Of a DNA stretch of 55,854 bases, positions 1 to 55,854 are shown one piece after another. Positions within the stretch are counted from its first letter, which is position 1, and every line of letters starts with the position of its first letter. Source of the DNA: Candidatus Baltobacteraceae bacterium (GTDB lineage: Bacteria > Vulcanimicrobiota > Vulcanimicrobiia > Vulcanimicrobiales > Vulcanimicrobiaceae). The position numbers and the translations under genes were made by a program. The notes beneath the pieces are model-generated. The model was not told where the DNA came from. It did no database searches and worked only from the letters and a program-made list of their open reading frames with translations. The DNA lies in NCBI GenBank assembly GCA_035502855.1, contig DATJTX010000034.1, positions 1 through 55,854 on the forward strand, read 5' to 3'.

Positions 1-653
1 TGCGCACGCCGCTCACCTCGATCCGCGGCTACATCGAAACCTTGCTCGATAACGATCTCGACACCGTGACGTCGCGCCGGTTTCTCGAGGTAGCGCGCAA
101 CGAAGCGCTGCGCCTGGGCCGCCTGGTCGACGGGATGCTCGAGTTCTCGCTGCTCGACCTCTCGCCGGTACCGATGGCCGGGGTGACCGATTTAGCCGGC
201 GCGGTGCAGGCGGCGATCGAGGCGCTCGGTCCGGTCGCGAGCGACGCCGGCATGACCCTGGAAGCACGTCACGAGGGGGAAACCACGGCGCGGATCGGCG
301 GAGATGCTTGCATGCACGTGTTGCTCAACGTCATCGAAAACGCCGTGAAGTACGGAAGTCGCGGCGGTCATATTCGCGTGAGCATCGAACGCCAAGATCC
401 GTTTGTCCACGCAATCGTCGATGACGACGGCCCCGGCGTTGCCCCGGCCGAACGCGAGCGGATCTTCGAAGACCGCACGCGGGGCGGCAACAGCGACGCG
501 ACGCGCGGGGCGGGTATCGGTCTGCGCATCGTGCGTACGATCGTCGAACGCACGGGCGGCGCCGTGAGCGTGGACGACTCGCCGCTCGGCGGCGCACGAT
601 TTCTCATTCGTCTTCCCGCTGCCAAAGCGGAACTTCGGGCGAGTACGTCGTAG
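1..653 (+). CDS. Sensor histidine kinase, C-terminal part (5' truncated by window edge)
   Basis: The frame is already open at base 3 and begins with LRTPLTSIRGY, which directly follows the phospho-accepting His of a HisKA dimerisation helix; the His itself lies outside the window. An HATPase_c domain follows, with an N box (NVIENAVKYG), a G1 box (DDDGPGV), an F box (ERIFEDR) and a G2 box (GAGIGLRIV). It would autophosphorylate and pass phosphate to a response regulator, which is probably encoded upstream and is not visible. The sensory and membrane part is missing, so the stimulus cannot be named. The next gene starts 16 nt after the stop codon. Confidence 0.9.
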   Translation, partial: RTPLTSIRGYIETLLDNDLDTVTSRRFLEVARNEALRLGRLVDGMLEFSLLDLSPVPMAGVTDLAGAVQAAIEALGPVASDAGMTLEARHEGETTARIGGDACMHVLLNVIENAVKYGSRGGHIRVSIERQDPFVHAIVDDDGPGVAPAERERIFEDRTRGGNSDATRGAGIGLRIVRTIVERTGGAVSVDDSPLGGARFLIRLPAAKAELRASTS

Positions 654-669
654 AAGTCGGTCCGTGGCC

Positions 670-993
670 ATGTCACGGATCGCTTTTGCTCACGAGAGCG
701 AATCGGCTCTCGCCCGGCTCTTCGATTTCTATCGAATTGCCTGGGAATATGAACCTCGTTCATTCCCGATCGGTTGGGACGGTAGCGGCAGACCTGTCGC
801 TTTTTTTACGCCCGATTTTTATCTTCCGGATTACGATCTGTACATTGAGATGACCGTTGCAAAACCGGCACTGAACACGCGAAAGAATCGCAAGCTACGC
901 CTGATGGCGCAGCACCATCCGCGTGTGCGCGTGAAGCTCTTTACGCGGCGTGACGTCGAACGGCTCTTTGCGCGACTGCATCCGGCCGCATGA
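670..993 (+). CDS. Small PD-(D/E)XK nuclease-fold-like protein
   Basis: About 107 residues. The core FTPDFYLPDYDLYIEMT has the spacing of a PD-(D/E)XK-type half site (PD, then ExT), followed by a Lys/Arg-rich helix (NTRKNRKLR) and VKLFTRRDVERLF. From memory, similar small proteins sit immediately upstream of hypoxanthine phosphoribosyltransferase in several high-GC lineages, and the same holds here: the ATG of the next gene overlaps this stop codon (ATGA). That coupling suggests a nucleotide-related or housekeeping role. Nuclease activity is not demonstrated. I chose ATG at 670; GTG at 664 is in frame and possible. Confidence 0.65.
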   Translation: MSRIAFAHESESALARLFDFYRIAWEYEPRSFPIGWDGSGRPVAFFTPDFYLPDYDLYIEMTVAKPALNTRKNRKLRLMAQHHPRVRVKLFTRRDVERLFARLHPAA

Positions 994-1499
994 TCGGCGA
1001 GGTCCTCTTCGATGCGCCGGCTATAGCGGTCCGCGTGCGAGAGCTCGGTGCGGAGATCTCGCGCGACTACGACGGTCGCGTTCCGGTATTGATCGGAGTC
1101 CTCAATGCGGCCGCGACGTTTCTCGCCGACCTTACCCGCGCGGTCACGATTCCGTGCGAGTACGACGCGATTGCGGTGACCAAATTCAGCAGCGTGGAAG
1201 GGATTCGGTTCCTGAAAGACACCTCAGCCTCTATTGAGGGCCGGGACGTTATCCTGGTCGACGATACCATCGACACGGGAATGACCTTGCAATATGTTTT
1301 CAAGTCGCTTTTGGCCCGCTCGCCTGCTTCGTTGGCCGTCTGTACGCTGCTGGACCGTCCCGCACGGAGAATTGCCGATATTGAAGTCAAGTACCGCGGA
1401 TTCGAGATTCCCGACGTCTACGTCGTCGGCTACGGGCTTGACTATCGCGGACGCTACCGAGAATTGCAGGCGCTTTATGCCCATGGGTCGTGGCCGTGA
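990..1499 (+). CDS. hpt: Hypoxanthine phosphoribosyltransferase
   Basis: 169 residues, the usual length. The PRPP-binding signature VILVDDTIDTGMTL lies near residues 86-99. It is preceded by the VPVLIGVLNAAATFLADL segment and followed by LLDRPARR and a C-terminal PDVYVVGYGLDY aromatic segment that closes over the purine base. The enzyme condenses hypoxanthine or guanine with PRPP to give IMP or GMP. It overlaps the genes on both sides, and purA, which carries IMP toward AMP, is encoded two genes downstream, so the cluster has a purine theme. Confidence 0.93.
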   Translation: MIGEVLFDAPAIAVRVRELGAEISRDYDGRVPVLIGVLNAAATFLADLTRAVTIPCEYDAIAVTKFSSVEGIRFLKDTSASIEGRDVILVDDTIDTGMTLQYVFKSLLARSPASLAVCTLLDRPARRIADIEVKYRGFEIPDVYVVGYGLDYRGRYRELQALYAHGSWP

Positions 1500-2812
1500 T
1501 TGAACGCTGGATGCGCGCGTGCGCACTGCTATGTGCCGTGCTTGCAGCGACACTGCCGTTGCGCGCCAATTCCCTCGAGTTACAGTCGATTGCGCGCGCT
1601 GCCGCGGACTACAATAGTCCCAACGCCCATCTGGCAGAGATGTTTCGCGCGGCGCTGCTCGACACCGGTAAGCTCGCGGAGTACGCCCCCGACGGGACGG
1701 CCTACATCAAGACCGGCGACATTCCCGCCGAGTGGCTGCGTGATGCGAGCGCTCAGGCACGTCCGTATCTATTCTTTGCCAAGGACGATCCCGATACGCG
1801 TAAGCTGCTGCGTGCAATTATCGCGCGAATGGTGAAATACATCCAAATCGACCCATACGCCAACGCGTTCACGCTCGATTACCGGGTTTGGGAAGAAAAA
1901 TTCGAACTGGATTCGCTCGCCTATCCGGTCACGCTTTCTTGGAGCTACTGGAAAACGACCGGGGACGAATCGATTTTCACGCCTGATTTTCAAAAAGCGC
2001 TCGACGCGATCTTGGCGACGATGCAACGCGAACAGGATCACCCGCGCGATTCACGCTACACGCACAAAGAGCTCCCCAACGACGGGAAAGGGAACCCGGT
2101 CGGCTACACGGGGATGATCTGGACCGGCTTTCGTCCCTCCGACGACGCCTGCTACTACAACTTTCTGATTCCCTCGGAGATGTTCGCCGTGGTTGCGCTC
2201 GGCGACATGGCCGAGATCGAACGCTCGGTTTATCACAACGTGATCAAGGCCAACGAAGCGATCTCGCTGCGCGACGAAGTGCAGCGCGGAATTCAAACCT
2301 ACGGCCTGGTACTCGTGCCGAAGTACGGATACATCTATGCTTATGAGGTCGATGGTCTCGGGCACGCGATTCTCACCGACGACGCAAATATTCCAAGCTT
2401 GCTCTCTGCGCCGTACATCGGGTATACGACGCCGAACGACCGCTACTACCAGAACACGCGGCGCTTCCTGCTTTCATCCGACAATCCGTCGTTCTATCAG
2501 GGCGAGGTCGCGCGCGGTATCGGCAGCTTCCATACGCCGGACCACTGGATCTGGCCGTTGGCGCTGATCATGGAGGGCCTCACCGCGACCACCAGCAGCG
2601 AAAAGCAGGACGTGCTCACGCAGTTGCTCGCCAGCGATCCCGGCGATCATCTCCTGCACGAGTCCTTCGATCCCGATGATCCCAAGCGTTTTACACGCGA
2701 GGATTTCGGCTGGCCGAACGCACTCTTCTCCGAATTCGTGCTCACGCAATTTCAGGGCCAACCGGAAATCCCCATGGGCGACACCAGCGACCTAGAATTC
2801 CGCTCTGAATGA
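1496..2812 (+). CDS. Exported glycoside hydrolase family 125 (exo-alpha-1,6-mannosidase-like)
   Basis: About 438 residues. An N-terminal hydrophobic segment (RACALLCAVLAATLPLRANS) looks like a signal peptide. The mature part carries GH125 hallmarks: TGDIPAEWLRDASAQARPYL near residue 70, GMIWTGFRPSDDACYYNF, DDANIPSLLSAPYIGY, and TPDHWIWPLALIMEGLT near the C-terminus. Characterised family members are metal-independent exo-alpha-1,6-mannosidases; the substrate here is unknown. GTG at 1496 overlaps the hpt stop as GTGA; GTG 1490 and ATG 1511 are alternatives. Its stop overlaps the purA start (ATGA). An exported glycosidase lying translationally coupled between two purine genes is unusual. Confidence 0.85.
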   Translation: MIERWMRACALLCAVLAATLPLRANSLELQSIARAAADYNSPNAHLAEMFRAALLDTGKLAEYAPDGTAYIKTGDIPAEWLRDASAQARPYLFFAKDDPDTRKLLRAIIARMVKYIQIDPYANAFTLDYRVWEEKFELDSLAYPVTLSWSYWKTTGDESIFTPDFQKALDAILATMQREQDHPRDSRYTHKELPNDGKGNPVGYTGMIWTGFRPSDDACYYNFLIPSEMFAVVALGDMAEIERSVYHNVIKANEAISLRDEVQRGIQTYGLVLVPKYGYIYAYEVDGLGHAILTDDANIPSLLSAPYIGYTTPNDRYYQNTRRFLLSSDNPSFYQGEVARGIGSFHTPDHWIWPLALIMEGLTATTSSEKQDVLTQLLASDPGDHLLHESFDPDDPKRFTREDFGWPNALFSEFVLTQFQGQPEIPMGDTSDLEFRSE

Positions 2813-4059
2813 GCAAAGCCGATATCATCGTCGGGATCCAGTGGGGCGACGAGGGGAAGGGCCGCATCGTCGATTTGTACGCGCAGGACTACGACGTCGT
2901 TGCGCGATTCGGCGGCGGCGACAACGCAGGCCACCAAATAAAGGTCGGGGACGTCGAGATTGCGCTGCGGATCGTCCCCTCCGGCGTGCTCAACCCGCAC
3001 GTTGAGCTCTTCGTCGGCGGCGGAACGGTCGTCAATCCGCTCGCCGTACTCGACGAATTCGACCGGCTGGCGGCGATCGGCGTCGACACCGGACGCGTCA
3101 AGATCTCCGATCGCGCGCATTTGGTGCTTCCCTACCACGCTGCCGCGGACCGCGCGAGCGAACGCGCGCGCGGTGACCACGCGATCGGCACGACCGGACG
3201 CGGAATCGGTCCCGCCTATATCGATAAGGCGGCGCGCACCGGAATCACCGTGGGCGAGCTGGCGCGGCGCGAATCGCTGGCCGAAAAAATCAGGCTCAAC
3301 CTCTTGCACCGTACCGCTCTCGAGGGCGAGGGAATTCCGAGCGAGGAGGATATCGTGGGGGCGACGCTCGACGCTGCCGAGCGGCTCGCGCCGCACATCG
3401 TCGACGGCGTCGCGTACATTCACGAAAAGTTCGAGCACGATAAGCGCGTGTTAATTGAGGGAGCGCAAGGATCGCTGTTAGATGTTGGATATGGGACGTA
3501 TCCGTACGTGACCAGCTCGCACACCATTGCGGGCGGCGCGTGCATTGGACTGGGCATCGGGCCGAGCGCGATCGGTCGCGTCATCGGCGTCGCCAAGGCG
3601 TATTGCACGCGCGTTGGTGCGGGCCCGTTTCCCTCGGAACTGCACGACGAACGGGGTGAACGCTTGCGTACGGCCGGCGGAGAATTCGGCACCGTCACCG
3701 GGCGGCCGCGGCGCTGCGGCTGGTTCGATGCGGTTGCCGGCCGCTATGCCGTGCGGCTAAACGGGCTGCAGGCGCTTGCGCTTACCAAGCTCGACGTGCT
3801 CAGCGGCTTCGAGCGCATCGGCCTCGTGACCGAATATCGCCTGCACGGGCGCCCCGTCGACTTTTCGGACGCGGGATCGCCGGGACTCGAGGTCGTCGTC
3901 GAGGAGATGGAGGGCTGGAGCGAACCGATCGGAACGGTCCGCTCGATCGCCGGCTTGCCGCAAGCGGCCCGACGCTACGTTGCCCGGATAGAAGAGGTAC
4001 TTCAGAGGCCGGTCGAACTCGTCTCCATCGGGCGGGAGCGACGTGATCTCGCTCGCTAG
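2809..4059 (+). CDS. purA: Adenylosuccinate synthetase
   Basis: 416 residues, close to the family norm of about 430. It begins with the GTP-binding and catalytic IVGIQWGDEGKGRIVDL loop (family GDEGKG). FGGGDNAGHQIKVG, GTTGRGIGPAYIDKAAR, LIEGAQGSLLDVGYGTYPYVTSS and the C-terminal TGRPRRCGWFD follow, all diagnostic. It makes adenylosuccinate from IMP, aspartate and GTP. ATG 2809 overlaps the upstream stop, so the gene ends an operon that includes hpt. A candidate flagellar promoter begins four bases after its stop codon. Confidence 0.97.
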   Translation: MSKADIIVGIQWGDEGKGRIVDLYAQDYDVVARFGGGDNAGHQIKVGDVEIALRIVPSGVLNPHVELFVGGGTVVNPLAVLDEFDRLAAIGVDTGRVKISDRAHLVLPYHAAADRASERARGDHAIGTTGRGIGPAYIDKAARTGITVGELARRESLAEKIRLNLLHRTALEGEGIPSEEDIVGATLDAAERLAPHIVDGVAYIHEKFEHDKRVLIEGAQGSLLDVGYGTYPYVTSSHTIAGGACIGLGIGPSAIGRVIGVAKAYCTRVGAGPFPSELHDERGERLRTAGGEFGTVTGRPRRCGWFDAVAGRYAVRLNGLQALALTKLDVLSGFERIGLVTEYRLHGRPVDFSDAGSPGLEVVVEEMEGWSEPIGTVRSIAGLPQAARRYVARIEEVLQRPVELVSIGRERRDLAR

Positions 4060-4062
4060 CAT

Positions 4063-4090
4063 TAAATGGGGAAAGCGCCGTGACCGATAC
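4063..4090 (+). promoter_or_regulatory. Sigma-28/sigma-D-like promoter for the fliF operon
   Basis: TAAA at 4063-4066 and ACCGATAC at 4083-4090 are separated by 16 nt. This resembles the flagellar sigma consensus TAAA-N14/16-GCCGATAA/T. It lies about 100 nt upstream of fliF and just after purA. Four more sites with the same 16-nt spacing precede fliK, motA, flhB and cheY, which strengthens the call. No transcript start is known. Confidence 0.55.
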
Positions 4091-4193
4091 ACCGGATAGT
4101 GGCCCGAGCTACGCATTGGGTCTCTCCCGCACAGGGCATGGACGCCCGGTGCTGCACGCCATGGTTGGCTCGGAGAATTAGGTACATATAGGC

Positions 4194-5873
4194 GTGGAGC
4201 GTCTCAGTTCGATGTGGTCCGATCTTGCCGGGCGTATTTCTGCTATTTGGCAGAATCAAAATCGCCAGACGCGCACCCTTACCGTGGCCGGTATCGCGAT
4301 TTTGCTTGCGGCAGCGCTCGGTCTGGGCTGGCTCTACGTCGGCCAAAGTCAGAACTATCAGACGCTCTTTTCGAACCTCTCGGCGCAAGACGCGGCCGCC
4401 GTTACACAACATTTAAAAGATGATAAGGTTCCGTACCGGCTCTCGGCGGACGGCAAGACCGTCTACGTTCCGGCGGCCGATCTGAGCGACGAGCGGGTTG
4501 CAATCGCCGGTTCGGGACTGATCAAGGGCGGCTCTACCGGGTACGAGCTCTTCGATCGCACCAATTTCGGGATGACCGAGTTTCAGGAGAAGATCGACAA
4601 GACGCGGGCGATCGAGGGGGAGCTCGAACGCACGATCGACGGGCTGGACCCGGTCGAGTCGTCGCGCGTGAACATCGCCTCGCCCGATCAGACGCTTTAT
4701 ACGACCACGCAAGAGCCGACGACCGCCTCGATTGCGATCAAGACCAAACCCGGCGAGAGCCTCGATCCCGATCAAGTTCGCGGCATTACGATGCTGGTCG
4801 CCAATGCCGTCGACGGGCTCAAGCCGGAGAACGTCACGATCGTCAACCAGGACGGTCAGATCCTCATGCCGGGCCCGGGCGGCACCTCGGATACAAGTGG
4901 CGCCGCCGCGCCGGCCGATGCGCTTCGGTTGACGCAGGAGCAACTGTTGGCCAAGGAGCGGTACGAATCGGCGCTTCAGCAGAGTATTCAATCGATGCTC
5001 GATTCGACGCTGGGTCCCCGCCGCGCGGTTGCGCGCGTGTCGACCAAGATGGACTTCGACGCGAACTCGACCGAGAGCAAGGTGTACGCACCCCAGGGCA
5101 CCGTGCTATCTTCGCAGAGCGAGCGCGAGTCCTACGTCGGCACGCAACCGGCGCGTAATGCCGCCATCGGCGTGCCGGGAACGACGAGCAACATCGGTAC
5201 GTACCAGGCGCCGGCGCAGCAGTCGAACGGGCGCTACAATCGCTCGAAATCGACCGTGAACTACGACATTACCGAACAGAACATCAAACACATCGACGCG
5301 CCCGGCAAGGTGCTGCAAACCAGCGTCGCGGTGCTGGTCGATTCCACCCCACAGGTCGCCAACGCGTCCGGCCTTCCGGTGGCCGCCAACGCCCAGCCGT
5401 ATCAACTCACGCCGGCAAACATCGCGCAGATTCGCAACGCTGTCGTCGCGGCCGCCGGTTTGAACTTGGCGCAGGGCGACCAGGTTTCGGTGGAAGCGAT
5501 ACCGTTCAACCCGTCGGTGGCGAATGCCGGCGCGCCGACCGCCGTCACGACGACGGTTCTGGGCATACCGGTCTGGGCGCTCGCCGCCGTCGGACTGGTC
5601 GCGCTGCTCGCCGGCATCGGTTTGGTTGCAATGCGCGCACGCCGCGGACGCTTCGCGCCGACGACCGAACTGCCGTCCTTCGACACCTCGCTGGCCGAAG
5701 AGCTGCCGCCCTTCGAAGAGCACCCGATTCTGGAAGGCGCGCCTGGAATCGCGGCACCGATTCGTTCCGCCGCGGACCTCACCCGCGAGCAAATGATCGA
5801 GTACGTCACGACCGTGGCTCAAGAAAATCCGGATTCCATTGCCAAACTCGTCAAGCTTTGGTTGGCCGAATGA
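4194..5873 (+). CDS. fliF: Flagellar MS-ring protein FliF
   Basis: 559 residues, normal length. An N-terminal membrane helix (VAGIAILLAAALGLGWLYVG, about residues 26-45) is followed by the ring-building motifs YQTLFSNLSAQD, LIKGGSTGYELFDRTNFGMTEF and RTIDGLDPVESSRVNIA, then a Ser/Ala-rich periplasmic region. A second membrane helix near residues 455-480 precedes a cytoplasmic tail that should bind FliG. It forms the MS ring that anchors the C-ring and export apparatus. GTG 4194 is the longest start; ATG 4212 is possible. It is the first gene of the motility island. Confidence 0.96.
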   Translation: MERLSSMWSDLAGRISAIWQNQNRQTRTLTVAGIAILLAAALGLGWLYVGQSQNYQTLFSNLSAQDAAAVTQHLKDDKVPYRLSADGKTVYVPAADLSDERVAIAGSGLIKGGSTGYELFDRTNFGMTEFQEKIDKTRAIEGELERTIDGLDPVESSRVNIASPDQTLYTTTQEPTTASIAIKTKPGESLDPDQVRGITMLVANAVDGLKPENVTIVNQDGQILMPGPGGTSDTSGAAAPADALRLTQEQLLAKERYESALQQSIQSMLDSTLGPRRAVARVSTKMDFDANSTESKVYAPQGTVLSSQSERESYVGTQPARNAAIGVPGTTSNIGTYQAPAQQSNGRYNRSKSTVNYDITEQNIKHIDAPGKVLQTSVAVLVDSTPQVANASGLPVAANAQPYQLTPANIAQIRNAVVAAAGLNLAQGDQVSVEAIPFNPSVANAGAPTAVTTTVLGIPVWALAAVGLVALLAGIGLVAMRARRGRFAPTTELPSFDTSLAEELPPFEEHPILEGAPGIAAPIRSAADLTREQMIEYVTTVAQENPDSIAKLVKLWLAE

Positions 5874-6043
5874 TGAATAGCAGCGATCGTTCGACGATGT
5901 TCCGATCCACCAACGCCGGCGGCGTCACGTCGGTTAGGGCCGCCCGAGGGGAATCGATGTCGGCACGTTACGTTTATGCGGCCCACGGCACGGGGGCCCC
6001 ACGTAGTGGGGGGCGCGCAGCTCGGAGCGGAGCGCCGTTGTAA
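5870..6043 (+). CDS. Possible small ORF (57 aa) bridging fliF and fliG
   Basis: The 169-nt gap between fliF and fliG is filled by one frame. Its ATG at 5870 overlaps the fliF stop, and its TAA overlaps the fliG start (TAATG). The protein is rich in Arg, Ser, Gly and Ala, with no membrane segment and no family I recognise. The second half covers strongly structured DNA (a CCCCAC-GTA-GTGGGG hairpin at 5997-6011, then GGCGC/GCGCC arms), so the ORF may exist by chance. The junction geometry is the only argument that it is translated. Confidence 0.25.
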   Translation: MMNSSDRSTMFRSTNAGGVTSVRAARGESMSARYVYAAHGTGAPRSGGRAARSGAPL

Positions 6044-7128
6044 TGGAGTCTCCCATCGTCAATCTCTCCGGCCTGGGTCCGCTTCCCGAACCGCCGATCG
6101 TGTCGGTCGGGCTGCCCGAATCGCCGCAGCTCGAGATATCAGGCCCGGAGAAGGCCGCGATTCTCCTGATCACGCTCGGCCTCGAACTCTCGGCCACGAT
6201 CTTCAAATTCTTGCGTCAAGACGAAGTCGAACGCATCGTTCTCGAGATCGCCAAGATCACGACGGTGCCGATCGAAAAGCGCGACGCGGTCATTCAAGAA
6301 GCGTATCAGCGCGCGATCGCGCTCAAGTATATCAACGAGGGCGGAATCGAGTACGCCAAGGAGATCCTCGAGCGCAGTTTCGGCGCGGGCCAAGCCGATG
6401 ACATGACCTCGCGGCTCTTCGCCGCGCTCAAGCACGGTAATCCCCTCGAGCTGATCAAGAAGACCGAGCCCGCGCAGCTGTTGCAATTCATCCAGGACGA
6501 GCATCCGCAAACGATCGCACTGATCTTGGTCTACATGCAGCCCGAACAGGCCGGCGCCGTTCTCTCTGCGCTGCCGCCCGACTTACAAGCCGAAGTGGCG
6601 ATGCGCATCGCGATCCTGCAGAAGACGGCGCCCGAGGTACTCGAGCAGCTCGATGAACTTCTCGGCCGGCGTCTGCTGGTCAGCGGCGCGGATTTCGCGA
6701 AGGCCGGCGGCGTGCAGTCGCTCGCCAACGTCATGAACTTCGTCGACCGCGAGACCGAGAAGAACATACTCGACGGCTTGGCCAAGCGCGACCCCGAACT
6801 TGCGCAGGAAGTCAAGAACCTGCTCTTCGTGTTCGAAGACATCATCAATCTGGACGACCGCTCGATCCAGCGCGTGCTCAAAGAGGTCGACGGCAAGGAT
6901 CTGGCGCTCGCGCTCAAAGTCGCAAACGAAGAGCTGCTCGCGCGGATCTACAAGAATATGTCCTCGCGCGCATCGACGATGCTCAAGGAAGAGATCGAAC
7001 TCCTCGGTCCGACGCGCATGCGCGACGTCGGCAAGGCGCAGCAGCAGATCGTCGACGTGATCCGCACGCTCGAAGAAAACGGGCAAATAGTGATTGCGCG
7101 CGGAGCGAAAGACGAGCGGCTCGTCTGA
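6043..7128 (+). CDS. fliG: Flagellar motor switch protein FliG
   Basis: 361 residues, about 25 longer than usual because of a Pro/Gly-rich N-terminal extension before the normal opening GPEKAAILLITLGLELSATIFKFL. The middle domain has the EHPQTIALILVYMQPEQAG motif, and the C-terminal torque domain has FEDIINLDDRSIQRVLKEVD and MLKEEIELLGPTRMRDVGKAQ with the expected charged residues. FliG joins the MS ring to FliM and contacts the MotA stator. The ATG overlaps the TAA of the small ORF upstream. An internal start would remove the extension, but no better ribosome site is visible. Confidence 0.96.
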   Translation: MESPIVNLSGLGPLPEPPIVSVGLPESPQLEISGPEKAAILLITLGLELSATIFKFLRQDEVERIVLEIAKITTVPIEKRDAVIQEAYQRAIALKYINEGGIEYAKEILERSFGAGQADDMTSRLFAALKHGNPLELIKKTEPAQLLQFIQDEHPQTIALILVYMQPEQAGAVLSALPPDLQAEVAMRIAILQKTAPEVLEQLDELLGRRLLVSGADFAKAGGVQSLANVMNFVDRETEKNILDGLAKRDPELAQEVKNLLFVFEDIINLDDRSIQRVLKEVDGKDLALALKVANEELLARIYKNMSSRASTMLKEEIELLGPTRMRDVGKAQQQIVDVIRTLEENGQIVIARGAKDERLV

Positions 7129-7161
7129 TGGTGCCCGGGTCCGCATTCGCGCGGAGCAGGA

Positions 7162-8025
7162 ATGGGTAAGATCGTAAAGGAGGCGCGTTTCTCCGGCGGC
7201 GCTTACGTCGTTGGGGTCCCGCGTGCCGAGGGCGACGGAGAGTTGGACGAGCGTCGCGAAGGCGGCGATCCTTTTTCCCCACCCTTCGTGGAGCCGTCAT
7301 CGAACGGGCACACCGAACGCATCACGTTGCCCGAACCCGAGCACCGCGTCGATTGGGATGCGCTGCGCGCCGATGCCGAAGCGATCGTCGACCGGGCCGC
7401 GGCCGACGCCGAGAGTTTGATTCATCAGGCGCAGGCCAAGGCGCTCGAACTGGTCGAAGCGGCCGGCGCGCGAGCCGCGCAAATCGAAGAGCAGGCGCGT
7501 ATCTCGGGCCGCGAGCAAGGCTACGCAGCGGGCAAGAGCGCGGGCGAAGAAGAGCTGGCCCCGGTCATCGCGACGATCCGTGAGCTGATCGAAAGCGTGC
7601 GCGCGCAGCGCGGCGCGGCGATCGCGGCGGCGGAACCGGAGCTCGTGCGTCTGGCGATGGCCGTCGCGGAACGCGTCATCCACGGCGAACTGCTGACCAA
7701 TCCGACGGTGATCGTCGAAAACGTGCGGCAGGCGCTGACGCGTCTGGTCAGCCGGGAGGTCGTAACGCTGCGCGTGAATCCCGTCGATCTCGACAGCATC
7801 CGAGCGCATCGGGACGAGATCGTGGCCGCCGGCGACGTGGAGCATTTGCGCATCGTCGAAGATCAGCGCGTCGATCGCGGCGGGGTCATCATCGAAACCG
7901 ACGCAGGTACGATCGATTCGAAGATCGCTACGCAGTTGCGCGAGGCGCGGCGCGCGATCCTGAGCGACGATGAGCTCGCGCTCGGTGACGCGGAGGTCCT
8001 GCACTCCCCCGCCCAAGCCAGCTGA
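7162..8025 (+). CDS. fliH: Flagellar assembly protein FliH
   Basis: 287 residues. It opens with the typical GKIVKEARFSGGAYVV stretch. A long Ala/Glu-rich coiled coil follows (about residues 70-130, DADAEAIVDRAAADAESL-like heptads). The C-terminal globular part contains MAVAERVIHGELLTNPTVI and VDRGGVIIETDAGTIDSKIATQL, typical of the FliH/YscL family. It is the stator-like partner and regulator of the FliI ATPase at the export gate. It lies 33 nt after fliG and 14 nt before fliI. Confidence 0.9.
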   Translation: MGKIVKEARFSGGAYVVGVPRAEGDGELDERREGGDPFSPPFVEPSSNGHTERITLPEPEHRVDWDALRADAEAIVDRAAADAESLIHQAQAKALELVEAAGARAAQIEEQARISGREQGYAAGKSAGEEELAPVIATIRELIESVRAQRGAAIAAAEPELVRLAMAVAERVIHGELLTNPTVIVENVRQALTRLVSREVVTLRVNPVDLDSIRAHRDEIVAAGDVEHLRIVEDQRVDRGGVIIETDAGTIDSKIATQLREARRAILSDDELALGDAEVLHSPAQAS

Positions 8026-8039
8026 CGCGCAGCACGCCG

Positions 8040-9356
8040 ATGGACGCTCCCGTCTTTTCCGCTGAGCCGTATCTCGATGCACTGCGCGGCGCCGACCTCG
8101 TGCGCCAGTACGGCAAAGTCCGGCAGGTCATCGGTGTGGTGATCGAGAGTTTGGGGCCGAACATGGCCGTGGGCGAAACGTGTTCGATCTCATACAAGCG
8201 AACGGTCGAACCGGTGCTCGCCGAAGTCGTCGGATTCCGCGACAACAAAGTATTGATCATGCCGCTGGGCGAGCTCATGGGCATCGGCGCGGGGAGCGAT
8301 GTGGTCGCGCACGGCGCACCGCTCGAGATCGGCGTTACCGATCATCTGCTCGGACGGGTGCTCGGCGGACTGGGCCGGCCGATCGACGGAAAGGGGACGA
8401 TCGTCGCGGAGAACCGCGCGGTCGTCACCGCCGCGCCGCCGCCTCCGCTCTCACGCCGGCGCGTAACCGAGCCGCTCGCGCTCGGTATCCGCGCGATCGA
8501 CGGCATGCTGACCTGCGGAAAAGGGCAGCGCGTCGGCATCTTCGCCGGTTCGGGCGTCGGCAAGTCGACGATTTTGGGCATGATCGCCCGCAACACCGCG
8601 GCCGACGTGAACGTCATCGCGCTGGTCGGCGAGCGCGGCAAGGAAGTGCGTGATTTCATCGAGCGCGATCTTGGCGAAGAGGGGTTGCGCCGAAGCGTCG
8701 TCGTCGTGTCGACCAGCGACCAGCCCGCACTGGTCCGCATCAAAGCCGCGTTCGTCGCCATGACGATCGCCGAGTATTTCCGCGACCAAGGTCTCGACGT
8801 CATGTTCATGATGGATTCGGTGACGCGCTTTGCAATGGCCCAGCGCGAGGTGGGCCTGGCGATCGGGGAACCGACCACGACGCGCGGCTACACGCCCTCG
8901 GTCTTTGCGACGTTGCCCAAGCTGCTCGAACGCGCCGGAACCTCGGACCGGGGAACGATCACCGGCCTCTTCTCCGTGCTGGTCGACGGAGACGACATGA
9001 CCGAGCCGGTTTCCGACGCGGTGCGCTCCATCCTGGACGGCCACATCGTGCTCTCGCGCGCGCTCGCCTCGGCCAATCACTACCCCGCGATCGACGTCTT
9101 GCAAAGCGTGAGCCGCGTGATGCCCGACGTCGCCGACGCCAATCAATATTCGGCCGCGTCGGCGGTGCGCGACATGCTCGCCACCTATCGCGAGGCGGAA
9201 GATCTGATCAATATCGGCGCCTACGTTCCCGGCAGCAATCCGCGCGTCGACCTGGCGCTCTCGAAGATCGAGGGGATCCGGCATTTCTTACGCCAAGGCA
9301 TCTACGAGACCAGCTCGTTCGAACAGACGATCGCCAAACTGATGAGCGTGACGTGA
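8040..9356 (+). CDS. fliI: Flagellum-specific export ATPase FliI
   Basis: 438 residues, normal length. Walker A GSGVGKST lies near residue 170. A Walker B region MFMMDSVTRFAMAQREVGLA and GEPTTTRGYTPSVFATLPKL follow, together with a C-terminal LINIGAYVPGSNPRVDLAL, all diagnostic of FliI rather than F1-ATPase. It hydrolyses ATP to energise loading of rod, hook and filament subunits. Its stop overlaps the fliJ start as GTGA. Confidence 0.97.
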   Translation: MDAPVFSAEPYLDALRGADLVRQYGKVRQVIGVVIESLGPNMAVGETCSISYKRTVEPVLAEVVGFRDNKVLIMPLGELMGIGAGSDVVAHGAPLEIGVTDHLLGRVLGGLGRPIDGKGTIVAENRAVVTAAPPPPLSRRRVTEPLALGIRAIDGMLTCGKGQRVGIFAGSGVGKSTILGMIARNTAADVNVIALVGERGKEVRDFIERDLGEEGLRRSVVVVSTSDQPALVRIKAAFVAMTIAEYFRDQGLDVMFMMDSVTRFAMAQREVGLAIGEPTTTRGYTPSVFATLPKLLERAGTSDRGTITGLFSVLVDGDDMTEPVSDAVRSILDGHIVLSRALASANHYPAIDVLQSVSRVMPDVADANQYSAASAVRDMLATYREAEDLINIGAYVPGSNPRVDLALSKIEGIRHFLRQGIYETSSFEQTIAKLMSVT

Positions 9357-9808
9357 AGCGCTTCGCCTTCGCCCTGCAGCCCGTGCTCGACCACCGCAAA
9401 CGGATCGAGGACGAGAAACAGCTGGTCGTCGCCGTCCGTCGCCGCGCGCTCGACGAAGCGGAGCGGGAACGGACGCGCCTCAATGAAGAGTTCCGCCGAC
9501 ACGCCGCGATGCTGCGCGAACGGCACCGTGAGCTGCAGACGAGCGAGCTGCAGTCGATCTATGCTCACCTGCAATTTCTCGACCGGTGCATCATCGCGCA
9601 GATTCGCATCGTGGCGGAGCGCCGCATCGCGCTCGATCGCGCCCGGGCCGATCTGCTCGACGCGAGCAAGGACAAGAAGGTCGTCGAAAAGCTGAAAGAA
9701 CGCCGGCGCGAGGCGTTCGTTAGGGAAGAGCAGCGCGTCGAGCAAAAAGAGCTCGATGACGGAAATGCGCGCCGAGAAGGGCGCGTTCAAATGGGAGGTT
9801 CCTCGTGA
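9353..9808 (+). CDS. fliJ: Flagellar export protein FliJ
   Basis: 151 residues, almost entirely charged coiled coil, starting KRFAFALQPVLDHRKRIEDE, which is characteristic of FliJ. It is the central stalk of the FliI hexamer and helps escort substrates. GTG 9353 overlaps the fliI stop and its own stop overlaps the next gene, so translation is coupled on both sides. Identification rests on the N-terminal motif, length, composition and position. Confidence 0.88.
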   Translation: MKRFAFALQPVLDHRKRIEDEKQLVVAVRRRALDEAERERTRLNEEFRRHAAMLRERHRELQTSELQSIYAHLQFLDRCIIAQIRIVAERRIALDRARADLLDASKDKKVVEKLKERRREAFVREEQRVEQKELDDGNARREGRVQMGGSS

Positions 9809-10458
9809 TCGTCACCCGCCGGCGTCGCAAACCGTTTCCGTGGAAGCGGTTGATCTTACCGGTGATCGCCATTGCCTTGGTGAGCTTCGCCATCGCCTGG
9901 CCGCCGTCGCGCAATGCGATCACGGGCGGCCCCATGGCCCCGATGTGGCAAACGGTCGGCTCGCGCTTCAGTACGGTTGCCGCTCCCTTCCGTTTTGCGG
10001 CGCAAAACCAGCTCTTGACCGCGAAGAACCGCCTGATTAAGCAGTTGCAATCACAAATCGCCGGTCTGCAGTCGCAGTCGGAGGCGAAGGACAAGCAGAT
10101 CTCCTCGCTCAACGCGCAGATCGCACAGTTACAGAGTCAGGCTGCGAACGCGCGCTCGACGACGACCGCTCCGGTCGCGGCGCCCTCTACCGCGTCACTC
10201 GGCGTCGCCTCGGGGTCCGCCGTCTCGGCATCGGGCGACCTGAGCGCGGGAGCGACGCAAGACATGCGACGCACCGCCCAGATCTGGGCGAGTATGGAGC
10301 CGGAGAACGCCGCGAAGGTCGTGCAGAGGCTGCCGGTTCCCTACGTCGCGCGCGTCTTCGCGCTGATGTCACCCGACGACGCGGGAGCGATTCTGGATGC
10401 GCTGCCCGCCGCCTTCGCCGCGCAGTTGACGCAGGAAAACCCCGAACTGAAACGTTAA
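9805..10458 (+). CDS. MotE-like membrane protein with MgtE-N-type C-terminal domain
   Basis: 217 residues: a basic N-terminus, one membrane helix (LILPVIAIALVSFAIAW, residues 15-31), a coiled coil of repeated LQSQ heptads (about residues 70-115), an Ala/Ser/Thr linker, and a C-terminal helical repeat (ASMEPENAAKVVQRLP, FALMSPDDAGAILDALP). That repeat matches the MgtE intracellular N-domain pattern of FliJ-adjacent MotE proteins. MotE has been described as a periplasmic or structural chaperone for motor proteins. The start overlaps the fliJ stop (GTGA). Function is inferred from architecture and location. Confidence 0.75.
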   Translation: MIVTRRRRKPFPWKRLILPVIAIALVSFAIAWPPSRNAITGGPMAPMWQTVGSRFSTVAAPFRFAAQNQLLTAKNRLIKQLQSQIAGLQSQSEAKDKQISSLNAQIAQLQSQAANARSTTTAPVAAPSTASLGVASGSAVSASGDLSAGATQDMRRTAQIWASMEPENAAKVVQRLPVPYVARVFALMSPDDAGAILDALPAAFAAQLTQENPELKR

Positions 10459-10468
10459 TCGTGGCGTC

Positions 10469-11788
10469 TTGATCGTACGCACGCGGACGCTTCCAGCCGA
10501 CGTTCTAACACCGATCGGTGCCTATCTCGCGCTCGCGCCGGCGGGCGCTTCCTGTTTGCTCGAAAGTGTCGAACACGGCGGCAAGATCTCGCGCTACTCG
10601 TTCGTCGGACTCGACTACATGGCGGCCGAATCGTTCGAGGCGACGCCCGATCTTCTCGATCGCGTGCGCGATATAGTCAACGCTCACCGGCCGCCGGCGG
10701 ATCCGAGCGGTTGGGGTGGGGCGCTCGTCGTTTTTGCCTATGATGCGGCCCGACCGTTCGCGCGCTTGCCCCCGCGCGCGCAAGACCCTCCGGCGATGCC
10801 GGCCGCGTATATCGCCGTACCGGCGACATGGCTGGTCTTCGATCATCTCACCCATTCGCTCGTGCTATGGGGGTGCGGTGACCGCGCGGAGGCGATCGAC
10901 GAACGGCTCGAACGGTATCTCGCGCAACTCCTGGGTGCTCCGCAGCTCGCCCATCCGGTTCGCGCCGCCGGTTCGCCGCGGGCCTCGCTCTCGCGCGAGC
11001 AGTACGTGGATCTGGTCGCGCGAGTGAAGCGCCACATCTACGACGGCGACGTCTACCAGCTGCAGCTCGGCATCCGGTTCGACGCCGACCTCGAGGGCGA
11101 CGCGTTCGACGCGTATCGCGCGCTCCGGCGGCGCAATCCTTCGCCCTATATGTTCTACGTCGACGGACCGTTCGGCTCGATCTTCGGTGCTTCGCCCGAG
11201 TTCCTGGTACGGCTCGAAGGGCGCCGCGCGCGCATCCGCCCGCTAGCCGGTACGCGTTCGCGGGGCGCGACCGACGAAGAGGACGTGCAGATCGCACGCG
11301 AGTTGCTCTCGAACGAGAAGGAGCGGGCCGAACACGTCATGCTCGTCGATCTGGGACGTAACGATCTCGGGATGGTTTGCGAGTACGGCTCGGTCGGCGT
11401 CGACGAACTCTTGCAGATCGAGCGCTACAGTCACGTCATGCACATCGTCTCCGATTTGGTCGGCACGTTGCGATCTCCGTGCGACGGTCTCGACCTTTTC
11501 CGCGCCGGCTTTCCGGCCGGCACGGTCACCGGAACGCCGAAGGTCCGGGCGATGCAAATCATCGATCGGCTCGAACCGGTGACGCGCGGCTTCTACGCCG
11601 GCAGCGTCGGCCGCTGGTCTTTCGGCGGCGACTTCGATTCGTGCATCACGCTGCGCAGCATGCACGTACAGAACGGCTGCGTCTACTGGCAAGCTTCGGC
11701 CGGCATCGTCGCCGACTCGGACCCGCAATTCGAGTACGATGAAGTGCTACACAAAACCCGGATCGCGCGCGAGGTATTGGGCCTATGA
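10469..11788 (+). CDS. trpE: Anthranilate synthase component I-like chorismate enzyme
   Basis: 439 residues, a little short for TrpE. The chorismate-binding domain shows REQYVDLVARVKRHIYDGD, FGASPEFLV, RIRPLAGTRSRGA, MLVDLGRNDLGMV, YSHVMHIVSDLVG and the C-terminal GFPAGTVTGTPKVRAMQII. Ala (not Lys) in the PLAGT position argues for anthranilate synthase rather than aminodeoxychorismate synthase (PIKGT), but one residue does not settle it. TTG 10469 is the only start near the homologous N-terminus. The stop overlaps the amidotransferase start (ATGA). The gene sits inside the flagellar island, 10 nt after the MotE-like gene, and no other trp gene is present. Confidence 0.85.
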   Translation: MIVRTRTLPADVLTPIGAYLALAPAGASCLLESVEHGGKISRYSFVGLDYMAAESFEATPDLLDRVRDIVNAHRPPADPSGWGGALVVFAYDAARPFARLPPRAQDPPAMPAAYIAVPATWLVFDHLTHSLVLWGCGDRAEAIDERLERYLAQLLGAPQLAHPVRAAGSPRASLSREQYVDLVARVKRHIYDGDVYQLQLGIRFDADLEGDAFDAYRALRRRNPSPYMFYVDGPFGSIFGASPEFLVRLEGRRARIRPLAGTRSRGATDEEDVQIARELLSNEKERAEHVMLVDLGRNDLGMVCEYGSVGVDELLQIERYSHVMHIVSDLVGTLRSPCDGLDLFRAGFPAGTVTGTPKVRAMQIIDRLEPVTRGFYAGSVGRWSFGGDFDSCITLRSMHVQNGCVYWQASAGIVADSDPQFEYDEVLHKTRIAREVLGL

Positions 11789-12369
11789 GCGCCGTGCTCT
11801 TCATCGATAATTACGACAGCTTCACCTATAACGTCGTGCATCTGCTCGCTTCGCAGGGCGCCGCACCCGACGTCGTCTTGAACGACGACCCGCAGCTCGA
11901 GCCCGCGCTGCTGGAGCGTTATCGGATGTTGGTCGTCGGCCCGGGGCCGGGCAATCCCTCGGAGCAGCCGCGCATGATGGAAGTGCTCTCGAGCGCGATC
12001 GAACGCGGCCTGCCGACCTTCGGCGTGTGCCTGGGCTTGCAGGCGATCGGCGAGGCTCTCGGGGCCACCGTCACCCACGCGCCCTCCCTCATGCATGGGA
12101 AGACGAGCCGGATCGCCCACGCGGGGACTGGGGTTTTTTCCGGCCTGCCCTCGCCGCTGACCGCTACTCGCTACCACTCGCTCTGCCTCGATCCCGGCAC
12201 GATACCGGAGGTCCTCACGGTCACTGCACGCAGCGAGGACGGGGTCGTCCAGGGTCTCGCTCACCGCTCGCTGCCGGTCCACGCGGTCCAATTTCATCCG
12301 GAATCCGTGCTCAGCGAGCACGGCGGAGCGATGCTCCGCTCTATGCTGGCAATCGCGGGATTGACCTGA
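11785..12369 (+). CDS. trpG: Glutamine amidotransferase subunit of anthranilate/aminodeoxychorismate synthase
   Basis: 194 residues, the standard size of TrpG/PabA. Class I glutaminase motifs are present: FIDNYDSFTYNVVHLL at the start, VVGPGPGNPSE, the catalytic Cys in TFGVCLGLQAIGEALG, SLMHGKTS, and the His/Glu pair in HAVQFHPESVLSEHG. It supplies ammonia from glutamine to the preceding chorismate enzyme. Many bacteria use one amidotransferase for both tryptophan and folate, so the symbol is provisional. A flagellar-type promoter starts a few bases after its stop codon. Confidence 0.9.
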   Translation: MSAVLFIDNYDSFTYNVVHLLASQGAAPDVVLNDDPQLEPALLERYRMLVVGPGPGNPSEQPRMMEVLSSAIERGLPTFGVCLGLQAIGEALGATVTHAPSLMHGKTSRIAHAGTGVFSGLPSPLTATRYHSLCLDPGTIPEVLTVTARSEDGVVQGLAHRSLPVHAVQFHPESVLSEHGGAMLRSMLAIAGLT

Positions 12370-12375
12370 GCTTCC

Positions 12376-12403
12376 CTAAGTTTCCGCCGGCCTCGGCCGA
12401 ACA
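12376..12403 (+). promoter_or_regulatory. Sigma-28/sigma-D-like promoter for the fliK-flgD-flgE operon
   Basis: CTAAGTTT at 12376-12383 and GCCGAACA at 12396-12403 give the same 16-nt spacing between the four-base -35 element and the eight-base -10 element as the other island promoters. The -10 matches GCCGATAA at six of eight positions. It lies between trpG and fliK, where a new flagellar transcript would need to start. Confidence 0.45.
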
Positions 12404-12442
12404 TCAATGTGAGGGCCTCCACCCTCAATTTTGGATTTGGAA

Positions 12443-12460
12443 AGGAGGTGAATGAAGTAA
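12443..12460 (+). promoter_or_regulatory. Extreme Shine-Dalgarno site and two-codon mini-ORF before fliK
   Basis: AGGAGGTGA at 12443-12451 is a full-length anti-16S match. It is followed at once by ATGAAGTAA (12452-12460), a Met-Lys-stop mini-ORF, and then by the fliK ATG at 12463, 14 nt from AGGAGG. The spacing is long for fliK, so the mini-ORF might affect initiation or be incidental. Confidence 0.4.
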
Positions 12461-12462
12461 GC

Positions 12463-14184
12463 ATGATTTCTATCTCATCGGTGCTTCCGGCAACTATGCT
12501 GCGAGCAGGCGCGCTTAACGGCGCGACGCACGCGGTCTCGAAGGGCAAAGGCGGCCGCTGGGCCTCGCTCTTCGGAGCGTCGCTCGCAAACACAAACACA
12601 ACCGCAAACACGAGCGGTGCTGCATCCTCAGGCTCGCCGGCAACGGCGACCAAGGCGGATCTGAGCGCCCAACTCGCTGCGCTTCTGCAAGGCGGAACAT
12701 CGATGGCAACCATCGTCGATCAGCTCGCGCAAAGCGTCGGTTCGTCGGCAGCAAAGCTGCTCGCCGGAAAGATGTCCACGGGCGACACCGATCGACTTCG
12801 TAATTCCATCACCCAGACGATCGCGAAGGCACTCTCTCCACCCAGTAACGCGCCGCCGGGCACTCCCGCTCAAGAAGCGGCGGCCCTCGCAGCCCGATTA
12901 CGAAGTGTAGTCGAGTCGATCGCGAGGGAAACGCAAGACGGATCAGGGCAGCAGAACGAAATCACGGGAAACCTCTTGGACGCCAACTCGGCGAAAGAAC
13001 TCCCGGCCCAGCAACAGCAAAGCACCGGCACGTCGAGCCCGCTCGACGTATCGTCGGTGGTTCGTGCGCTGTTGGCTTCGGTGATCTCGACGCTCTCAAC
13101 GCCGAACTCCGCGGCCACGACTGCTCCCACAAACGTCAAAGCGGCTTCGTCGAATGTTCCCGCGGCGAGCGCTGCAACGGCGAACGCTACAACGGCGAAC
13201 GTTGCGACGCTCAACCAGCCGTTGGCCGTGAACCTGCAATCCGCACTCGACGTAACGACCGTGCCGAACAGCACGCCGTCAACGCTGACGGCAGGATTGC
13301 TCTCGCAATCGGCGGCCAATGCCGTCGCTGCCCAGTCGACCCAATCGATCACCATGGCGAACGCACCCGATCTGCTCGCACGAATGCTCGTGCGCGCCGC
13401 CGGGCTCGATTCGCAGATCAACGGGTCGAGCACCGCGTCGGCGCAGAGCAGCGCCGGTTCGCAAACCGCCGGCACCGCAACCGCATCGGCGCTCACTCCC
13501 GACATGCTCGCCGCACGCTTTGCGGCGCTCTTGGCCGAGGTGAGTCCGACCGGCGTAGCCGGGGCGGCATCTTCCGGAAACACCTCGACCGATCCCAACT
13601 CCGGTCATGCCTTCGATCAAAACCTTGCGCAGCAAGATTCATCGAACTCGAACGCGGCGAACAATCTCCTCGCGTCTTCGACGACGACGGGTTTGGCCTC
13701 GCAAGTGCAGACGGCCTTGCAATCAGCCGTAAGCGGCGGGACCGCAGTCGATGCGAACGCCGTCATGGAGCAAATGGTCAAAGGCATGGTGATGCGCACC
13801 GCCGTCCAGGGAACCTCGGAAATCCGGCTGCAGCTGCAACCGGAGAACCTGGGTCAAGTCACGATGCGGCTCACCGTATCCGGAAACCAAGTCAGTGCAA
13901 ACGTCGTCGCACAAAACGCCGACGTGAGCACGGCGCTGGTTGCCAACCATCAAGAGCTCGCGCGCTCCCTCGCCGAAGCCGGGCTGACCCTGACGGGTTT
14001 CTCGGTCGACGTGTCGGGAGGTGACGCGGGCCAGGATCAAAGCAAGGATCGCACCGGCGGTTTCGGACGCCGGTACGTCGTTCACGAGTTGAGCGGCGAT
14101 ACGACGACCGAAGCCACGCAGTCGGGTCAAGGACCCCCGCTTTTGGGCGGTTCCGGCCTCGAACTGTTCAATTCCCTCGCATAG
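12463..14184 (+). CDS. fliK: Flagellar hook-length control protein FliK
   Basis: About 573 residues. The N-terminal two thirds are Ala/Ser/Thr/Asn-rich and low complexity, as in the FliK secreted ruler. The C-terminal Flg_hook domain (about residues 440-520) has TSEIRLQLQPENLGQVTMRL, SANVVAQNADVSTALVANHQ and LRRSLAEAGLTL-like segments. FliK measures hook length and, through FlhB, switches export specificity. ATG 12463 is preferred over GTG 12409 because a very strong ribosome site lies just upstream. The codon pattern agrees with the neighbouring genes. Confidence 0.9.
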   Translation: MISISSVLPATMLRAGALNGATHAVSKGKGGRWASLFGASLANTNTTANTSGAASSGSPATATKADLSAQLAALLQGGTSMATIVDQLAQSVGSSAAKLLAGKMSTGDTDRLRNSITQTIAKALSPPSNAPPGTPAQEAAALAARLRSVVESIARETQDGSGQQNEITGNLLDANSAKELPAQQQQSTGTSSPLDVSSVVRALLASVISTLSTPNSAATTAPTNVKAASSNVPAASAATANATTANVATLNQPLAVNLQSALDVTTVPNSTPSTLTAGLLSQSAANAVAAQSTQSITMANAPDLLARMLVRAAGLDSQINGSSTASAQSSAGSQTAGTATASALTPDMLAARFAALLAEVSPTGVAGAASSGNTSTDPNSGHAFDQNLAQQDSSNSNAANNLLASSTTTGLASQVQTALQSAVSGGTAVDANAVMEQMVKGMVMRTAVQGTSEIRLQLQPENLGQVTMRLTVSGNQVSANVVAQNADVSTALVANHQELARSLAEAGLTLTGFSVDVSGGDAGQDQSKDRTGGFGRRYVVHELSGDTTTEATQSGQGPPLLGGSGLELFNSLA

Positions 14185-14192
14185 GAGGACCC

Positions 14193-14711
14193 ATGGGACT
14201 AATCACCGGCGTTGGCGCCACCACAACCAGTGCCGACACCGCATCGACCAGCACGACGACTCCGGACAACGATCTGGGTCCGAACGCGTTTTTGCAATTG
14301 CTGACCACGGAACTTCAAAATCAAGATCCTGACCAGCCGCAAGACGCAACCGAATCGGTCACCCAGCTCGCGCAGATGTCCGAGTTGCAGTACCAGCAGC
14401 AACTTACGAACGATTTTGCCTCGTTTCAGAGCAATTTCGGGGTGCTGCAGGCGGCATCGCTCATCGGCAAGGCCGCGACCGTCAGTACGGGCACGAGTTC
14501 GACTTCGTCCAACTCTTCGACCGTGACGGGTATTATCTCGACGATCGACGTGCAAAACGGCACGCCGTATTTCACCATGACCAACTCGTCCGGGCAAACG
14601 CTCACCGATAGCAGCGGAGATCCGCTGTTGTTCGAGACCAGCCAAATCATCGGCATCGGGAACGCCTCGTCGGTGACCGGAACAACGAGCTCGAGTAGTT
14701 CGGGTACGTAA
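14193..14711 (+). CDS. flgD: Flagellar hook-capping protein FlgD
   Basis: 172 residues. The conserved FlgD opening is present: LGPNAFLQLLTTELQNQDPD, then SVTQLAQMSELQYQQQL and LIGKAATV. The C-terminal part is short and Ser/Thr-rich. FlgD caps the growing hook and is later discarded. A strong AGGAGG lies seven bases upstream of the ATG. Placement directly after fliK and before flgE is the usual order. Confidence 0.93.
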   Translation: MGLITGVGATTTSADTASTSTTTPDNDLGPNAFLQLLTTELQNQDPDQPQDATESVTQLAQMSELQYQQQLTNDFASFQSNFGVLQAASLIGKAATVSTGTSSTSSNSSTVTGIISTIDVQNGTPYFTMTNSSGQTLTDSSGDPLLFETSQIIGIGNASSVTGTTSSSSSGT

Positions 14712-14715
14712 CGAC

Positions 14716-15138
14716 ATGGATTCGAACGACGTCAGCCGCGTCCAACAGCCGGGAATCATCCCCGGTCCGATGGCGCGTCCGGTCGGTCAGCCAGTCGATA
14801 TCCCGCCGACAGCGTCACCGAGCTTCCGCTCGGTGCTCGAAAACGCTGCGGCATCGCAGCAATCGTCGGCGGCAACGTCGAGCGAACCGCTTCGATTCTC
14901 GGCTCATGCCATGCAGCGTTTGCAATCGCGCAACATCAGTCTCACCTCGGAAGACGTGAGCAAGATGAACGCGATGGCCGACAAAGCCGCGGCGAAGGGC
15001 GCAAAAAACTCGCTCTTCATCGTTCGCGACGTCGCGATGGTCGTGAGCATCAAAAACCGGACCGTCATCACTGCGGTCGATTCAGACTCGATGAAGGAGA
15101 ACGTCTTCACCAACATCGATTCGGCCGCGATTATTTAA
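14716..15138 (+). CDS. Flagellar operon protein of the TIGR02530 type
   Basis: 140 residues. A disordered Pro/Ser-rich N-terminus precedes a compact domain: LRFSAHAMQRLQSRNISLTS, KMNAMADKAAAKGAKNSLF, DVAMVVSIKNRTVITAVD. This matches the small conserved protein between flgD and flgE in Firmicutes-type flagellar operons. Its role is unknown; hook assembly is inferred from position. It starts four bases after the flgD stop codon. Confidence 0.8.
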   Translation: MDSNDVSRVQQPGIIPGPMARPVGQPVDIPPTASPSFRSVLENAAASQQSSAATSSEPLRFSAHAMQRLQSRNISLTSEDVSKMNAMADKAAAKGAKNSLFIVRDVAMVVSIKNRTVITAVDSDSMKENVFTNIDSAAII

Positions 15139-15145
15139 CCAACAT

Positions 15146-15173
15146 CCGGAGCGGACCGCTTGCGGAGCTCCGG
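15146..15173. repeat. Nested hairpin between the TIGR02530-like gene and flgE
   Basis: CCGGAGC (15146-15152) pairs with GCTCCGG (15167-15173), and an inner CCGC-TT-GCGG hairpin sits in the loop. No U-rich tail follows, so it is more likely a processing or mRNA-stability element than a terminator. Confidence 0.5.
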
Positions 15174-15224
15174 CCGCGACGTGGATGGACTGAAGCGCCG
15201 CGGATCTGTAAGTTGAGGTCAAGA

Positions 15225-17063
15225 ATGGCTTTCGATTCTCTCTACACGGGGATCTCCGGCCTGGACGCATACCAGAGCTGGATCGACATGATCTCCAACA
15301 ATATTGCCAATACGGCGACGACGGGCTTCAAAGCTCAACGGATGACCTTTGCCGATCAATTCTATCAGCAGGTCGGCTCGCCGTCGGGTCCCACGACCAC
15401 CAGCGGCGGCGTCAATCCCATCGATAATGGGCTCGGCGTCAAGATCGGGTCGGTCGACACCGAGTTCGCACAGGGCGGCCTCGAGACGACCGGTATCAAT
15501 ACGGATCTCGCACTCAACGGCGACGGATTCTTCATTGAAAACAACGCCAACGCTACCGGCACGCCCACCTATACCCGCGACGGCGCCTTCTCGCTCAACT
15601 CGAATGGGCTCTTCTACGATCCCGCGACGGGCAATGCCGTGATGGGCTACATGGCGGACAGCGCCGGCGTCGTCAACAACACCGGGGTTCCCGGTGCGAT
15701 CACGATTCCGATCGGCCTGCAAGAGCAAGCGCAAGCGACGGGCACCGGGGTCAAGGTCGGACCCACCAACAACGACGACGTGTTCGACGTCGCGCTCGGC
15801 GGTAATCTCGATCAGACCAACTGGTCGCAAGCCTTCCAAAACGCGGTCGGCGCATCGGCCAACCCGGGCGCGGCGGTGACCGTCTCGACGACGTTCTACG
15901 ACTCGCTGGGCAACGCGCACGAAGCGATCGTTACCTACACTCCGGTCGCGCCGAGTGCGGTTGCGGCAACCGTTGCTGCAAGCGGGACGACGGCCAACAC
16001 GACGGCCTTGTCGATCGCGCCGGGGACCAGCGTCGCCGACACCATCACGATCACACCGACGGGCGCGAGCACGTACTCGATCACGGATGCGGATACGGGC
16101 CAAACGCTCACCAACGTCGCGGGCGGAACGACGCAAACCGTCAACGGGGTCACGTTTACGCTCGCGACGCCGGCCACGGCCGGTGCCGAGACGTTGACGG
16201 TGACGGCGGCCGCAAACGGCCTGCCGTCGACGGTCGAAAATTCGGCCGGCACCGCCGTGCAGCCCGCCACCGAATGGCAGGTCAACGTCAGCTTCTCCGA
16301 CGGTACCCAGTTCCAGACGATAACGCAGCCCGGAAACATCTCCGCCAACGGCACCGTCAACGCGGCCTCGGTCGGCGTCGCGTCCTCGGGAACGATCGGG
16401 TACGTCTACTTCGATCAGAACGGACAGTACATCAACAGTTCGTCGATCGATGCCGTAGCAGCCGGCGAAGCACTCGGCGCGAACGCGCCGGGCTACCTTC
16501 ACGAGGCCGGTGCGACGGCGAGCCTCGACCAGGGCAACCAGCTCAACGTCACCCAATGGGGGCCGAGTGTCGGGAATGCGGCCCAGGCACCGACCGGCAC
16601 GGCAACGCCGGGCGCAATTGCTTTGGGCTTCTATCAAGACACCAGCTTGGAGGGCACGTCGTCGGCAACGGTGGTCAGTCAAAACGGCTATTCCGCCGGC
16701 ACGCTTTCCAATATCACCGTCGGTGAGGACGGCACGATCACCGGGTCGTTCACCAACGGACAGAGCAAAACGCTGGCGCAGCTCGCGATCGCGACCTTCC
16801 AAAACGAGGACGGTCTCGAACGACTGGGCAGTAACCAATTCGGAGCGACCGCGGCTTCCGGCTTGGCGCAAGTCGGGACCGCAAACTCCGGGCGGTACGG
16901 TTCGATCGTCGCCGGCGATCTCGAAGAGTCCAACGTCAATCTCGCCAACGAGTTCACCAACCTGATCATCGCGCAACGCGCGTTCCAGGCGAACTCGCGC
17001 GGCATCGAGACCGCAGACGCGAACCTGCAGACCGTCATCGCGTTGCAAGCCTCGCAGAACTAG
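15225..17063 (+). CDS. flgE: Flagellar hook protein FlgE
   Basis: 612 residues, well above the common 400-450. The N-terminal rod/hook signature FDSLYTGISGLDAYQSWIDM, SNNIANTATTGFKAQR and the C-terminal LANEFTNLIIAQRAFQANSR with ANLQTVIAL are diagnostic. The variable outer domains are enlarged by a Thr/Ala-rich block (about residues 243-330). FlgE polymerises into the hook. ATG 15225 is chosen because GAGGT lies eight bases upstream; TTG 15213 would overlap that site. Confidence 0.95.
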   Translation: MAFDSLYTGISGLDAYQSWIDMISNNIANTATTGFKAQRMTFADQFYQQVGSPSGPTTTSGGVNPIDNGLGVKIGSVDTEFAQGGLETTGINTDLALNGDGFFIENNANATGTPTYTRDGAFSLNSNGLFYDPATGNAVMGYMADSAGVVNNTGVPGAITIPIGLQEQAQATGTGVKVGPTNNDDVFDVALGGNLDQTNWSQAFQNAVGASANPGAAVTVSTTFYDSLGNAHEAIVTYTPVAPSAVAATVAASGTTANTTALSIAPGTSVADTITITPTGASTYSITDADTGQTLTNVAGGTTQTVNGVTFTLATPATAGAETLTVTAAANGLPSTVENSAGTAVQPATEWQVNVSFSDGTQFQTITQPGNISANGTVNAASVGVASSGTIGYVYFDQNGQYINSSSIDAVAAGEALGANAPGYLHEAGATASLDQGNQLNVTQWGPSVGNAAQAPTGTATPGAIALGFYQDTSLEGTSSATVVSQNGYSAGTLSNITVGEDGTITGSFTNGQSKTLAQLAIATFQNEDGLERLGSNQFGATAASGLAQVGTANSGRYGSIVAGDLEESNVNLANEFTNLIIAQRAFQANSRGIETADANLQTVIALQASQN

Positions 17064-17202
17064 AACACGGATATCCGCCGGAACACGGATGTGGGGCGGT
17101 TACACGGGGCGGCGAGGTCCAGCACACTCGCCGCCTCACTCGTTGGGGAAGCTCCGTTTCCTCGCATGGATGGGGACGATACGCCGGAGAATTTACGAGA
17201 CC
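17064..17202. other. flgE-flbD spacer with direct repeat and perfect hairpin
   Basis: This 139-nt spacer holds two copies of AACACGGAT (17064-17072 and 17082-17090). It also holds a perfect 9-bp stem, GGCGGCGAG (17108-17116) with CTCGCCGCC (17127-17135), around a 10-nt loop. No T-run follows. I see no gene in it; the long upstream extension of the flbD frame through this region is rejected. Confidence 0.5.
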
Positions 17203-17391
17203 GTGATAGCTTTGACCCGACTCAACGGCCATCCATTGATGGTCAACAGCGATCTCATCGAACAGATCGAGGAGACCCCGGATACGGTGGTGACGCTGAC
17301 CTCCGGAAACCGGCTAGTCGTCCGAGATAGGATGATTGAGATTCAGGAGAAAATCATCGATTTCAAGCGTCGAATCTATGGCCCTGCGTAA
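17203..17391 (+). CDS. flbD: Flagellar protein FlbD
   Basis: 62 residues, the normal size for this small family. The sequence begins IALTRLNGHPLMVNSDLIEQ and continues IEETPDTVVTLTSGNRLVV, which is diagnostic. GTG 17203 gives the family N-terminus. FlbD lies next to motA in Firmicutes-type clusters, as here. This is not the unrelated Caulobacter transcription factor of the same name. Its exact role is not established. Confidence 0.88.
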   Translation: MIALTRLNGHPLMVNSDLIEQIEETPDTVVTLTSGNRLVVRDRMIEIQEKIIDFKRRIYGPA

Positions 17392-17416
17392 GCGTGCAGC
17401 CGCACGACGCGGCCGC

Positions 17417-17470
17417 AGGTTCCGAGCATCCGACGTGCGCTCGGCGCCGTGCTCGTCGAAGGGCCGAGCG
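17417..17470. repeat. Tandem-hairpin repeat in the motA leader (related to the tRNA-Pro leader element)
   Basis: Bases 17417-17439 match 50989-51011 at 20 of 23 positions (both start AGGTTCCGAGCA and end GTGCG). A first small hairpin (GCAT/GTGC) is followed by a second with perfect 8-bp arms, CGCTCGGC (17438-17445) and GCCGAGCG (17463-17470). The element ends eight bases before the motA promoter -35. Confidence 0.55.
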
Positions 17471-17477
17471 AATACCC

Positions 17478-17505
17478 TTGATATTGGGGTTGGCCCGGCC
17501 GATAC
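17478..17505 (+). promoter_or_regulatory. Sigma-28/sigma-D-like promoter for motA-motB
   Basis: TTGA at 17478-17481 and GCCGATAC at 17498-17505 are separated by 16 nt. The -10 matches seven of eight positions of GCCGATAA. Stator genes are classic late flagellar targets. It lies 42 nt upstream of the motA start. Confidence 0.55.
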
Positions 17506-17547
17506 CCGGTAAAGGCATCGGCCTAACCTCTTGCGGAGAGCGGAACC

Positions 17548-18390
17548 TTGGACTTAGCAACTATTTTAGGCCTGATCCTAGGCTTTGGGGCTATTATCGT
17601 CGCCGGCTGGGTCGGTGGCACCGACCCGCACATCATCCTCGGGCGTCCCGAAGCGCTGTTTCTGATTCTCGGCGGCACGCTCGGCGCCACCCTGACGTCC
17701 TTTCCGATGCGCACCTTCTTGCGCGGCTTTTTCGGCGGCTTCCGAACCGCGTTCACACAGGTCGATTATCACGAACGCGACGTGATTTCAACGCTCGTGT
17801 CGTTCGCCGAGAAAGCTCGGCGCGAAGGACTGCTCGCGCTGGAAAACGAGGCTGCGGCGCTCGACGACGACTTCATGCGCAAGGGCATTCAGCTCGTGAT
17901 CGACGGTCGCGATACCGAGATCATCCGCAAGGTGTTGGAAACCGAAGTCAGCAGCGCCCAAGAGAGCGGCGCCAAGGCCGAGCAGGTGTTCATGAATCTG
18001 GGCGGCTATTCGCCCACGCTGGGGATCATCGGTACCGTGCTCGGTTTGATCGGCATGCTCAAAGGTCTTTCCGAGATGAGCAATAGCACCAACGTTGCGG
18101 GCACGATCGGCGTCGCGACCGCGGAGGCGTTCGTCGCGACGTTCTTCGGCATCATGTTCGCGAATCTGCTGTGGCTGCCGATCGCCACCAAAATCAAGGA
18201 ACGCAACGGTCAATTGCTGCTGATGCGCGAGATCATGATCGAAGGAATACTTGCAATCCAGGCCGGCGACAATCCGCGTTTGCTGGAAGAGAAGCTGCTG
18301 GCCTTCATCGATCCCAAGGACCGCGAGAGCGAGGTCGAAGAAGGGGGAGCGATTGCGGGCGAGGCCGGATACTCGGCTTCGTCGGCGTAA
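17548..18390 (+). CDS. motA: Flagellar stator protein MotA
   Basis: 280 residues. It has the four-helix MotA layout: an N-terminal helix (LATILGLILGFGAIIVAGWV), a second helix with FLILGGTLGATLTSFP, a large charged cytoplasmic loop containing EKARREGLLALENEA, and helices 3-4 with GGYSPTLGIIGTVLGLI and EAFVATFFGIMFANL. It conducts ions with MotB and pushes on FliG. TTG 17548 is preceded by GGAGAG at a good distance. motB follows after 23 nt. Confidence 0.95.
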   Translation: MDLATILGLILGFGAIIVAGWVGGTDPHIILGRPEALFLILGGTLGATLTSFPMRTFLRGFFGGFRTAFTQVDYHERDVISTLVSFAEKARREGLLALENEAAALDDDFMRKGIQLVIDGRDTEIIRKVLETEVSSAQESGAKAEQVFMNLGGYSPTLGIIGTVLGLIGMLKGLSEMSNSTNVAGTIGVATAEAFVATFFGIMFANLLWLPIATKIKERNGQLLLMREIMIEGILAIQAGDNPRLLEEKLLAFIDPKDRESEVEEGGAIAGEAGYSASSA

Positions 18391-18413
18391 CCGCGATGCG
18401 GCTGACGTAAACG

Positions 18414-19181
18414 ATGGCACAACCGATCAAGAGTGCAGCCCGGGCAGCCGAATCGAGTCGGCCGCGCAAGAGATCCGAGGAAAAACTCGAGACCGCCGGC
18501 ATGATGCGCTGGCTGCTGACCTACGCCGACATGATCACTCTCATGCTGGCGTTGTTCATCATCCTCTTCGCCATGTCCACGATCAGCCGCGTCAAGGTCC
18601 AGCAGTTCGCAAAATCCGTTTCCGCCGGATTCAACAATACCTGGTCGGTCAATCAGCCGCCGAACGGCGGCGCCAACGGCTCGCAGTCGTTCGAGGCGAG
18701 CTCCAGCATCCCGGCAATCGAGAAAGAGCTCGAGAAATACGTCAAGGAGAGTCATCTCGAGCAACAGGTCCAGATCCACGCGACGTCACGCGGGCTGGTG
18801 GTTTCGCTGCTTTCCGACAAATCGTACTACGATAGCGGCAGCGCCGAGATGCGGCCGCAGACATTGGCCGTGCTCGACGAGCTCGCGCCGCTGCTCAAAC
18901 GCAACAACGACCAAATAGCGGTCGAGGGGTATACCGACAACGTGCCGATCGCGACGTCGCAATATCCGACGAACTGGGAGCTCTCCGCCGCGCGCGCCGT
19001 CGGCGTCGCCCGATATCTGGTCGAGCACGAGGGTATCTCGCCCAGCCGCGTCCGCGCCACCGGTTATGGTGAATATCGTCCGCGCAATGCGAACGCAACG
19101 GACGCACAGCGGCAGATCAACCGCCGCGTCGACATCGTGATCTTGAACGGCGGCTCATCTTTAGATACCGGGAAAGGTTAG
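18414..19181 (+). CDS. motB: Flagellar stator protein MotB
   Basis: 255 residues. A single N-terminal membrane helix contains the ion-binding Asp in WLLTYADMITLMLALF (about residue 39). A linker and a C-terminal OmpA-type peptidoglycan-binding domain follow (VEGYTDNVPI, NWELSAARAVGVARYL, RVRATGYGEYRPRNAN). It anchors the stator to the cell wall. The sequence resembles proton-type MotB, but ion choice cannot be assigned by eye. Confidence 0.95.
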   Translation: MAQPIKSAARAAESSRPRKRSEEKLETAGMMRWLLTYADMITLMLALFIILFAMSTISRVKVQQFAKSVSAGFNNTWSVNQPPNGGANGSQSFEASSSIPAIEKELEKYVKESHLEQQVQIHATSRGLVVSLLSDKSYYDSGSAEMRPQTLAVLDELAPLLKRNNDQIAVEGYTDNVPIATSQYPTNWELSAARAVGVARYLVEHEGISPSRVRATGYGEYRPRNANATDAQRQINRRVDIVILNGGSSLDTGKG

Positions 19182-19194
19182 TAAAAGCGCACGC

Positions 19195-20190
19195 ATGTCA
19201 AGTCTTTCACAAGAAGAGATTGATGCCCTCATCAATCAACTCTCCGGCGAAGGAGCGGTCCCGGCAAAGGAAGCGATCGACGGCCGCCGTGTCAAGTCGT
19301 TCGATTTTCGTTTCAATAAGCGGCTCGATAAGTTCACGAACAATCAGTTGCAAACTCTGCGCACACTGCACGAGAACTTTACCCGGCTGCTCAACAACTC
19401 GCTCTCGGTCTACTTGCGAACTCGCGTTGAAGCGACGATCGTTTCGATCGAACAGATAAGTTACGGAGACTTCATCGCTTCGATCGGGATTCCGTCGATC
19501 TTAGGCATCTTTTCGATGGATCCGCTGCCTGGAAGCGGCATCGTCCAGGTGGACCTGAATCTGGTCTTTTCGATCATCGACCGTTTGCTGGGCGGGCCCG
19601 GCTGGTTCCCGAACAAGCTTCGCGATCTCACCGATATCGAGCGCACGCTGATGCAGCGCTTTATGGCGCGGATGCTCAACAGCTACCGCGAATCGTGGAA
19701 CTACCTCTTGACGCTTTCGCTGAAGATCGAGGCGCTCGATTCGAATCCGCAGTTCATCCCGCGGATCATTCCCCTCGATCAGATCGTCGCCTACATTTCG
19801 ATGGAGCTCAAGATCGGCGACATGGCCGGAGTGATGAATTTCTGCCTACCCTACCTCGTTCTCCAGTCGATCGGACAACAGCTCACCGAGTTCCAATGGT
19901 CACCGACGGTCGTGGCCGGGCGAGGCATGACGGAGGAAGACATTGCGCAGCTGACTCGAAACGTCGAACGTGCACCGGTCGAGATCGAGGTCGAACTCGG
20001 CAAAACGACGGTTTCATTGCGCGATTTGGTCGCGTTGCAGGAAGGGGACATCGTCGTCTTCGATAAGTTGACCAACGAGCCGCTCTCCGCGATGGTCAAC
20101 GAACGGGAAAAGTTCCGCGTCTTTCCCGGCATCAATAAGGACCAGTTGACGGTGCAGGTCTCTCACGTTCTTTCGAGCGAGGACGAATAG
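19195..20190 (+). CDS. fliM: Flagellar motor switch protein FliM
   Basis: 331 residues. The N-terminal CheY-P docking peptide LSQEEIDALINQL is intact. The middle domain has YGDFIASIGIPSILGIF and MDPLPGSGIVQVDLNLVFSI, and the C-terminal SpoA-type domain has VEIEVELGKTTVSLRDLVAL. It forms the C-ring wall and receives the CheY signal. It starts 13 nt after motB and the fliY-like gene follows in three bases. Confidence 0.96.
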   Translation: MSSLSQEEIDALINQLSGEGAVPAKEAIDGRRVKSFDFRFNKRLDKFTNNQLQTLRTLHENFTRLLNNSLSVYLRTRVEATIVSIEQISYGDFIASIGIPSILGIFSMDPLPGSGIVQVDLNLVFSIIDRLLGGPGWFPNKLRDLTDIERTLMQRFMARMLNSYRESWNYLLTLSLKIEALDSNPQFIPRIIPLDQIVAYISMELKIGDMAGVMNFCLPYLVLQSIGQQLTEFQWSPTVVAGRGMTEEDIAQLTRNVERAPVEIEVELGKTTVSLRDLVALQEGDIVVFDKLTNEPLSAMVNEREKFRVFPGINKDQLTVQVSHVLSSEDE

Positions 20191-20193
20191 CGT

Positions 20194-21099
20194 ATGCCCG
20201 ATACACAGCAGCTCGCCGATGCAATGCTGGCAGCCGCCGGCGCCGTGCTCGGCCGGCTGGTGGAGCAGACCGCGAGTGCCGGCGCCGCGACGCGAAACGA
20301 TCACGACGGATCGATCCGCACCGACGGCGACGAGCTGGTTTCGCTGGCGACGATTCCGTCGCTGGGGGCGCAGCTCGTCGTGCGCTTCCCAACCGCGGAC
20401 ATGCAGCAGATCGTCGGGGTCATGCTCGGCGGGGGCGACGACGTAACCGAGATGGGCCCGATGCAGATGTCGATTGCCTCGGAAACGGTTTCTCAGATCG
20501 CAAGCGCGATGGTCGAGGAACTCGCCAAAGCGATCGGCACGTCGAGCGACGGCGCGCACGCCTCTCTGTGTAACGACGCGACGCTCCTTCCGCCGCCTCC
20601 TTTCATTTCCTATAGCGGAGCGATCGACGTCGGATCGGACCTGAGCTCGCGAATCAGCATCGACTTCGCCGCCATCACCCTCTCGAAGCTGGGGCTCAAT
20701 GCGACGACCGGAGCCGAGAACACCGCCAAAGCCCCGCCGGCGGAAGCGGCCGCCACCGCGGCGCCCAAGCGTGCAGCCGCGGCGCCGGCGAACGCCCAAA
20801 ACGTCGCATACACGACGATGCAGCCGACGGCGCCGCGCCCGGCGCAGCCGGGTCAAGCCAACCTCGATCTCGTGCACGACGTACCGCTCCAGATCAGCGC
20901 TGTGCTCGGGAAGACGGTGATGCCGCTGCGCGAAGTGGTTTCACTGCAATCCGGCAGTGTCTTCGAGCTGGACAAACTCGCTGCCGAACCGATCGATCTT
21001 TATGTCAACAACATCCTCATCGCGCGCGGCGAAGTCGTGGTCGTCGACGACAAGTACGCCGTGAAGATCAGCGAACTCAATCCGCAGACGAGTTCCTGA
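20194..21099 (+). CDS. fliY: C-ring protein FliN/FliY-like
   Basis: 301 residues, far longer than a plain FliN. The N-terminal part (about residues 1-170) resembles the CheC/FliM-middle fold, with VGVMLGGGDDVTEMGPM and ETVSQIASAMVEELAKAIG. A Pro/Ala-rich linker follows, and then a C-terminal SpoA domain (HDVPLQISAVLGKTVMPLRE, ELDKLAAEPIDLYVN). This architecture matches FliY. Whether the N-terminal domain has CheY-P phosphatase activity is unclear because the E-x2-N signature is not obvious. Confidence 0.8.
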   Translation: MPDTQQLADAMLAAAGAVLGRLVEQTASAGAATRNDHDGSIRTDGDELVSLATIPSLGAQLVVRFPTADMQQIVGVMLGGGDDVTEMGPMQMSIASETVSQIASAMVEELAKAIGTSSDGAHASLCNDATLLPPPPFISYSGAIDVGSDLSSRISIDFAAITLSKLGLNATTGAENTAKAPPAEAAATAAPKRAAAAPANAQNVAYTTMQPTAPRPAQPGQANLDLVHDVPLQISAVLGKTVMPLREVVSLQSGSVFELDKLAAEPIDLYVNNILIARGEVVVVDDKYAVKISELNPQTSS

Positions 21100-21109
21100 C
21101 GGCGCCATA

Positions 21110-21463
21110 ATGTCCGCGAGCTTTTGGCTCAACTACGTCTTTGCACTCCTGGTCGTCGCGCTGCTGCTCGGCGGCCTTTATGCTGTTGTACGCGGTCTCT
21201 CGCGCGGACGGATCCTAACATCGGCGAACCGGCGGCTGGTAACGGTGCTCGAGTCGACGCCACTCTCGCAACACTCCGCGCTGCACGTGATCAAAGTCGG
21301 CGATCGGTACTTCCTGGTCGGCGGAGGCCAAGGCCACGTCAACTCGCTGGTCGAGCTGCCGGCCGAAGAAGTCGAGGCCTGGCTGCAGACGCAGCGCGCG
21401 CTCTTCGGCGCGACGCAGAAATCGCTCGCCGACCTGGTGAAATCGCTGCGTGGAAAACCCTAG
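21110..21463 (+). CDS. fliO: Flagellar biosynthesis protein FliO
   Basis: 117 residues. One N-terminal membrane helix (YVFALLVVALLLGGLYAVVR) precedes a small cytoplasmic domain with VLESTPLSQHSALHVIKVGD and YFLVGGGQGHVNSL, a good match to the divergent FliO family. It stabilises FliP and helps assemble the export gate. The fliP start overlaps its end by 14 nt, supporting coupled synthesis. Confidence 0.88.
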   Translation: MSASFWLNYVFALLVVALLLGGLYAVVRGLSRGRILTSANRRLVTVLESTPLSQHSALHVIKVGDRYFLVGGGQGHVNSLVELPAEEVEAWLQTQRALFGATQKSLADLVKSLRGKP

Positions 21464-22286
21464 GGCCCGTAACCCGCGCCTTCGTGCGCTATTGGATTGT
21501 TTGAGGCGGCATGCTCCGTTTCTGGGCCTCTCGGCGGCCGTGATCGGCCTGCTCTGGGTGCTCCCGGCGCTTGCGATCGCGCAGACGGCGCCCACCGCTC
21601 CAACCGTGCCGGTACCCAACATCAACATCGGATTGGGTCAGACGAACAATCCGCAGCAGGTCGTCGGCGCGCTGCAGGTACTGTTGCTCCTCACGGTGCT
21701 TACGCTCGCGCCGACGTTGCTGGTGATGACGACCTCGTTCACCCGGATCATCGTCGTGCTCTCGTTCGTGCGCACCGCCATGGGCACGCAGCAGACGCCC
21801 CCCAACCAGGTGCTCGTCGGACTTGCCTTGTTGTTGACGTTCTTCGTGATGAACCCGGTCATCCGGCAAATCAACACCAACGCGGTCCAGCCATATCTAC
21901 AGAAGAAGATCAGTCAATCGGTTGCCTTGGACCGCGCGGCGCAGCCGCTGCGCACCTTCATGTTCAAGCAGACGCGTGTGAAGGACATCCAGCTCTTCTA
22001 CTCGATCTCGAAGGAGCCGCGCCCCGCCTCTCAACGCGACGTTCCGACCTATTTGCTCGTGCCCGCTTTCGTACTCTCCGAACTGAAGACGGCCTTCGAG
22101 ATCGGCTTCGCGATCTATATTCCATTCATCATCATCGACATGGTCACCGCGAGTATCCTCCTGTCGATGGGCATGATGATGATTCCGCCGGTGATCATCT
22201 CGCTGCCGTTCAAAGTCCTCATTTTCATCCTCGTCGACGGCTGGGATCTGGTCGTCAGCGCGCTCTTCCAGAGTTTCCACACGTGA
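21450..22286 (+). CDS. fliP: Flagellar export gate protein FliP
   Basis: 278 residues with an N-terminal cleavable-type signal segment, as in other FliP proteins. Diagnostic segments are MTTSFTRIIVVLSFVRTAMG, TPPNQVLVGLALLLTFFVM, PTYLLVPAFVLSELKTAFEI and the C-terminal LVDGWDLVVSALFQSF. It forms the core of the inner-membrane export gate with FliQ and FliR. GTG 21450 lies inside fliO. The stop overlaps the fliQ GTG. Confidence 0.97.
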   Translation: MENPRARNPRLRALLDCLRRHAPFLGLSAAVIGLLWVLPALAIAQTAPTAPTVPVPNINIGLGQTNNPQQVVGALQVLLLLTVLTLAPTLLVMTTSFTRIIVVLSFVRTAMGTQQTPPNQVLVGLALLLTFFVMNPVIRQINTNAVQPYLQKKISQSVALDRAAQPLRTFMFKQTRVKDIQLFYSISKEPRPASQRDVPTYLLVPAFVLSELKTAFEIGFAIYIPFIIIDMVTASILLSMGMMMIPPVIISLPFKVLIFILVDGWDLVVSALFQSFHT

Positions 22287-22552
22287 CGTTCGGCGACGTG
22301 GTTTCGATCGGTCAACAAGCAATATTTGTCGCGCTCATCGCAGCGGCTCCCGTTTTACTGTTGAGCATGATCGTCGGCCTGACCATCTCGCTCTTTCAAG
22401 CGGTGACGCAAATCCAAGAGCCGACGTTGGCGTTCATTCCGAAGATCGTCGTCTCTGCGCTCGCCCTGCTCTTTTTCGCCCCCTTCATTCTTGCGATGCT
22501 GACCGATTTCACCGCGCGCATTTTCTCGAGCCTGCCCGCCTTTGTGAAGTAA
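22283..22552 (+). CDS. fliQ: Flagellar export gate protein FliQ
   Basis: 89 residues, the standard size. It starts at GTG 22283, overlapping the fliP stop (GTGA). Two membrane helices are visible (GQQAIFVALIAAAPVLLLSM and KIVVSALALLFFAPFILAML) joined by TISLFQAVTQIQEPTLAFIP, the FliQ signature. Its TAA overlaps the fliR ATG. Confidence 0.95.
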   Translation: MTFGDVVSIGQQAIFVALIAAAPVLLLSMIVGLTISLFQAVTQIQEPTLAFIPKIVVSALALLFFAPFILAMLTDFTARIFSSLPAFVK

Positions 22553-23331
22553 TGCATCTCTTCGGGCTGACGACCGAGCAGTTCGAGGTCTTTCTGCTGA
22601 TCTTCCTGAGGGTCAGCTCGATGCTTTTTCTCTTTCCGGTCATCTCGTCGGCGCAATTCCCATCGCAGTTGCGGCTGGGTTTGGGGGCGTTGATCTCGTT
22701 CATCATCTATCGCACGGTTCCGCATCCGCATCTGGCCGGCGGCGCCTTCGAATTGCTGGTGGGAGCGAGTGCGCAGGTCTTGCTGGGCGTCATCGTCGGC
22801 TTTATCGCATCACTGGTATTTACGGGAATTCAATTTGCCGGCGAATTGATCGATTTGCAGATCGGGTTTGCCATCGCCAACGTCATCAATCCGACGACGC
22901 AGCAGAACATCACGATCATCGGCGAGTTCCAGCTTGCGCTCGCAACCCTGATCTTTCTGGCCACCGACTCGCACTATTTCCTGATTCAGGGAATCGCGGG
23001 CTCATTTAATCTGGTCCCGTTACCCTACATCAACCTCGACCCCGCCGTCGCCGGAAATCTCACGCTGTTCTTTTCGCAGGCGTTTCTGATCGTCTTCCGC
23101 ATCTCGGCGCCGGTGGTCGTCGCGCTCTTTCTCACCAACGTGATGTTGGCGTTCATGGCGCGTGTCGCGCCGCAGATGAACGTGTTCGTCATCGGCCTGC
23201 CGATCCAAGTCGCCGTCGGGCTGACGATGATGGCGATCTCGATCCCGTTATTGGCAGTGGTAGGACCGGAAATATTTCAAGACGTCGCCGGCCAAATGGA
23301 CGCCGCCATGAGAGGCCTGCGTCCTCCATGA
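22552..23331 (+). CDS. fliR: Flagellar export gate protein FliR
   Basis: 259 residues with about six membrane segments. Family segments include EVFLLIFLRVSSMLFLFPVI, FAGELIDLQIGFAIANVINP and APQMNVFVIGLPIQVAVGLT. It completes the FliPQR gate. It overlaps fliQ by one base (TAATG). The next gene is on the opposite strand, so this segment of the flagellar operon ends here. Confidence 0.95.
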   Translation: MHLFGLTTEQFEVFLLIFLRVSSMLFLFPVISSAQFPSQLRLGLGALISFIIYRTVPHPHLAGGAFELLVGASAQVLLGVIVGFIASLVFTGIQFAGELIDLQIGFAIANVINPTTQQNITIIGEFQLALATLIFLATDSHYFLIQGIAGSFNLVPLPYINLDPAVAGNLTLFFSQAFLIVFRISAPVVVALFLTNVMLAFMARVAPQMNVFVIGLPIQVAVGLTMMAISIPLLAVVGPEIFQDVAGQMDAAMRGLRPP

Positions 23332-23538
23332 CGGCCATCCTCCAATCGTGGACCGAGTTGTAGCGCGGCTTCCGGCGGGCGCTACGTGCTGCGGAGGGGA
23401 CTCTGACGCGAGCGCCATTGACAGGAGGTCAAAATTCTTCCGTTACAGGTGGCGCGAGCGCAGCGTAGCAGGAGCGCGACACGACGTCGCGCGACGAGCG
23501 ACCCGACGCGGCATGTAGCGCCCGACCGGAAAGCGGCG
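23332..23538. other. Convergent spacer between fliR and the lipoprotein gene, with hairpins
   Basis: I see no gene in this 207-nt spacer. It contains three perfect 7-bp hairpins: GTAGCGC (23360-23366) with GCGCTAC (23379-23385), GCGCGAC (23474-23480) with GTCGCGC (23486-23492), and TAGCGCC (23516-23522) with GGCGCTA (23535-23541, overlapping the lipoprotein stop codon). None has a clear T-run, so they are candidate structured ends for convergent transcripts rather than standard terminators. Confidence 0.5.
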
Positions 23539-24564
23539 CTAAAAATATCTAAACTGGCCGATATTATTCGCGGTTTGTTCGGTGAAGTAGACTTCGTTGT
23601 CGGGGCCGATCGTGAGCCAGAACGGGCCGGCGTTCGGGGTCTTCGTCGGGTAGCTCGTGACCGTTCCGCTCGAGGCGAGATACTGCACGATGGCGCTGCT
23701 GGTCTGGTCGGCGATGTAGAAGTTGCCGTCGGGCGCGGAAACCAGTCCGTACGGCGAGGTCACGCCGGTCAGCGTCGTTTCGGCGGTAACCTGACCCGTG
23801 GTGAGCATGCGGCCCAGCTTGTCCGCCTTGGTCTCGGTGAACCAAAGCGCGCCGTCCTGACCGGTGACAATCACGCCCAGGCCGGCATTGGGTGTGTTGA
23901 TCGGGAAGCTCTGGATTTGGCTCGCGCTGGTTGCGGTACTGGGGATCTCGCCGATTTCATTCGCGTTCGTCTCGACGAACCACAGCGCGCCGTTGGGCCC
24001 GGCCGTGATCGATTCCGGCCCGGCGTTGCTGATCGGAAGCGCAAAAAAAGTAGCGACGCAGCCGGTCGTCACCATCCAGAGGCCATTGGTTCCGGGATCG
24101 GTGACCCACAGATTCCCTTGGTTATCGGCGGCGATGCCGAACGGAGTCGGCGTCAGGCCGCCCTCGGTGGGAAGCGGGCATTCGACGAAGCTGGTGCCGC
24201 TCTGGGAGACCTTCCCGATCTGCGCGCCCGCGAACTCGGTGAACCAGAGATTCCCATCTTGCCCCAGCGTGATGTTGAGCGGCTTGGCGTTGGCCGTGGG
24301 GACCGGGTACTCGGAGATCGTTGCGGCCTCGCTCAGCGCCCCGATCTGGTCGGCCGCCTCCTCCGTGAACCAGAGGGCGGTCGAGGTCCGGGTGATGCCG
24401 GCCGGCTTCGCGTTCGCGGTGGGAATCGGATATTCGGCACTCACGGTGGGGGAGTACGTCGGGCTCGGGGATGCCGTGCCGCTTGTAACCGGAGTCGTCT
24501 TTCCGCAGCCGCCAAGCATGAGCGCGGCGGCCACCGCGCCGGCCAAGACCAGCGTATATTTCAA
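23539..24564 (-). CDS. Lipoprotein with Vgb-like seven-bladed beta-propeller
   Basis: 341 residues. The signal peptide ends in a lipobox (MLGGC), followed by a Ser/Thr/Pro spacer. Seven imperfect repeats of about 42 residues follow, each with an LWFTE-type strand (ALWFTEEAADQIG, NLWFTEFAGAQIG, NLWVTDPG, ALWFVETNANEIG, ALWFTETKADKLG, FYIADQTSSAI, VYFTEQTANNIG). This is the pattern of virginiamycin B lyase and related propellers. Lyase activity is not implied, because most such exported homologues have no known substrate. TTG 24564 has TAGGAGAG just upstream. It lies opposite to, and interrupts, the flagellar run between fliR and flhB. Confidence 0.8.
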   Translation of the reverse strand: MKYTLVLAGAVAAALMLGGCGKTTPVTSGTASPSPTYSPTVSAEYPIPTANAKPAGITRTSTALWFTEEAADQIGALSEAATISEYPVPTANAKPLNITLGQDGNLWFTEFAGAQIGKVSQSGTSFVECPLPTEGGLTPTPFGIAADNQGNLWVTDPGTNGLWMVTTGCVATFFALPISNAGPESITAGPNGALWFVETNANEIGEIPSTATSASQIQSFPINTPNAGLGVIVTGQDGALWFTETKADKLGRMLTTGQVTAETTLTGVTSPYGLVSAPDGNFYIADQTSSAIVQYLASSGTVTSYPTKTPNAGPFWLTIGPDNEVYFTEQTANNIGQFRYF

Positions 24565-24672
24565 GTTGCTCTCCTACGGGTCGTTTCGGGTCAGCCTCCC
24601 TTATTGGCAGGCCGCGGCCCCCTTCCCGCTTACCTCCACGCAACCTGTGACCCATCACCCGCCTCAAGCCGT

Positions 24673-24700
24673 CTCAGAATGAGGGACGTGCCGCCGAAAA
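24673..24700 (+). promoter_or_regulatory. Sigma-28/sigma-D-like promoter for flhB-flhA
   Basis: CTCA at 24673-24676 and GCCGAAAA at 24693-24700 are 16 nt apart. The -10 matches GCCGATAA at seven of eight positions; the -35 is weak. A promoter is expected here because the upstream gene is on the other strand, and flhB starts 30 nt downstream. Confidence 0.45.
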
Positions 24701-24730
24701 CCTTTATGAGCATGCTCGCGAACGATTTCG

Positions 24731-25795
24731 ATGGCTAAACCGGAACAAACCGAGAAGGCCACACCGAAACGACGCCAAGAAGCACGCCAACGCGGTCAAG
24801 TCCCGCGTAGTGTGGACTTAGCCGGGGCAGTGATCTTCCTGTCGGTCGTTTTGACGTTACACGCTCTCTTTATGCCGATGCTGGGTGGTCTTCAGGACTC
24901 CTCCGTAGCTTACTTTTCGCGCATCGCCGACCACGCCGATCCGACCTACCAGTCGACGATCCTCTTGTTCATGCAAGCCTCCAACGGCATCGGATGGGTC
25001 GTGCTCATCACGTTCGCGATCGCCATCGTCGCCGGTATCGGCGCGAACCTGCTGCAGTTCGGATTCGTGGCCACCTCGACGCCCTTCAAGTGGAATTTTT
25101 CGAAGCTCAATCCGATCAACGGCTTCCAGAACATCTTCTCGAAACGGATCGGCGTGAATCTGGCCAAGCAGCTGCTCAAACTCTCTGCGGTCGCCATCAT
25201 TCTCTACACGACGATTTCGAGCAATATCGGATTGTTCGCGCAGGTTGGACAGACCGATCCGGCCGGCGTGATCGGCCTGACCTTCGGAGTGATCTTCAAC
25301 ATCGCGTGGAAGTTCGGCTTGTTCCTGGTCGTCGTCGGAGTGCTCGACTACGCGTACGAGCGTTGGCAGCTCGAAGAAAACCTGAAGATGACCAAACAAG
25401 AGGTCAAGGACGAGTACCGTCAGTCCGAGGGAAATCCCGAAGCCAAAGCGGCGTTGAAGAAGCGCCAGCGCGAGTTCGCTCGGCGTCGCATGATGCACGC
25501 GGTGCCGCGCGCGACCGTCGTCGTTACCAACCCGACCCATTACGCGGTGGCGCTCGAGTGGGACGAAATAGAAATGGACGCGCCGGTCGTGATCGCTAAA
25601 GGCGCCGATCTGCTCGCCAAACGGATCCGCGACATCGCCACCGAGCACGACATTCCGATTATGGAGAACCCGCCGCTTGCGCGCACGCTCTACGAACGCG
25701 TCGAACTCAATCACCCGATTCCGCCCAACCTGTACGCGGCCGTGGCCCAAGTGATCGCGTTCGTCTACAAGCTCAAGCGAAAGATAATCGCATAG
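24731..25795 (+). CDS. flhB: Flagellar export switch protein FlhB
   Basis: 354 residues. The opening EKATPKRRQEARQRGQVPRS and four membrane segments are typical. The autocleavage site NPTH lies near residue 267 (VVVTNPTHYAVALEW), so FliK-dependent specificity switching should operate. The C-terminal part has VIAKGADLLAKRIRDIA and ENPPLARTLYERVELN. The stop overlaps the flhA GTG by one base. Confidence 0.97.
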   Translation: MAKPEQTEKATPKRRQEARQRGQVPRSVDLAGAVIFLSVVLTLHALFMPMLGGLQDSSVAYFSRIADHADPTYQSTILLFMQASNGIGWVVLITFAIAIVAGIGANLLQFGFVATSTPFKWNFSKLNPINGFQNIFSKRIGVNLAKQLLKLSAVAIILYTTISSNIGLFAQVGQTDPAGVIGLTFGVIFNIAWKFGLFLVVVGVLDYAYERWQLEENLKMTKQEVKDEYRQSEGNPEAKAALKKRQREFARRRMMHAVPRATVVVTNPTHYAVALEWDEIEMDAPVVIAKGADLLAKRIRDIATEHDIPIMENPPLARTLYERVELNHPIPPNLYAAVAQVIAFVYKLKRKIIA

Positions 25796-27909
25796 TGTCC
25801 GCGCGAGCGCCGGCCGCCGCGAGCGGCGGGAGCCTTCTCCAACGGCTCACGAGCTTCACACCGATCCTGATCGCAGGCGCATCGGTGATGCTCGTCGTGC
25901 TGATGATCGTTCCGATCCCGCCGTTCTTGCTGGACGTCTTGCTTTCGATCAACATCACGCTGGCGCTGGTGATCATCGCGACGGTCCTTTATACGGAGAA
26001 CGCCCTCGCGTTCTCGGCGTTCCCGACCTTGCTGCTGATCGTAACGCTCTTCCGGCTCTCGCTCAACATCACGGCAACGCGAGCGATTCTGCTGCACGGA
26101 TACGCGGGCGAGGTGATCAACTTCTTCGGTCAGATCGTCGTCGGGGGAAATTACGCCGTCGGCTTCGTGATCTTCCTCATTTTGATCATCATCCAGTTTG
26201 TCGTCATCACCAACGGCGCGGGCCGTGTCGCCGAAGTCGCGGCGCGCTTCACGTTGGACGCGATGCCCGGTAAACAGCTGGCGATCGACGCCGATCTCAA
26301 CGCCGGCTTGGTTACCGAGGCCGAGGCGCGGCAACGCCGTAAGGATATTCAGCGCGCCGCCGACTTCTACGGCGCGATGGACGGTGCGAGCAAGTTCGTG
26401 CGTGGTGACGCGATCGCAGCCGTCATCATCGTTGCGATCAATACGATCGGCGGCTTCATCGTCGGCGTCGCCCAGCAGCATCTCACGATCCTAGAATCGC
26501 TTCAGAAGTTCACGCTGCTCACGGTTGGCGAAGGTATCGTCACGCAAGTTCCGGCGCTGCTGATTTCGACAGCAACCGGCATCATCGTTACCCGCGCCGC
26601 CGCCGAATCGGACTTCGGCAGCGACATCACCAAACAGTTGACCGCCCAGCCTCGCGCACTGCTCATCGCCGCGATCATCACCGCTCTCTTTGGCCTGGCG
26701 GGCCTGGATCGCTGGCTGTTGCTCAGCATCTCCGCGCTGCTCTTCATCATCTACTTTGCGCGCCGCGAAGGCGCGGCGGAAGCGACCGCGGAGCGAAAAG
26801 TCGCCGCCAAGGGCGGCGCGCCGGGCGCACAGCCCGCCACCAAAGCCGCGGAGAGCGTCGTACCCCTGCTCTCCTACGATCCGATGGAGTTGGAGATCGG
26901 CTTCGGGCTGATTCCGTTGGTCGACGTCAATCAGGGCGGCGATCTTTTGGAGCGCATCACGCTGATTCGCCGTCACGCCGCGCGCGATCTGGGCATCGCC
27001 GTTCCGCCCATCCGCGTGCGCGACAACCTGCAACTTCGTCCGAACAGCTACTTGGTCAAGATCTACGGGCTGGAAGTCGCGCAAGCCGAAGTGATGGTGA
27101 GCCGCCTGCTCGCGATGAACCCCGGCACCGCGACCGCACCGATCGACGGCATTCCGACGACCGAGCCGGCGTTCGGTCTGCCCGCGCTGTGGATCGCCGA
27201 GAGCGCGCGCAGCGAAGCCGAGATGGCGGGCTACACGGTGATCGATCCGACCAGCGTGATCGCGACCCACCTCACCGAGCTGATCAAATCGCATTCTCCC
27301 GATCTGCTCGGCCGTCAAGAGACGTCCGCTCTTCTCGACAACGTCAAGTCGCATTATCCGGTGGTGGTCGAAGAACTGGTCCCGGGTCTGCTGACCGTCG
27401 GTGAAGTGCAGCGAGTCTTGCAAAACCTCTTGCGCGAGCGCATTCCGGTTCGCAATCTCGTGATGATTCTCGAAACGCTCGCCGATGCGGCGCGCGTCAG
27501 CAAGGACGTCGACTTTCTCACCGAAAAAGTTCGCGCCGCACTCGCACGTCACATCTCGGCCGAGTACGCCGAAGACGGGTTGCTCTCGGTCATTACGGTC
27601 GACCCGCGGCTCGAGTCACTGCTCTCGGAAGCGGTGCGTCGCGGCGAGGATGCCTTTGCGCTGCTCGACCCGAATACGGTCTCACGGATCTACACGTCGT
27701 TGACGCGACAGATCGCGGTGGCACAGAACGCCGGCTTACAGCCGATCGTGCTATGTTCACCCTCCGTGCGTTTGGCCCTCAAGCGGCTTACCGAACGCGC
27801 GGCACCACAATTGGTCGTCCTCTCGTATTCGGAGATTGCACCGGGTCTGCGGGTCGAATCGATCGGTCAAATCACCGCGACCGAAGAGACCGCGGAAGCG
27901 AAGAGCTAA
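25795..27909 (+). CDS. flhA: Flagellar export protein FlhA
   Basis: 704 residues, standard length. The N-terminal half has about eight membrane helices and the conserved cytoplasmic stretch RVAEVAARFTLDAMPGKQLA and DADLNAGLVTEAEARQRR (FHIPEP-type signature). The C-terminal cytoplasmic domain (DPMELEIGFGLIPLVD, RIRDNLQLRPNSY-like, VLQNLLRERIPVRNLVMILE) docks export chaperones. It starts at GTG 25795 within the flhB stop. The PilZ gene follows immediately after its stop codon. Confidence 0.96.
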   Translation: MSARAPAAASGGSLLQRLTSFTPILIAGASVMLVVLMIVPIPPFLLDVLLSINITLALVIIATVLYTENALAFSAFPTLLLIVTLFRLSLNITATRAILLHGYAGEVINFFGQIVVGGNYAVGFVIFLILIIIQFVVITNGAGRVAEVAARFTLDAMPGKQLAIDADLNAGLVTEAEARQRRKDIQRAADFYGAMDGASKFVRGDAIAAVIIVAINTIGGFIVGVAQQHLTILESLQKFTLLTVGEGIVTQVPALLISTATGIIVTRAAAESDFGSDITKQLTAQPRALLIAAIITALFGLAGLDRWLLLSISALLFIIYFARREGAAEATAERKVAAKGGAPGAQPATKAAESVVPLLSYDPMELEIGFGLIPLVDVNQGGDLLERITLIRRHAARDLGIAVPPIRVRDNLQLRPNSYLVKIYGLEVAQAEVMVSRLLAMNPGTATAPIDGIPTTEPAFGLPALWIAESARSEAEMAGYTVIDPTSVIATHLTELIKSHSPDLLGRQETSALLDNVKSHYPVVVEELVPGLLTVGEVQRVLQNLLRERIPVRNLVMILETLADAARVSKDVDFLTEKVRAALARHISAEYAEDGLLSVITVDPRLESLLSEAVRRGEDAFALLDPNTVSRIYTSLTRQIAVAQNAGLQPIVLCSPSVRLALKRLTERAAPQLVVLSYSEIAPGLRVESIGQITATEETAEAKS

Positions 27910-28575
27910 ATGTTCAAATCGATTTTTGGAGGGCGCGGGGGTGCGGTGTCCCCGACGAAGCTTCCTCAACTCCACTCGTTCGTCGACGTCGTGGTCGGCG
28001 GCCGTCCCGCGCGATCGGTCACGGTGGAATCGGTGGGCGCCAAGGGCATCGTCACCCGCGACGCGCTCGGGAAGGTCGGCGAAGTTGCGGTTCTGATCTA
28101 TAATGCCGCTGCCGGCCGCTACCGGATGGAAACAAAGATCGCCGCGGTCACCGCGACGAGCACCCAGTTCGATCCGCCCCGCAGGCTCAACTTGATCGGC
28201 GCCGCGACCGGCGCCCAGAAGCGCCAAAACGTCCGTCTCGACGCGATCGTCACCGGCGAATGGCGTTTCGCGCCCGGAGGCGTCGGAAACGGGGAATTCG
28301 CCCGGGCGACGATCCGGGACATCAGCCGCGGCGGCTGTTCGCTCATCCTCGACCGGGAGATCCGGCTCCATACGACGGTCGAGGTCAAGTTGCGGCTGAA
28401 GGTCGATGCGCCCTTGACCCTGCTCGGCGAAGTCATGCGCCACGAAAAGATCGAGAAGTCGGGCAAATTCTCCCATGGGCTGCGCTTCCAGGGGCTGCGG
28501 CCGGACGAAGACCAGGCCATCATCGACTTCATCAACCGGCGCCAGGCCGAACTACGCAGCCGGGGATTGGCCTGA
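27910..28575 (+). CDS. PilZ-domain protein (cyclic di-GMP responsive, motility-linked)
   Basis: 221 residues. An N-terminal beta-rich domain (about residues 15-95) resembles the YcgR/FlrN type. It is followed by a PilZ domain with the cyclic di-GMP motif RQNVR (RxxxR, about residues 104-108) and DISRGG (D/NxSxxG, about residue 137), both intact. Such proteins brake or retune the flagellar motor or feed second-messenger levels into gene control. It begins at the base after the flhA stop codon, so it is co-transcribed with the export genes. Motor binding is inferred from position and architecture. Confidence 0.85.
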   Translation: MFKSIFGGRGGAVSPTKLPQLHSFVDVVVGGRPARSVTVESVGAKGIVTRDALGKVGEVAVLIYNAAAGRYRMETKIAAVTATSTQFDPPRRLNLIGAATGAQKRQNVRLDAIVTGEWRFAPGGVGNGEFARATIRDISRGGCSLILDREIRLHTTVEVKLRLKVDAPLTLLGEVMRHEKIEKSGKFSHGLRFQGLRPDEDQAIIDFINRRQAELRSRGLA

Positions 28576-28583
28576 CCTATCTA

Positions 28584-28611
28584 TAAAGTACCCCTATCCT
28601 TTGGCCGATCC
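28584..28611 (+). promoter_or_regulatory. Sigma-28/sigma-D-like promoter for the cheY-cheC(-cheA-cheW) segment
   Basis: TAAA at 28584-28587 (part of TAAAGTA) and GCCGATCC at 28604-28611 are separated by 16 nt. This is the best -35 of the five related sites. It lies about 50 nt upstream of cheY, a typical late-class target. Confidence 0.6.
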
Positions 28612-28660
28612 AGTTCAGAGGATCGAGTCACGTTTTTGCACCTCGTCTTGGGAGCATTGG

Positions 28661-29023
28661 ATGAGCAAGAGAGTCCTCATCGTCGACGATGCCGTCGTCA
28701 TGCGGATGATGATCAAGGGGATCCTTTCCAAGAACGGCTTTGAAGTCGTTGGGGAAGCCCAAAACGGCGTCGAGGCGGTCGAGAAGTACAAGCAGCTTCA
28801 GCCCGACCTCGTGACGATGGACATGGTCATGCCCGAGATGGATGGGATCACCGCAGTCAAGCAGATCGTCGCCAACGATCCGAACGCAAAGATCATCATG
28901 TGTACCTCGATGGGCCAGCAGGCGCTGGTGGTCGAGGCCATTCAGGCCGGCGCGAAGTCGTTCATCACCAAGCCTTTCCAGCCGCCGAAGATCCTCGAAA
29001 CGATTCAAAAGGTACTATCATGA
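28661..29023 (+). CDS. cheY: Chemotaxis response regulator CheY
   Basis: 120 residues, a stand-alone receiver domain. The acidic pair is D9/D10 (LIVDDAVVMR), the phospho-acceptor is D54 in VTMDMVMPEMDG, the switch residues are in IIMCTSMG, and the Lys is in FITKPF. In its phosphorylated form it binds FliM. ATG 28661 has GGGAG upstream; longer in-frame extensions cross the promoter and are rejected. Its stop overlaps the cheC start (ATGA). Confidence 0.95.
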   Translation: MSKRVLIVDDAVVMRMMIKGILSKNGFEVVGEAQNGVEAVEKYKQLQPDLVTMDMVMPEMDGITAVKQIVANDPNAKIIMCTSMGQQALVVEAIQAGAKSFITKPFQPPKILETIQKVLS

Positions 29024-29631
29024 GCGGCGGCGGCATGCAACTCAACGATCTCCAAAAGGACGCGCTCAAAGAGGTCGGCAACATCGGAGCCGGGCATGCG
29101 GCGACCGCGCTATCGCAACTGCTCAATACCAAGATCAATCTTTCCGAGCCCCGCATCGACGTCATCAAGTTCCGAGATCTGGCCTCACGCGTCGGACACG
29201 AGAACCGTACCGTCGCGGCGCTGCACATGTACGTGCGCGGCGAAGCCCCCGGACAAATGGTCGTACTCTTCGATCGCGAACAAGCGCTCGACTTCGTCAG
29301 CCAGTTCCTGCATCGCGTGATCGGCGACATTCAGATCTTCGACTCGATCGCGGACTCGACGCTCAAGGAGCTGGGCAACATCATCGCCGGTTCGTACCTC
29401 ACCGCGATCATCCAGCTCACCGGATCGAACTTGCTGCCCTCCGTCCCGACGCTCTCGTACGGCACGGTGCAGGCGGCGTTTCGCACGCTGATGTCGATCC
29501 TGCCCGATCAGGACGTCTTCCTCATCGAGTCTTCGTTCTTGGACAAAGAAAAAGAAGTCGCGGGCCAATTTATTTTGATTCCCGAGACGGGCTCGCTCGG
29601 GCCCCTGCTCTCCGTCTTCGGAGTGGAATAA
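29020..29631 (+). CDS. cheC: CheY-P phosphatase CheC
   Basis: 203 residues with two pseudo-repeats, each carrying the D/S-x3-E-x2-N active site: DALKEVGNIGAGHAATAL near residue 15 and DSTLKELGNIIAGSYLTAI near residue 115. Both Glu/Asn pairs are intact, so two active sites are predicted. CheC removes phosphate from CheY-P and is often activated by CheD; no cheD is in the window. ATG 29020 overlaps the cheY stop. Confidence 0.92.
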   Translation: MSGGGMQLNDLQKDALKEVGNIGAGHAATALSQLLNTKINLSEPRIDVIKFRDLASRVGHENRTVAALHMYVRGEAPGQMVVLFDREQALDFVSQFLHRVIGDIQIFDSIADSTLKELGNIIAGSYLTAIIQLTGSNLLPSVPTLSYGTVQAAFRTLMSILPDQDVFLIESSFLDKEKEVAGQFILIPETGSLGPLLSVFGVE

Positions 29632-29649
29632 GCCTTGCGCGGCTCTGGA

Positions 29650-29803
29650 CGCCGCGAGCGGCGGTCACCCGCGAAACCGCTCCTCGCGCCGCATCCTGCG
29701 CCGCTCCTGCTACCGAGTTTTTGCGCCACATTCAGAGGAAGATCACATCCTGTGAATGGCGCAAAAACTTCGAGTTTTCGCTCGGTGACCACCGCTCGCG
29801 GCG
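29650..29803. repeat. 154-bp palindromic element between cheC and cheA
   Basis: Outer 20-nt arms (29650-29669 and 29784-29803) are inverted copies matching at 19 of 20 positions. Inside them, AGTTTTTGCGCC (29716-29727) pairs with GGCGCAAAAACT (29758-29769), extended by ATTCA/TGAAT. A third segment, AGTTTTCGC (29773-29781), can compete for the right inner arm. It lies in the 238-nt gap between the genes, which holds no credible ORF. It could be a small mobile element relic or a folded leader controlling cheA. Confidence 0.6.
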
Positions 29804-29869
29804 CGCACGCCGCTGCAGGCATCGTCGCGAACGACTGCGAGCAGCGGTCCTCGCTCGGGGATTACTCCT

Positions 29870-31855
29870 GTGTCGGATGAACTTTTTAATAGGGAAGAGT
29901 TCATCTCGTATTTCCGCGACGAGGCTGAGGAACTGCTTCAACAGATCGATGCCGATCTTTTAAAGCTCGAAGAGTTCGTTCAGACCGGCGAGAGCGATCC
30001 GGAGATCGTCAACTCGCTCTTCCGGGCTCTGCACACCGTCAAAGGCAGTGCCGGCATGCTCGGGTTTACCGACGTGCAGAATTTGGCGCACAAGCTCGAG
30101 AATCTGTGCGACTTACTGCGTAAGGATCGCATGCCGCTTTCGGAGAGCGTGGTCGACATTCTCTTCTCGGGGCGCGACCTGCTGACCGAGCTGGTCGAGG
30201 CGGCGATCGCCGATCAGCCCTCTCCCACCGGCGTCGAAGAGTACATCGAAAAGCTCGATAAGTTCACCTCGATCTACGAGCAGACGGCGCACGTGATCGA
30301 GGGGCGGACCGGTCAGGAGCAATCGTTCGAAGAAGTGCACGCGGCCGAACAGAAGCAAGGCAGTCCTGACGACGTCGAGGCGTTCGAAGCCGAGGTCCAG
30401 CGGCTGCTGGCGGAAGCCGCGGCCCAAAAGGAGAGCGCGGCAGCAGCGGTGCCGGCCTTCGAAGAACCCGCGCCCGCCGCTCCCGCGTCCGCCGCGCCGC
30501 CTCCGTTCGTCGCCGAACCGGAAAAGACCAAGGCTGCAGCAGCGGCGCCCGCTGCCGCGAGCGGCGCCGCCGCTTCCCCCAACGCGGAACAAAAGCGCTC
30601 CTCGATCCACCAAACGATTCGCGTCGACATCGAGCGCCTGGACTCGCTCTTGAATCTGGTCGGTGAGCTGGTGATCAACCGCACGCGCATCTCCGATATC
30701 GCGAGCACGCTCGAGCGCCTCATGAACGACAAGGTCGGCAAGTCGGCCACCGCGTCGTCGGGCATCATCGCGCCGCTGGCGAAGGATCTCGCCGATTCGG
30801 CAGCCTTGTTGGCGCGCACTACCAACGAGATCCAAGAGTCGATCATGAAAGTGCGCATGGTGCCGATCGGTCAAGTCTTCGACCGGTTCCCGCGCCTGGT
30901 GCGCGACGTTGCCAAGGCGCGCGGCAAAGAGGTTGCGCTGGTGATCTCCGGCGCCGAAACCGATCTCGACAAGACGATCGTCGACGAAGTCGGCGAGCCG
31001 CTGATGCATCTTCTGCGCAATAACGTCGATCACGGGATCGAACCACCCGACGAACGCGAGAAGCTCGGCAAGCCGCGGGTCGGAACGATCACGCTCAACG
31101 CCTATCACGAAGGCAATCAGATCATCATCGAAGTATCGGACGACGGCGGCGGAATCAACCTCGAGAAGGTTCGCGCGCGCGGCATCAAGCAGGGGCTGAT
31201 CTCGGCCGACGATCGCTTGAGCGACCGCGAGATCATCGAGCTGATCTTCACCCCCGGCTTCTCGACCGCGGAGGTCGTCTCCGACGTCAGTGGCCGCGGC
31301 GTCGGCATGGACGTGGTCAAGCGCAACATCTCACGTCTGAAAGGCATTTTCGACGTCGACACCGCGCCCGGACAAGGTACGCGCTTTACGATCAAACTGC
31401 CGCTCACGTTGGCGATCATTCAAGCGCTTCTCGTCCGGGTCGTCGATGAGTTGTATGCGATTCCCCTCGATTCGGTCATCGAATCGCAGCGCGTCGAGAT
31501 GAGCGATGTGCGCACGGTTCACGGCAACGAGGTCATCACGTTGCGCGGACAGGTGGTGCCATTGGTGCGCATCGCCGAATTCTTCGAACTCGGCGGCGAG
31601 CGCGATCCCGACAAGGTCATGATCGTCATCGTGGGGCTGCAAGGCCGCCAGGTAGGTTTGGTGGTCGACTCGTTCGAAGGCGAGCAAGAAATCGTCATCA
31701 AACCGCTCTCCGACGTCGTCGGCAGAATCGCCGGAATCTCGGGCGCGACGATTCTGGGCAACGGCTCGATCTCGCTGATCATCGACGTGCATTCGCTGGT
31801 GAGCGAGGCGTACGCGGGCGGAAGAGTGGCGCGCGCAGAGTACTCAGGCGTCTAG
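29870..31855 (+). CDS. cheA: Chemotaxis histidine kinase CheA
   Basis: 661 residues. The P1 HPt domain has the phospho-His at about residue 55 (RALHTVKGSAGMLGF). A long Ala/Pro/Glu-rich linker follows where the P2 CheY-binding domain would lie; no folded P2 is evident. P3 begins IRVDIERLDSLLNLVGELVI. P4 has the N box HLLRNNVDHGIE, G1 DDGGGINLEKV and G2 GRGVGMDVVKRNI, and P5 is the CheW-like C-terminus. It phosphorylates CheY in response to receptors, none of which is encoded here. GTG 29870 gives the usual SDELF-type opening. Confidence 0.96.
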   Translation: MSDELFNREEFISYFRDEAEELLQQIDADLLKLEEFVQTGESDPEIVNSLFRALHTVKGSAGMLGFTDVQNLAHKLENLCDLLRKDRMPLSESVVDILFSGRDLLTELVEAAIADQPSPTGVEEYIEKLDKFTSIYEQTAHVIEGRTGQEQSFEEVHAAEQKQGSPDDVEAFEAEVQRLLAEAAAQKESAAAAVPAFEEPAPAAPASAAPPPFVAEPEKTKAAAAAPAAASGAAASPNAEQKRSSIHQTIRVDIERLDSLLNLVGELVINRTRISDIASTLERLMNDKVGKSATASSGIIAPLAKDLADSAALLARTTNEIQESIMKVRMVPIGQVFDRFPRLVRDVAKARGKEVALVISGAETDLDKTIVDEVGEPLMHLLRNNVDHGIEPPDEREKLGKPRVGTITLNAYHEGNQIIIEVSDDGGGINLEKVRARGIKQGLISADDRLSDREIIELIFTPGFSTAEVVSDVSGRGVGMDVVKRNISRLKGIFDVDTAPGQGTRFTIKLPLTLAIIQALLVRVVDELYAIPLDSVIESQRVEMSDVRTVHGNEVITLRGQVVPLVRIAEFFELGGERDPDKVMIVIVGLQGRQVGLVVDSFEGEQEIVIKPLSDVVGRIAGISGATILGNGSISLIIDVHSLVSEAYAGGRVARAEYSGV

Positions 31856-31875
31856 GAACCTAGGGATCAATCATC

Positions 31876-32385
31876 ATGGCAGAAGCAAAAGAAGAAAAGA
31901 AGCAACAGCTCTCCGGCGAGGTGGTCCAGGTCGTCTCGTTCCGCTTGGGCAGCGAAGAGTACGGCGTCGACATCTCGCAAGTACAAGAAATCATTCGCAT
32001 GGTCGAGATCACGCACGTTCCGCGTGCGCCCAAGTTCATGGAAGGCGTCATCAATCTACGCGGTCAGCTCATCCCGATCATCGACTTGCGCACGCGCTTC
32101 GGGATGAAACGCATCGACGCGACCAAGAGCACCCGCATCGTCGTCACGGAAATCGGCAATAAGCGCGTGGGCATCGTCGTCGACTCGGTAAGCGAAGTGC
32201 TCAACATCCCGATTGAAAACGTCGAAGACGCGCCGGAAATGATCGCGGGCGTCGGCACCGAGTACATCCAGGGCGTCGGAAAGATGGACGAACGCCTGAT
32301 CATCATGCTCGATCTCACGATGGTGATCTCGGGCGAAGAGAAACAGGCGCTCGAGCAAATCGGGGAGCAAGCCGTAGGCGCGTAG
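31876..32385 (+). CDS. cheW: Chemotaxis coupling protein CheW
   Basis: 169 residues: a short Lys/Glu-rich tail and then the CheW fold. Marker stretches are VVSFRLGSEEYGVDISQVQE, HVPRAPKFMEGVINLRGQLI, PIIDLRTRFG and GIVVDSVSEVLNIPIENVED. It links receptors to CheA. It lies 20 nt after cheA and appears to end the chemotaxis set; cheR, cheB, cheD and receptors are absent from this window. Confidence 0.96.
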   Translation: MAEAKEEKKQQLSGEVVQVVSFRLGSEEYGVDISQVQEIIRMVEITHVPRAPKFMEGVINLRGQLIPIIDLRTRFGMKRIDATKSTRIVVTEIGNKRVGIVVDSVSEVLNIPIENVEDAPEMIAGVGTEYIQGVGKMDERLIIMLDLTMVISGEEKQALEQIGEQAVGA

Positions 32386-32454
32386 TGCCGGGTTTCCTCA
32401 GAGTCCGCCGTCACGGCAGGCTTTCTCTTGCGTTGCCGTAGTAGAATGTCCCCT

Positions 32455-33291
32455 ATGCGTATTGCGCCGCTTGCGATGCTCCTGGCCGTCCTCTTTGCCG
32501 CCACCGGTGCCGGCTCGGCTACGCCGGCTCCGGCTCCGACGTCCACCCCGTACCTGCCGGAAATCTATCACACGATCTCGCGTCCGCTCTGTAGCGCGCT
32601 CGTGACCAAGATCAAACCCGCGCTGGGCATGATGATCCAGAACGACGCGGCGATCGCCAAAAGCCCGGGTTATTTCCAGGAATACATCCAGCGAGCCGGC
32701 GAGGATAACGAGGTCGGGCAGAACATCGCAGTCCTGCATCTGGAAAATCTCGTTCAGCCGCTGGTACAAAACGCGCTCGCGATTCAAAAATTGCTCGAAG
32801 ATCCGTCGGTTTTCCCCGCCGTCGCGCAGAACCCCGACGATGCTCGGTTGATTCAGATAAAAACGCAGATGCTCAAAGCGCTAGCTGATCAGCAAGCATC
32901 GATCGACATCATCAACGGTTTCGTCGACACGCAGCAGCTCAGCGGCATGCAGCACGAAGGCTTCGGCTATCTCTCCTCGATCAACACCGGTCCGAACGGC
33001 CAGGCCGATCCGGCGCTGCAGCAGCTGGTCGGGCCGACGCCCGATCCGACCAAACCGGAGATGTTCGACAATCTCGCGCTGAACGCAGGCTTGACACCGA
33101 ATTCCTACGAGATCGATCCAACGCGAATTCCGGGCCTTGCCTTGGGCTACAATCCGATCAGACGTCTCAAGGACGGCGTCGTCTGGACGCAGGATCAGAG
33201 TAAGAAGCACGAAGCTCCTCTGGCCGATACGATCATCACCACGACCAAGTACTGTGATTCTCAGCCCGCGACGCCGTCGCCGAATCCGTAG
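32455..33291 (+). CDS. Exported protein of unknown function
   Basis: About 278 residues from ATG 32455 (ATG 32446 and TTG 32428 are in frame). The N-terminus RIAPLAMLLAVLFAATGAGS followed by a TPAPAPTS stretch is a clear signal peptide and spacer. The mature part is mostly helical (ALGMMIQNDAAIAKSPGYFQ, LENLVQPLVQNALAIQKLLE) with a C-terminal region containing TPDPTKPEMFDNLALNAG. It has no membrane anchor beyond the signal, no lipobox, and no family I recognise. It follows cheW by 69 nt without a flagellar-type promoter, so a link to chemotaxis is not shown. Its end overlaps the convergent CHAD gene by 31 nt. Confidence 0.7.
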   Translation: MRIAPLAMLLAVLFAATGAGSATPAPAPTSTPYLPEIYHTISRPLCSALVTKIKPALGMMIQNDAAIAKSPGYFQEYIQRAGEDNEVGQNIAVLHLENLVQPLVQNALAIQKLLEDPSVFPAVAQNPDDARLIQIKTQMLKALADQQASIDIINGFVDTQQLSGMQHEGFGYLSSINTGPNGQADPALQQLVGPTPDPTKPEMFDNLALNAGLTPNSYEIDPTRIPGLALGYNPIRRLKDGVVWTQDQSKKHEAPLADTIITTTKYCDSQPATPSPNP

Positions 33292-33722
33292 CCGAGCCCG
33301 GTAAAGCGCATCAACCCTTCGAAGGGCCCATAGGGCGCGAATGCATCCCGCCAGAGAGCGCGCGCGCGCGCGAGTGCGTCCTCGCGTTGCATGCGTATGC
33401 GTTGCGCGGTAACGTGGAGATCCTTCGAGAGCGCCGGGAGCAGAAGATCGCGATCGTGGAGGTCGCCGAGTGCGTCCTGCAACTGGCTCAAGCGGCTTGC
33501 CGCTTCGAGCAGTGCCGGCTCGCGCGGCGTGAAACGCTCGAGCGAATAACGTAGGCGTTTGCAGGCGATGCGCAGATCGTGTAGATCCCGCACTTTTCCA
33601 CGGCGTAGCGCCGGAACGAGCGTGAGCACTTCGGCAAAGCGGACGATCGCGATGCGGCGCATGGCGTCGTCGACGCCGCAGGCATCGGAGAGGTCGATGC
33701 GACGAGCTTTCACGACGGCCAC
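33261..33722 (-). CDS. CHAD domain, C-terminal half (second frame of a split gene)
   Basis: 153 residues. It contains the second helical bundle of a CHAD domain: RDLHDLRIACKRLRYSLERF (the conserved H-x-x-R-x-x-x-K-R-x-R-Y pattern), RLSQLQDALGDLHDRDLLLP and LWRDAF. CHAD proteins bind polyphosphate through conserved basic and His residues. GTG 33722 overlaps the end of the other half by 13 nt in a different frame. Together the two frames make one normal 290-310 residue CHAD protein, so this may be a frameshifted gene rather than two genes. Confidence 0.7.
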   Translation of the reverse strand: MAVVKARRIDLSDACGVDDAMRRIAIVRFAEVLTLVPALRRGKVRDLHDLRIACKRLRYSLERFTPREPALLEAASRLSQLQDALGDLHDRDLLLPALSKDLHVTAQRIRMQREDALARARALWRDAFAPYGPFEGLMRFTGLGYGFGDGVAG

Positions 33723-34141
33723 GATCGCATGTGTTTGAGTGCGCGTACGATGAGTCGCAATGCGACGCGTTCGCGCCGCCGCAGTACGCGCAGCATGCCG
33801 CGGGCGGCGCGGCGCTCTCGCACGTCGAGCGCATCGCGCAGCGCCTCGCGCAACACCTCCGCATCGCGTGCTTCTCCGGTCAAGTCGATCACGTGGCGCA
33901 AGCGCTTGATCGAAAACGACGGAATCGCTTCGTGCAGATCTTCGTGCAGGCTGCGTAGACGGCGCGCGCTGGTGCGCAGGTCGTGCAGACGTTTGGCGCT
34001 GGGTTGACGCAAAAACCGCTTCCGCGCCCGCTCAAAGGTGTGGACGTCGTGTTTGACCAGCCCGCAGGCCCATTCCACGATACGATCGTCGGGCATGCGC
34101 TCGGGGCTTCGGTGCCCGGCGGGGTCTTGACTACCGAACAT
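33710..34141 (-). CDS. CHAD domain, N-terminal half (first frame of a split gene)
   Basis: About 143 residues from ATG 34141; ATG 34096 (DDRIVEWACGLV) is a likely alternative because 34141 lies within the LexA box. It holds the first CHAD bundle: SAKRLHDLRTSARRLRSLHE, then VIDLTGEARDAEVLREAL. It ends abruptly after RALKHMRSWPS, where the overlapping second frame takes over. Bacterial CHAD proteins are usually single polypeptides. Whether this is a real two-subunit form, a recent frameshift or a sequencing error cannot be settled from one sequence. Confidence 0.65.
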   Translation of the reverse strand: MFGSQDPAGHRSPERMPDDRIVEWACGLVKHDVHTFERARKRFLRQPSAKRLHDLRTSARRLRSLHEDLHEAIPSFSIKRLRHVIDLTGEARDAEVLREALRDALDVRERRAARGMLRVLRRRERVALRLIVRALKHMRSWPS

Positions 34142-34156
34142 ATGTTCGATTAGGAT
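34127..34156 (+). promoter_or_regulatory. Promoter of the imuA-imuB-dnaE2 cassette
   Basis: TTGACT (34127-34132) and TAGGAT (34151-34156) form a sigma-70-like promoter with an 18-nt spacer that contains the LexA box. The expected transcript start (about 34163) is almost at the imuA ATG (34165), so the mRNA may be leaderless. Confidence 0.5.
34135..34148. promoter_or_regulatory. LexA (SOS) box, Gram-positive type
   Basis: CGAACATATGTTCG is a perfect 14-bp palindrome fitting the Bacillus/actinobacterial SOS consensus CGAAC-N4-GTTCG. It lies between the -35 and -10 of imuA, where LexA would block RNA polymerase. It also covers the longest possible start of the divergent CHAD gene. lexA and recA are not in the window. 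Confidence 0.85.
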
Positions 34157-34164
34157 GGGGACCC

Positions 34165-34860
34165 ATGCTTCCCGCACGCGCCGGTTTCCAGGACCTCAAA
34201 ACCCGCTTCTCGGCAGGTGCGGGAGCTCTCCGCTTGGCTCGGGAGCCGCTCTTCTCAACCGCCATCCCCGCGATCGACGCGCTGCTCGGCGGGGGCATTC
34301 CGTACGGTACGCTGCTCACGATCGAGGGCTGCGGCAGCGCCGGCTGCCGGAGTATCGCTGCCGCGCTGCTCGCCCAAGGCACGCGCCACGGGCTGGGAGC
34401 GGTGATCGACGGAGGCGAGCTCTATCCGCCCGCACTGGCGGCGGCCGGTGTACGGCTGGACCGGCTGTTGATCGTTCCGGCTGCGACGCCGATGGCGCTC
34501 GCACGGGCCGCGGATCTGCTACTGCGCTCGCGTACCGCGCGGGTCGTGGTCATGACGGCGGGCGCGTTACGGGCGGCGGTGTGGGCTCGTCTGGCCAAGC
34601 TTGCCGCGCGAACCGGAACCGTCCTGGTGGTGCTCGCCGCCCGCGCGAGCGCCGAACTGAGCGTCGTCGCCGGCGTTCGCTTGGCATGCCGGCTGGAGCG
34701 GGCGGTGCTGCGCGGAACGCGTGGGCTGTGGGGTGTCTTTGCCGGGTTCGAACTGCATGCCGAAGTGCGCAAACACAAACGCGCCTGCAGCGGCGAGGTT
34801 CTCGTAAAAGCGCTGACTCCGCCGGTTGTCTATGGCCGTGACGAGGGCGTGAGCAGATGA
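34165..34860 (+). CDS. imuA: ImuA-like RecA-fold protein of the SOS mutasome
   Basis: 231 residues. It has a RecA-like core: IPAIDALLGGGIPYGTLLTI, then EGCGSAGCRSIAAALLAQGT in the Walker A position, where the invariant Gly-Lys-Ser/Thr is lost, as in other ImuA proteins. AGVRLDRLLIVPA and LARRA-like stretches follow. It lacks the DNA-binding detail of true RecA. ImuA proteins support damage-induced mutagenesis with ImuB and DnaE2. ATG 34165 is followed four codons from its end by the imuB start (overlap ATGA). Confidence 0.8.
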   Translation: MLPARAGFQDLKTRFSAGAGALRLAREPLFSTAIPAIDALLGGGIPYGTLLTIEGCGSAGCRSIAAALLAQGTRHGLGAVIDGGELYPPALAAAGVRLDRLLIVPAATPMALARAADLLLRSRTARVVVMTAGALRAAVWARLAKLAARTGTVLVVLAARASAELSVVAGVRLACRLERAVLRGTRGLWGVFAGFELHAEVRKHKRACSGEVLVKALTPPVVYGRDEGVSR

Positions 34861-36119
34861 TCGCGTGCGTTCGTGTTCCCAACTACGCGTTAGGCGAGAT
34901 CGTCTGGCAAGAGATGCTCGATGCGCTCGATGCGGTCACGCCGCTGATCGAGGATGCCGGGTCGGGTACGGCCTTTCTCGACATGCACGGAATGCGCGGT
35001 GATCCGCGGGTTTGGAGCACGCACGTTCGCGCGGAGTTGGTGCGGTTCGAGTTGCCGCTGCATATCGGCGCCGGACCCAATCGTTTCTGCGCGCATGCGG
35101 CTGCGTGGAGCGGCGACGGTACGGTCATCGAATCCGGCCGCGAAGCCGGCGCCCTCGCCCCGCTGCCCCTCGAGGTGCTCGAACTCGAATCCGGTATCAT
35201 CGAACGCTTGCACCTTCTCGGCGTGAACACGCTCGGCGAACTGGCACGTCTACCGCACGGTCCGTTCGTGCGGCGCTTCGGCTCCGATGCGGCCCGTTGG
35301 CACGAGCATGCGCGCGGAATCGATCGTGTGCCGTTTCTGGCGCGCGGTCACGCGGTGTCGATCGAGGCGACGATGCTCGGCGAAGGTTCGGCCGAGAGCG
35401 AAGCGGCGGTGGTCTTCGCCTTACGCGTGTTGATCGGGCGAATCTGCAACGATCTCGAACGTTGCGGAAAACGCGCCGGCGCGCTGCAAGTCGAGATCGA
35501 ACTCGAGGATGCGCAGACCGATCGTTTCGACGTAGCGCTCGCCGCGGCGACCTCGCAGGAGCGTGCAATGCTCGACGTGCTCCGGGTCAAACTCGAGAGC
35601 GCGCGCTTTTCTGCGCCGATCTGCGGGCTGCGCTTGCGCGCGCTCGGCTTGGAAGAAGGGGGCGAACCGATCCCGCTGCTTGCCGGCGACGAAATCGATC
35701 GGGCGAACGTGGCAGTCGTGCTCGCGCGTCTGGAGGCCGTACTCGGTGAACCCGTGCGCCGGGCGCAGATCCGGGCGGCGCATCCGCTCGAAGAGCGTTT
35801 CGCCTATGAACCGTTCACGCTCCCCGCGAATCGGCCGAAGGCCGGACGCTACGGATTCGGCGAAGCCGAATCCACGCGACTCGTTCCACAACTGCGCCTG
35901 CTCGAGGTGACCGAGATCGACGTGCGGCTCCGCCGTGGCGAACCGGCAACGATCGGTGAACGCACGGTGACGCAGTGCGCGGGGCCGTGGCGCATCGAGG
36001 AAGGATGGTTCACCGCCGCGGTCGTGCGCGACGAGTACGACGTACAGCTCGAGGACGGCGAGATCTGCCGCATCTATCGCCAGGGCGAGCGCTGGTATCT
36101 GCGAGGGTCGTATGATTAG
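34857..36119 (+). CDS. imuB: ImuB, catalytically inactive Y-family polymerase-like protein
   Basis: 420 residues. It aligns in outline with Y-family polymerases (palm start ACVRVPNYALGEIVWQ, little-finger region LEEGGEPIPLL) and includes the helix-hairpin-helix region LLGVNTLGELARLPHGPFVRRFG. The catalytic acidic residues of DinB (MDAFFASVE, SVDEAYLD) are missing, being replaced by PNYALGEI and GTAFLDMHG. ImuB acts as an adaptor joining DnaE2 to the sliding clamp. A consensus clamp-binding peptide is not obvious by eye. It overlaps both neighbours. Confidence 0.82.
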   Translation: MIACVRVPNYALGEIVWQEMLDALDAVTPLIEDAGSGTAFLDMHGMRGDPRVWSTHVRAELVRFELPLHIGAGPNRFCAHAAAWSGDGTVIESGREAGALAPLPLEVLELESGIIERLHLLGVNTLGELARLPHGPFVRRFGSDAARWHEHARGIDRVPFLARGHAVSIEATMLGEGSAESEAAVVFALRVLIGRICNDLERCGKRAGALQVEIELEDAQTDRFDVALAAATSQERAMLDVLRVKLESARFSAPICGLRLRALGLEEGGEPIPLLAGDEIDRANVAVVLARLEAVLGEPVRRAQIRAAHPLEERFAYEPFTLPANRPKAGRYGFGEAESTRLVPQLRLLEVTEIDVRLRRGEPATIGERTVTQCAGPWRIEEGWFTAAVVRDEYDVQLEDGEICRIYRQGERWYLRGSYD

Positions 36120-39100
36120 TGGAGGCTCTGCGTGGCTGCGGCGCTGATGTGAACTATGCGGAACTCCATGCGTACTCGAATTTCACCTTTCTCGAAGGTG
36201 CGTCTCATCCGGAAACGCTGATCGCCCGCGCGGCCGAACTCGAGCTTACGGCGATCGCGTTGACCGATCGCGACGGGCTCTACGGCGCGGTACGTTTTGC
36301 GGGCGCCGCACGCCGCGCGGGCATCGAGGCGATCATCGGCAGCGAGCTCACCCTCGAGGACGGTACCTCTCTGGTGCTGCTGATCGAAGACGCGCGCGGA
36401 TATGCCAATCTGTGCGAACTGATCTCAACCGCCCAGCTACGCGGCAGCAAAGGTGACGCTCGGCTGCGGATCGAGGATCTCGACGGCCGCAGCCAGGGGC
36501 TCGTTGCGCTCTCGCAGAGTCTCGAGCCTGCGCGGATCGATGCGCTGCGCGCATGTTTTCGCGATCGCTGCTACCTCGAACTCCAGCACCACCTCGCCCC
36601 CGCCGACGCAGAGCGTAATCGGCGCCTCGTTCGCCTGGCCCGGGAGATGCGCGTGGCATACGTGGCGACCAACGGCGTCGTCTATGCCGATCGCGCGGAT
36701 GCTCCGCTGGCCGACATTCTCGCCTGCGTCAAAGAAACGATCACGCTCGAGGCGGCCCGCGCGCAGCGTCGTTTGCGTCCCAACGCCGAATACCATCTCA
36801 AATCCGCCGCGGCGATGCGAGCCGTCTTCAGTGCCTATCCCGAAGCGATCGACGCGACGCTGACGATCGCACAGCGCTGCCGCTTTCGGCTCGAACGGCT
36901 GACCGGGCAATTCCCGCTCTTTCCGGTGCCCGACCCTTCGAGGGGCTCAGGGCAGGCTTACACGCGCCAGAGTTATCTGCGCGAACTCGTGTATCGCGGC
37001 GCCGCCGATCGGTACGGTACGCCGCTCGCATCCAACGTCGAACGTCAACTCGAATACGAACTCGGCATCATCGCCAAGATGGATCTGGCCGGCTACTTCC
37101 TGATCGTCTGGGACATCGTGCAGGCTGCCGATCGCCTCGGTGTGCTCTGCCAGGGCCGCGGATCGGCCGCCAATTCGGCAGTCTGCTACGCGCTCGGCAT
37201 CACCGCGGTCGATCCGGTCGGCATGAATCTGCTCTTCGAGCGCTTCATGTCGGAAGAGCGGCAAGAGATTCCCGACATCGACATCGACTTTGCGCATCAA
37301 GACCGCGAGCAGGTCATCCAATACGTCTACGAACGCTACGGCCGCAGCAACGCCGCGATGGCCGCCGAGGTCATCAGTTACCGCACGCGCTCGGCCCTGC
37401 GCGACGTCGCCAAAGCCCTCGGCTTCACGATCGAACAAACCGAAGAAATCGCGAGAGAATACGACGCCCGCGAATCGCTCGAAGATGCCGCCGCGCAATT
37501 CGGCGAACGCGCACGGCGTCTCGACGAATTCTGCCGCCGCATCGACGGTTTTCCGCGCCACATGGGCATCCACTCCGGCGGCATGGTGATCACCCGCGAT
37601 CCGCTGATCCGCGTCGCCCCGATCGAATGGGCGACGATGCGCGACCGCACCGTCATCCAGTGGGACAAAGACGACCTGCAAGAACTCGGCCTGATCAAGA
37701 TCGACCTGCTTGGCCTGGGCATGCTCTCGCTCTTGCGCGAAGCATTTTCGATTCACAAGCGATGCCTACGCGAAGGTGGCATCCCGAGCCCGATCGAGAG
37801 GAGACGGAGGTGCATCAGGGCTGTTGCCAAGCGAAGGCTCGAAGTTTTGCGCCATTCGCAGGATGCGCCCTTCGAGGCTCGCCTTTGGCTCGCACCTCAG
37901 GATGACGGAAGACACTGTCATCCTGAGGAGCATCGCCGCGAAGCGGCGATGCCTCGAAGGACGCGAGGAGCGTCTTCGCGGGCAATAACCCTGATGCACC
38001 TCCCTCGACTGACAACGCAGCCCCTCGCGCTCCACACCATTCCCCCGGACGATCGCGACACGTACGCGATGATTTCGAAGGCCGATACGATCGGGGTGTT
38101 TCAGATCGAATCGCGGGCGCAGCAGTCGATGTTGCCGCGGATGAAGCCGCGGTGCTTTTACGACATCGTGATGCAGGTTGCCATCATTCGGCCGGGCCCG
38201 ATACAAGGGCAGATGGTGCATCCGTTTTTGCGCCGGCGCGCGGGACTCGAACCGGTGACATATCCGCATCCGAAGCTCAAGCCGGTACTGGAGCGCACGA
38301 TGGGTGTGCCGCTCTTTCAAGAGCAGGGTATGCGTATGGCGATCGAGGCGGCGGGATTTACGCCGGGTGAAGCGGACGTGCTGCGCCGGGCGATGGGGCA
38401 CAAGCGCTCGCACGAGCGGATGCGCGAGATCTATCCGAAGCTGGTCGAGGGCATGGTCGCGAACGGGATCGATCGCCCGGCGGCCGAGCAGCTCTTCCAC
38501 ATGCTCGAAGGCTTTGCCGATTACGGATTTCCCGAATCGCACGCGGCCAGCTTCGCGCTGCTCGCCTATGCCTCGGCCTACGTAAAATGTCATTTTCCGG
38601 CGGTCTTTGCGGCCGCGATCCTCAACGTGCAGCCGATGGGATTCTATTCGACCGAAGTCTTGGTCAACGACGCGCGCCGGCACGGCGTGGTGGTGAAACC
38701 GGTCGAGGTGAACGCGAGCGAGTATTGGTCGCACGTGGAGAGGGACGGCGCGCTGCGTTTGGGGTTTCACCTCGTGCGCGGCCTGGGCAGCGCGCAGAAG
38801 GAGCGGCTCGAAGCGGCGCTCGCGCAAGGACCTTTTGCGGATCTGCTCGCCTTCGCGCAGCGCACCCGGCTCGAAAAAGAGGCGATCGAGAATCTAGCGG
38901 TCGCGGGGGCGTTCGCGCCGTGGTTCGCATCGCGACGCGAGGCGATGTGGGCGCTGCGCGCGCTCGATGAACGCGAGGCACGCGGCGAGCTCGGGAAGTT
39001 GATGGAGGTCGAAGAGCCCGCGGTGCAGTTTGCGCCCCTCGCCCCGAAAGGAGAGACCGCGTTCGATCTCTGGTCGACGGGCGTGACGACGAAGGTGCAG

Positions 39101-39460
39101 GCGGTGGCGCATTTTCGCGCGCAGCTCGACGAGCAGCGTGTGATTTCGGCGCAGCGGCTGGAGGCGATGCCCAATCATCTGCTCTGTCGCGTCGGCGGTT
39201 TGGTGATCACCCGCCAGCGGCCGGGCACGGCCAAAGGCTTCGTGTTTCTGACGCTCGAGGACGAAACGGGTCTGGTCAACGTGATCGTGCGGCCGGACGT
39301 ATACGAACGTTACCGCCGCGTCATCCGCACCTCGAACATGCTCGTGATCGAGGGGGTCTTACAGAAGGAAGCGGGGACGATCGACCTGCTCGCCCGTGCT
39401 GCGTGGCCACTCGAGGATGGCGGCGTCACCGACGGCGTGCGCTCGCACAATTTTCATTAA
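36119..39460 (+). CDS. dnaE2: Error-prone DNA polymerase DnaE2
   Basis: 1113 residues. The PHP domain opens ELHAYSNFTFLEGASHPETL, and the polymerase core shows LCQGRGSAANSAVCYALGI, the catalytic IPDIDIDF (about residue 385), HSGGMVITRDPLIRVAP and VAIIRPGPIQGQMVHPFLRR. A C-terminal OB fold (LCRVGGLVITRQRPGTAKGF) follows. It extends primers past lesions under SOS control. GTG 36119 overlaps the imuB stop; GTG 36149 would give the usual short N-terminus. A 198-bp palindromic repeat is inserted in frame between the DLLGLGMLSLL and ADTIGVFQIESRAQQ motifs, at residues 563-629. Confidence 0.9.
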   Translation: MEALRGCGADVNYAELHAYSNFTFLEGASHPETLIARAAELELTAIALTDRDGLYGAVRFAGAARRAGIEAIIGSELTLEDGTSLVLLIEDARGYANLCELISTAQLRGSKGDARLRIEDLDGRSQGLVALSQSLEPARIDALRACFRDRCYLELQHHLAPADAERNRRLVRLAREMRVAYVATNGVVYADRADAPLADILACVKETITLEAARAQRRLRPNAEYHLKSAAAMRAVFSAYPEAIDATLTIAQRCRFRLERLTGQFPLFPVPDPSRGSGQAYTRQSYLRELVYRGAADRYGTPLASNVERQLEYELGIIAKMDLAGYFLIVWDIVQAADRLGVLCQGRGSAANSAVCYALGITAVDPVGMNLLFERFMSEERQEIPDIDIDFAHQDREQVIQYVYERYGRSNAAMAAEVISYRTRSALRDVAKALGFTIEQTEEIAREYDARESLEDAAAQFGERARRLDEFCRRIDGFPRHMGIHSGGMVITRDPLIRVAPIEWATMRDRTVIQWDKDDLQELGLIKIDLLGLGMLSLLREAFSIHKRCLREGGIPSPIERRRRCIRAVAKRRLEVLRHSQDAPFEARLWLAPQDDGRHCHPEEHRREAAMPRRTRGASSRAITLMHLPRLTTQPLALHTIPPDDRDTYAMISKADTIGVFQIESRAQQSMLPRMKPRCFYDIVMQVAIIRPGPIQGQMVHPFLRRRAGLEPVTYPHPKLKPVLERTMGVPLFQEQGMRMAIEAAGFTPGEADVLRRAMGHKRSHERMREIYPKLVEGMVANGIDRPAAEQLFHMLEGFADYGFPESHAASFALLAYASAYVKCHFPAVFAAAILNVQPMGFYSTEVLVNDARRHGVVVKPVEVNASEYWSHVERDGALRLGFHLVRGLGSAQKERLEAALAQGPFADLLAFAQRTRLEKEAIENLAVAGAFAPWFASRREAMWALRALDEREARGELGKLMEVEEPAVQFAPLAPKGETAFDLWSTGVTTKVQAVAHFRAQLDEQRVISAQRLEAMPNHLLCRVGGLVITRQRPGTAKGFVFLTLEDETGLVNVIVRPDVYERYRRVIRTSNMLVIEGVLQKEAGTIDLLARAAWPLEDGGVTDGVRSHNFH
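36934..36958. repeat. Short palindromic repeat fragment inside dnaE2
   Basis: This 25-nt tract begins CCCTTCGAGGGGCTCAGGG and encodes PSRGSGQA in the dnaE2 frame. It shares CCCTTCGAGG and CTCAGG with the larger element in the same gene, and resembles the dispersed palindromes whose reverse reading gives ALSPSKG in many genomes. It sits in a variable stretch between conserved polymerase segments. Confidence 0.45.
37806..38003. repeat. 198-bp in-frame palindromic repeat element within dnaE2
   Basis: The outer arms, 37806-37836 and 37974-38003, are inverted near-copies (both share GGAGGTGCATCAGGG). The centre has a perfect 12-bp stem, CCTCAGGATGAC (37895-37906) with GTCATCCTGAGG (37917-37928), flanked by CCCTTCGAGG and CCTCGAAGG. 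The length is 66 codons with no stop, so the polymerase frame is kept. The encoded peptide is Arg/His-rich and unlike any part of DnaE2. It resembles repeats such as Rickettsia palindromic elements that insert in frame in genes. Confidence 0.75.
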
Positions 39461-39473
39461 CAACGCGCGCGAA

Positions 39474-40307
39474 TCACTGATGAGCGAGCCAGAAATCGTA
39501 GACCTCTTTCTCGATTGGATACAGATAGGTCCCCGCCGGTACGCGATAACCGGGAAGCGGCAGCGGAAACGGAAACTCACGAATCCCACGCGCGATCGGA
39601 TCGTCATTCGGCGGGAAGCAGAAAGCCCAAGGTATGTTCGCGACCTCCGTGCCGCCGGTCGGATACAGCCAGTGATATTGACCGTAGTAACAGTGCATGC
39701 CATTTTCGCCCCACGCTCGAAGCGGAATCAAGAACCCTTCGCCGTGACCTTGCAGCTCGGTGGTCCCCGAAAAATTCATGTGATACGATCGCGTCGCGGC
39801 CGCACGCTGGTTTGGATCGATCGTCGCGATCGAGAGCGGAGCTTGCTGCGCGTTGAGCTGCTGCGCTTCATGCTGAAATGCGACCTCTTGTTGCGCCAAC
39901 TGCTCGGCGAGCGTCCCCTGCCGGACTTTCTTCGGTGCACTGCGTGGCTGGGGCGGTGCCGTCGGCTCGATCCGCGCGATCTCGGTGGGCTGTGCTTCCG
40001 GCTGCTTCACCACGCGGCGCGGGAGGGCTTTGGGCGGCGGCTGCGCGCGCTGCTGCCGGACCGGCACCGGTTGCGTCTGCGGTACCGGATGGCTATGCGG
40101 CGCGATGTGAATCGACGACGAAGCGACCATGAACGTTTCCTGCGGGTGGTGCTCCGGCGCCGCCATCATCGCGTGCAAGCGCAAGGCCACGCCCCACGCA
40201 GCCAACATCCACACCATGAGGTTGATGAAACCGGAAACGAGAAGCGACCACACCACAGTGGCGCGATCGTCGCTGGCTTGTCGCTGGTCGTCGGTTTCGC
40301 TGATCAT
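39474..40307 (-). CDS. TonB-like inner-membrane protein with unusual C-terminal domain
   Basis: 277 residues. One N-terminal membrane helix (WSLLVSGFINLMVWMLAAWG) is followed by a long Pro/Gln/Arg-rich periplasmic rod (VPQTQPVPVRQQRAQPPPKA onward) and a coiled coil. This layout is TonB-like. The C-terminal 110 residues (NFSGTTELQGHGEGFLIPLR, MHCYYGQYHWLYPTGG, PLPGYRVPAGTYLYPIEK) do not look like the TonB beta domain and are unknown to me. No exbB/exbD or receptor is nearby. The gene converges on dnaE2 and diverges from the small membrane protein gene. Confidence 0.65.
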   Translation of the reverse strand: MISETDDQRQASDDRATVVWSLLVSGFINLMVWMLAAWGVALRLHAMMAAPEHHPQETFMVASSSIHIAPHSHPVPQTQPVPVRQQRAQPPPKALPRRVVKQPEAQPTEIARIEPTAPPQPRSAPKKVRQGTLAEQLAQQEVAFQHEAQQLNAQQAPLSIATIDPNQRAAATRSYHMNFSGTTELQGHGEGFLIPLRAWGENGMHCYYGQYHWLYPTGGTEVANIPWAFCFPPNDDPIARGIREFPFPLPLPGYRVPAGTYLYPIEKEVYDFWLAHQ

Positions 40308-40435
40308 GGGCTCGCTCGCTGGGCGGCAACCTCTATTACACCAGGTCTTTCCGGAACCTCTACTGAGAAAGGCCGCGGCGGCGGCGCGACGCGTCAGGGG
40401 TCTCCGTTGGCGGAAGGCCGAACCAAAACCGCACG

Positions 40436-40666
40436 ATGGACCAGCAACCCGAAGCCGATCGTTCCGAAGATCGCCGCCAGCAGAATCTCACGCGCACGCT
40501 GATGTGGATCGGCGTCGCCGGGCTGGGCGCCGCGCTCGCGTTCACCGTGGTGCGCGTGCTGATGAGTCGACGCCCGGCCGACCCGACGAGCGAACGAATT
40601 CAGCAGCTGATCGACGAGGCAAATCACTTGCTCAAGACGCTTGACGAGCAGAGAAACACCGCGTAG
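40436..40666 (+). CDS. Small single-pass membrane protein
   Basis: 76 residues: a charged N-terminus (EADRSEDRRQQN), one membrane helix (LMWIGVAGLGAALAFTVVRV, about residues 22-41) and a short amphipathic tail (SERIQQLIDEANHLLKTLDE). No family recognised. The RNA methyltransferase frame starts 26 nt before its end, which suggests coupled translation. Confidence 0.6.
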   Translation: MDQQPEADRSEDRRQQNLTRTLMWIGVAGLGAALAFTVVRVLMSRRPADPTSERIQQLIDEANHLLKTLDEQRNTA

Positions 40667-42137
40667 CGGGTCACCGGCGATCATCGCCGGCGCGGAGTAC
40701 GAACTCGCCTTCACGGATCTCCTAGCCAATGGCCAGGCCGTCGGGCGAACCGGCGGCATCGTCGTCTTCTGCTTCGGCCCATTACCGCAAGAACGCGCGC
40801 GCGTGCGAATCACCGCGATCAAGCCAAAATACGCGATCGCGCAGCTCGTCAAACTGCTCGTCCCCTCCGCCTTCCGGACCACGCCGTTTTGCAGCGTCTT
40901 CGGCACCTGCGGCGGATGTCAGGTGCAGCACCTGAGCTACCCCGCGCAGCTGGCGTGGAAGACCGACATGGTGCGCAGCTCGCTCCAGCGGATCGGGGGC
41001 TTTGCGGAGGTCGAGGTACGCGGCGCGGTCGGAATGATCTATCCGCGCAGTTACCGCAACAAGATGTCGCTGGTCGTCGAGCACGCCGGCGCCGGGTCCA
41101 CGATCGGGTTCTATCAGCAGCGTTCGCACGAAGTGGTCGCGATCGAGGCATGCCCGATCGTAACGCCCCAACTCAACGATTATATCGGACGCCTGAACCG
41201 CGCGCGCTCGGTGCCCGAGGTCGCGGCAGCGCTCGCCGTCACGCGCCACGTGGTTTCGCGCAACGCGCGCTCCAGTGGCGAGTCGGTCGTCACCTTCACC
41301 ACGGCGCAGGCCTCGCCCGAGGTTGCGCGCGCGACCGACTCGCTGATGCGCGTCTTTCCCGGGGCGGTCGGATTGACGAACTCCTACGATCGCAACAGTC
41401 AAAACGCGATCATGGGCCGGCACCACCGCACGCTGTTCGGCCGTTCCGAGATCGAAGAGTCGATCGACGGCGTGCGTTATCGCGTCTCAGCCGGTTCGTT
41501 CTTTCAAGTGAACGTCGAAATCGTCGGGCGCATCTTCGACTTTTTGCGGAGCGGCCTCGAGCATCCGCGCCGGATCGTGGACCTCTATTGCGGGGCCGGG
41601 ACCTTCGCCCTGTTCTTCGCGCGCTACGGGTGCGAGGTGTACGGAATCGAGGAAAGCTCGCAAGCGATCGTCGAAGCGGAAGAAAACGCCGCGCTCAACG
41701 GCCTAGAGAATTGGGTGCGCTTCCGGGCCGGGCGCGTGGAAGACATCGTGCGCATGCAGGAGGCACGAACGGCAATGCGCGAGGCGGATATCGTCTTCCT
41801 CGACCCGCCGCGCAAGGGCAGCGACGAGGTGACGCTCGGCGCCATCGCCGAAGCGAAGGCCCCGTACGTCTGGTACCTTTCCTGCGATCCGGCCACGCTA
41901 GCCCGGGATTTAAAGTTCCTCGCCGCCAATGGATATCGCCTCGGCATCGTGCAGCCGTTCGACATGTTCCCGCAGACGGGGCACGTCGAGACGCTAGTGA
42001 CGCTCTTTCGTGAGGCCGAAGCGGTGCCGCAGACCATCGCCGAAGCCTTTGGAGACGTACCTCCGCCGGTCTGGCCCGATGACGAGTTTGCCAGAAGCCA
42101 ATTGGAGTATCCCGACTTTGTCGTCCGAGAAGATTGA
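40641..42137 (+). CDS. RlmD/TrmA-family RNA (uracil-5-)-methyltransferase
   Basis: 498 residues. The N-terminal TRAM-like beta barrel (YELAFTDLLANGQAVGR) is followed by a Cys cluster CSVFGTCGGCQVQH that may bind 4Fe-4S. The C-terminal SAM domain has VDLYCGAGTFALFFA, VFLDPPRKG and the catalytic Cys in YLSCDPATLARDL. It methylates C5 of a uridine in 23S rRNA or tRNA; the exact site (m5U747, m5U1939 or tRNA m5U54) cannot be read from sequence. TTG 40641 is the only start giving a complete TRAM region. Confidence 0.88.
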   Translation: MTSRETPRSGSPAIIAGAEYELAFTDLLANGQAVGRTGGIVVFCFGPLPQERARVRITAIKPKYAIAQLVKLLVPSAFRTTPFCSVFGTCGGCQVQHLSYPAQLAWKTDMVRSSLQRIGGFAEVEVRGAVGMIYPRSYRNKMSLVVEHAGAGSTIGFYQQRSHEVVAIEACPIVTPQLNDYIGRLNRARSVPEVAAALAVTRHVVSRNARSSGESVVTFTTAQASPEVARATDSLMRVFPGAVGLTNSYDRNSQNAIMGRHHRTLFGRSEIEESIDGVRYRVSAGSFFQVNVEIVGRIFDFLRSGLEHPRRIVDLYCGAGTFALFFARYGCEVYGIEESSQAIVEAEENAALNGLENWVRFRAGRVEDIVRMQEARTAMREADIVFLDPPRKGSDEVTLGAIAEAKAPYVWYLSCDPATLARDLKFLAANGYRLGIVQPFDMFPQTGHVETLVTLFREAEAVPQTIAEAFGDVPPPVWPDDEFARSQLEYPDFVVRED

Positions 42138-42408
42138 CGTTCGCTACGTAGCCAAGCTCGCGCGCATCGCGCTCACCGACGACGAGGTCGAACGGTTCGA
42201 GGCGCAGCTCGGCGATCTACTCGAACACATGGACGCACTCGCCAAGCTCGACGTGTCGGCGGTCGCAGCTACGGCGCAGGTGGTGGAATCACGCAACGTC
42301 GAGCGTGCGGATGTCGTGACGCCCTGCCTGGACCGGGAGACCGTGCTCTCACAGGCGCCGCAACGGCAAGGCGGATTCTTCCGCGTGCCCCGGATCATTG
42401 CCGACTAA
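42118..42408 (+). CDS. gatC: Glu-tRNA(Gln)/Asp-tRNA(Asn) amidotransferase subunit C
   Basis: 96 residues, standard. IDVRYVAKLARIALTDDEVE and VVESRNVERADVV plus the C-terminal QGGFFRVPRII are typical. TTG 42118 lies 20 nt before the methyltransferase stop and is preceded by TGGAG; longer in-frame starts would add non-homologous residues. It stabilises GatA in the complex. gatA follows after 12 nt. Confidence 0.93.
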   Translation: MSSEKIDVRYVAKLARIALTDDEVERFEAQLGDLLEHMDALAKLDVSAVAATAQVVESRNVERADVVTPCLDRETVLSQAPQRQGGFFRVPRIIAD

Positions 42409-42420
42409 AAAGGAACGTCC

Positions 42421-43911
42421 GTGACCGACCCACTCATCGAACGCAGCGCCGCGCAGATCGCGCGTGAGATAAACGCGCGTAGCCTCTCGGCCGTCGAGGT
42501 TACCGAGGCGGTGCTGGATCATATCGAAGCCGTCGATCCGCAGATCGGTTCGTTTTTGACGGTCCTGCACGAACGCGCGCGTGAGGCGGCCGCGCGCGTC
42601 GACGCGCGCATCGCCGCCGGCGAACAGCTGGCGCTCGCGGGCGTACCGCTCGCCGTCAAAGACAATATGTGCCTGACCGGCACGCGTACGACGGCCGGCA
42701 GCAAGATTCTCGAACGGTGGATTGCGCCGTACACGGCGACCGCGGTTGCGCGCTTGCTCGACGCGGGCTGCGTCCCGGTCGGCAAATCGAACCTGGACGA
42801 GTTCGCCATGGGTTCGTCCTGCGAGAACTCGGCGCTGGGCGTCACCCGCAACCCGTACGATCCCGGGCGCGTTCCCGGCGGCTCGAGCGGCGGTTCGGCC
42901 GCGGCGGCGGCCGCCTACGAAGCCGCGATCGGCATGGGCAGCGATACCGGCGGTTCGATACGTGAGCCCGGCGCGTTCTGCAATCTGGTCGGCTTCAAGC
43001 CAACCTATGGGCGGGTCTCGCGTTACGGACTGATCGCCTTTGCCTCGAGCCTGGATCAGATCGGGCCCCTGACCCGCACGGTCGAGGACGCGGCGCTGGC
43101 ATACGATGCCATGGGTGGACACGATCCGATGGATTCGACCTCGATCGATCGTGCGCTCGAGCGCACCGCCACGCATTTGCGCGACGATCTTCGCGGGATG
43201 CGCGTCGGCATCGTGAAGCAGTTCGCGACCAACGGCTTGGGCGCCGAGATCGACGGGGTCTACGCGCAAGCGTACCGCGACCTCGAAGCACTCGGCGCGC
43301 AGCTGGTCGAGATCGAGCTGCCGACCGCGGAATTTGGCCTCGCGACCTACTATCTCATCGCTCCGGCCGAGTGCTCTTCGAATCTTGCGCGTTTCGACGG
43401 CGTGCGCTACGGGCTGCGCGTGGACGGCGCCGATGTGAGTGAAATGTACGAGCGCACGCGCGCCGCGGGATTCGGCCCGGAAGTCAAACGCCGGATCCTG
43501 ATCGGCACCTACGCGCTCTCGAGCGGATACTACGATGCGTACTACGTGCGCGCGCAAAAGGCGCGCACGTTGATCGCGCGCGACTTCGAGGAGGCCTGGA
43601 AGGCGTGCGATTTGATCGCTTGTCCGGCCGCCAGTTCGCCGGCCTTCGAGTTCAACGCCAAGAGCGATCCCTATAGCATGTACTTGATGGACTACTACAC
43701 GATCCCGATGTCGCTCGCGGGCCTGCCCGCGCTCTCGGTTCCGTGCGGTTGGGTCACCCCGCCCGGGGGAACGCGCCCGATGCCGATGGGCTTGCAGCTC
43801 TGCGCGCCGCTCTTCGAAGAGCGCAAACTGCTATCGGCCGCACACGCGTACGAGCAAAAGACGAAACACGCTCTGAAACATCGCCCCGCTCTAGCCGAGG
43901 TGGTCGGCTGA
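42421..43911 (+). CDS. gatA: Glu-tRNA(Gln) amidotransferase subunit A
   Basis: 496 residues. Amidase signature: the catalytic Lys in LAVKDNMC (about residue 80) and the Ser-cisSer pair in VPGGSSGGSAAAAA and GMGSDTGGSIREPGAFC. It hydrolyses glutamine and channels ammonia to GatB. GTG 42421 has AAGGAACG upstream. With gatC and gatB nearby, this genome probably makes Gln-tRNA or Asn-tRNA by the indirect route. Confidence 0.96.
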   Translation: MTDPLIERSAAQIAREINARSLSAVEVTEAVLDHIEAVDPQIGSFLTVLHERAREAAARVDARIAAGEQLALAGVPLAVKDNMCLTGTRTTAGSKILERWIAPYTATAVARLLDAGCVPVGKSNLDEFAMGSSCENSALGVTRNPYDPGRVPGGSSGGSAAAAAAYEAAIGMGSDTGGSIREPGAFCNLVGFKPTYGRVSRYGLIAFASSLDQIGPLTRTVEDAALAYDAMGGHDPMDSTSIDRALERTATHLRDDLRGMRVGIVKQFATNGLGAEIDGVYAQAYRDLEALGAQLVEIELPTAEFGLATYYLIAPAECSSNLARFDGVRYGLRVDGADVSEMYERTRAAGFGPEVKRRILIGTYALSSGYYDAYYVRAQKARTLIARDFEEAWKACDLIACPAASSPAFEFNAKSDPYSMYLMDYYTIPMSLAGLPALSVPCGWVTPPGGTRPMPMGLQLCAPLFEERKLLSAAHAYEQKTKHALKHRPALAEVVG

Positions 43912-43926
43912 TGATTGTTGCCGGCC

Positions 43927-45384
43927 ATGTCTAGATATGAAGCGGTGATTGGTATCGAGTGCCATGTTGAGCTCAAAACCAAATCCAAGATGTTCTGCGG
44001 CTGCGCGAACGAGTTCGGCGGCGAGCCGAACACCAAAGTCTGTCCGGTGTGTCTGGCGCTGCCCGGGGCGCTCCCGGTCGCGAACCAAGAGGCGATCGAC
44101 CACATGATCGTTGCCGGCCTCGCGTTCGGATCGCGGATCCCGGCGTTTTCGAAGTTCGACCGCAAGAACTACTTTTATCCGGATATGCCCAAGGATTATC
44201 AGATCTCGCAGTACGACATGCCGCTCACGGTTGGCGGCGCGGTGCGTTATTGGCTAGAGGATGGCACGATGAAAGAATGCCGCCTCACCCGCATCCATTT
44301 AGAAGAAGACACGGGAAAGTCGACGCACGCCGGCTCGAGCGACGGGCGCATCGCCGGAAGCACCTACTCGCTGGTCGATTTCAATCGCGCGGGCGTGCCG
44401 CTGATGGAGTGCGTTTCCGAACCCGAACTGCACAGCGCGGCCGAGGCTGTCGGCTATCTCGAGGCGCTGCGGCGCACGCTCCTGCAGCTCGGTGTGAGCG
44501 ACGTGAAGATGGAAGAAGGCTCGCTGCGCTGCGATGCCAACGTGTCGATCCGCCTAACGGGTTCGCAGAAACTCGGCACGAAGACCGAGATCAAGAACAT
44601 GAACTCGTTTCGATCCGTCTATCGCGCGATCGAGAGCGAGATCGAACGTCAAGTCGAGCTGATCGAAGGCGGCAAACGCGTCGTGCAAGAGACCCGCGGC
44701 TGGGACGAGTCGCGCGGAATCACGGTCTCGATGCGCAGCAAGGAAGAAGCGCACGACTACCGGTATTTCCCCGATCCGGATCTCGTCCCGCTCGAGATCG
44801 CGCGCGATTCGGTCGAACGGTTGCGCGCCGCCCTTCCGGAACTGCCGCACGAGCGCTTCGAGCGCTACACCGGCAAGCTGGGCTTGGACGTCAAGCAGGC
44901 AAATCAGTTGATCGACAATCCCCCGTTGGCGCACTTTCTCGACGAAGTCGTAACGGCGAGCAAAAACCCGAAGCAGAGCACGAACTTCGTACTCGGGGAT
45001 CTCTCGCGCCTGGCGAACGAGACCGGCACTCCCGTACACGAATCGCCGGTAACGCCGGCGCATCTGGCCGAGCTCATCGCACTGGTTGAAGGAAAGACGA
45101 TCAATTCGAAGATCGCCAAGGATCTGATCGAACGCATGTGGGGTGGGGAGGGTTCGCCCGCGGTCGTCGTGGAGCGCGAAGGACTCGCGCAGACGAGCGA
45201 TCCGGCCGCGGTGGAACGCTTCATCGAGCAGGTTCTCGCCGCGAACGAAAAGAGCGTCAATGATTACCGGGCGGGCAAGACCAACGTCATGGGATTTCTC
45301 GTGGGTCAGGTGATGAAAGCGAGCGCGGGTAAAGCCGATCCGCAGCTCGTCAACAGCCTGATGAAAGCGAAGTTGGAGAAATAA
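43927..45384 (+). CDS. gatB: Glu-tRNA(Gln)/Asp-tRNA(Asn) amidotransferase subunit B
   Basis: 485 residues. It starts SRYEAVIGIECHVELKTKSK and has the Zn-site Cys residues in FCGCANEF and CPVCLALPG, then FDRKNYFYPDMPKDYQISQY and LMECVSEPEL; a C-terminal GatB/YqeY domain closes it. It activates the Glu/Asp on the misacylated tRNA and amidates it. ATG 43927 gives the family N-terminus; two upstream TTG codons are possible. The TAA overlaps the mutS2 ATG by one base. Confidence 0.96.
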   Translation: MSRYEAVIGIECHVELKTKSKMFCGCANEFGGEPNTKVCPVCLALPGALPVANQEAIDHMIVAGLAFGSRIPAFSKFDRKNYFYPDMPKDYQISQYDMPLTVGGAVRYWLEDGTMKECRLTRIHLEEDTGKSTHAGSSDGRIAGSTYSLVDFNRAGVPLMECVSEPELHSAAEAVGYLEALRRTLLQLGVSDVKMEEGSLRCDANVSIRLTGSQKLGTKTEIKNMNSFRSVYRAIESEIERQVELIEGGKRVVQETRGWDESRGITVSMRSKEEAHDYRYFPDPDLVPLEIARDSVERLRAALPELPHERFERYTGKLGLDVKQANQLIDNPPLAHFLDEVVTASKNPKQSTNFVLGDLSRLANETGTPVHESPVTPAHLAELIALVEGKTINSKIAKDLIERMWGGEGSPAVVVEREGLAQTSDPAAVERFIEQVLAANEKSVNDYRAGKTNVMGFLVGQVMKASAGKADPQLVNSLMKAKLEK

Positions 45385-47741
45385 TGTTCGCGGACGAGCG
45401 CACACTGCAGGCGCTCGACTTCGCAGCACTACGCGAGCGGGTCGTGGCTGCAACGCGTTCGCAGCGCGGCAAAGCGCGCGCCGAGCAGTTGGAACCAATG
45501 GTCGATTTTGCAATCGTGCGGCTCGAACTCGGGCGTACCTCGCTGATGCGTGACCTGGTCGTGCAGCACGATTTACACGTGATGCCGGCGATCGACACCG
45601 CCGACCTGACCGCGGCCGCCGCACAGAATCTCACGCTCGCCCCCGCCGACTTGCGCGCGCTCGGCGATGCGATCGCGGCGGTGGCAGCGGCGGCGAATGC
45701 GCTGCGCGAGGTCAAGCACGAGGCGCTGGCGGCGATCACCGCACCCTACACGAATCTGCGCGATCTCCACCGCGCGCTCACGGATGCGATCGACGAGCGC
45801 GGCGCCGTGCTCGACCGCGCCTCTCCGGCGCTCGGCCGCATTCGGCGCAGTTTGAGTCAGGCGCAGAACGACGCGCGCGACCGCGTTGCATCGATCCTGC
45901 GTTCCGATACGTACGCACGGGTGATTCAGGACAACGTCGTCACGATTCGCGAAGGGCGCTTCGTGGTGCCGGTCAAGGCGGAATTCTCGGGCGAGTTCCC
46001 CGGCATCGTGCATGACACGAGCGGCTCGGGAGCGACGCTCTTCATCGAGCCGCTGGCGGCGCTCGACGCCAATAACCGCGTGCGCACGCTTCGCCTGGAG
46101 GAAGAACGCGAAGTGCTGCGCGTGCTCGGCGAGCTCTCGCGCTCGATCGGCGCTCACGCCGATGCGATCGAGCGCAATATCGACATGCTGGCGCAGATCG
46201 ACGTCCTGGTCGCCAAGGCCGACGTTGCGCGGGCGATGGACGCGCTCGAACCGGAACTGGTCGACGAGGCGATCGTCCACGTCGAGGCCGGTCGTCATCC
46301 ACTGCTCGGCGAACGCGCGGTCCCGCAAACGATTCCTCTCGATTCAGGGACGCAATTCCTGGTCATCAGCGGTCCCAACATGGGCGGCAAAACCGTCGCG
46401 CTCAAAATGCTTGGACTGTTCGTCTCGATGACGTACGCCGGGATGCATGTGCCGGCCGCGATCGGGACGCGCATCGGCCGCTTTGCCCGCGTCATCGCCG
46501 ATATCGGTGACGAACAGTCGATCGTCCTGAACGCGTCGAGCTTCTCGGCGCACCTGGCGCGTTTGCGCGAGATGCTCGAGGTAGCCGACGATCGCACCTT
46601 GGTGCTGGTCGACGAGATCGGCGGCGGTACCGAACCCGGTGCGGGCGCGGCGCTCGCGATCGCGATGCTCGAACGCTTGCTCTCTGCCGGTACCTGCGGC
46701 GTCGTGACCACGCACGCGACCGAGCTCAAACTTTTTGCAAGCGGAACCCCCGGGGTCACGAACGCCAGCGTGCGCTTCGATCCGCGCTCGTTCGTGCCGA
46801 CGTATCAACTCGACGTCGGCGCGCCGGGTCAGTCGCTCGCCTTTCCGCTGGCGCGTGCGCTCGGCGTTCCAGACGGCGTGGTCGAGCGCGCGCAGACGCT
46901 GCTCGATACCCGCGAGCGTGACTACGGATCTGCGCTCGCCGAGCTTTCGCTGCGGACCGCCGAACTGCAATCGGAACGCGAAGGGTTGCGCGCTCAGCGG
47001 CTTGCCGCCGAACGCGAACGCGGTTCGCTCGCGCACGAGCGAGCCGTCTTCGAAAGCGAGCGCAGCGCGTTTGCGGATCGTGCCGAAGAGCGCATGCAGC
47101 AGAGCCTGCGCGAGTTCATGGCCGAACTGCAGCGGCGCGCCGCGGCGGCGCAAGCCAGCCGGCCGCGCGTTACCGCTTCGCACGCCGCGCTGCTCGGAAA
47201 GAGCGCCGACGACCTGCGCCGGGAACTCGGAGCGCGCGAACCGGAAGCCGCCGCCGTTTCCCCGCAAGCGGCGTCTTTCGCGCCGAACGCTCGCGTGCAT
47301 ATTCGCTCGCTGCGCCAAGACGGAACCGTGGTCGAGGACTACGGCGAGAATGTGCTGGTTGCGATCGGACCGATGAAAACGGTGGTGAAGAAGAGCGATC
47401 TCGACCCGGTCATACGAGATGCGCGCAAACGCGCTCTCCCCGACGGCGGCGGCGCGCGCGGGGGGAGCGCTGCCGCAAAAGCAGAAGCGGCGGCGCGCTC
47501 GACGGCTGAACTGGACGTTCGCGGCCGGCGTTTCATCGAGGCGCAGCCGCTGGTCGAACGATGGGTCGACGAAGCCGCGCTTGCGGGAAATTCCCCGCTT
47601 CGCCTCATTCACGGCAAAGGCACGGGTATGCTCGGACGCGGATTGCAGGAGTATCTTCGCGCCCATCCTTCGGTCAAGAGCGTGCGTTATGGGCGCGAAG
47701 ACGAGGGCTCGGGCGGCGTGACGATAATAGAATTGCAGTGA
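45384..47741 (+). CDS. mutS2: MutS2 family ATPase with Smr domain
   Basis: 785 residues. A helical core and clamp precede the ABC-type ATPase (Walker A GPNMGGKTVALKM near residue 329, Walker B LVLVDEIGGGTEPGAG). A long Arg/Glu-rich coiled coil follows, then a C-terminal Smr domain (LDVRGRRFIEAQ, LIHGKGTGMLGRGL). MutS2 lacks the mismatch-recognition domain; it has been linked to suppression of recombination and to rescue of collided ribosomes. It starts within the gatB stop and its stop overlaps tyrS. Confidence 0.95.
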   Translation: MFADERTLQALDFAALRERVVAATRSQRGKARAEQLEPMVDFAIVRLELGRTSLMRDLVVQHDLHVMPAIDTADLTAAAAQNLTLAPADLRALGDAIAAVAAAANALREVKHEALAAITAPYTNLRDLHRALTDAIDERGAVLDRASPALGRIRRSLSQAQNDARDRVASILRSDTYARVIQDNVVTIREGRFVVPVKAEFSGEFPGIVHDTSGSGATLFIEPLAALDANNRVRTLRLEEEREVLRVLGELSRSIGAHADAIERNIDMLAQIDVLVAKADVARAMDALEPELVDEAIVHVEAGRHPLLGERAVPQTIPLDSGTQFLVISGPNMGGKTVALKMLGLFVSMTYAGMHVPAAIGTRIGRFARVIADIGDEQSIVLNASSFSAHLARLREMLEVADDRTLVLVDEIGGGTEPGAGAALAIAMLERLLSAGTCGVVTTHATELKLFASGTPGVTNASVRFDPRSFVPTYQLDVGAPGQSLAFPLARALGVPDGVVERAQTLLDTRERDYGSALAELSLRTAELQSEREGLRAQRLAAERERGSLAHERAVFESERSAFADRAEERMQQSLREFMAELQRRAAAAQASRPRVTASHAALLGKSADDLRRELGAREPEAAAVSPQAASFAPNARVHIRSLRQDGTVVEDYGENVLVAIGPMKTVVKKSDLDPVIRDARKRALPDGGGARGGSAAAKAEAAARSTAELDVRGRRFIEAQPLVERWVDEAALAGNSPLRLIHGKGTGMLGRGLQEYLRAHPSVKSVRYGREDEGSGGVTIIELQ

Positions 47742-48934
47742 CCGCTCTCCACTTCGCCGACGCCGAGTACTTGCTCGACGGGTTCGAGCACGTCGAAACC
47801 GTCGAGGATTTTCACGCCCGCCTCAAATTTGGGCGGCCTCTCAACGTCAAGCTCGGCATCGATCCGACCAGTCCCGATCTGCATCTGGGTTTCATGGTCG
47901 TGCTGCACAAGCTGCAGCGTTTCGCGCAAGCCGGACACGACGTAACCCTGATCATCGGCGACTTCACCGCGAGCATCGGCGACCCCAGCGGTCGCAACGC
48001 GATGCGCCCGCCCCTCTCGCGCGAGCAGATCCAAGCGAACATGCAGACCTATCGCGAGCAGGCCGGCAAGGTGCTCGATCTCGAGCGCGTCAAGATCCGC
48101 TACAACTCGGAATGGCTGGGGCGCCTGGATTTCTCCGAGATCGTGCGGCTGGTCTCGCACGTGACGGTTGCGCAGATGCTCGAACGCAACGATTTTCGCG
48201 ATCGCTTCACCGGCGGTACGCCGATCTCGCTGCACGAGTTTCTCTATCCCGTCGCTCAAGCATTCGACTCGATCGCGATCCGGGCCGACCTCGAACTGGG
48301 CGGAACCGATCAGCTGTTCAATCTCCTGTTGGGTCGTCAATTCCAGCGCGAGTACGATCAGCTGCCGCAAATCTGCGCGACCGTGCCGCTGCTGGTCGGG
48401 TTGGACGGCTCGAAGAAGATGAGCAAGTCGCTCGGCAACTACGTCGGCATCACCGAAGAGGGGCCGGCGCAATTCGGCAAACTGATGTCGATGCCCGACC
48501 AACTGATGCCGGTCTATGCACGGCTCGCCGCCTTTCGCAGCCAAGCCGAAGCCGACGATTTGGCCAATGCGCTCTCGCGCGGGCGCCTCAACCCGATCGA
48601 TGCGAAAAAGGCGCTGGCTGAAGAGATCGTCGCACGCTATCATGGCCGCGAGGAGGCAAAGGCGGCGCGTGCGTACTTCGAGCGGACCGTGCAGCGTAAG
48701 GAGATTCCCGATGGGGCGCTGCCCGAAGTCGCGCTCGGTGATGCGCGCCGTGTTGCCGACGTGCTGGTGCGCGCCGGCTTTGCCGAGAGCCGCCGCGCAG
48801 CCGAGCGACTTATCTCGGGGAACGGGGTAAAGGTCGATGGTATAGTCGTGGACGACCCGCGAGCGGCGTGGACGGCATCCGAGCCGGCCGTGCTCTCGGT
48901 CGGGTCACGCCGATTTGCTCGCGTGGTGCCGTAG
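47738..48934 (+). CDS. tyrS: Tyrosyl-tRNA synthetase
   Basis: 398 residues. HIGH-type motif DLHLGFMVVLHKLQ (about residue 43), LIIGDFTASIGDPSGRN, the tyrosine pocket DLELGGTDQLFNLLLGR, KMSKS in GSKKMSKSLGNY (about residue 226), and a C-terminal S4 RNA-binding domain (VLVRAGFAESRRAAERLI). GTG 47738 overlaps the mutS2 stop (GTGA); an in-frame extension back to 47561 lies inside mutS2 and is rejected. Confidence 0.96.
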   Translation: MTALHFADAEYLLDGFEHVETVEDFHARLKFGRPLNVKLGIDPTSPDLHLGFMVVLHKLQRFAQAGHDVTLIIGDFTASIGDPSGRNAMRPPLSREQIQANMQTYREQAGKVLDLERVKIRYNSEWLGRLDFSEIVRLVSHVTVAQMLERNDFRDRFTGGTPISLHEFLYPVAQAFDSIAIRADLELGGTDQLFNLLLGRQFQREYDQLPQICATVPLLVGLDGSKKMSKSLGNYVGITEEGPAQFGKLMSMPDQLMPVYARLAAFRSQAEADDLANALSRGRLNPIDAKKALAEEIVARYHGREEAKAARAYFERTVQRKEIPDGALPEVALGDARRVADVLVRAGFAESRRAAERLISGNGVKVDGIVVDDPRAAWTASEPAVLSVGSRRFARVVP

Positions 48935-48945
48935 GGAAGGATAAC

Positions 48946-49149
48946 ATGGCCGAAAAGATCTTCGTGTGCAAACGCTGTAAGCGCCGTTATCCCTATCCGC
49001 AACCGGGCGGCCGGCCGATCCGTTGCGAGTGCGGCTGGTGGTATTACAACGACGGCGTCGCGGTTCGCGAGGCGTTCTGGCAGCGCATCGAACCGTATCG
49101 TGATCCGCCCGACCTCGTGCACATGTTCGAGCCGGATTTTATCATTTAG
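48946..49149 (+). CDS. Small zinc-ribbon protein of unknown function
   Basis: 67 residues. Four Cys are spaced as CKRCKRRYPYPQ and RCECGW (CxxC, then CxC), a likely zinc ribbon, followed by an aromatic tail with WYYNDGVAVREAFWQRI. ATG 48946 follows AGGGAAGGA at a good distance. It lies 11 nt after tyrS, so it is probably co-transcribed. I do not recognise the family. Confidence 0.7.
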   Translation: MAEKIFVCKRCKRRYPYPQPGGRPIRCECGWWYYNDGVAVREAFWQRIEPYRDPPDLVHMFEPDFII

Positions 49150-49156
49150 AGCTTCC

Positions 49157-50041
49157 CTAGGCGATTCGTTCGGCGAGTTCGCGCAACTCGTCGCTCGTGA
49201 AGATGTAGCGTTTCTTACAGAATTCGCAGGCCGCTTCCGATTCGGAACGCTCGGCCGCGAGCGCGCGCAATTCACCGGCGCCCATGCTAAGCAGCGCGGC
49301 TTCGACCTTTTCACGAGAACACGTGCATGCGAAGCGAATCTCGAGCGCGCGATGCGCGCGCAACTCGAGCGAGCCGGCCAGCGCGTGCAGCAGGGCGTGC
49401 GCGTCGGCACCCTCGCTGATGAGTTTGGTCACAGGCGGCATCGCGAGCGCGCGCTCTTCGAGTGCGGCGATCGCGCGATCGTCTGCACCGGGAAGCACTT
49501 GGGCAATCACGCCCCCGGCTGCGAGCACGCCATCGGGATTCGCGAGCACGCCGAGCGCGACCACGCTCGGAATCTGCTCGGAGTTGACGAGATAGGACGC
49601 GATGTCTTCGGCGATCTCGCCCGAATAAAGCGGGACGATGCCGACGTAGGGCTGTCCGACGTCGTAGGATTTCGTCACCTGCAGCGAGCCGGTGCCGATC
49701 GCGCCCGCCACGTCGAATTTCCCGGCGGCATTCAAGGGTAGATCGGCACTCGGATTTCCCGCATATCCGCGAGCCCCAAGCAACTCGGGCTCGAGCAGCC
49801 ACGCGTCGGCGGCGATACTGCCGATCGGGCCATTGCCCGTCATCTGCAGCGTGATGCGTTCGCTCCCTTTGAGCGAGACGCCGAAGAGCACCGCGCCGGT
49901 GGTCAGGCGGCCGGTCGCGGCCGTGGCGAGCGGTGAGAGATCGTGGCGGCTGCGAATTTCGGCGACAAGGTCGGTAGTAACGGCGGCGGCAAGGGCGATC
50001 CCGGCCGGTGGGGCCGACGCGGCGACGAGGAGATCGGGCAT
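49157..50041 (-). CDS. hslO: Hsp33 redox-regulated chaperone
   Basis: 294 residues. An N-terminal DLLVAASAPPAGIALAAAVT region is followed by family stretches ITLQMTGNGPIGSIAADAW, LQVTKSYDVGQPYVGIVPL and SGEIAEDIASYLVNSEQIPS. The C-terminal zinc redox switch has CTC (in FACTCSREKV) and CEFC, about 30 residues apart. Oxidation releases zinc and turns on holdase activity. ATG 50041 gives the family start; upstream in-frame codons would run into the divergent aroQ start. The 3' end meets the zinc-ribbon gene. Confidence 0.95.
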   Translation of the reverse strand: MPDLLVAASAPPAGIALAAAVTTDLVAEIRSRHDLSPLATAATGRLTTGAVLFGVSLKGSERITLQMTGNGPIGSIAADAWLLEPELLGARGYAGNPSADLPLNAAGKFDVAGAIGTGSLQVTKSYDVGQPYVGIVPLYSGEIAEDIASYLVNSEQIPSVVALGVLANPDGVLAAGGVIAQVLPGADDRAIAALEERALAMPPVTKLISEGADAHALLHALAGSLELRAHRALEIRFACTCSREKVEAALLSMGAGELRALAAERSESEAACEFCKKRYIFTSDELRELAERIA

Positions 50042-50093
50042 GCTCGTGCGGTGTCCCGAAGGCGCATGCTTTTCCTCCTGAGAAGATCGGCAC

Positions 50094-50528
50094 ATGCACG
50101 TTCTCGTCATTCACGGGCCGAATCTGAATTTGCTCGGCCAACGCCAGCCCGAAATCTACGGCAGCATGACGCTGGCGGAGTTGAACGATTTCCTTACGAC
50201 GGTCGCGCACGATCACGGAATAACGATTGACTGCGTGCAGTACAACGGCGAAGGCGAGATCATCAACGCTATTCACGACGCGCGTAGCCGCTACGACGGA
50301 ATCGTGATCAACCCCGGCGCGTATTCACACTATTCGTATGCGATCGCCGACGCAATTTCGTCGCTGGACATTCCGGTGATCGAAGCGCATCTCTCCAATA
50401 TCGCGGCGCGCGAAACGTATCGCCGCGTGAGCGTGACTGCGGCAGCATGCATCGGAAGCATCTCCGGCTTCGGTCAACGGTCCTACGCGCTGGCGCTGCG
50501 CGTCCTCGCGGAAAGGGCCGAAAATTAA
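50094..50528 (+). CDS. aroQ: Type II 3-dehydroquinate dehydratase
   Basis: 144 residues, standard. VIHGPNLNLLGQRQPEIYGS at the N-terminus contains the active-site Asn and Tyr region. VINPGAYSHYSYAIADAISS and IEAHLSNIAARETYR complete the pocket. It converts 3-dehydroquinate to 3-dehydroshikimate in the shikimate pathway, which feeds the chorismate used by the TrpE-like enzyme at 10469. It diverges from hslO with 52 nt between the starts. Confidence 0.96.
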   Translation: MHVLVIHGPNLNLLGQRQPEIYGSMTLAELNDFLTTVAHDHGITIDCVQYNGEGEIINAIHDARSRYDGIVINPGAYSHYSYAIADAISSLDIPVIEAHLSNIAARETYRRVSVTAAACIGSISGFGQRSYALALRVLAERAEN

Positions 50529-50631
50529 AGGACCGGGCCCGCCCCATGCGTATATTCCCCAGCCTGGCGGCCAGCCTGCCACCCACGACCGATCCCTTGC
50601 TCTTCGTGCCGCCACATAGGAGATATCGAGT

Positions 50632-50961
50632 TTGACGAAAGCCGATCTGATTGATGCCGTCGCCGGTGAAGTGGAGCTCTCCAAGCGCCAGGCCGGCGAA
50701 GTCGTCGACTTGATCCTCGAAGAGATCAAGACGGCGCTGCAGAAGGGCGATCGCGTCGCGTTGACGCCGTTCGGCAGTTTTGTCGTTCGCAGTCGCAAAG
50801 CACGCGATGGACGCAATCCCAAGACGGGTGAGAAAATCAAGATTGCGGCGCGTAAGGTTCCCGCGTTCGTCGCGGGCAAAGCCCTCAAAGACGCCGTGGG
50901 CGGAACGCGCTCGGGCGGAACCAAGAAGGCTGCCGGCAAGAAGAAAAGTTCAAACCGCTGA
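50632..50961 (+). CDS. HU-family DNA-binding protein
   Basis: 109 residues. TKADLIDAVAGEVELSKRQA, ALQKGDRVALTPFGSFVVRS and the DNA-binding arm RKARDGRNPKTGEKIKI with PAFVAGKALKDAV are diagnostic. A short Lys/Gly/Ser-rich tail extends the normal 90 residues. It bends and compacts DNA. TTG 50632 has TAGGAG 10 bases upstream. The 103-nt leader between aroQ and this gene holds no ORF. Confidence 0.94.
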   Translation: MTKADLIDAVAGEVELSKRQAGEVVDLILEEIKTALQKGDRVALTPFGSFVVRSRKARDGRNPKTGEKIKIAARKVPAFVAGKALKDAVGGTRSGGTKKAAGKKKSSNR

Positions 50962-50989
50962 TAATAGCGTCCCATAGGATGTGGGTGGA

Positions 50990-51032
50990 GGTTCCGAGCA
51001 CACGATGTGCGTCCGCCGAAGGCGGCGGAACC
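50990..51032. repeat. Three-way-junction element just upstream of tRNA-Pro
   Basis: Outer arms GGTTCCG (50990-50996) and CGGAACC (51026-51032) enclose two perfect small hairpins: GCACA-CGA-TGTGC (50998-51010) and CCGCC-GAA-GGCGG (51013-51025). It ends four bases before the tRNA. Its left part matches the motA leader element at 17417-17439 in 20 of 23 bases. Confidence 0.7.
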
Positions 51033-51036
51033 GTCG

Positions 51037-51114
51037 CGGGCTGTGGCGCAGCTTGGTTAGCGCGCTTGACTGGGGGTCAAGAGGTCGCTGGTTCGAATCC
51101 AGTCAGCCCGACCA
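51037..51114 (+). tRNA. tRNA-Pro (anticodon GGG)
   Basis: The cloverleaf closes by hand. Acceptor CGGGCTG pairs with CAGCCCG, the D arm is GCGC/GCGC, and the anticodon stem CTTGA/TCAAG holds the loop CTGGGGG with anticodon GGG at 51072-51074. The T arm is GCTGG-TTCGAAT-CCAGT, the discriminator is A, and CCA is encoded. The C1-G72 pair is typical of bacterial tRNA-Pro. It reads CCC and CCU codons. Confidence 0.95.
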
Positions 51115-51157
51115 GAAATGCAAATGGGGTCCGAATGGACCCCGTTTGCATTTCTGG
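51112..51157 (+). terminator. Long perfect terminator hairpin overlapping the tRNA 3' end
   Basis: A 21-bp stem with a single G-U pair (51112-51132 with 51137-51157) surrounds a GAAT loop and is followed by TTTT. Its first three bases are the CCA of the tRNA. The stem is longer than usual for an intrinsic terminator. Confidence 0.8.
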
Positions 51158-51361
51158 TTTTGGATTGGGTGGATGAGAACCAGCGAAGCTGGAACCTGCA
51201 CGACGCAGGTTGGGGTTCGCAGCCGCAGGATGCGACTGTGTCCGGAACAGTGTGTAACTGCGGTCGCAGAGTGATGTAGTCGTGTTCTCAATGCGAAGAC
51301 TTGGCAGTCTCGCGCTGAGTTCACAATAGGTCGATAATTGCAGTATTGTACATATATCTAA
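51158..51361. other. Leader region before the SdpR-like gene, with tandem hairpins
   Basis: I see no gene in this 204-nt stretch. It has two adjacent perfect hairpins, CCAGC-GAA-GCTGG (51180-51192) and AACCTGC-ACGAC-GCAGGTT (51193-51211), echoing the GAA and CGA loops upstream of the tRNA. The AT-rich end (TATTGTACATATATC, just before ATG 51362) is the likely promoter and operator of the next gene, but no clear -35 is visible. Confidence 0.45.
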
Positions 51362-51643
51362 ATGAAGCACGGCTTTGTTTTCAGGGCGCTGGCGGATCCT
51401 AGCCGCCGGCACATGCTCAGGCTCTTGCAGAGCGGATCTTTGACGGTCGGCGATATTGCGCGGCACTTCGATTTCTCAGCGCCATCGGTCTCGCACCATC
51501 TATCTGCCCTCAGGGCCGCCGACCTCGTTCGCGTCGAGCGCCGGGGGCAGAACCTCGTGTATTCGTTGAACACGTCAGTTCTCATGGACGTATCTCGTTT
51601 TGTCCTGGATCTGGTCGAGGGGTGTGAAAGGCATGACAAATGA
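51362..51643 (+). CDS. ArsR-family repressor, SdpR-like
   Basis: 93 residues, a winged-helix regulator: FRALADPSRRHMLRLLQSGS, recognition helix region LTVGDIARHFDFSAPSVSHHLSAL and wing VERRGQNLVYSL. The metal-binding Cys motif of ArsR (ELCVCDL) is absent, as in SdpR-type autorepressors. Its stop overlaps the start of an SdpI-like gene, the same pairing as sdpR-sdpI in Bacillus. It probably represses its own operon until the membrane partner sequesters it. Confidence 0.85.
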   Translation: MKHGFVFRALADPSRRHMLRLLQSGSLTVGDIARHFDFSAPSVSHHLSALRAADLVRVERRGQNLVYSLNTSVLMDVSRFVLDLVEGCERHDK

Positions 51644-52299
51644 GTCGTAAAAAGGCGCTACTCTTTGGTCTCGTTCTTGCGTTGATATCCGTCGGGCTTT
51701 CCGCTTGGTCTTATCCGCATGCGCCGGCGCTGATCCCCACGCACTGGGATGCTGCGGGGCACGCTAATGGATACATGCCGAAGCTGTGGGGCCTTTCAGT
51801 GCAACCGGCCCTGCTCATAGGACTGTGCGTTCTCATGCTCGCGCTTCCAAAAATATCGCCAACGGGGTTTCGGTTCGGACAATCTACCGATGTATTGAAC
51901 CTGATCGTCGTTGCCGTCATGGTGGTAGAATTCGTCGTCGGCGTCGCTGTAGTCCGCGCCTCGGTCGGGATGGCTGCACCCTCCAGCGGCTTCGTGCTCG
52001 TGCTGGTAGGCAGTCTATTCGTGATAATAGGGAACTATATGGGGAAAGTTCGCAAGAACTTTTTCTTGGGGATTCGCACTCCTTGGACCCTGGCGAGCGA
52101 TGAAGTATGGCTACGGACGAACAGACTCGCCGGTTGGCTCTTCGTCCTTGGCGGCATCGTTTTCATCGTGAGTGGCGTGGTGAGCGGTAATTCCACCGGT
52201 GTACTCATCGGTGTGGTTTCGGCCATCGTCGCTGTGCCGATCGTTTATTCGTACGTCGTTTACAAGAGGATCGAGGGCTTCGAAGCAAATGGCTCATAG
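51640..52299 (+). CDS. SdpI-family membrane protein
   Basis: 219 residues with about six membrane helices. The N-terminal DUF1648-type motif is ALIPTHWDAAGHANGYMPK, and the C-terminal SdpI part has IIGNYMGKVRKNFFLGIRTPWTL and SDEVWLRTNRLAGWLFVLGG. In Bacillus SdpI gives immunity to the SdpC toxin and titrates SdpR. No sdpC-like toxin is nearby, so this may be orphan immunity or stress sensing. It overlaps the repressor gene by four bases (ATGA). Confidence 0.85.
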   Translation: MSRKKALLFGLVLALISVGLSAWSYPHAPALIPTHWDAAGHANGYMPKLWGLSVQPALLIGLCVLMLALPKISPTGFRFGQSTDVLNLIVVAVMVVEFVVGVAVVRASVGMAAPSSGFVLVLVGSLFVIIGNYMGKVRKNFFLGIRTPWTLASDEVWLRTNRLAGWLFVLGGIVFIVSGVVSGNSTGVLIGVVSAIVAVPIVYSYVVYKRIEGFEANGS

Positions 52300-52355
52300 G
52301 TAGCCATGAACGCTTCCTCACCCGTCCTCGGGCTGGTAAGAAAAGGACGCCGGCG

Positions 52356-52380
52356 GACGCCGGCGCATCGCGCCGGCGTC
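52356..52380. terminator. Bidirectional terminator-like hairpin between sdpI-like gene and katG
   Basis: GACGCCGGCGC (52356-52366) pairs perfectly with GCGCCGGCGTC (52370-52380) around a three-base loop. TCTTT follows on the plus strand, and an AAAAGG tract (T-rich on the minus strand) lies a little further on the other side. It separates two convergent genes. Confidence 0.7.
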
Positions 52381-52388
52381 TCTTTGCA

Positions 52389-54659
<2,271 letters not shown>

Positions 54660-54661
54660 TC

Positions 54662-54689
54662 ATGCTAATCGAGGAGATCGACTAGTCAA
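54662..54689 (-). promoter_or_regulatory. Candidate katG promoter
   Basis: On the minus strand, TTGACT (54689-54684) and TAGCAT (54667-54662) are separated by 16 nt, a sigma-70-like arrangement about 65 nt upstream of katG. No PerR or OxyR palindrome is evident in the 150-nt intergenic region. Confidence 0.4.
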
Positions 54690-54747
54690 AGCCAATGGAA
54701 GCAATACTTTCCATCGTCTTCACCTATGAATCTGAAAGGACGATCGT

Positions 54748-55710
54748 GTGCCGACGGTGCTAGCGGCCCTTGCGTTGCTCTTCGTGTCGATGCCCTCGCC
54801 GGCTAGGGCGGCGGGTATGCGCGAAGAGTCGCTCACCGTTCCGATTTCCTCGGGCAGCCTCTCCGGTACGCTGACGCTGCCCGCCGGAGAAGGCCCGTTC
54901 CCGGTGGCGTTGATCATCGCGGGCTCAGGCCCGACCGACCGCGACGGCAATAGCGGAGCAATGCTGAAGAGCGATGCCTACAAGAAGCTCGCGCTCGCGC
55001 TCGCGGGGCAAGGCATTGCGAGCCTGCGGTACGACAAGCGCGGCGTCGGCGAAAGCGCCGACGGCCAGCCCGAATCGGAGCTGCGTTTCGATGATTACGT
55101 GGCCGATGCGCTTGCGCTCACCGCGCGCCTCGAGCGCGATCCGCGCTTCCACGGCATTGCGATCATCGGCCATAGCGAGGGGTCGCTGATCGGGATGCTG
55201 GCAGCGCAGCGCGACGCGCACGTGCAGGCGTTCGTCTCGCTCGAAGGAGCGGGCCGCAACTTGGCGACCATCATCGACGAGCAAGTTCGCGCGAACCCCG
55301 ACAACCCGCCCTCAATCGTAAGCGAGGTCGCGCGCATCAACGCCTCGTTGCTTGCCGGCAAGACCGTTGCCGATCCGGATCCGGCGCTGGCCCCGCTCTT
55401 CCGGCCCAGCGTACAGCCTTACCTGATCTCGGAGTACCGCTACGATCCGGCCAAGGAGATCGCAAAGCTCACAATACCGGTGCTGATCGTCCACGGCACG
55501 ACCGACATTCAGGTGAGCGCGGCCGACGCGCAGCGGCTTGCCGGCGCCGATCCGAAGGCCCGACTCCTCACCATCGAGGGCATGAATCACATCCTCGTCG
55601 ACGCGCCGCAAGGCCGCGATGCGAACATCGCGACCTACATGAACCCGGCTTTACCGCTGTGCGCGACGCTCGTTCCCGCGATCGCGCAATTCCTGCGTTC
55701 GGCGCTCTGA
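54748..55710 (+). CDS. Exported alpha/beta hydrolase (serine hydrolase)
   Basis: 320 residues. The signal peptide is TVLAALALLFVSMPSPARA. The hydrolase fold shows the oxyanion region ALIIAGSGPTDRDGN, SLRYDKRGVGES, the nucleophile elbow GHSEGS, Asp in VHGTTDIQVSAADAQ and His in IEGMNHILVD, giving a complete Ser-Asp-His triad. It resembles the alpha/beta hydrolases annotated as esterases or peptidase S9-like; the substrate is unknown. GTG 54748 has GAAAGGA eight bases upstream. Confidence 0.85.
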   Translation: MPTVLAALALLFVSMPSPARAAGMREESLTVPISSGSLSGTLTLPAGEGPFPVALIIAGSGPTDRDGNSGAMLKSDAYKKLALALAGQGIASLRYDKRGVGESADGQPESELRFDDYVADALALTARLERDPRFHGIAIIGHSEGSLIGMLAAQRDAHVQAFVSLEGAGRNLATIIDEQVRANPDNPPSIVSEVARINASLLAGKTVADPDPALAPLFRPSVQPYLISEYRYDPAKEIAKLTIPVLIVHGTTDIQVSAADAQRLAGADPKARLLTIEGMNHILVDAPQGRDANIATYMNPALPLCATLVPAIAQFLRSAL

Positions 55711-55854
55711 CCCAGGGAAGCTCTGAAGAAGTCCATGCACCGATCGTTATGGCCCCGATGGCCGCAGATCCGAGGAGTCGGCGAGGGAGCATAGCCAGGG
55801 TGTTCTGTGACCGAGCCGACGACGATGGAGATGCGCCATCGCGGTCATAACCCT
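55711..55854 (+). mobile_element. Possible insertion-sequence edge with start of a transposase-like ORF
   Basis: After the hydrolase stop the sequence GGGAAGCTCTGAAGAAGTCC (from 55715) resembles an IS5/IS1182-type terminal repeat by eye. A GTG at 55807 opens a frame that runs to the window edge (VTEPTTMEMRHRGHNP). With 16 codons visible nothing can be confirmed, and this may be ordinary intergenic sequence. Confidence 0.25.

Follow-up and report, generated by a model that had tools for sequence, protein, structure and literature searches.

The dnaE2 gene of a soil bacterium of the Ca. Eremiobacterota carries a long palindrome within its reading frame, which raises the questions of where this segment came from and how an error-prone DNA polymerase accommodates it. 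The gene lies in a stretch of 55,854 nucleotides (called the window below) from a 96.6% complete draft genome in 39 contigs. It closes a gene order of imuA-like, imuB-like and dnaE2:

34165..34860, + strand: imuA-like gene, matching NF033429 below its cut-off
34857..36119, + strand: imuB-like gene, with weak matches to DNA polymerase IV models
36119..39460, + strand: dnaE2 (imuC), intact error-prone DNA polymerase of 1113 aa (ORF, NCBIfam, Pfam domains)

The product of 36119-39460 scored 1231.7 bits with the NCBIfam error-prone DNA polymerase model, and PHP, palm, finger, HHH and OB domains were recognized in it by Pfam.

A first-pass annotation made from the letters alone had placed a palindrome at 37806-38003, and our measurements agree that it is real. 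The left outer arm GGAGGTGCATCAGGG (37806-37820) returns inverted at 37989-38003 as a perfect 15-bp match, for which shuffled sequences gave no counterpart, and the whole insert folds at -144.9 kcal/mol (z -10.3 versus dinucleotide shuffles). The annotated perfect 12-bp inner stem was likewise recovered, as CCTCAGGATGAC/GTCATCCTGAGG at 37895-37906/37917-37928. The outer arms, described there as about 30 bp long, are present, with the perfect match confined to 15 bp and a longer imperfect form of 26 nt matching at 88%. The length of the insert had to be revised from exactly 66 codons (198 bp) to 82 codons when measured against a congener (G001), with outer limits beyond the 198 bp:

~37775..38020, + strand: segment gained relative to the congener, 82 codons = 246 nt, limits uncertain by ~9 nt (codon alignment with G001, loops of relatives)
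37806..37820, + strand: left outer arm, private to this copy (arm search, genome search)
37989..38003, + strand: right outer arm, private to this copy (arm search, genome search)

Measured from the third catalytic Asp motif up to FQIESR, the segment spans 138 residues in this protein and 56 in the congener, and nearly every other relative falls within 56-65; the short form of the loop was also found in DnaE of viral contigs and in other distant DnaE proteins. The site, whose state in close relatives the annotation had proposed as a check, is thus empty in the congener and in almost every other relative. The gain in dnaE2 is therefore recent. An old conserved domain, the alternative that the annotation had set against its own reading, is ruled out by the short loop of the distant proteins, and the insert also has many copies in the genome.

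Those copies come from the inside of the insert. The outer arm, which had been put forward as the search key, belongs to the non-repeated part and has no other occurrence in the source genome, while the inside gave 39 matches there (itself included). The insert is a mosaic in which a core A element is interrupted by GTCATCCTGAG REP-like units, repeats of which its own genome has dozens of copies:

37829..37867, + strand: core A, 5' part (repeat family in the source genome)
37868..37961, + strand: module B, two facing GTCATCCTGAGG REP-like units and a variable hairpin (37930-37952), replacing the apex of core A
37962..37985, + strand: core A, 3' part (repeat family in the source genome)
29653..29803, - strand: second core A copy of the window, between a cheC-like gene and cheA, with its own unique stem (repeat family, site comparison)

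The facing REP-like pair of module B lies at 37895-37928. Across the source genome we counted 65 GTCATCCTGAG sites versus 0 for the reversed control and 38 GTCATCCCGAG sites versus 1; an initial scan for consensus variants, which allowed three mismatches, gave a result at chance level. An exact pattern of core A matched in Eremiobacterota assemblies only. At another locus of the source genome (L004/L151, C21:33292-33680), a module B-like unit, TCGCCTTCGGCTCGCACCTGCGGGTGACGGAGCA, is repeated in tandem after the start of core A, indicating that module B expands in tandem too. Ten element-bearing loci had no Rfam match up to E = 1, and no description of the repeat letters or peptides was found in the literature, of which figures and supplements are not searchable. 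Most cores, read by eye, seem to lie antisense to the neighboring genes. CsrA-binding sites are AGGA hairpin loops, and the idea that the cores are such sites is argued against by this apparent orientation.

We traced the flanking genes of ten copies in relatives. At ccsB, cheC-cheA, nuoF-nuoG, nuoD-nuoE, ychF, fliE and other sites, core A occupies the site in one species while another lacks it there (the gene names at copy sites being sequences recognized by eye, except those from family searches). At cheC-cheA in the congener, for example, core A is absent and a few bases separate the stop from the start. Since the occupancy of orthologous sites differs between species, the elements move; together with the 39 matches in the source genome, this bears out the earlier proposal of a mobile palindrome family that enters genes. 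In the aligned filled and empty sites, where the relatives are too distant for exact junctions, no direct target-site duplication was seen. No candidate for a mobilizing transposase was found in the source genome or 12 relatives. PF01797, the RAYT-type Y1 transposase, was absent from the same genomes (the source genome at 96.6% completeness) in searches that found their positive controls, and a RAYT-driven REPIN was rejected on this ground.

The insert leaves the gene readable, as the first-pass annotation had stated: it has no stop in the dnaE2 frame, the ORF is open from 36119 to 39460, and the dnaE2 frame is the only one of the three sense frames that is open throughout the insert. Alignment with the copies L002, L003 and L005 revealed one A missing before 37868 and one extra base at 37908-37914:

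37867..37868, + strand: 1-nt deletion relative to the other three copies, GGATGCG^CCC here, GGATGCGACCC elsewhere (copy alignment)
37908..37914, + strand: 1-nt gain relative to the other copies, GGAAGACACT here, GGAGCAACT elsewhere, which restores the frame (copy alignment)

When copy L002 is read from the same starting frame, a TGA turns up in the very stretch that the shifted frame of the window avoids. The compensating -1/+1 indels, which are private to the dnaE2 copy and avoid an in-frame stop, may be read as a sign of selection for translation, although they could predate the insertion into dnaE2. They also bear on the scarcely credible case of an assembly artifact, in which dnaE2 would have acquired the repeats by mis-joining. 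With 39 contigs the genome is a draft, and assemblers fail at repeats, but an artifact fits poorly with arms and indels private to this copy, with a dnaE2 frame that runs on at both sides, and with a different element in the same loop of an independent assembly (see below).

Between the source genome and the congener, a codon alignment of both sides of the insert gave a dN/dS of ~0.08 for the N part and ~0.05 for the C part, indicating that purifying selection acts on the flanks, with the limit that such a value averages the whole time since the split and so cannot show that dnaE2 functions after the insertion.

The insert is located just past the helix that follows the third catalytic Asp, at the palm-finger junction: the Pfam palm ends at residue 532 and the finger starts at 633, and Taq DnaE aligns to 547 and resumes at ~640. 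The annotation had recommended modeling the loop on a DnaE structure. An AlphaFold2 model from 19 input sequences, whose DnaE homologues came from viral contigs only, had a mean pLDDT of 80.4, with ~25-60 over residues 551-630 and confident structure on both sides; it thus predicts the insert to be a disordered loop of an otherwise normal polymerase.

From these observations we consider it probable that a composite, non-autonomous REP-type palindrome moved into a tolerant loop of dnaE2 with the frame kept and with its product tolerated, not removed. In such a course of events, the palindrome, which carries two facing GTCATCCTGAGG REP-like units in place of the apex of its core A, would have inserted at a DnaE2 loop that tolerates extra residues, and the two compensating 1-nt indels would keep the in-frame TGA out of the dnaE2 frame. 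The polymerase would then most likely carry ~82 extra residues as a disordered loop, tolerated rather than removed. The self-complementary arms perhaps arise at or after insertion, when one flank is copied in reverse by template switching. On this reading the insert would be translated, DnaE2 would keep its activity and the change would be nearly neutral.

The first-pass annotation had also considered a peptide that is removed after translation. More broadly, the segment could be taken out at the RNA or protein level by intron-like excision of the hairpin, intein-like splicing or translational bypass. The hairpin is indeed very stable, yet Pfam reported polymerase domains only and no Hint splicing domain in DnaE2, and nothing indicates removal. 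The element loci have no Rfam match, other copies are intergenic, and a segment destined for removal would have no need of the open, selected frame seen here. We therefore regard removal as highly improbable.

Related genomes also have insertions in this loop. The related species G041 (isolate clean348) has two dnaE2 genes (L250, L251): one is longer by ~62 codons at this loop, through a palindrome with the arms GTATCCGCTGATG/CATCAGCGGATAC, and in the other the loop is short. The core of the G041 insert has 11 matches in that genome, on arms that are specific to each copy (4 copies measured). This family C (L253-L263) occupies at least 11 places and is a three-way-junction repeat, sharing with core A in other copies the motif GCAGCAGGAGC-hairpin-GCGAGGAGCG. 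G005, of another genus, has at the same loop CHPEQSRG, as encoded by a single GTCATCCTGAG-type unit; G019 has a 27-residue expansion there. The empty site of the congener favors that the source genome and G041 were probably hit independently rather than sharing an older insert that was turned over.

Seven other ORFs of the source genome (L014, L028, L038, L040, L042, L152 and L167) contain apparent in-frame REP-like segments in HPE or QDD frames; this number is a lower bound, as the survey covered the stretches around copies only. The proteins at these loci are:

isoleucyl-tRNA synthetase
squalene/phytoene synthase family protein
dihydrolipoamide acetyltransferase (PDH E2)
RecQ-like helicase
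thiolase
glycine C-acetyltransferase
heptosyltransferase-like protein

These recurrences weigh on two further explanations. The insertion may have damaged dnaE2 and left an early pseudogene whose frame is open by chance, with little time for decay. A large insert near the catalytic center and a dN/dS that cannot date a loss of function are compatible with this, but the whole 3.3-kb ORF is intact with its catalytic and conserved residues present, private compensating indels avoid a stop, the insert is a loop in the AlphaFold2 model, and similar inserts recur in the same loop of intact dnaE2 genes, so that a pseudogene seems unlikely. The other explanation, following a speculation of Di Nocera et al. 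on REP-tagged repair proteins (PMC3733652), is an adaptive loop that alters the fidelity, partner binding or regulation of the mutagenic polymerase. That one loop was hit repeatedly in related genera and that REP-tagged repair genes are reported in other phyla speak for it, whereas tolerance fits better with the findings that the peptides at this place are unrelated, that disorder is predicted and that ordinary metabolic genes have inserts too; we rate adaptation as quite improbable.

The arms of the palindromes behave differently from their cores. For 12 copies, the left arm compared with the reverse complement of its own right arm scored 34-50 (mean 39.8), whereas arms compared between copies scored 12.6 on average and 29 at most; in the examined copies, the stem on which the core sits has a sequence common to no other copy. 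Two core A copies of G041 (L175, L219) are identical over 96 nt at unrelated sites and on unrelated arms, which reflects recent spread or gene conversion. At nuoF-nuoG, by comparison, the orthologous cores of the source genome (G000) and G041 are 85% identical. The core therefore spreads or is homogenized within a genome and the arms are bound to their sites. A consensus fold calculated from ten cores and part of their arms had 45 pairs; 19 of these showed changes on both sides, far in excess of either control. That an RNA stem covaried slowly is argued against by identical cores with unrelated arms versus 85% identity at nuoF-nuoG; as the arms do not simply drift faster, the covariation counts do not prove an RNA function.

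Two sites point to a source of the arms. At ccsB, the empty site reads stop-CGTCACGTTT, and the filled site keeps this flank and has an inverted copy of it, AAACGTGACG, on the far side. At nuoF-nuoG, the outer arm includes the last codons and the stop of nuoF, and its inverted copy lies just before nuoG. These inverted flank copies suggest template switching as the source of the arms; inverted copying would account for the outer arms at these two sites only, and neither flank explains the inner arms. At nuoF-nuoG (L218, L219) the arms, which differ between the two species, pair the nuoF end with the region before the nuoG start in both, and the hairpin could affect nuoG translation. Insertion into ready-made hairpins is opposed by the lack of an unusually strong hairpin at most empty orthologous sites and by the near-zero cheC-cheA spacer of the congener; in some relatives, hairpins do occur within the ychF and fliE spacers themselves, which leaves this route some small room.

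In-frame palindromes and REP inserts in DnaE2 are already known (PMC3733652; earlier in Rickettsia). Di Nocera, De Gregorio and Rocco (2013) described REP-tagged proteins, many of them in replication and repair and DnaE2 included (PMC3733652). Their CGTC REPs, among which are Rickettsia RPE-4 and RPE-6 and Neisseria dRS3 and for which no dedicated transposase is known (PMC3733652), are, like our repeats, high-copy short palindromes with a (C/T)GTC-AT start, often in opposite-orientation pairs, mostly beside gene ends and sometimes in-frame within genes, DnaE2 among them. Module B has many copies and facing pairs, and carries a terminal unpaired CGTC-type tag, CTGTCATCC (37915-37923), where TGTC and CCTC variants are allowed (PMC3733652). 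The 8-9 bp stem, 4-5 nt loop and CCA tail of CGTC REPs were not found in module B: its stem TCCTGAGG/CCTCGAAGGA has a GA bulge and encloses a 23-nt variable hairpin, followed by CG. Module B also differs in sitting within the larger core A and in belonging to a phylum not listed in PMC3733652.

The Rickettsia palindromic elements (Ogata et al. 2000, reviewed in PMC2229807), which are 100-150 bp long, lie in-frame in conserved genes and are tolerated in gmk, resemble ours in behavior; ours occur both in-frame in conserved genes and between genes. The first-pass annotation had been reminded of them with good reason, but the phylum is another one and the arms here differ in every copy. REPINs and GTAG REPs with RAYT are similarly non-autonomous hairpin repeats at many sites per genome (PMC3116915, PMC3733652); unlike GTAG REPs, ours come with no Y1 transposase gene in the source genome or 12 relatives, and no GTAG tag was seen beside the hairpin in hairpin starts read by eye. 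Terminal inverted repeats common to the copies, as tested for MITEs, were absent, the arms matching within and not between copies. Through inverted copying of local sequence, template switching makes and mends perfect hairpins (Monttinen and Loytynoja 2022, PMC8794818), but hairpins of that kind have no mobile conserved core at the apex. The coding palindromes of Nematomorpha mitochondria (PMC6649704) are also long perfect inverted repeats in translated genes; there both arms encode conserved protein, whereas the palindrome in dnaE2 adds a loop.

None of the named families that could be compared accommodates core A, and we found no earlier description of near-identical cores on stems private to each copy. 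Tentatively, and at somewhat less than even chances, core A and family C may constitute an undescribed class of mobile elements, with a conserved three-way-junction core and a stem rewritten at each site, at least partly by inverted copying of local sequence, that repeatedly enters the same DnaE2 loop.

In sum, the locus adds a poorly studied phylum to the few bacteria in which proteins with in-frame mobile palindromes are known. It offers a case with private frame-keeping indels, and one polymerase loop that different repeats appear to have hit independently. The pairs of filled and empty sites could reveal how such palindromes move and, if it is true that the arms are rewritten from local sequence at each insertion, this would be a new origin for long matching hairpins in bacteria.
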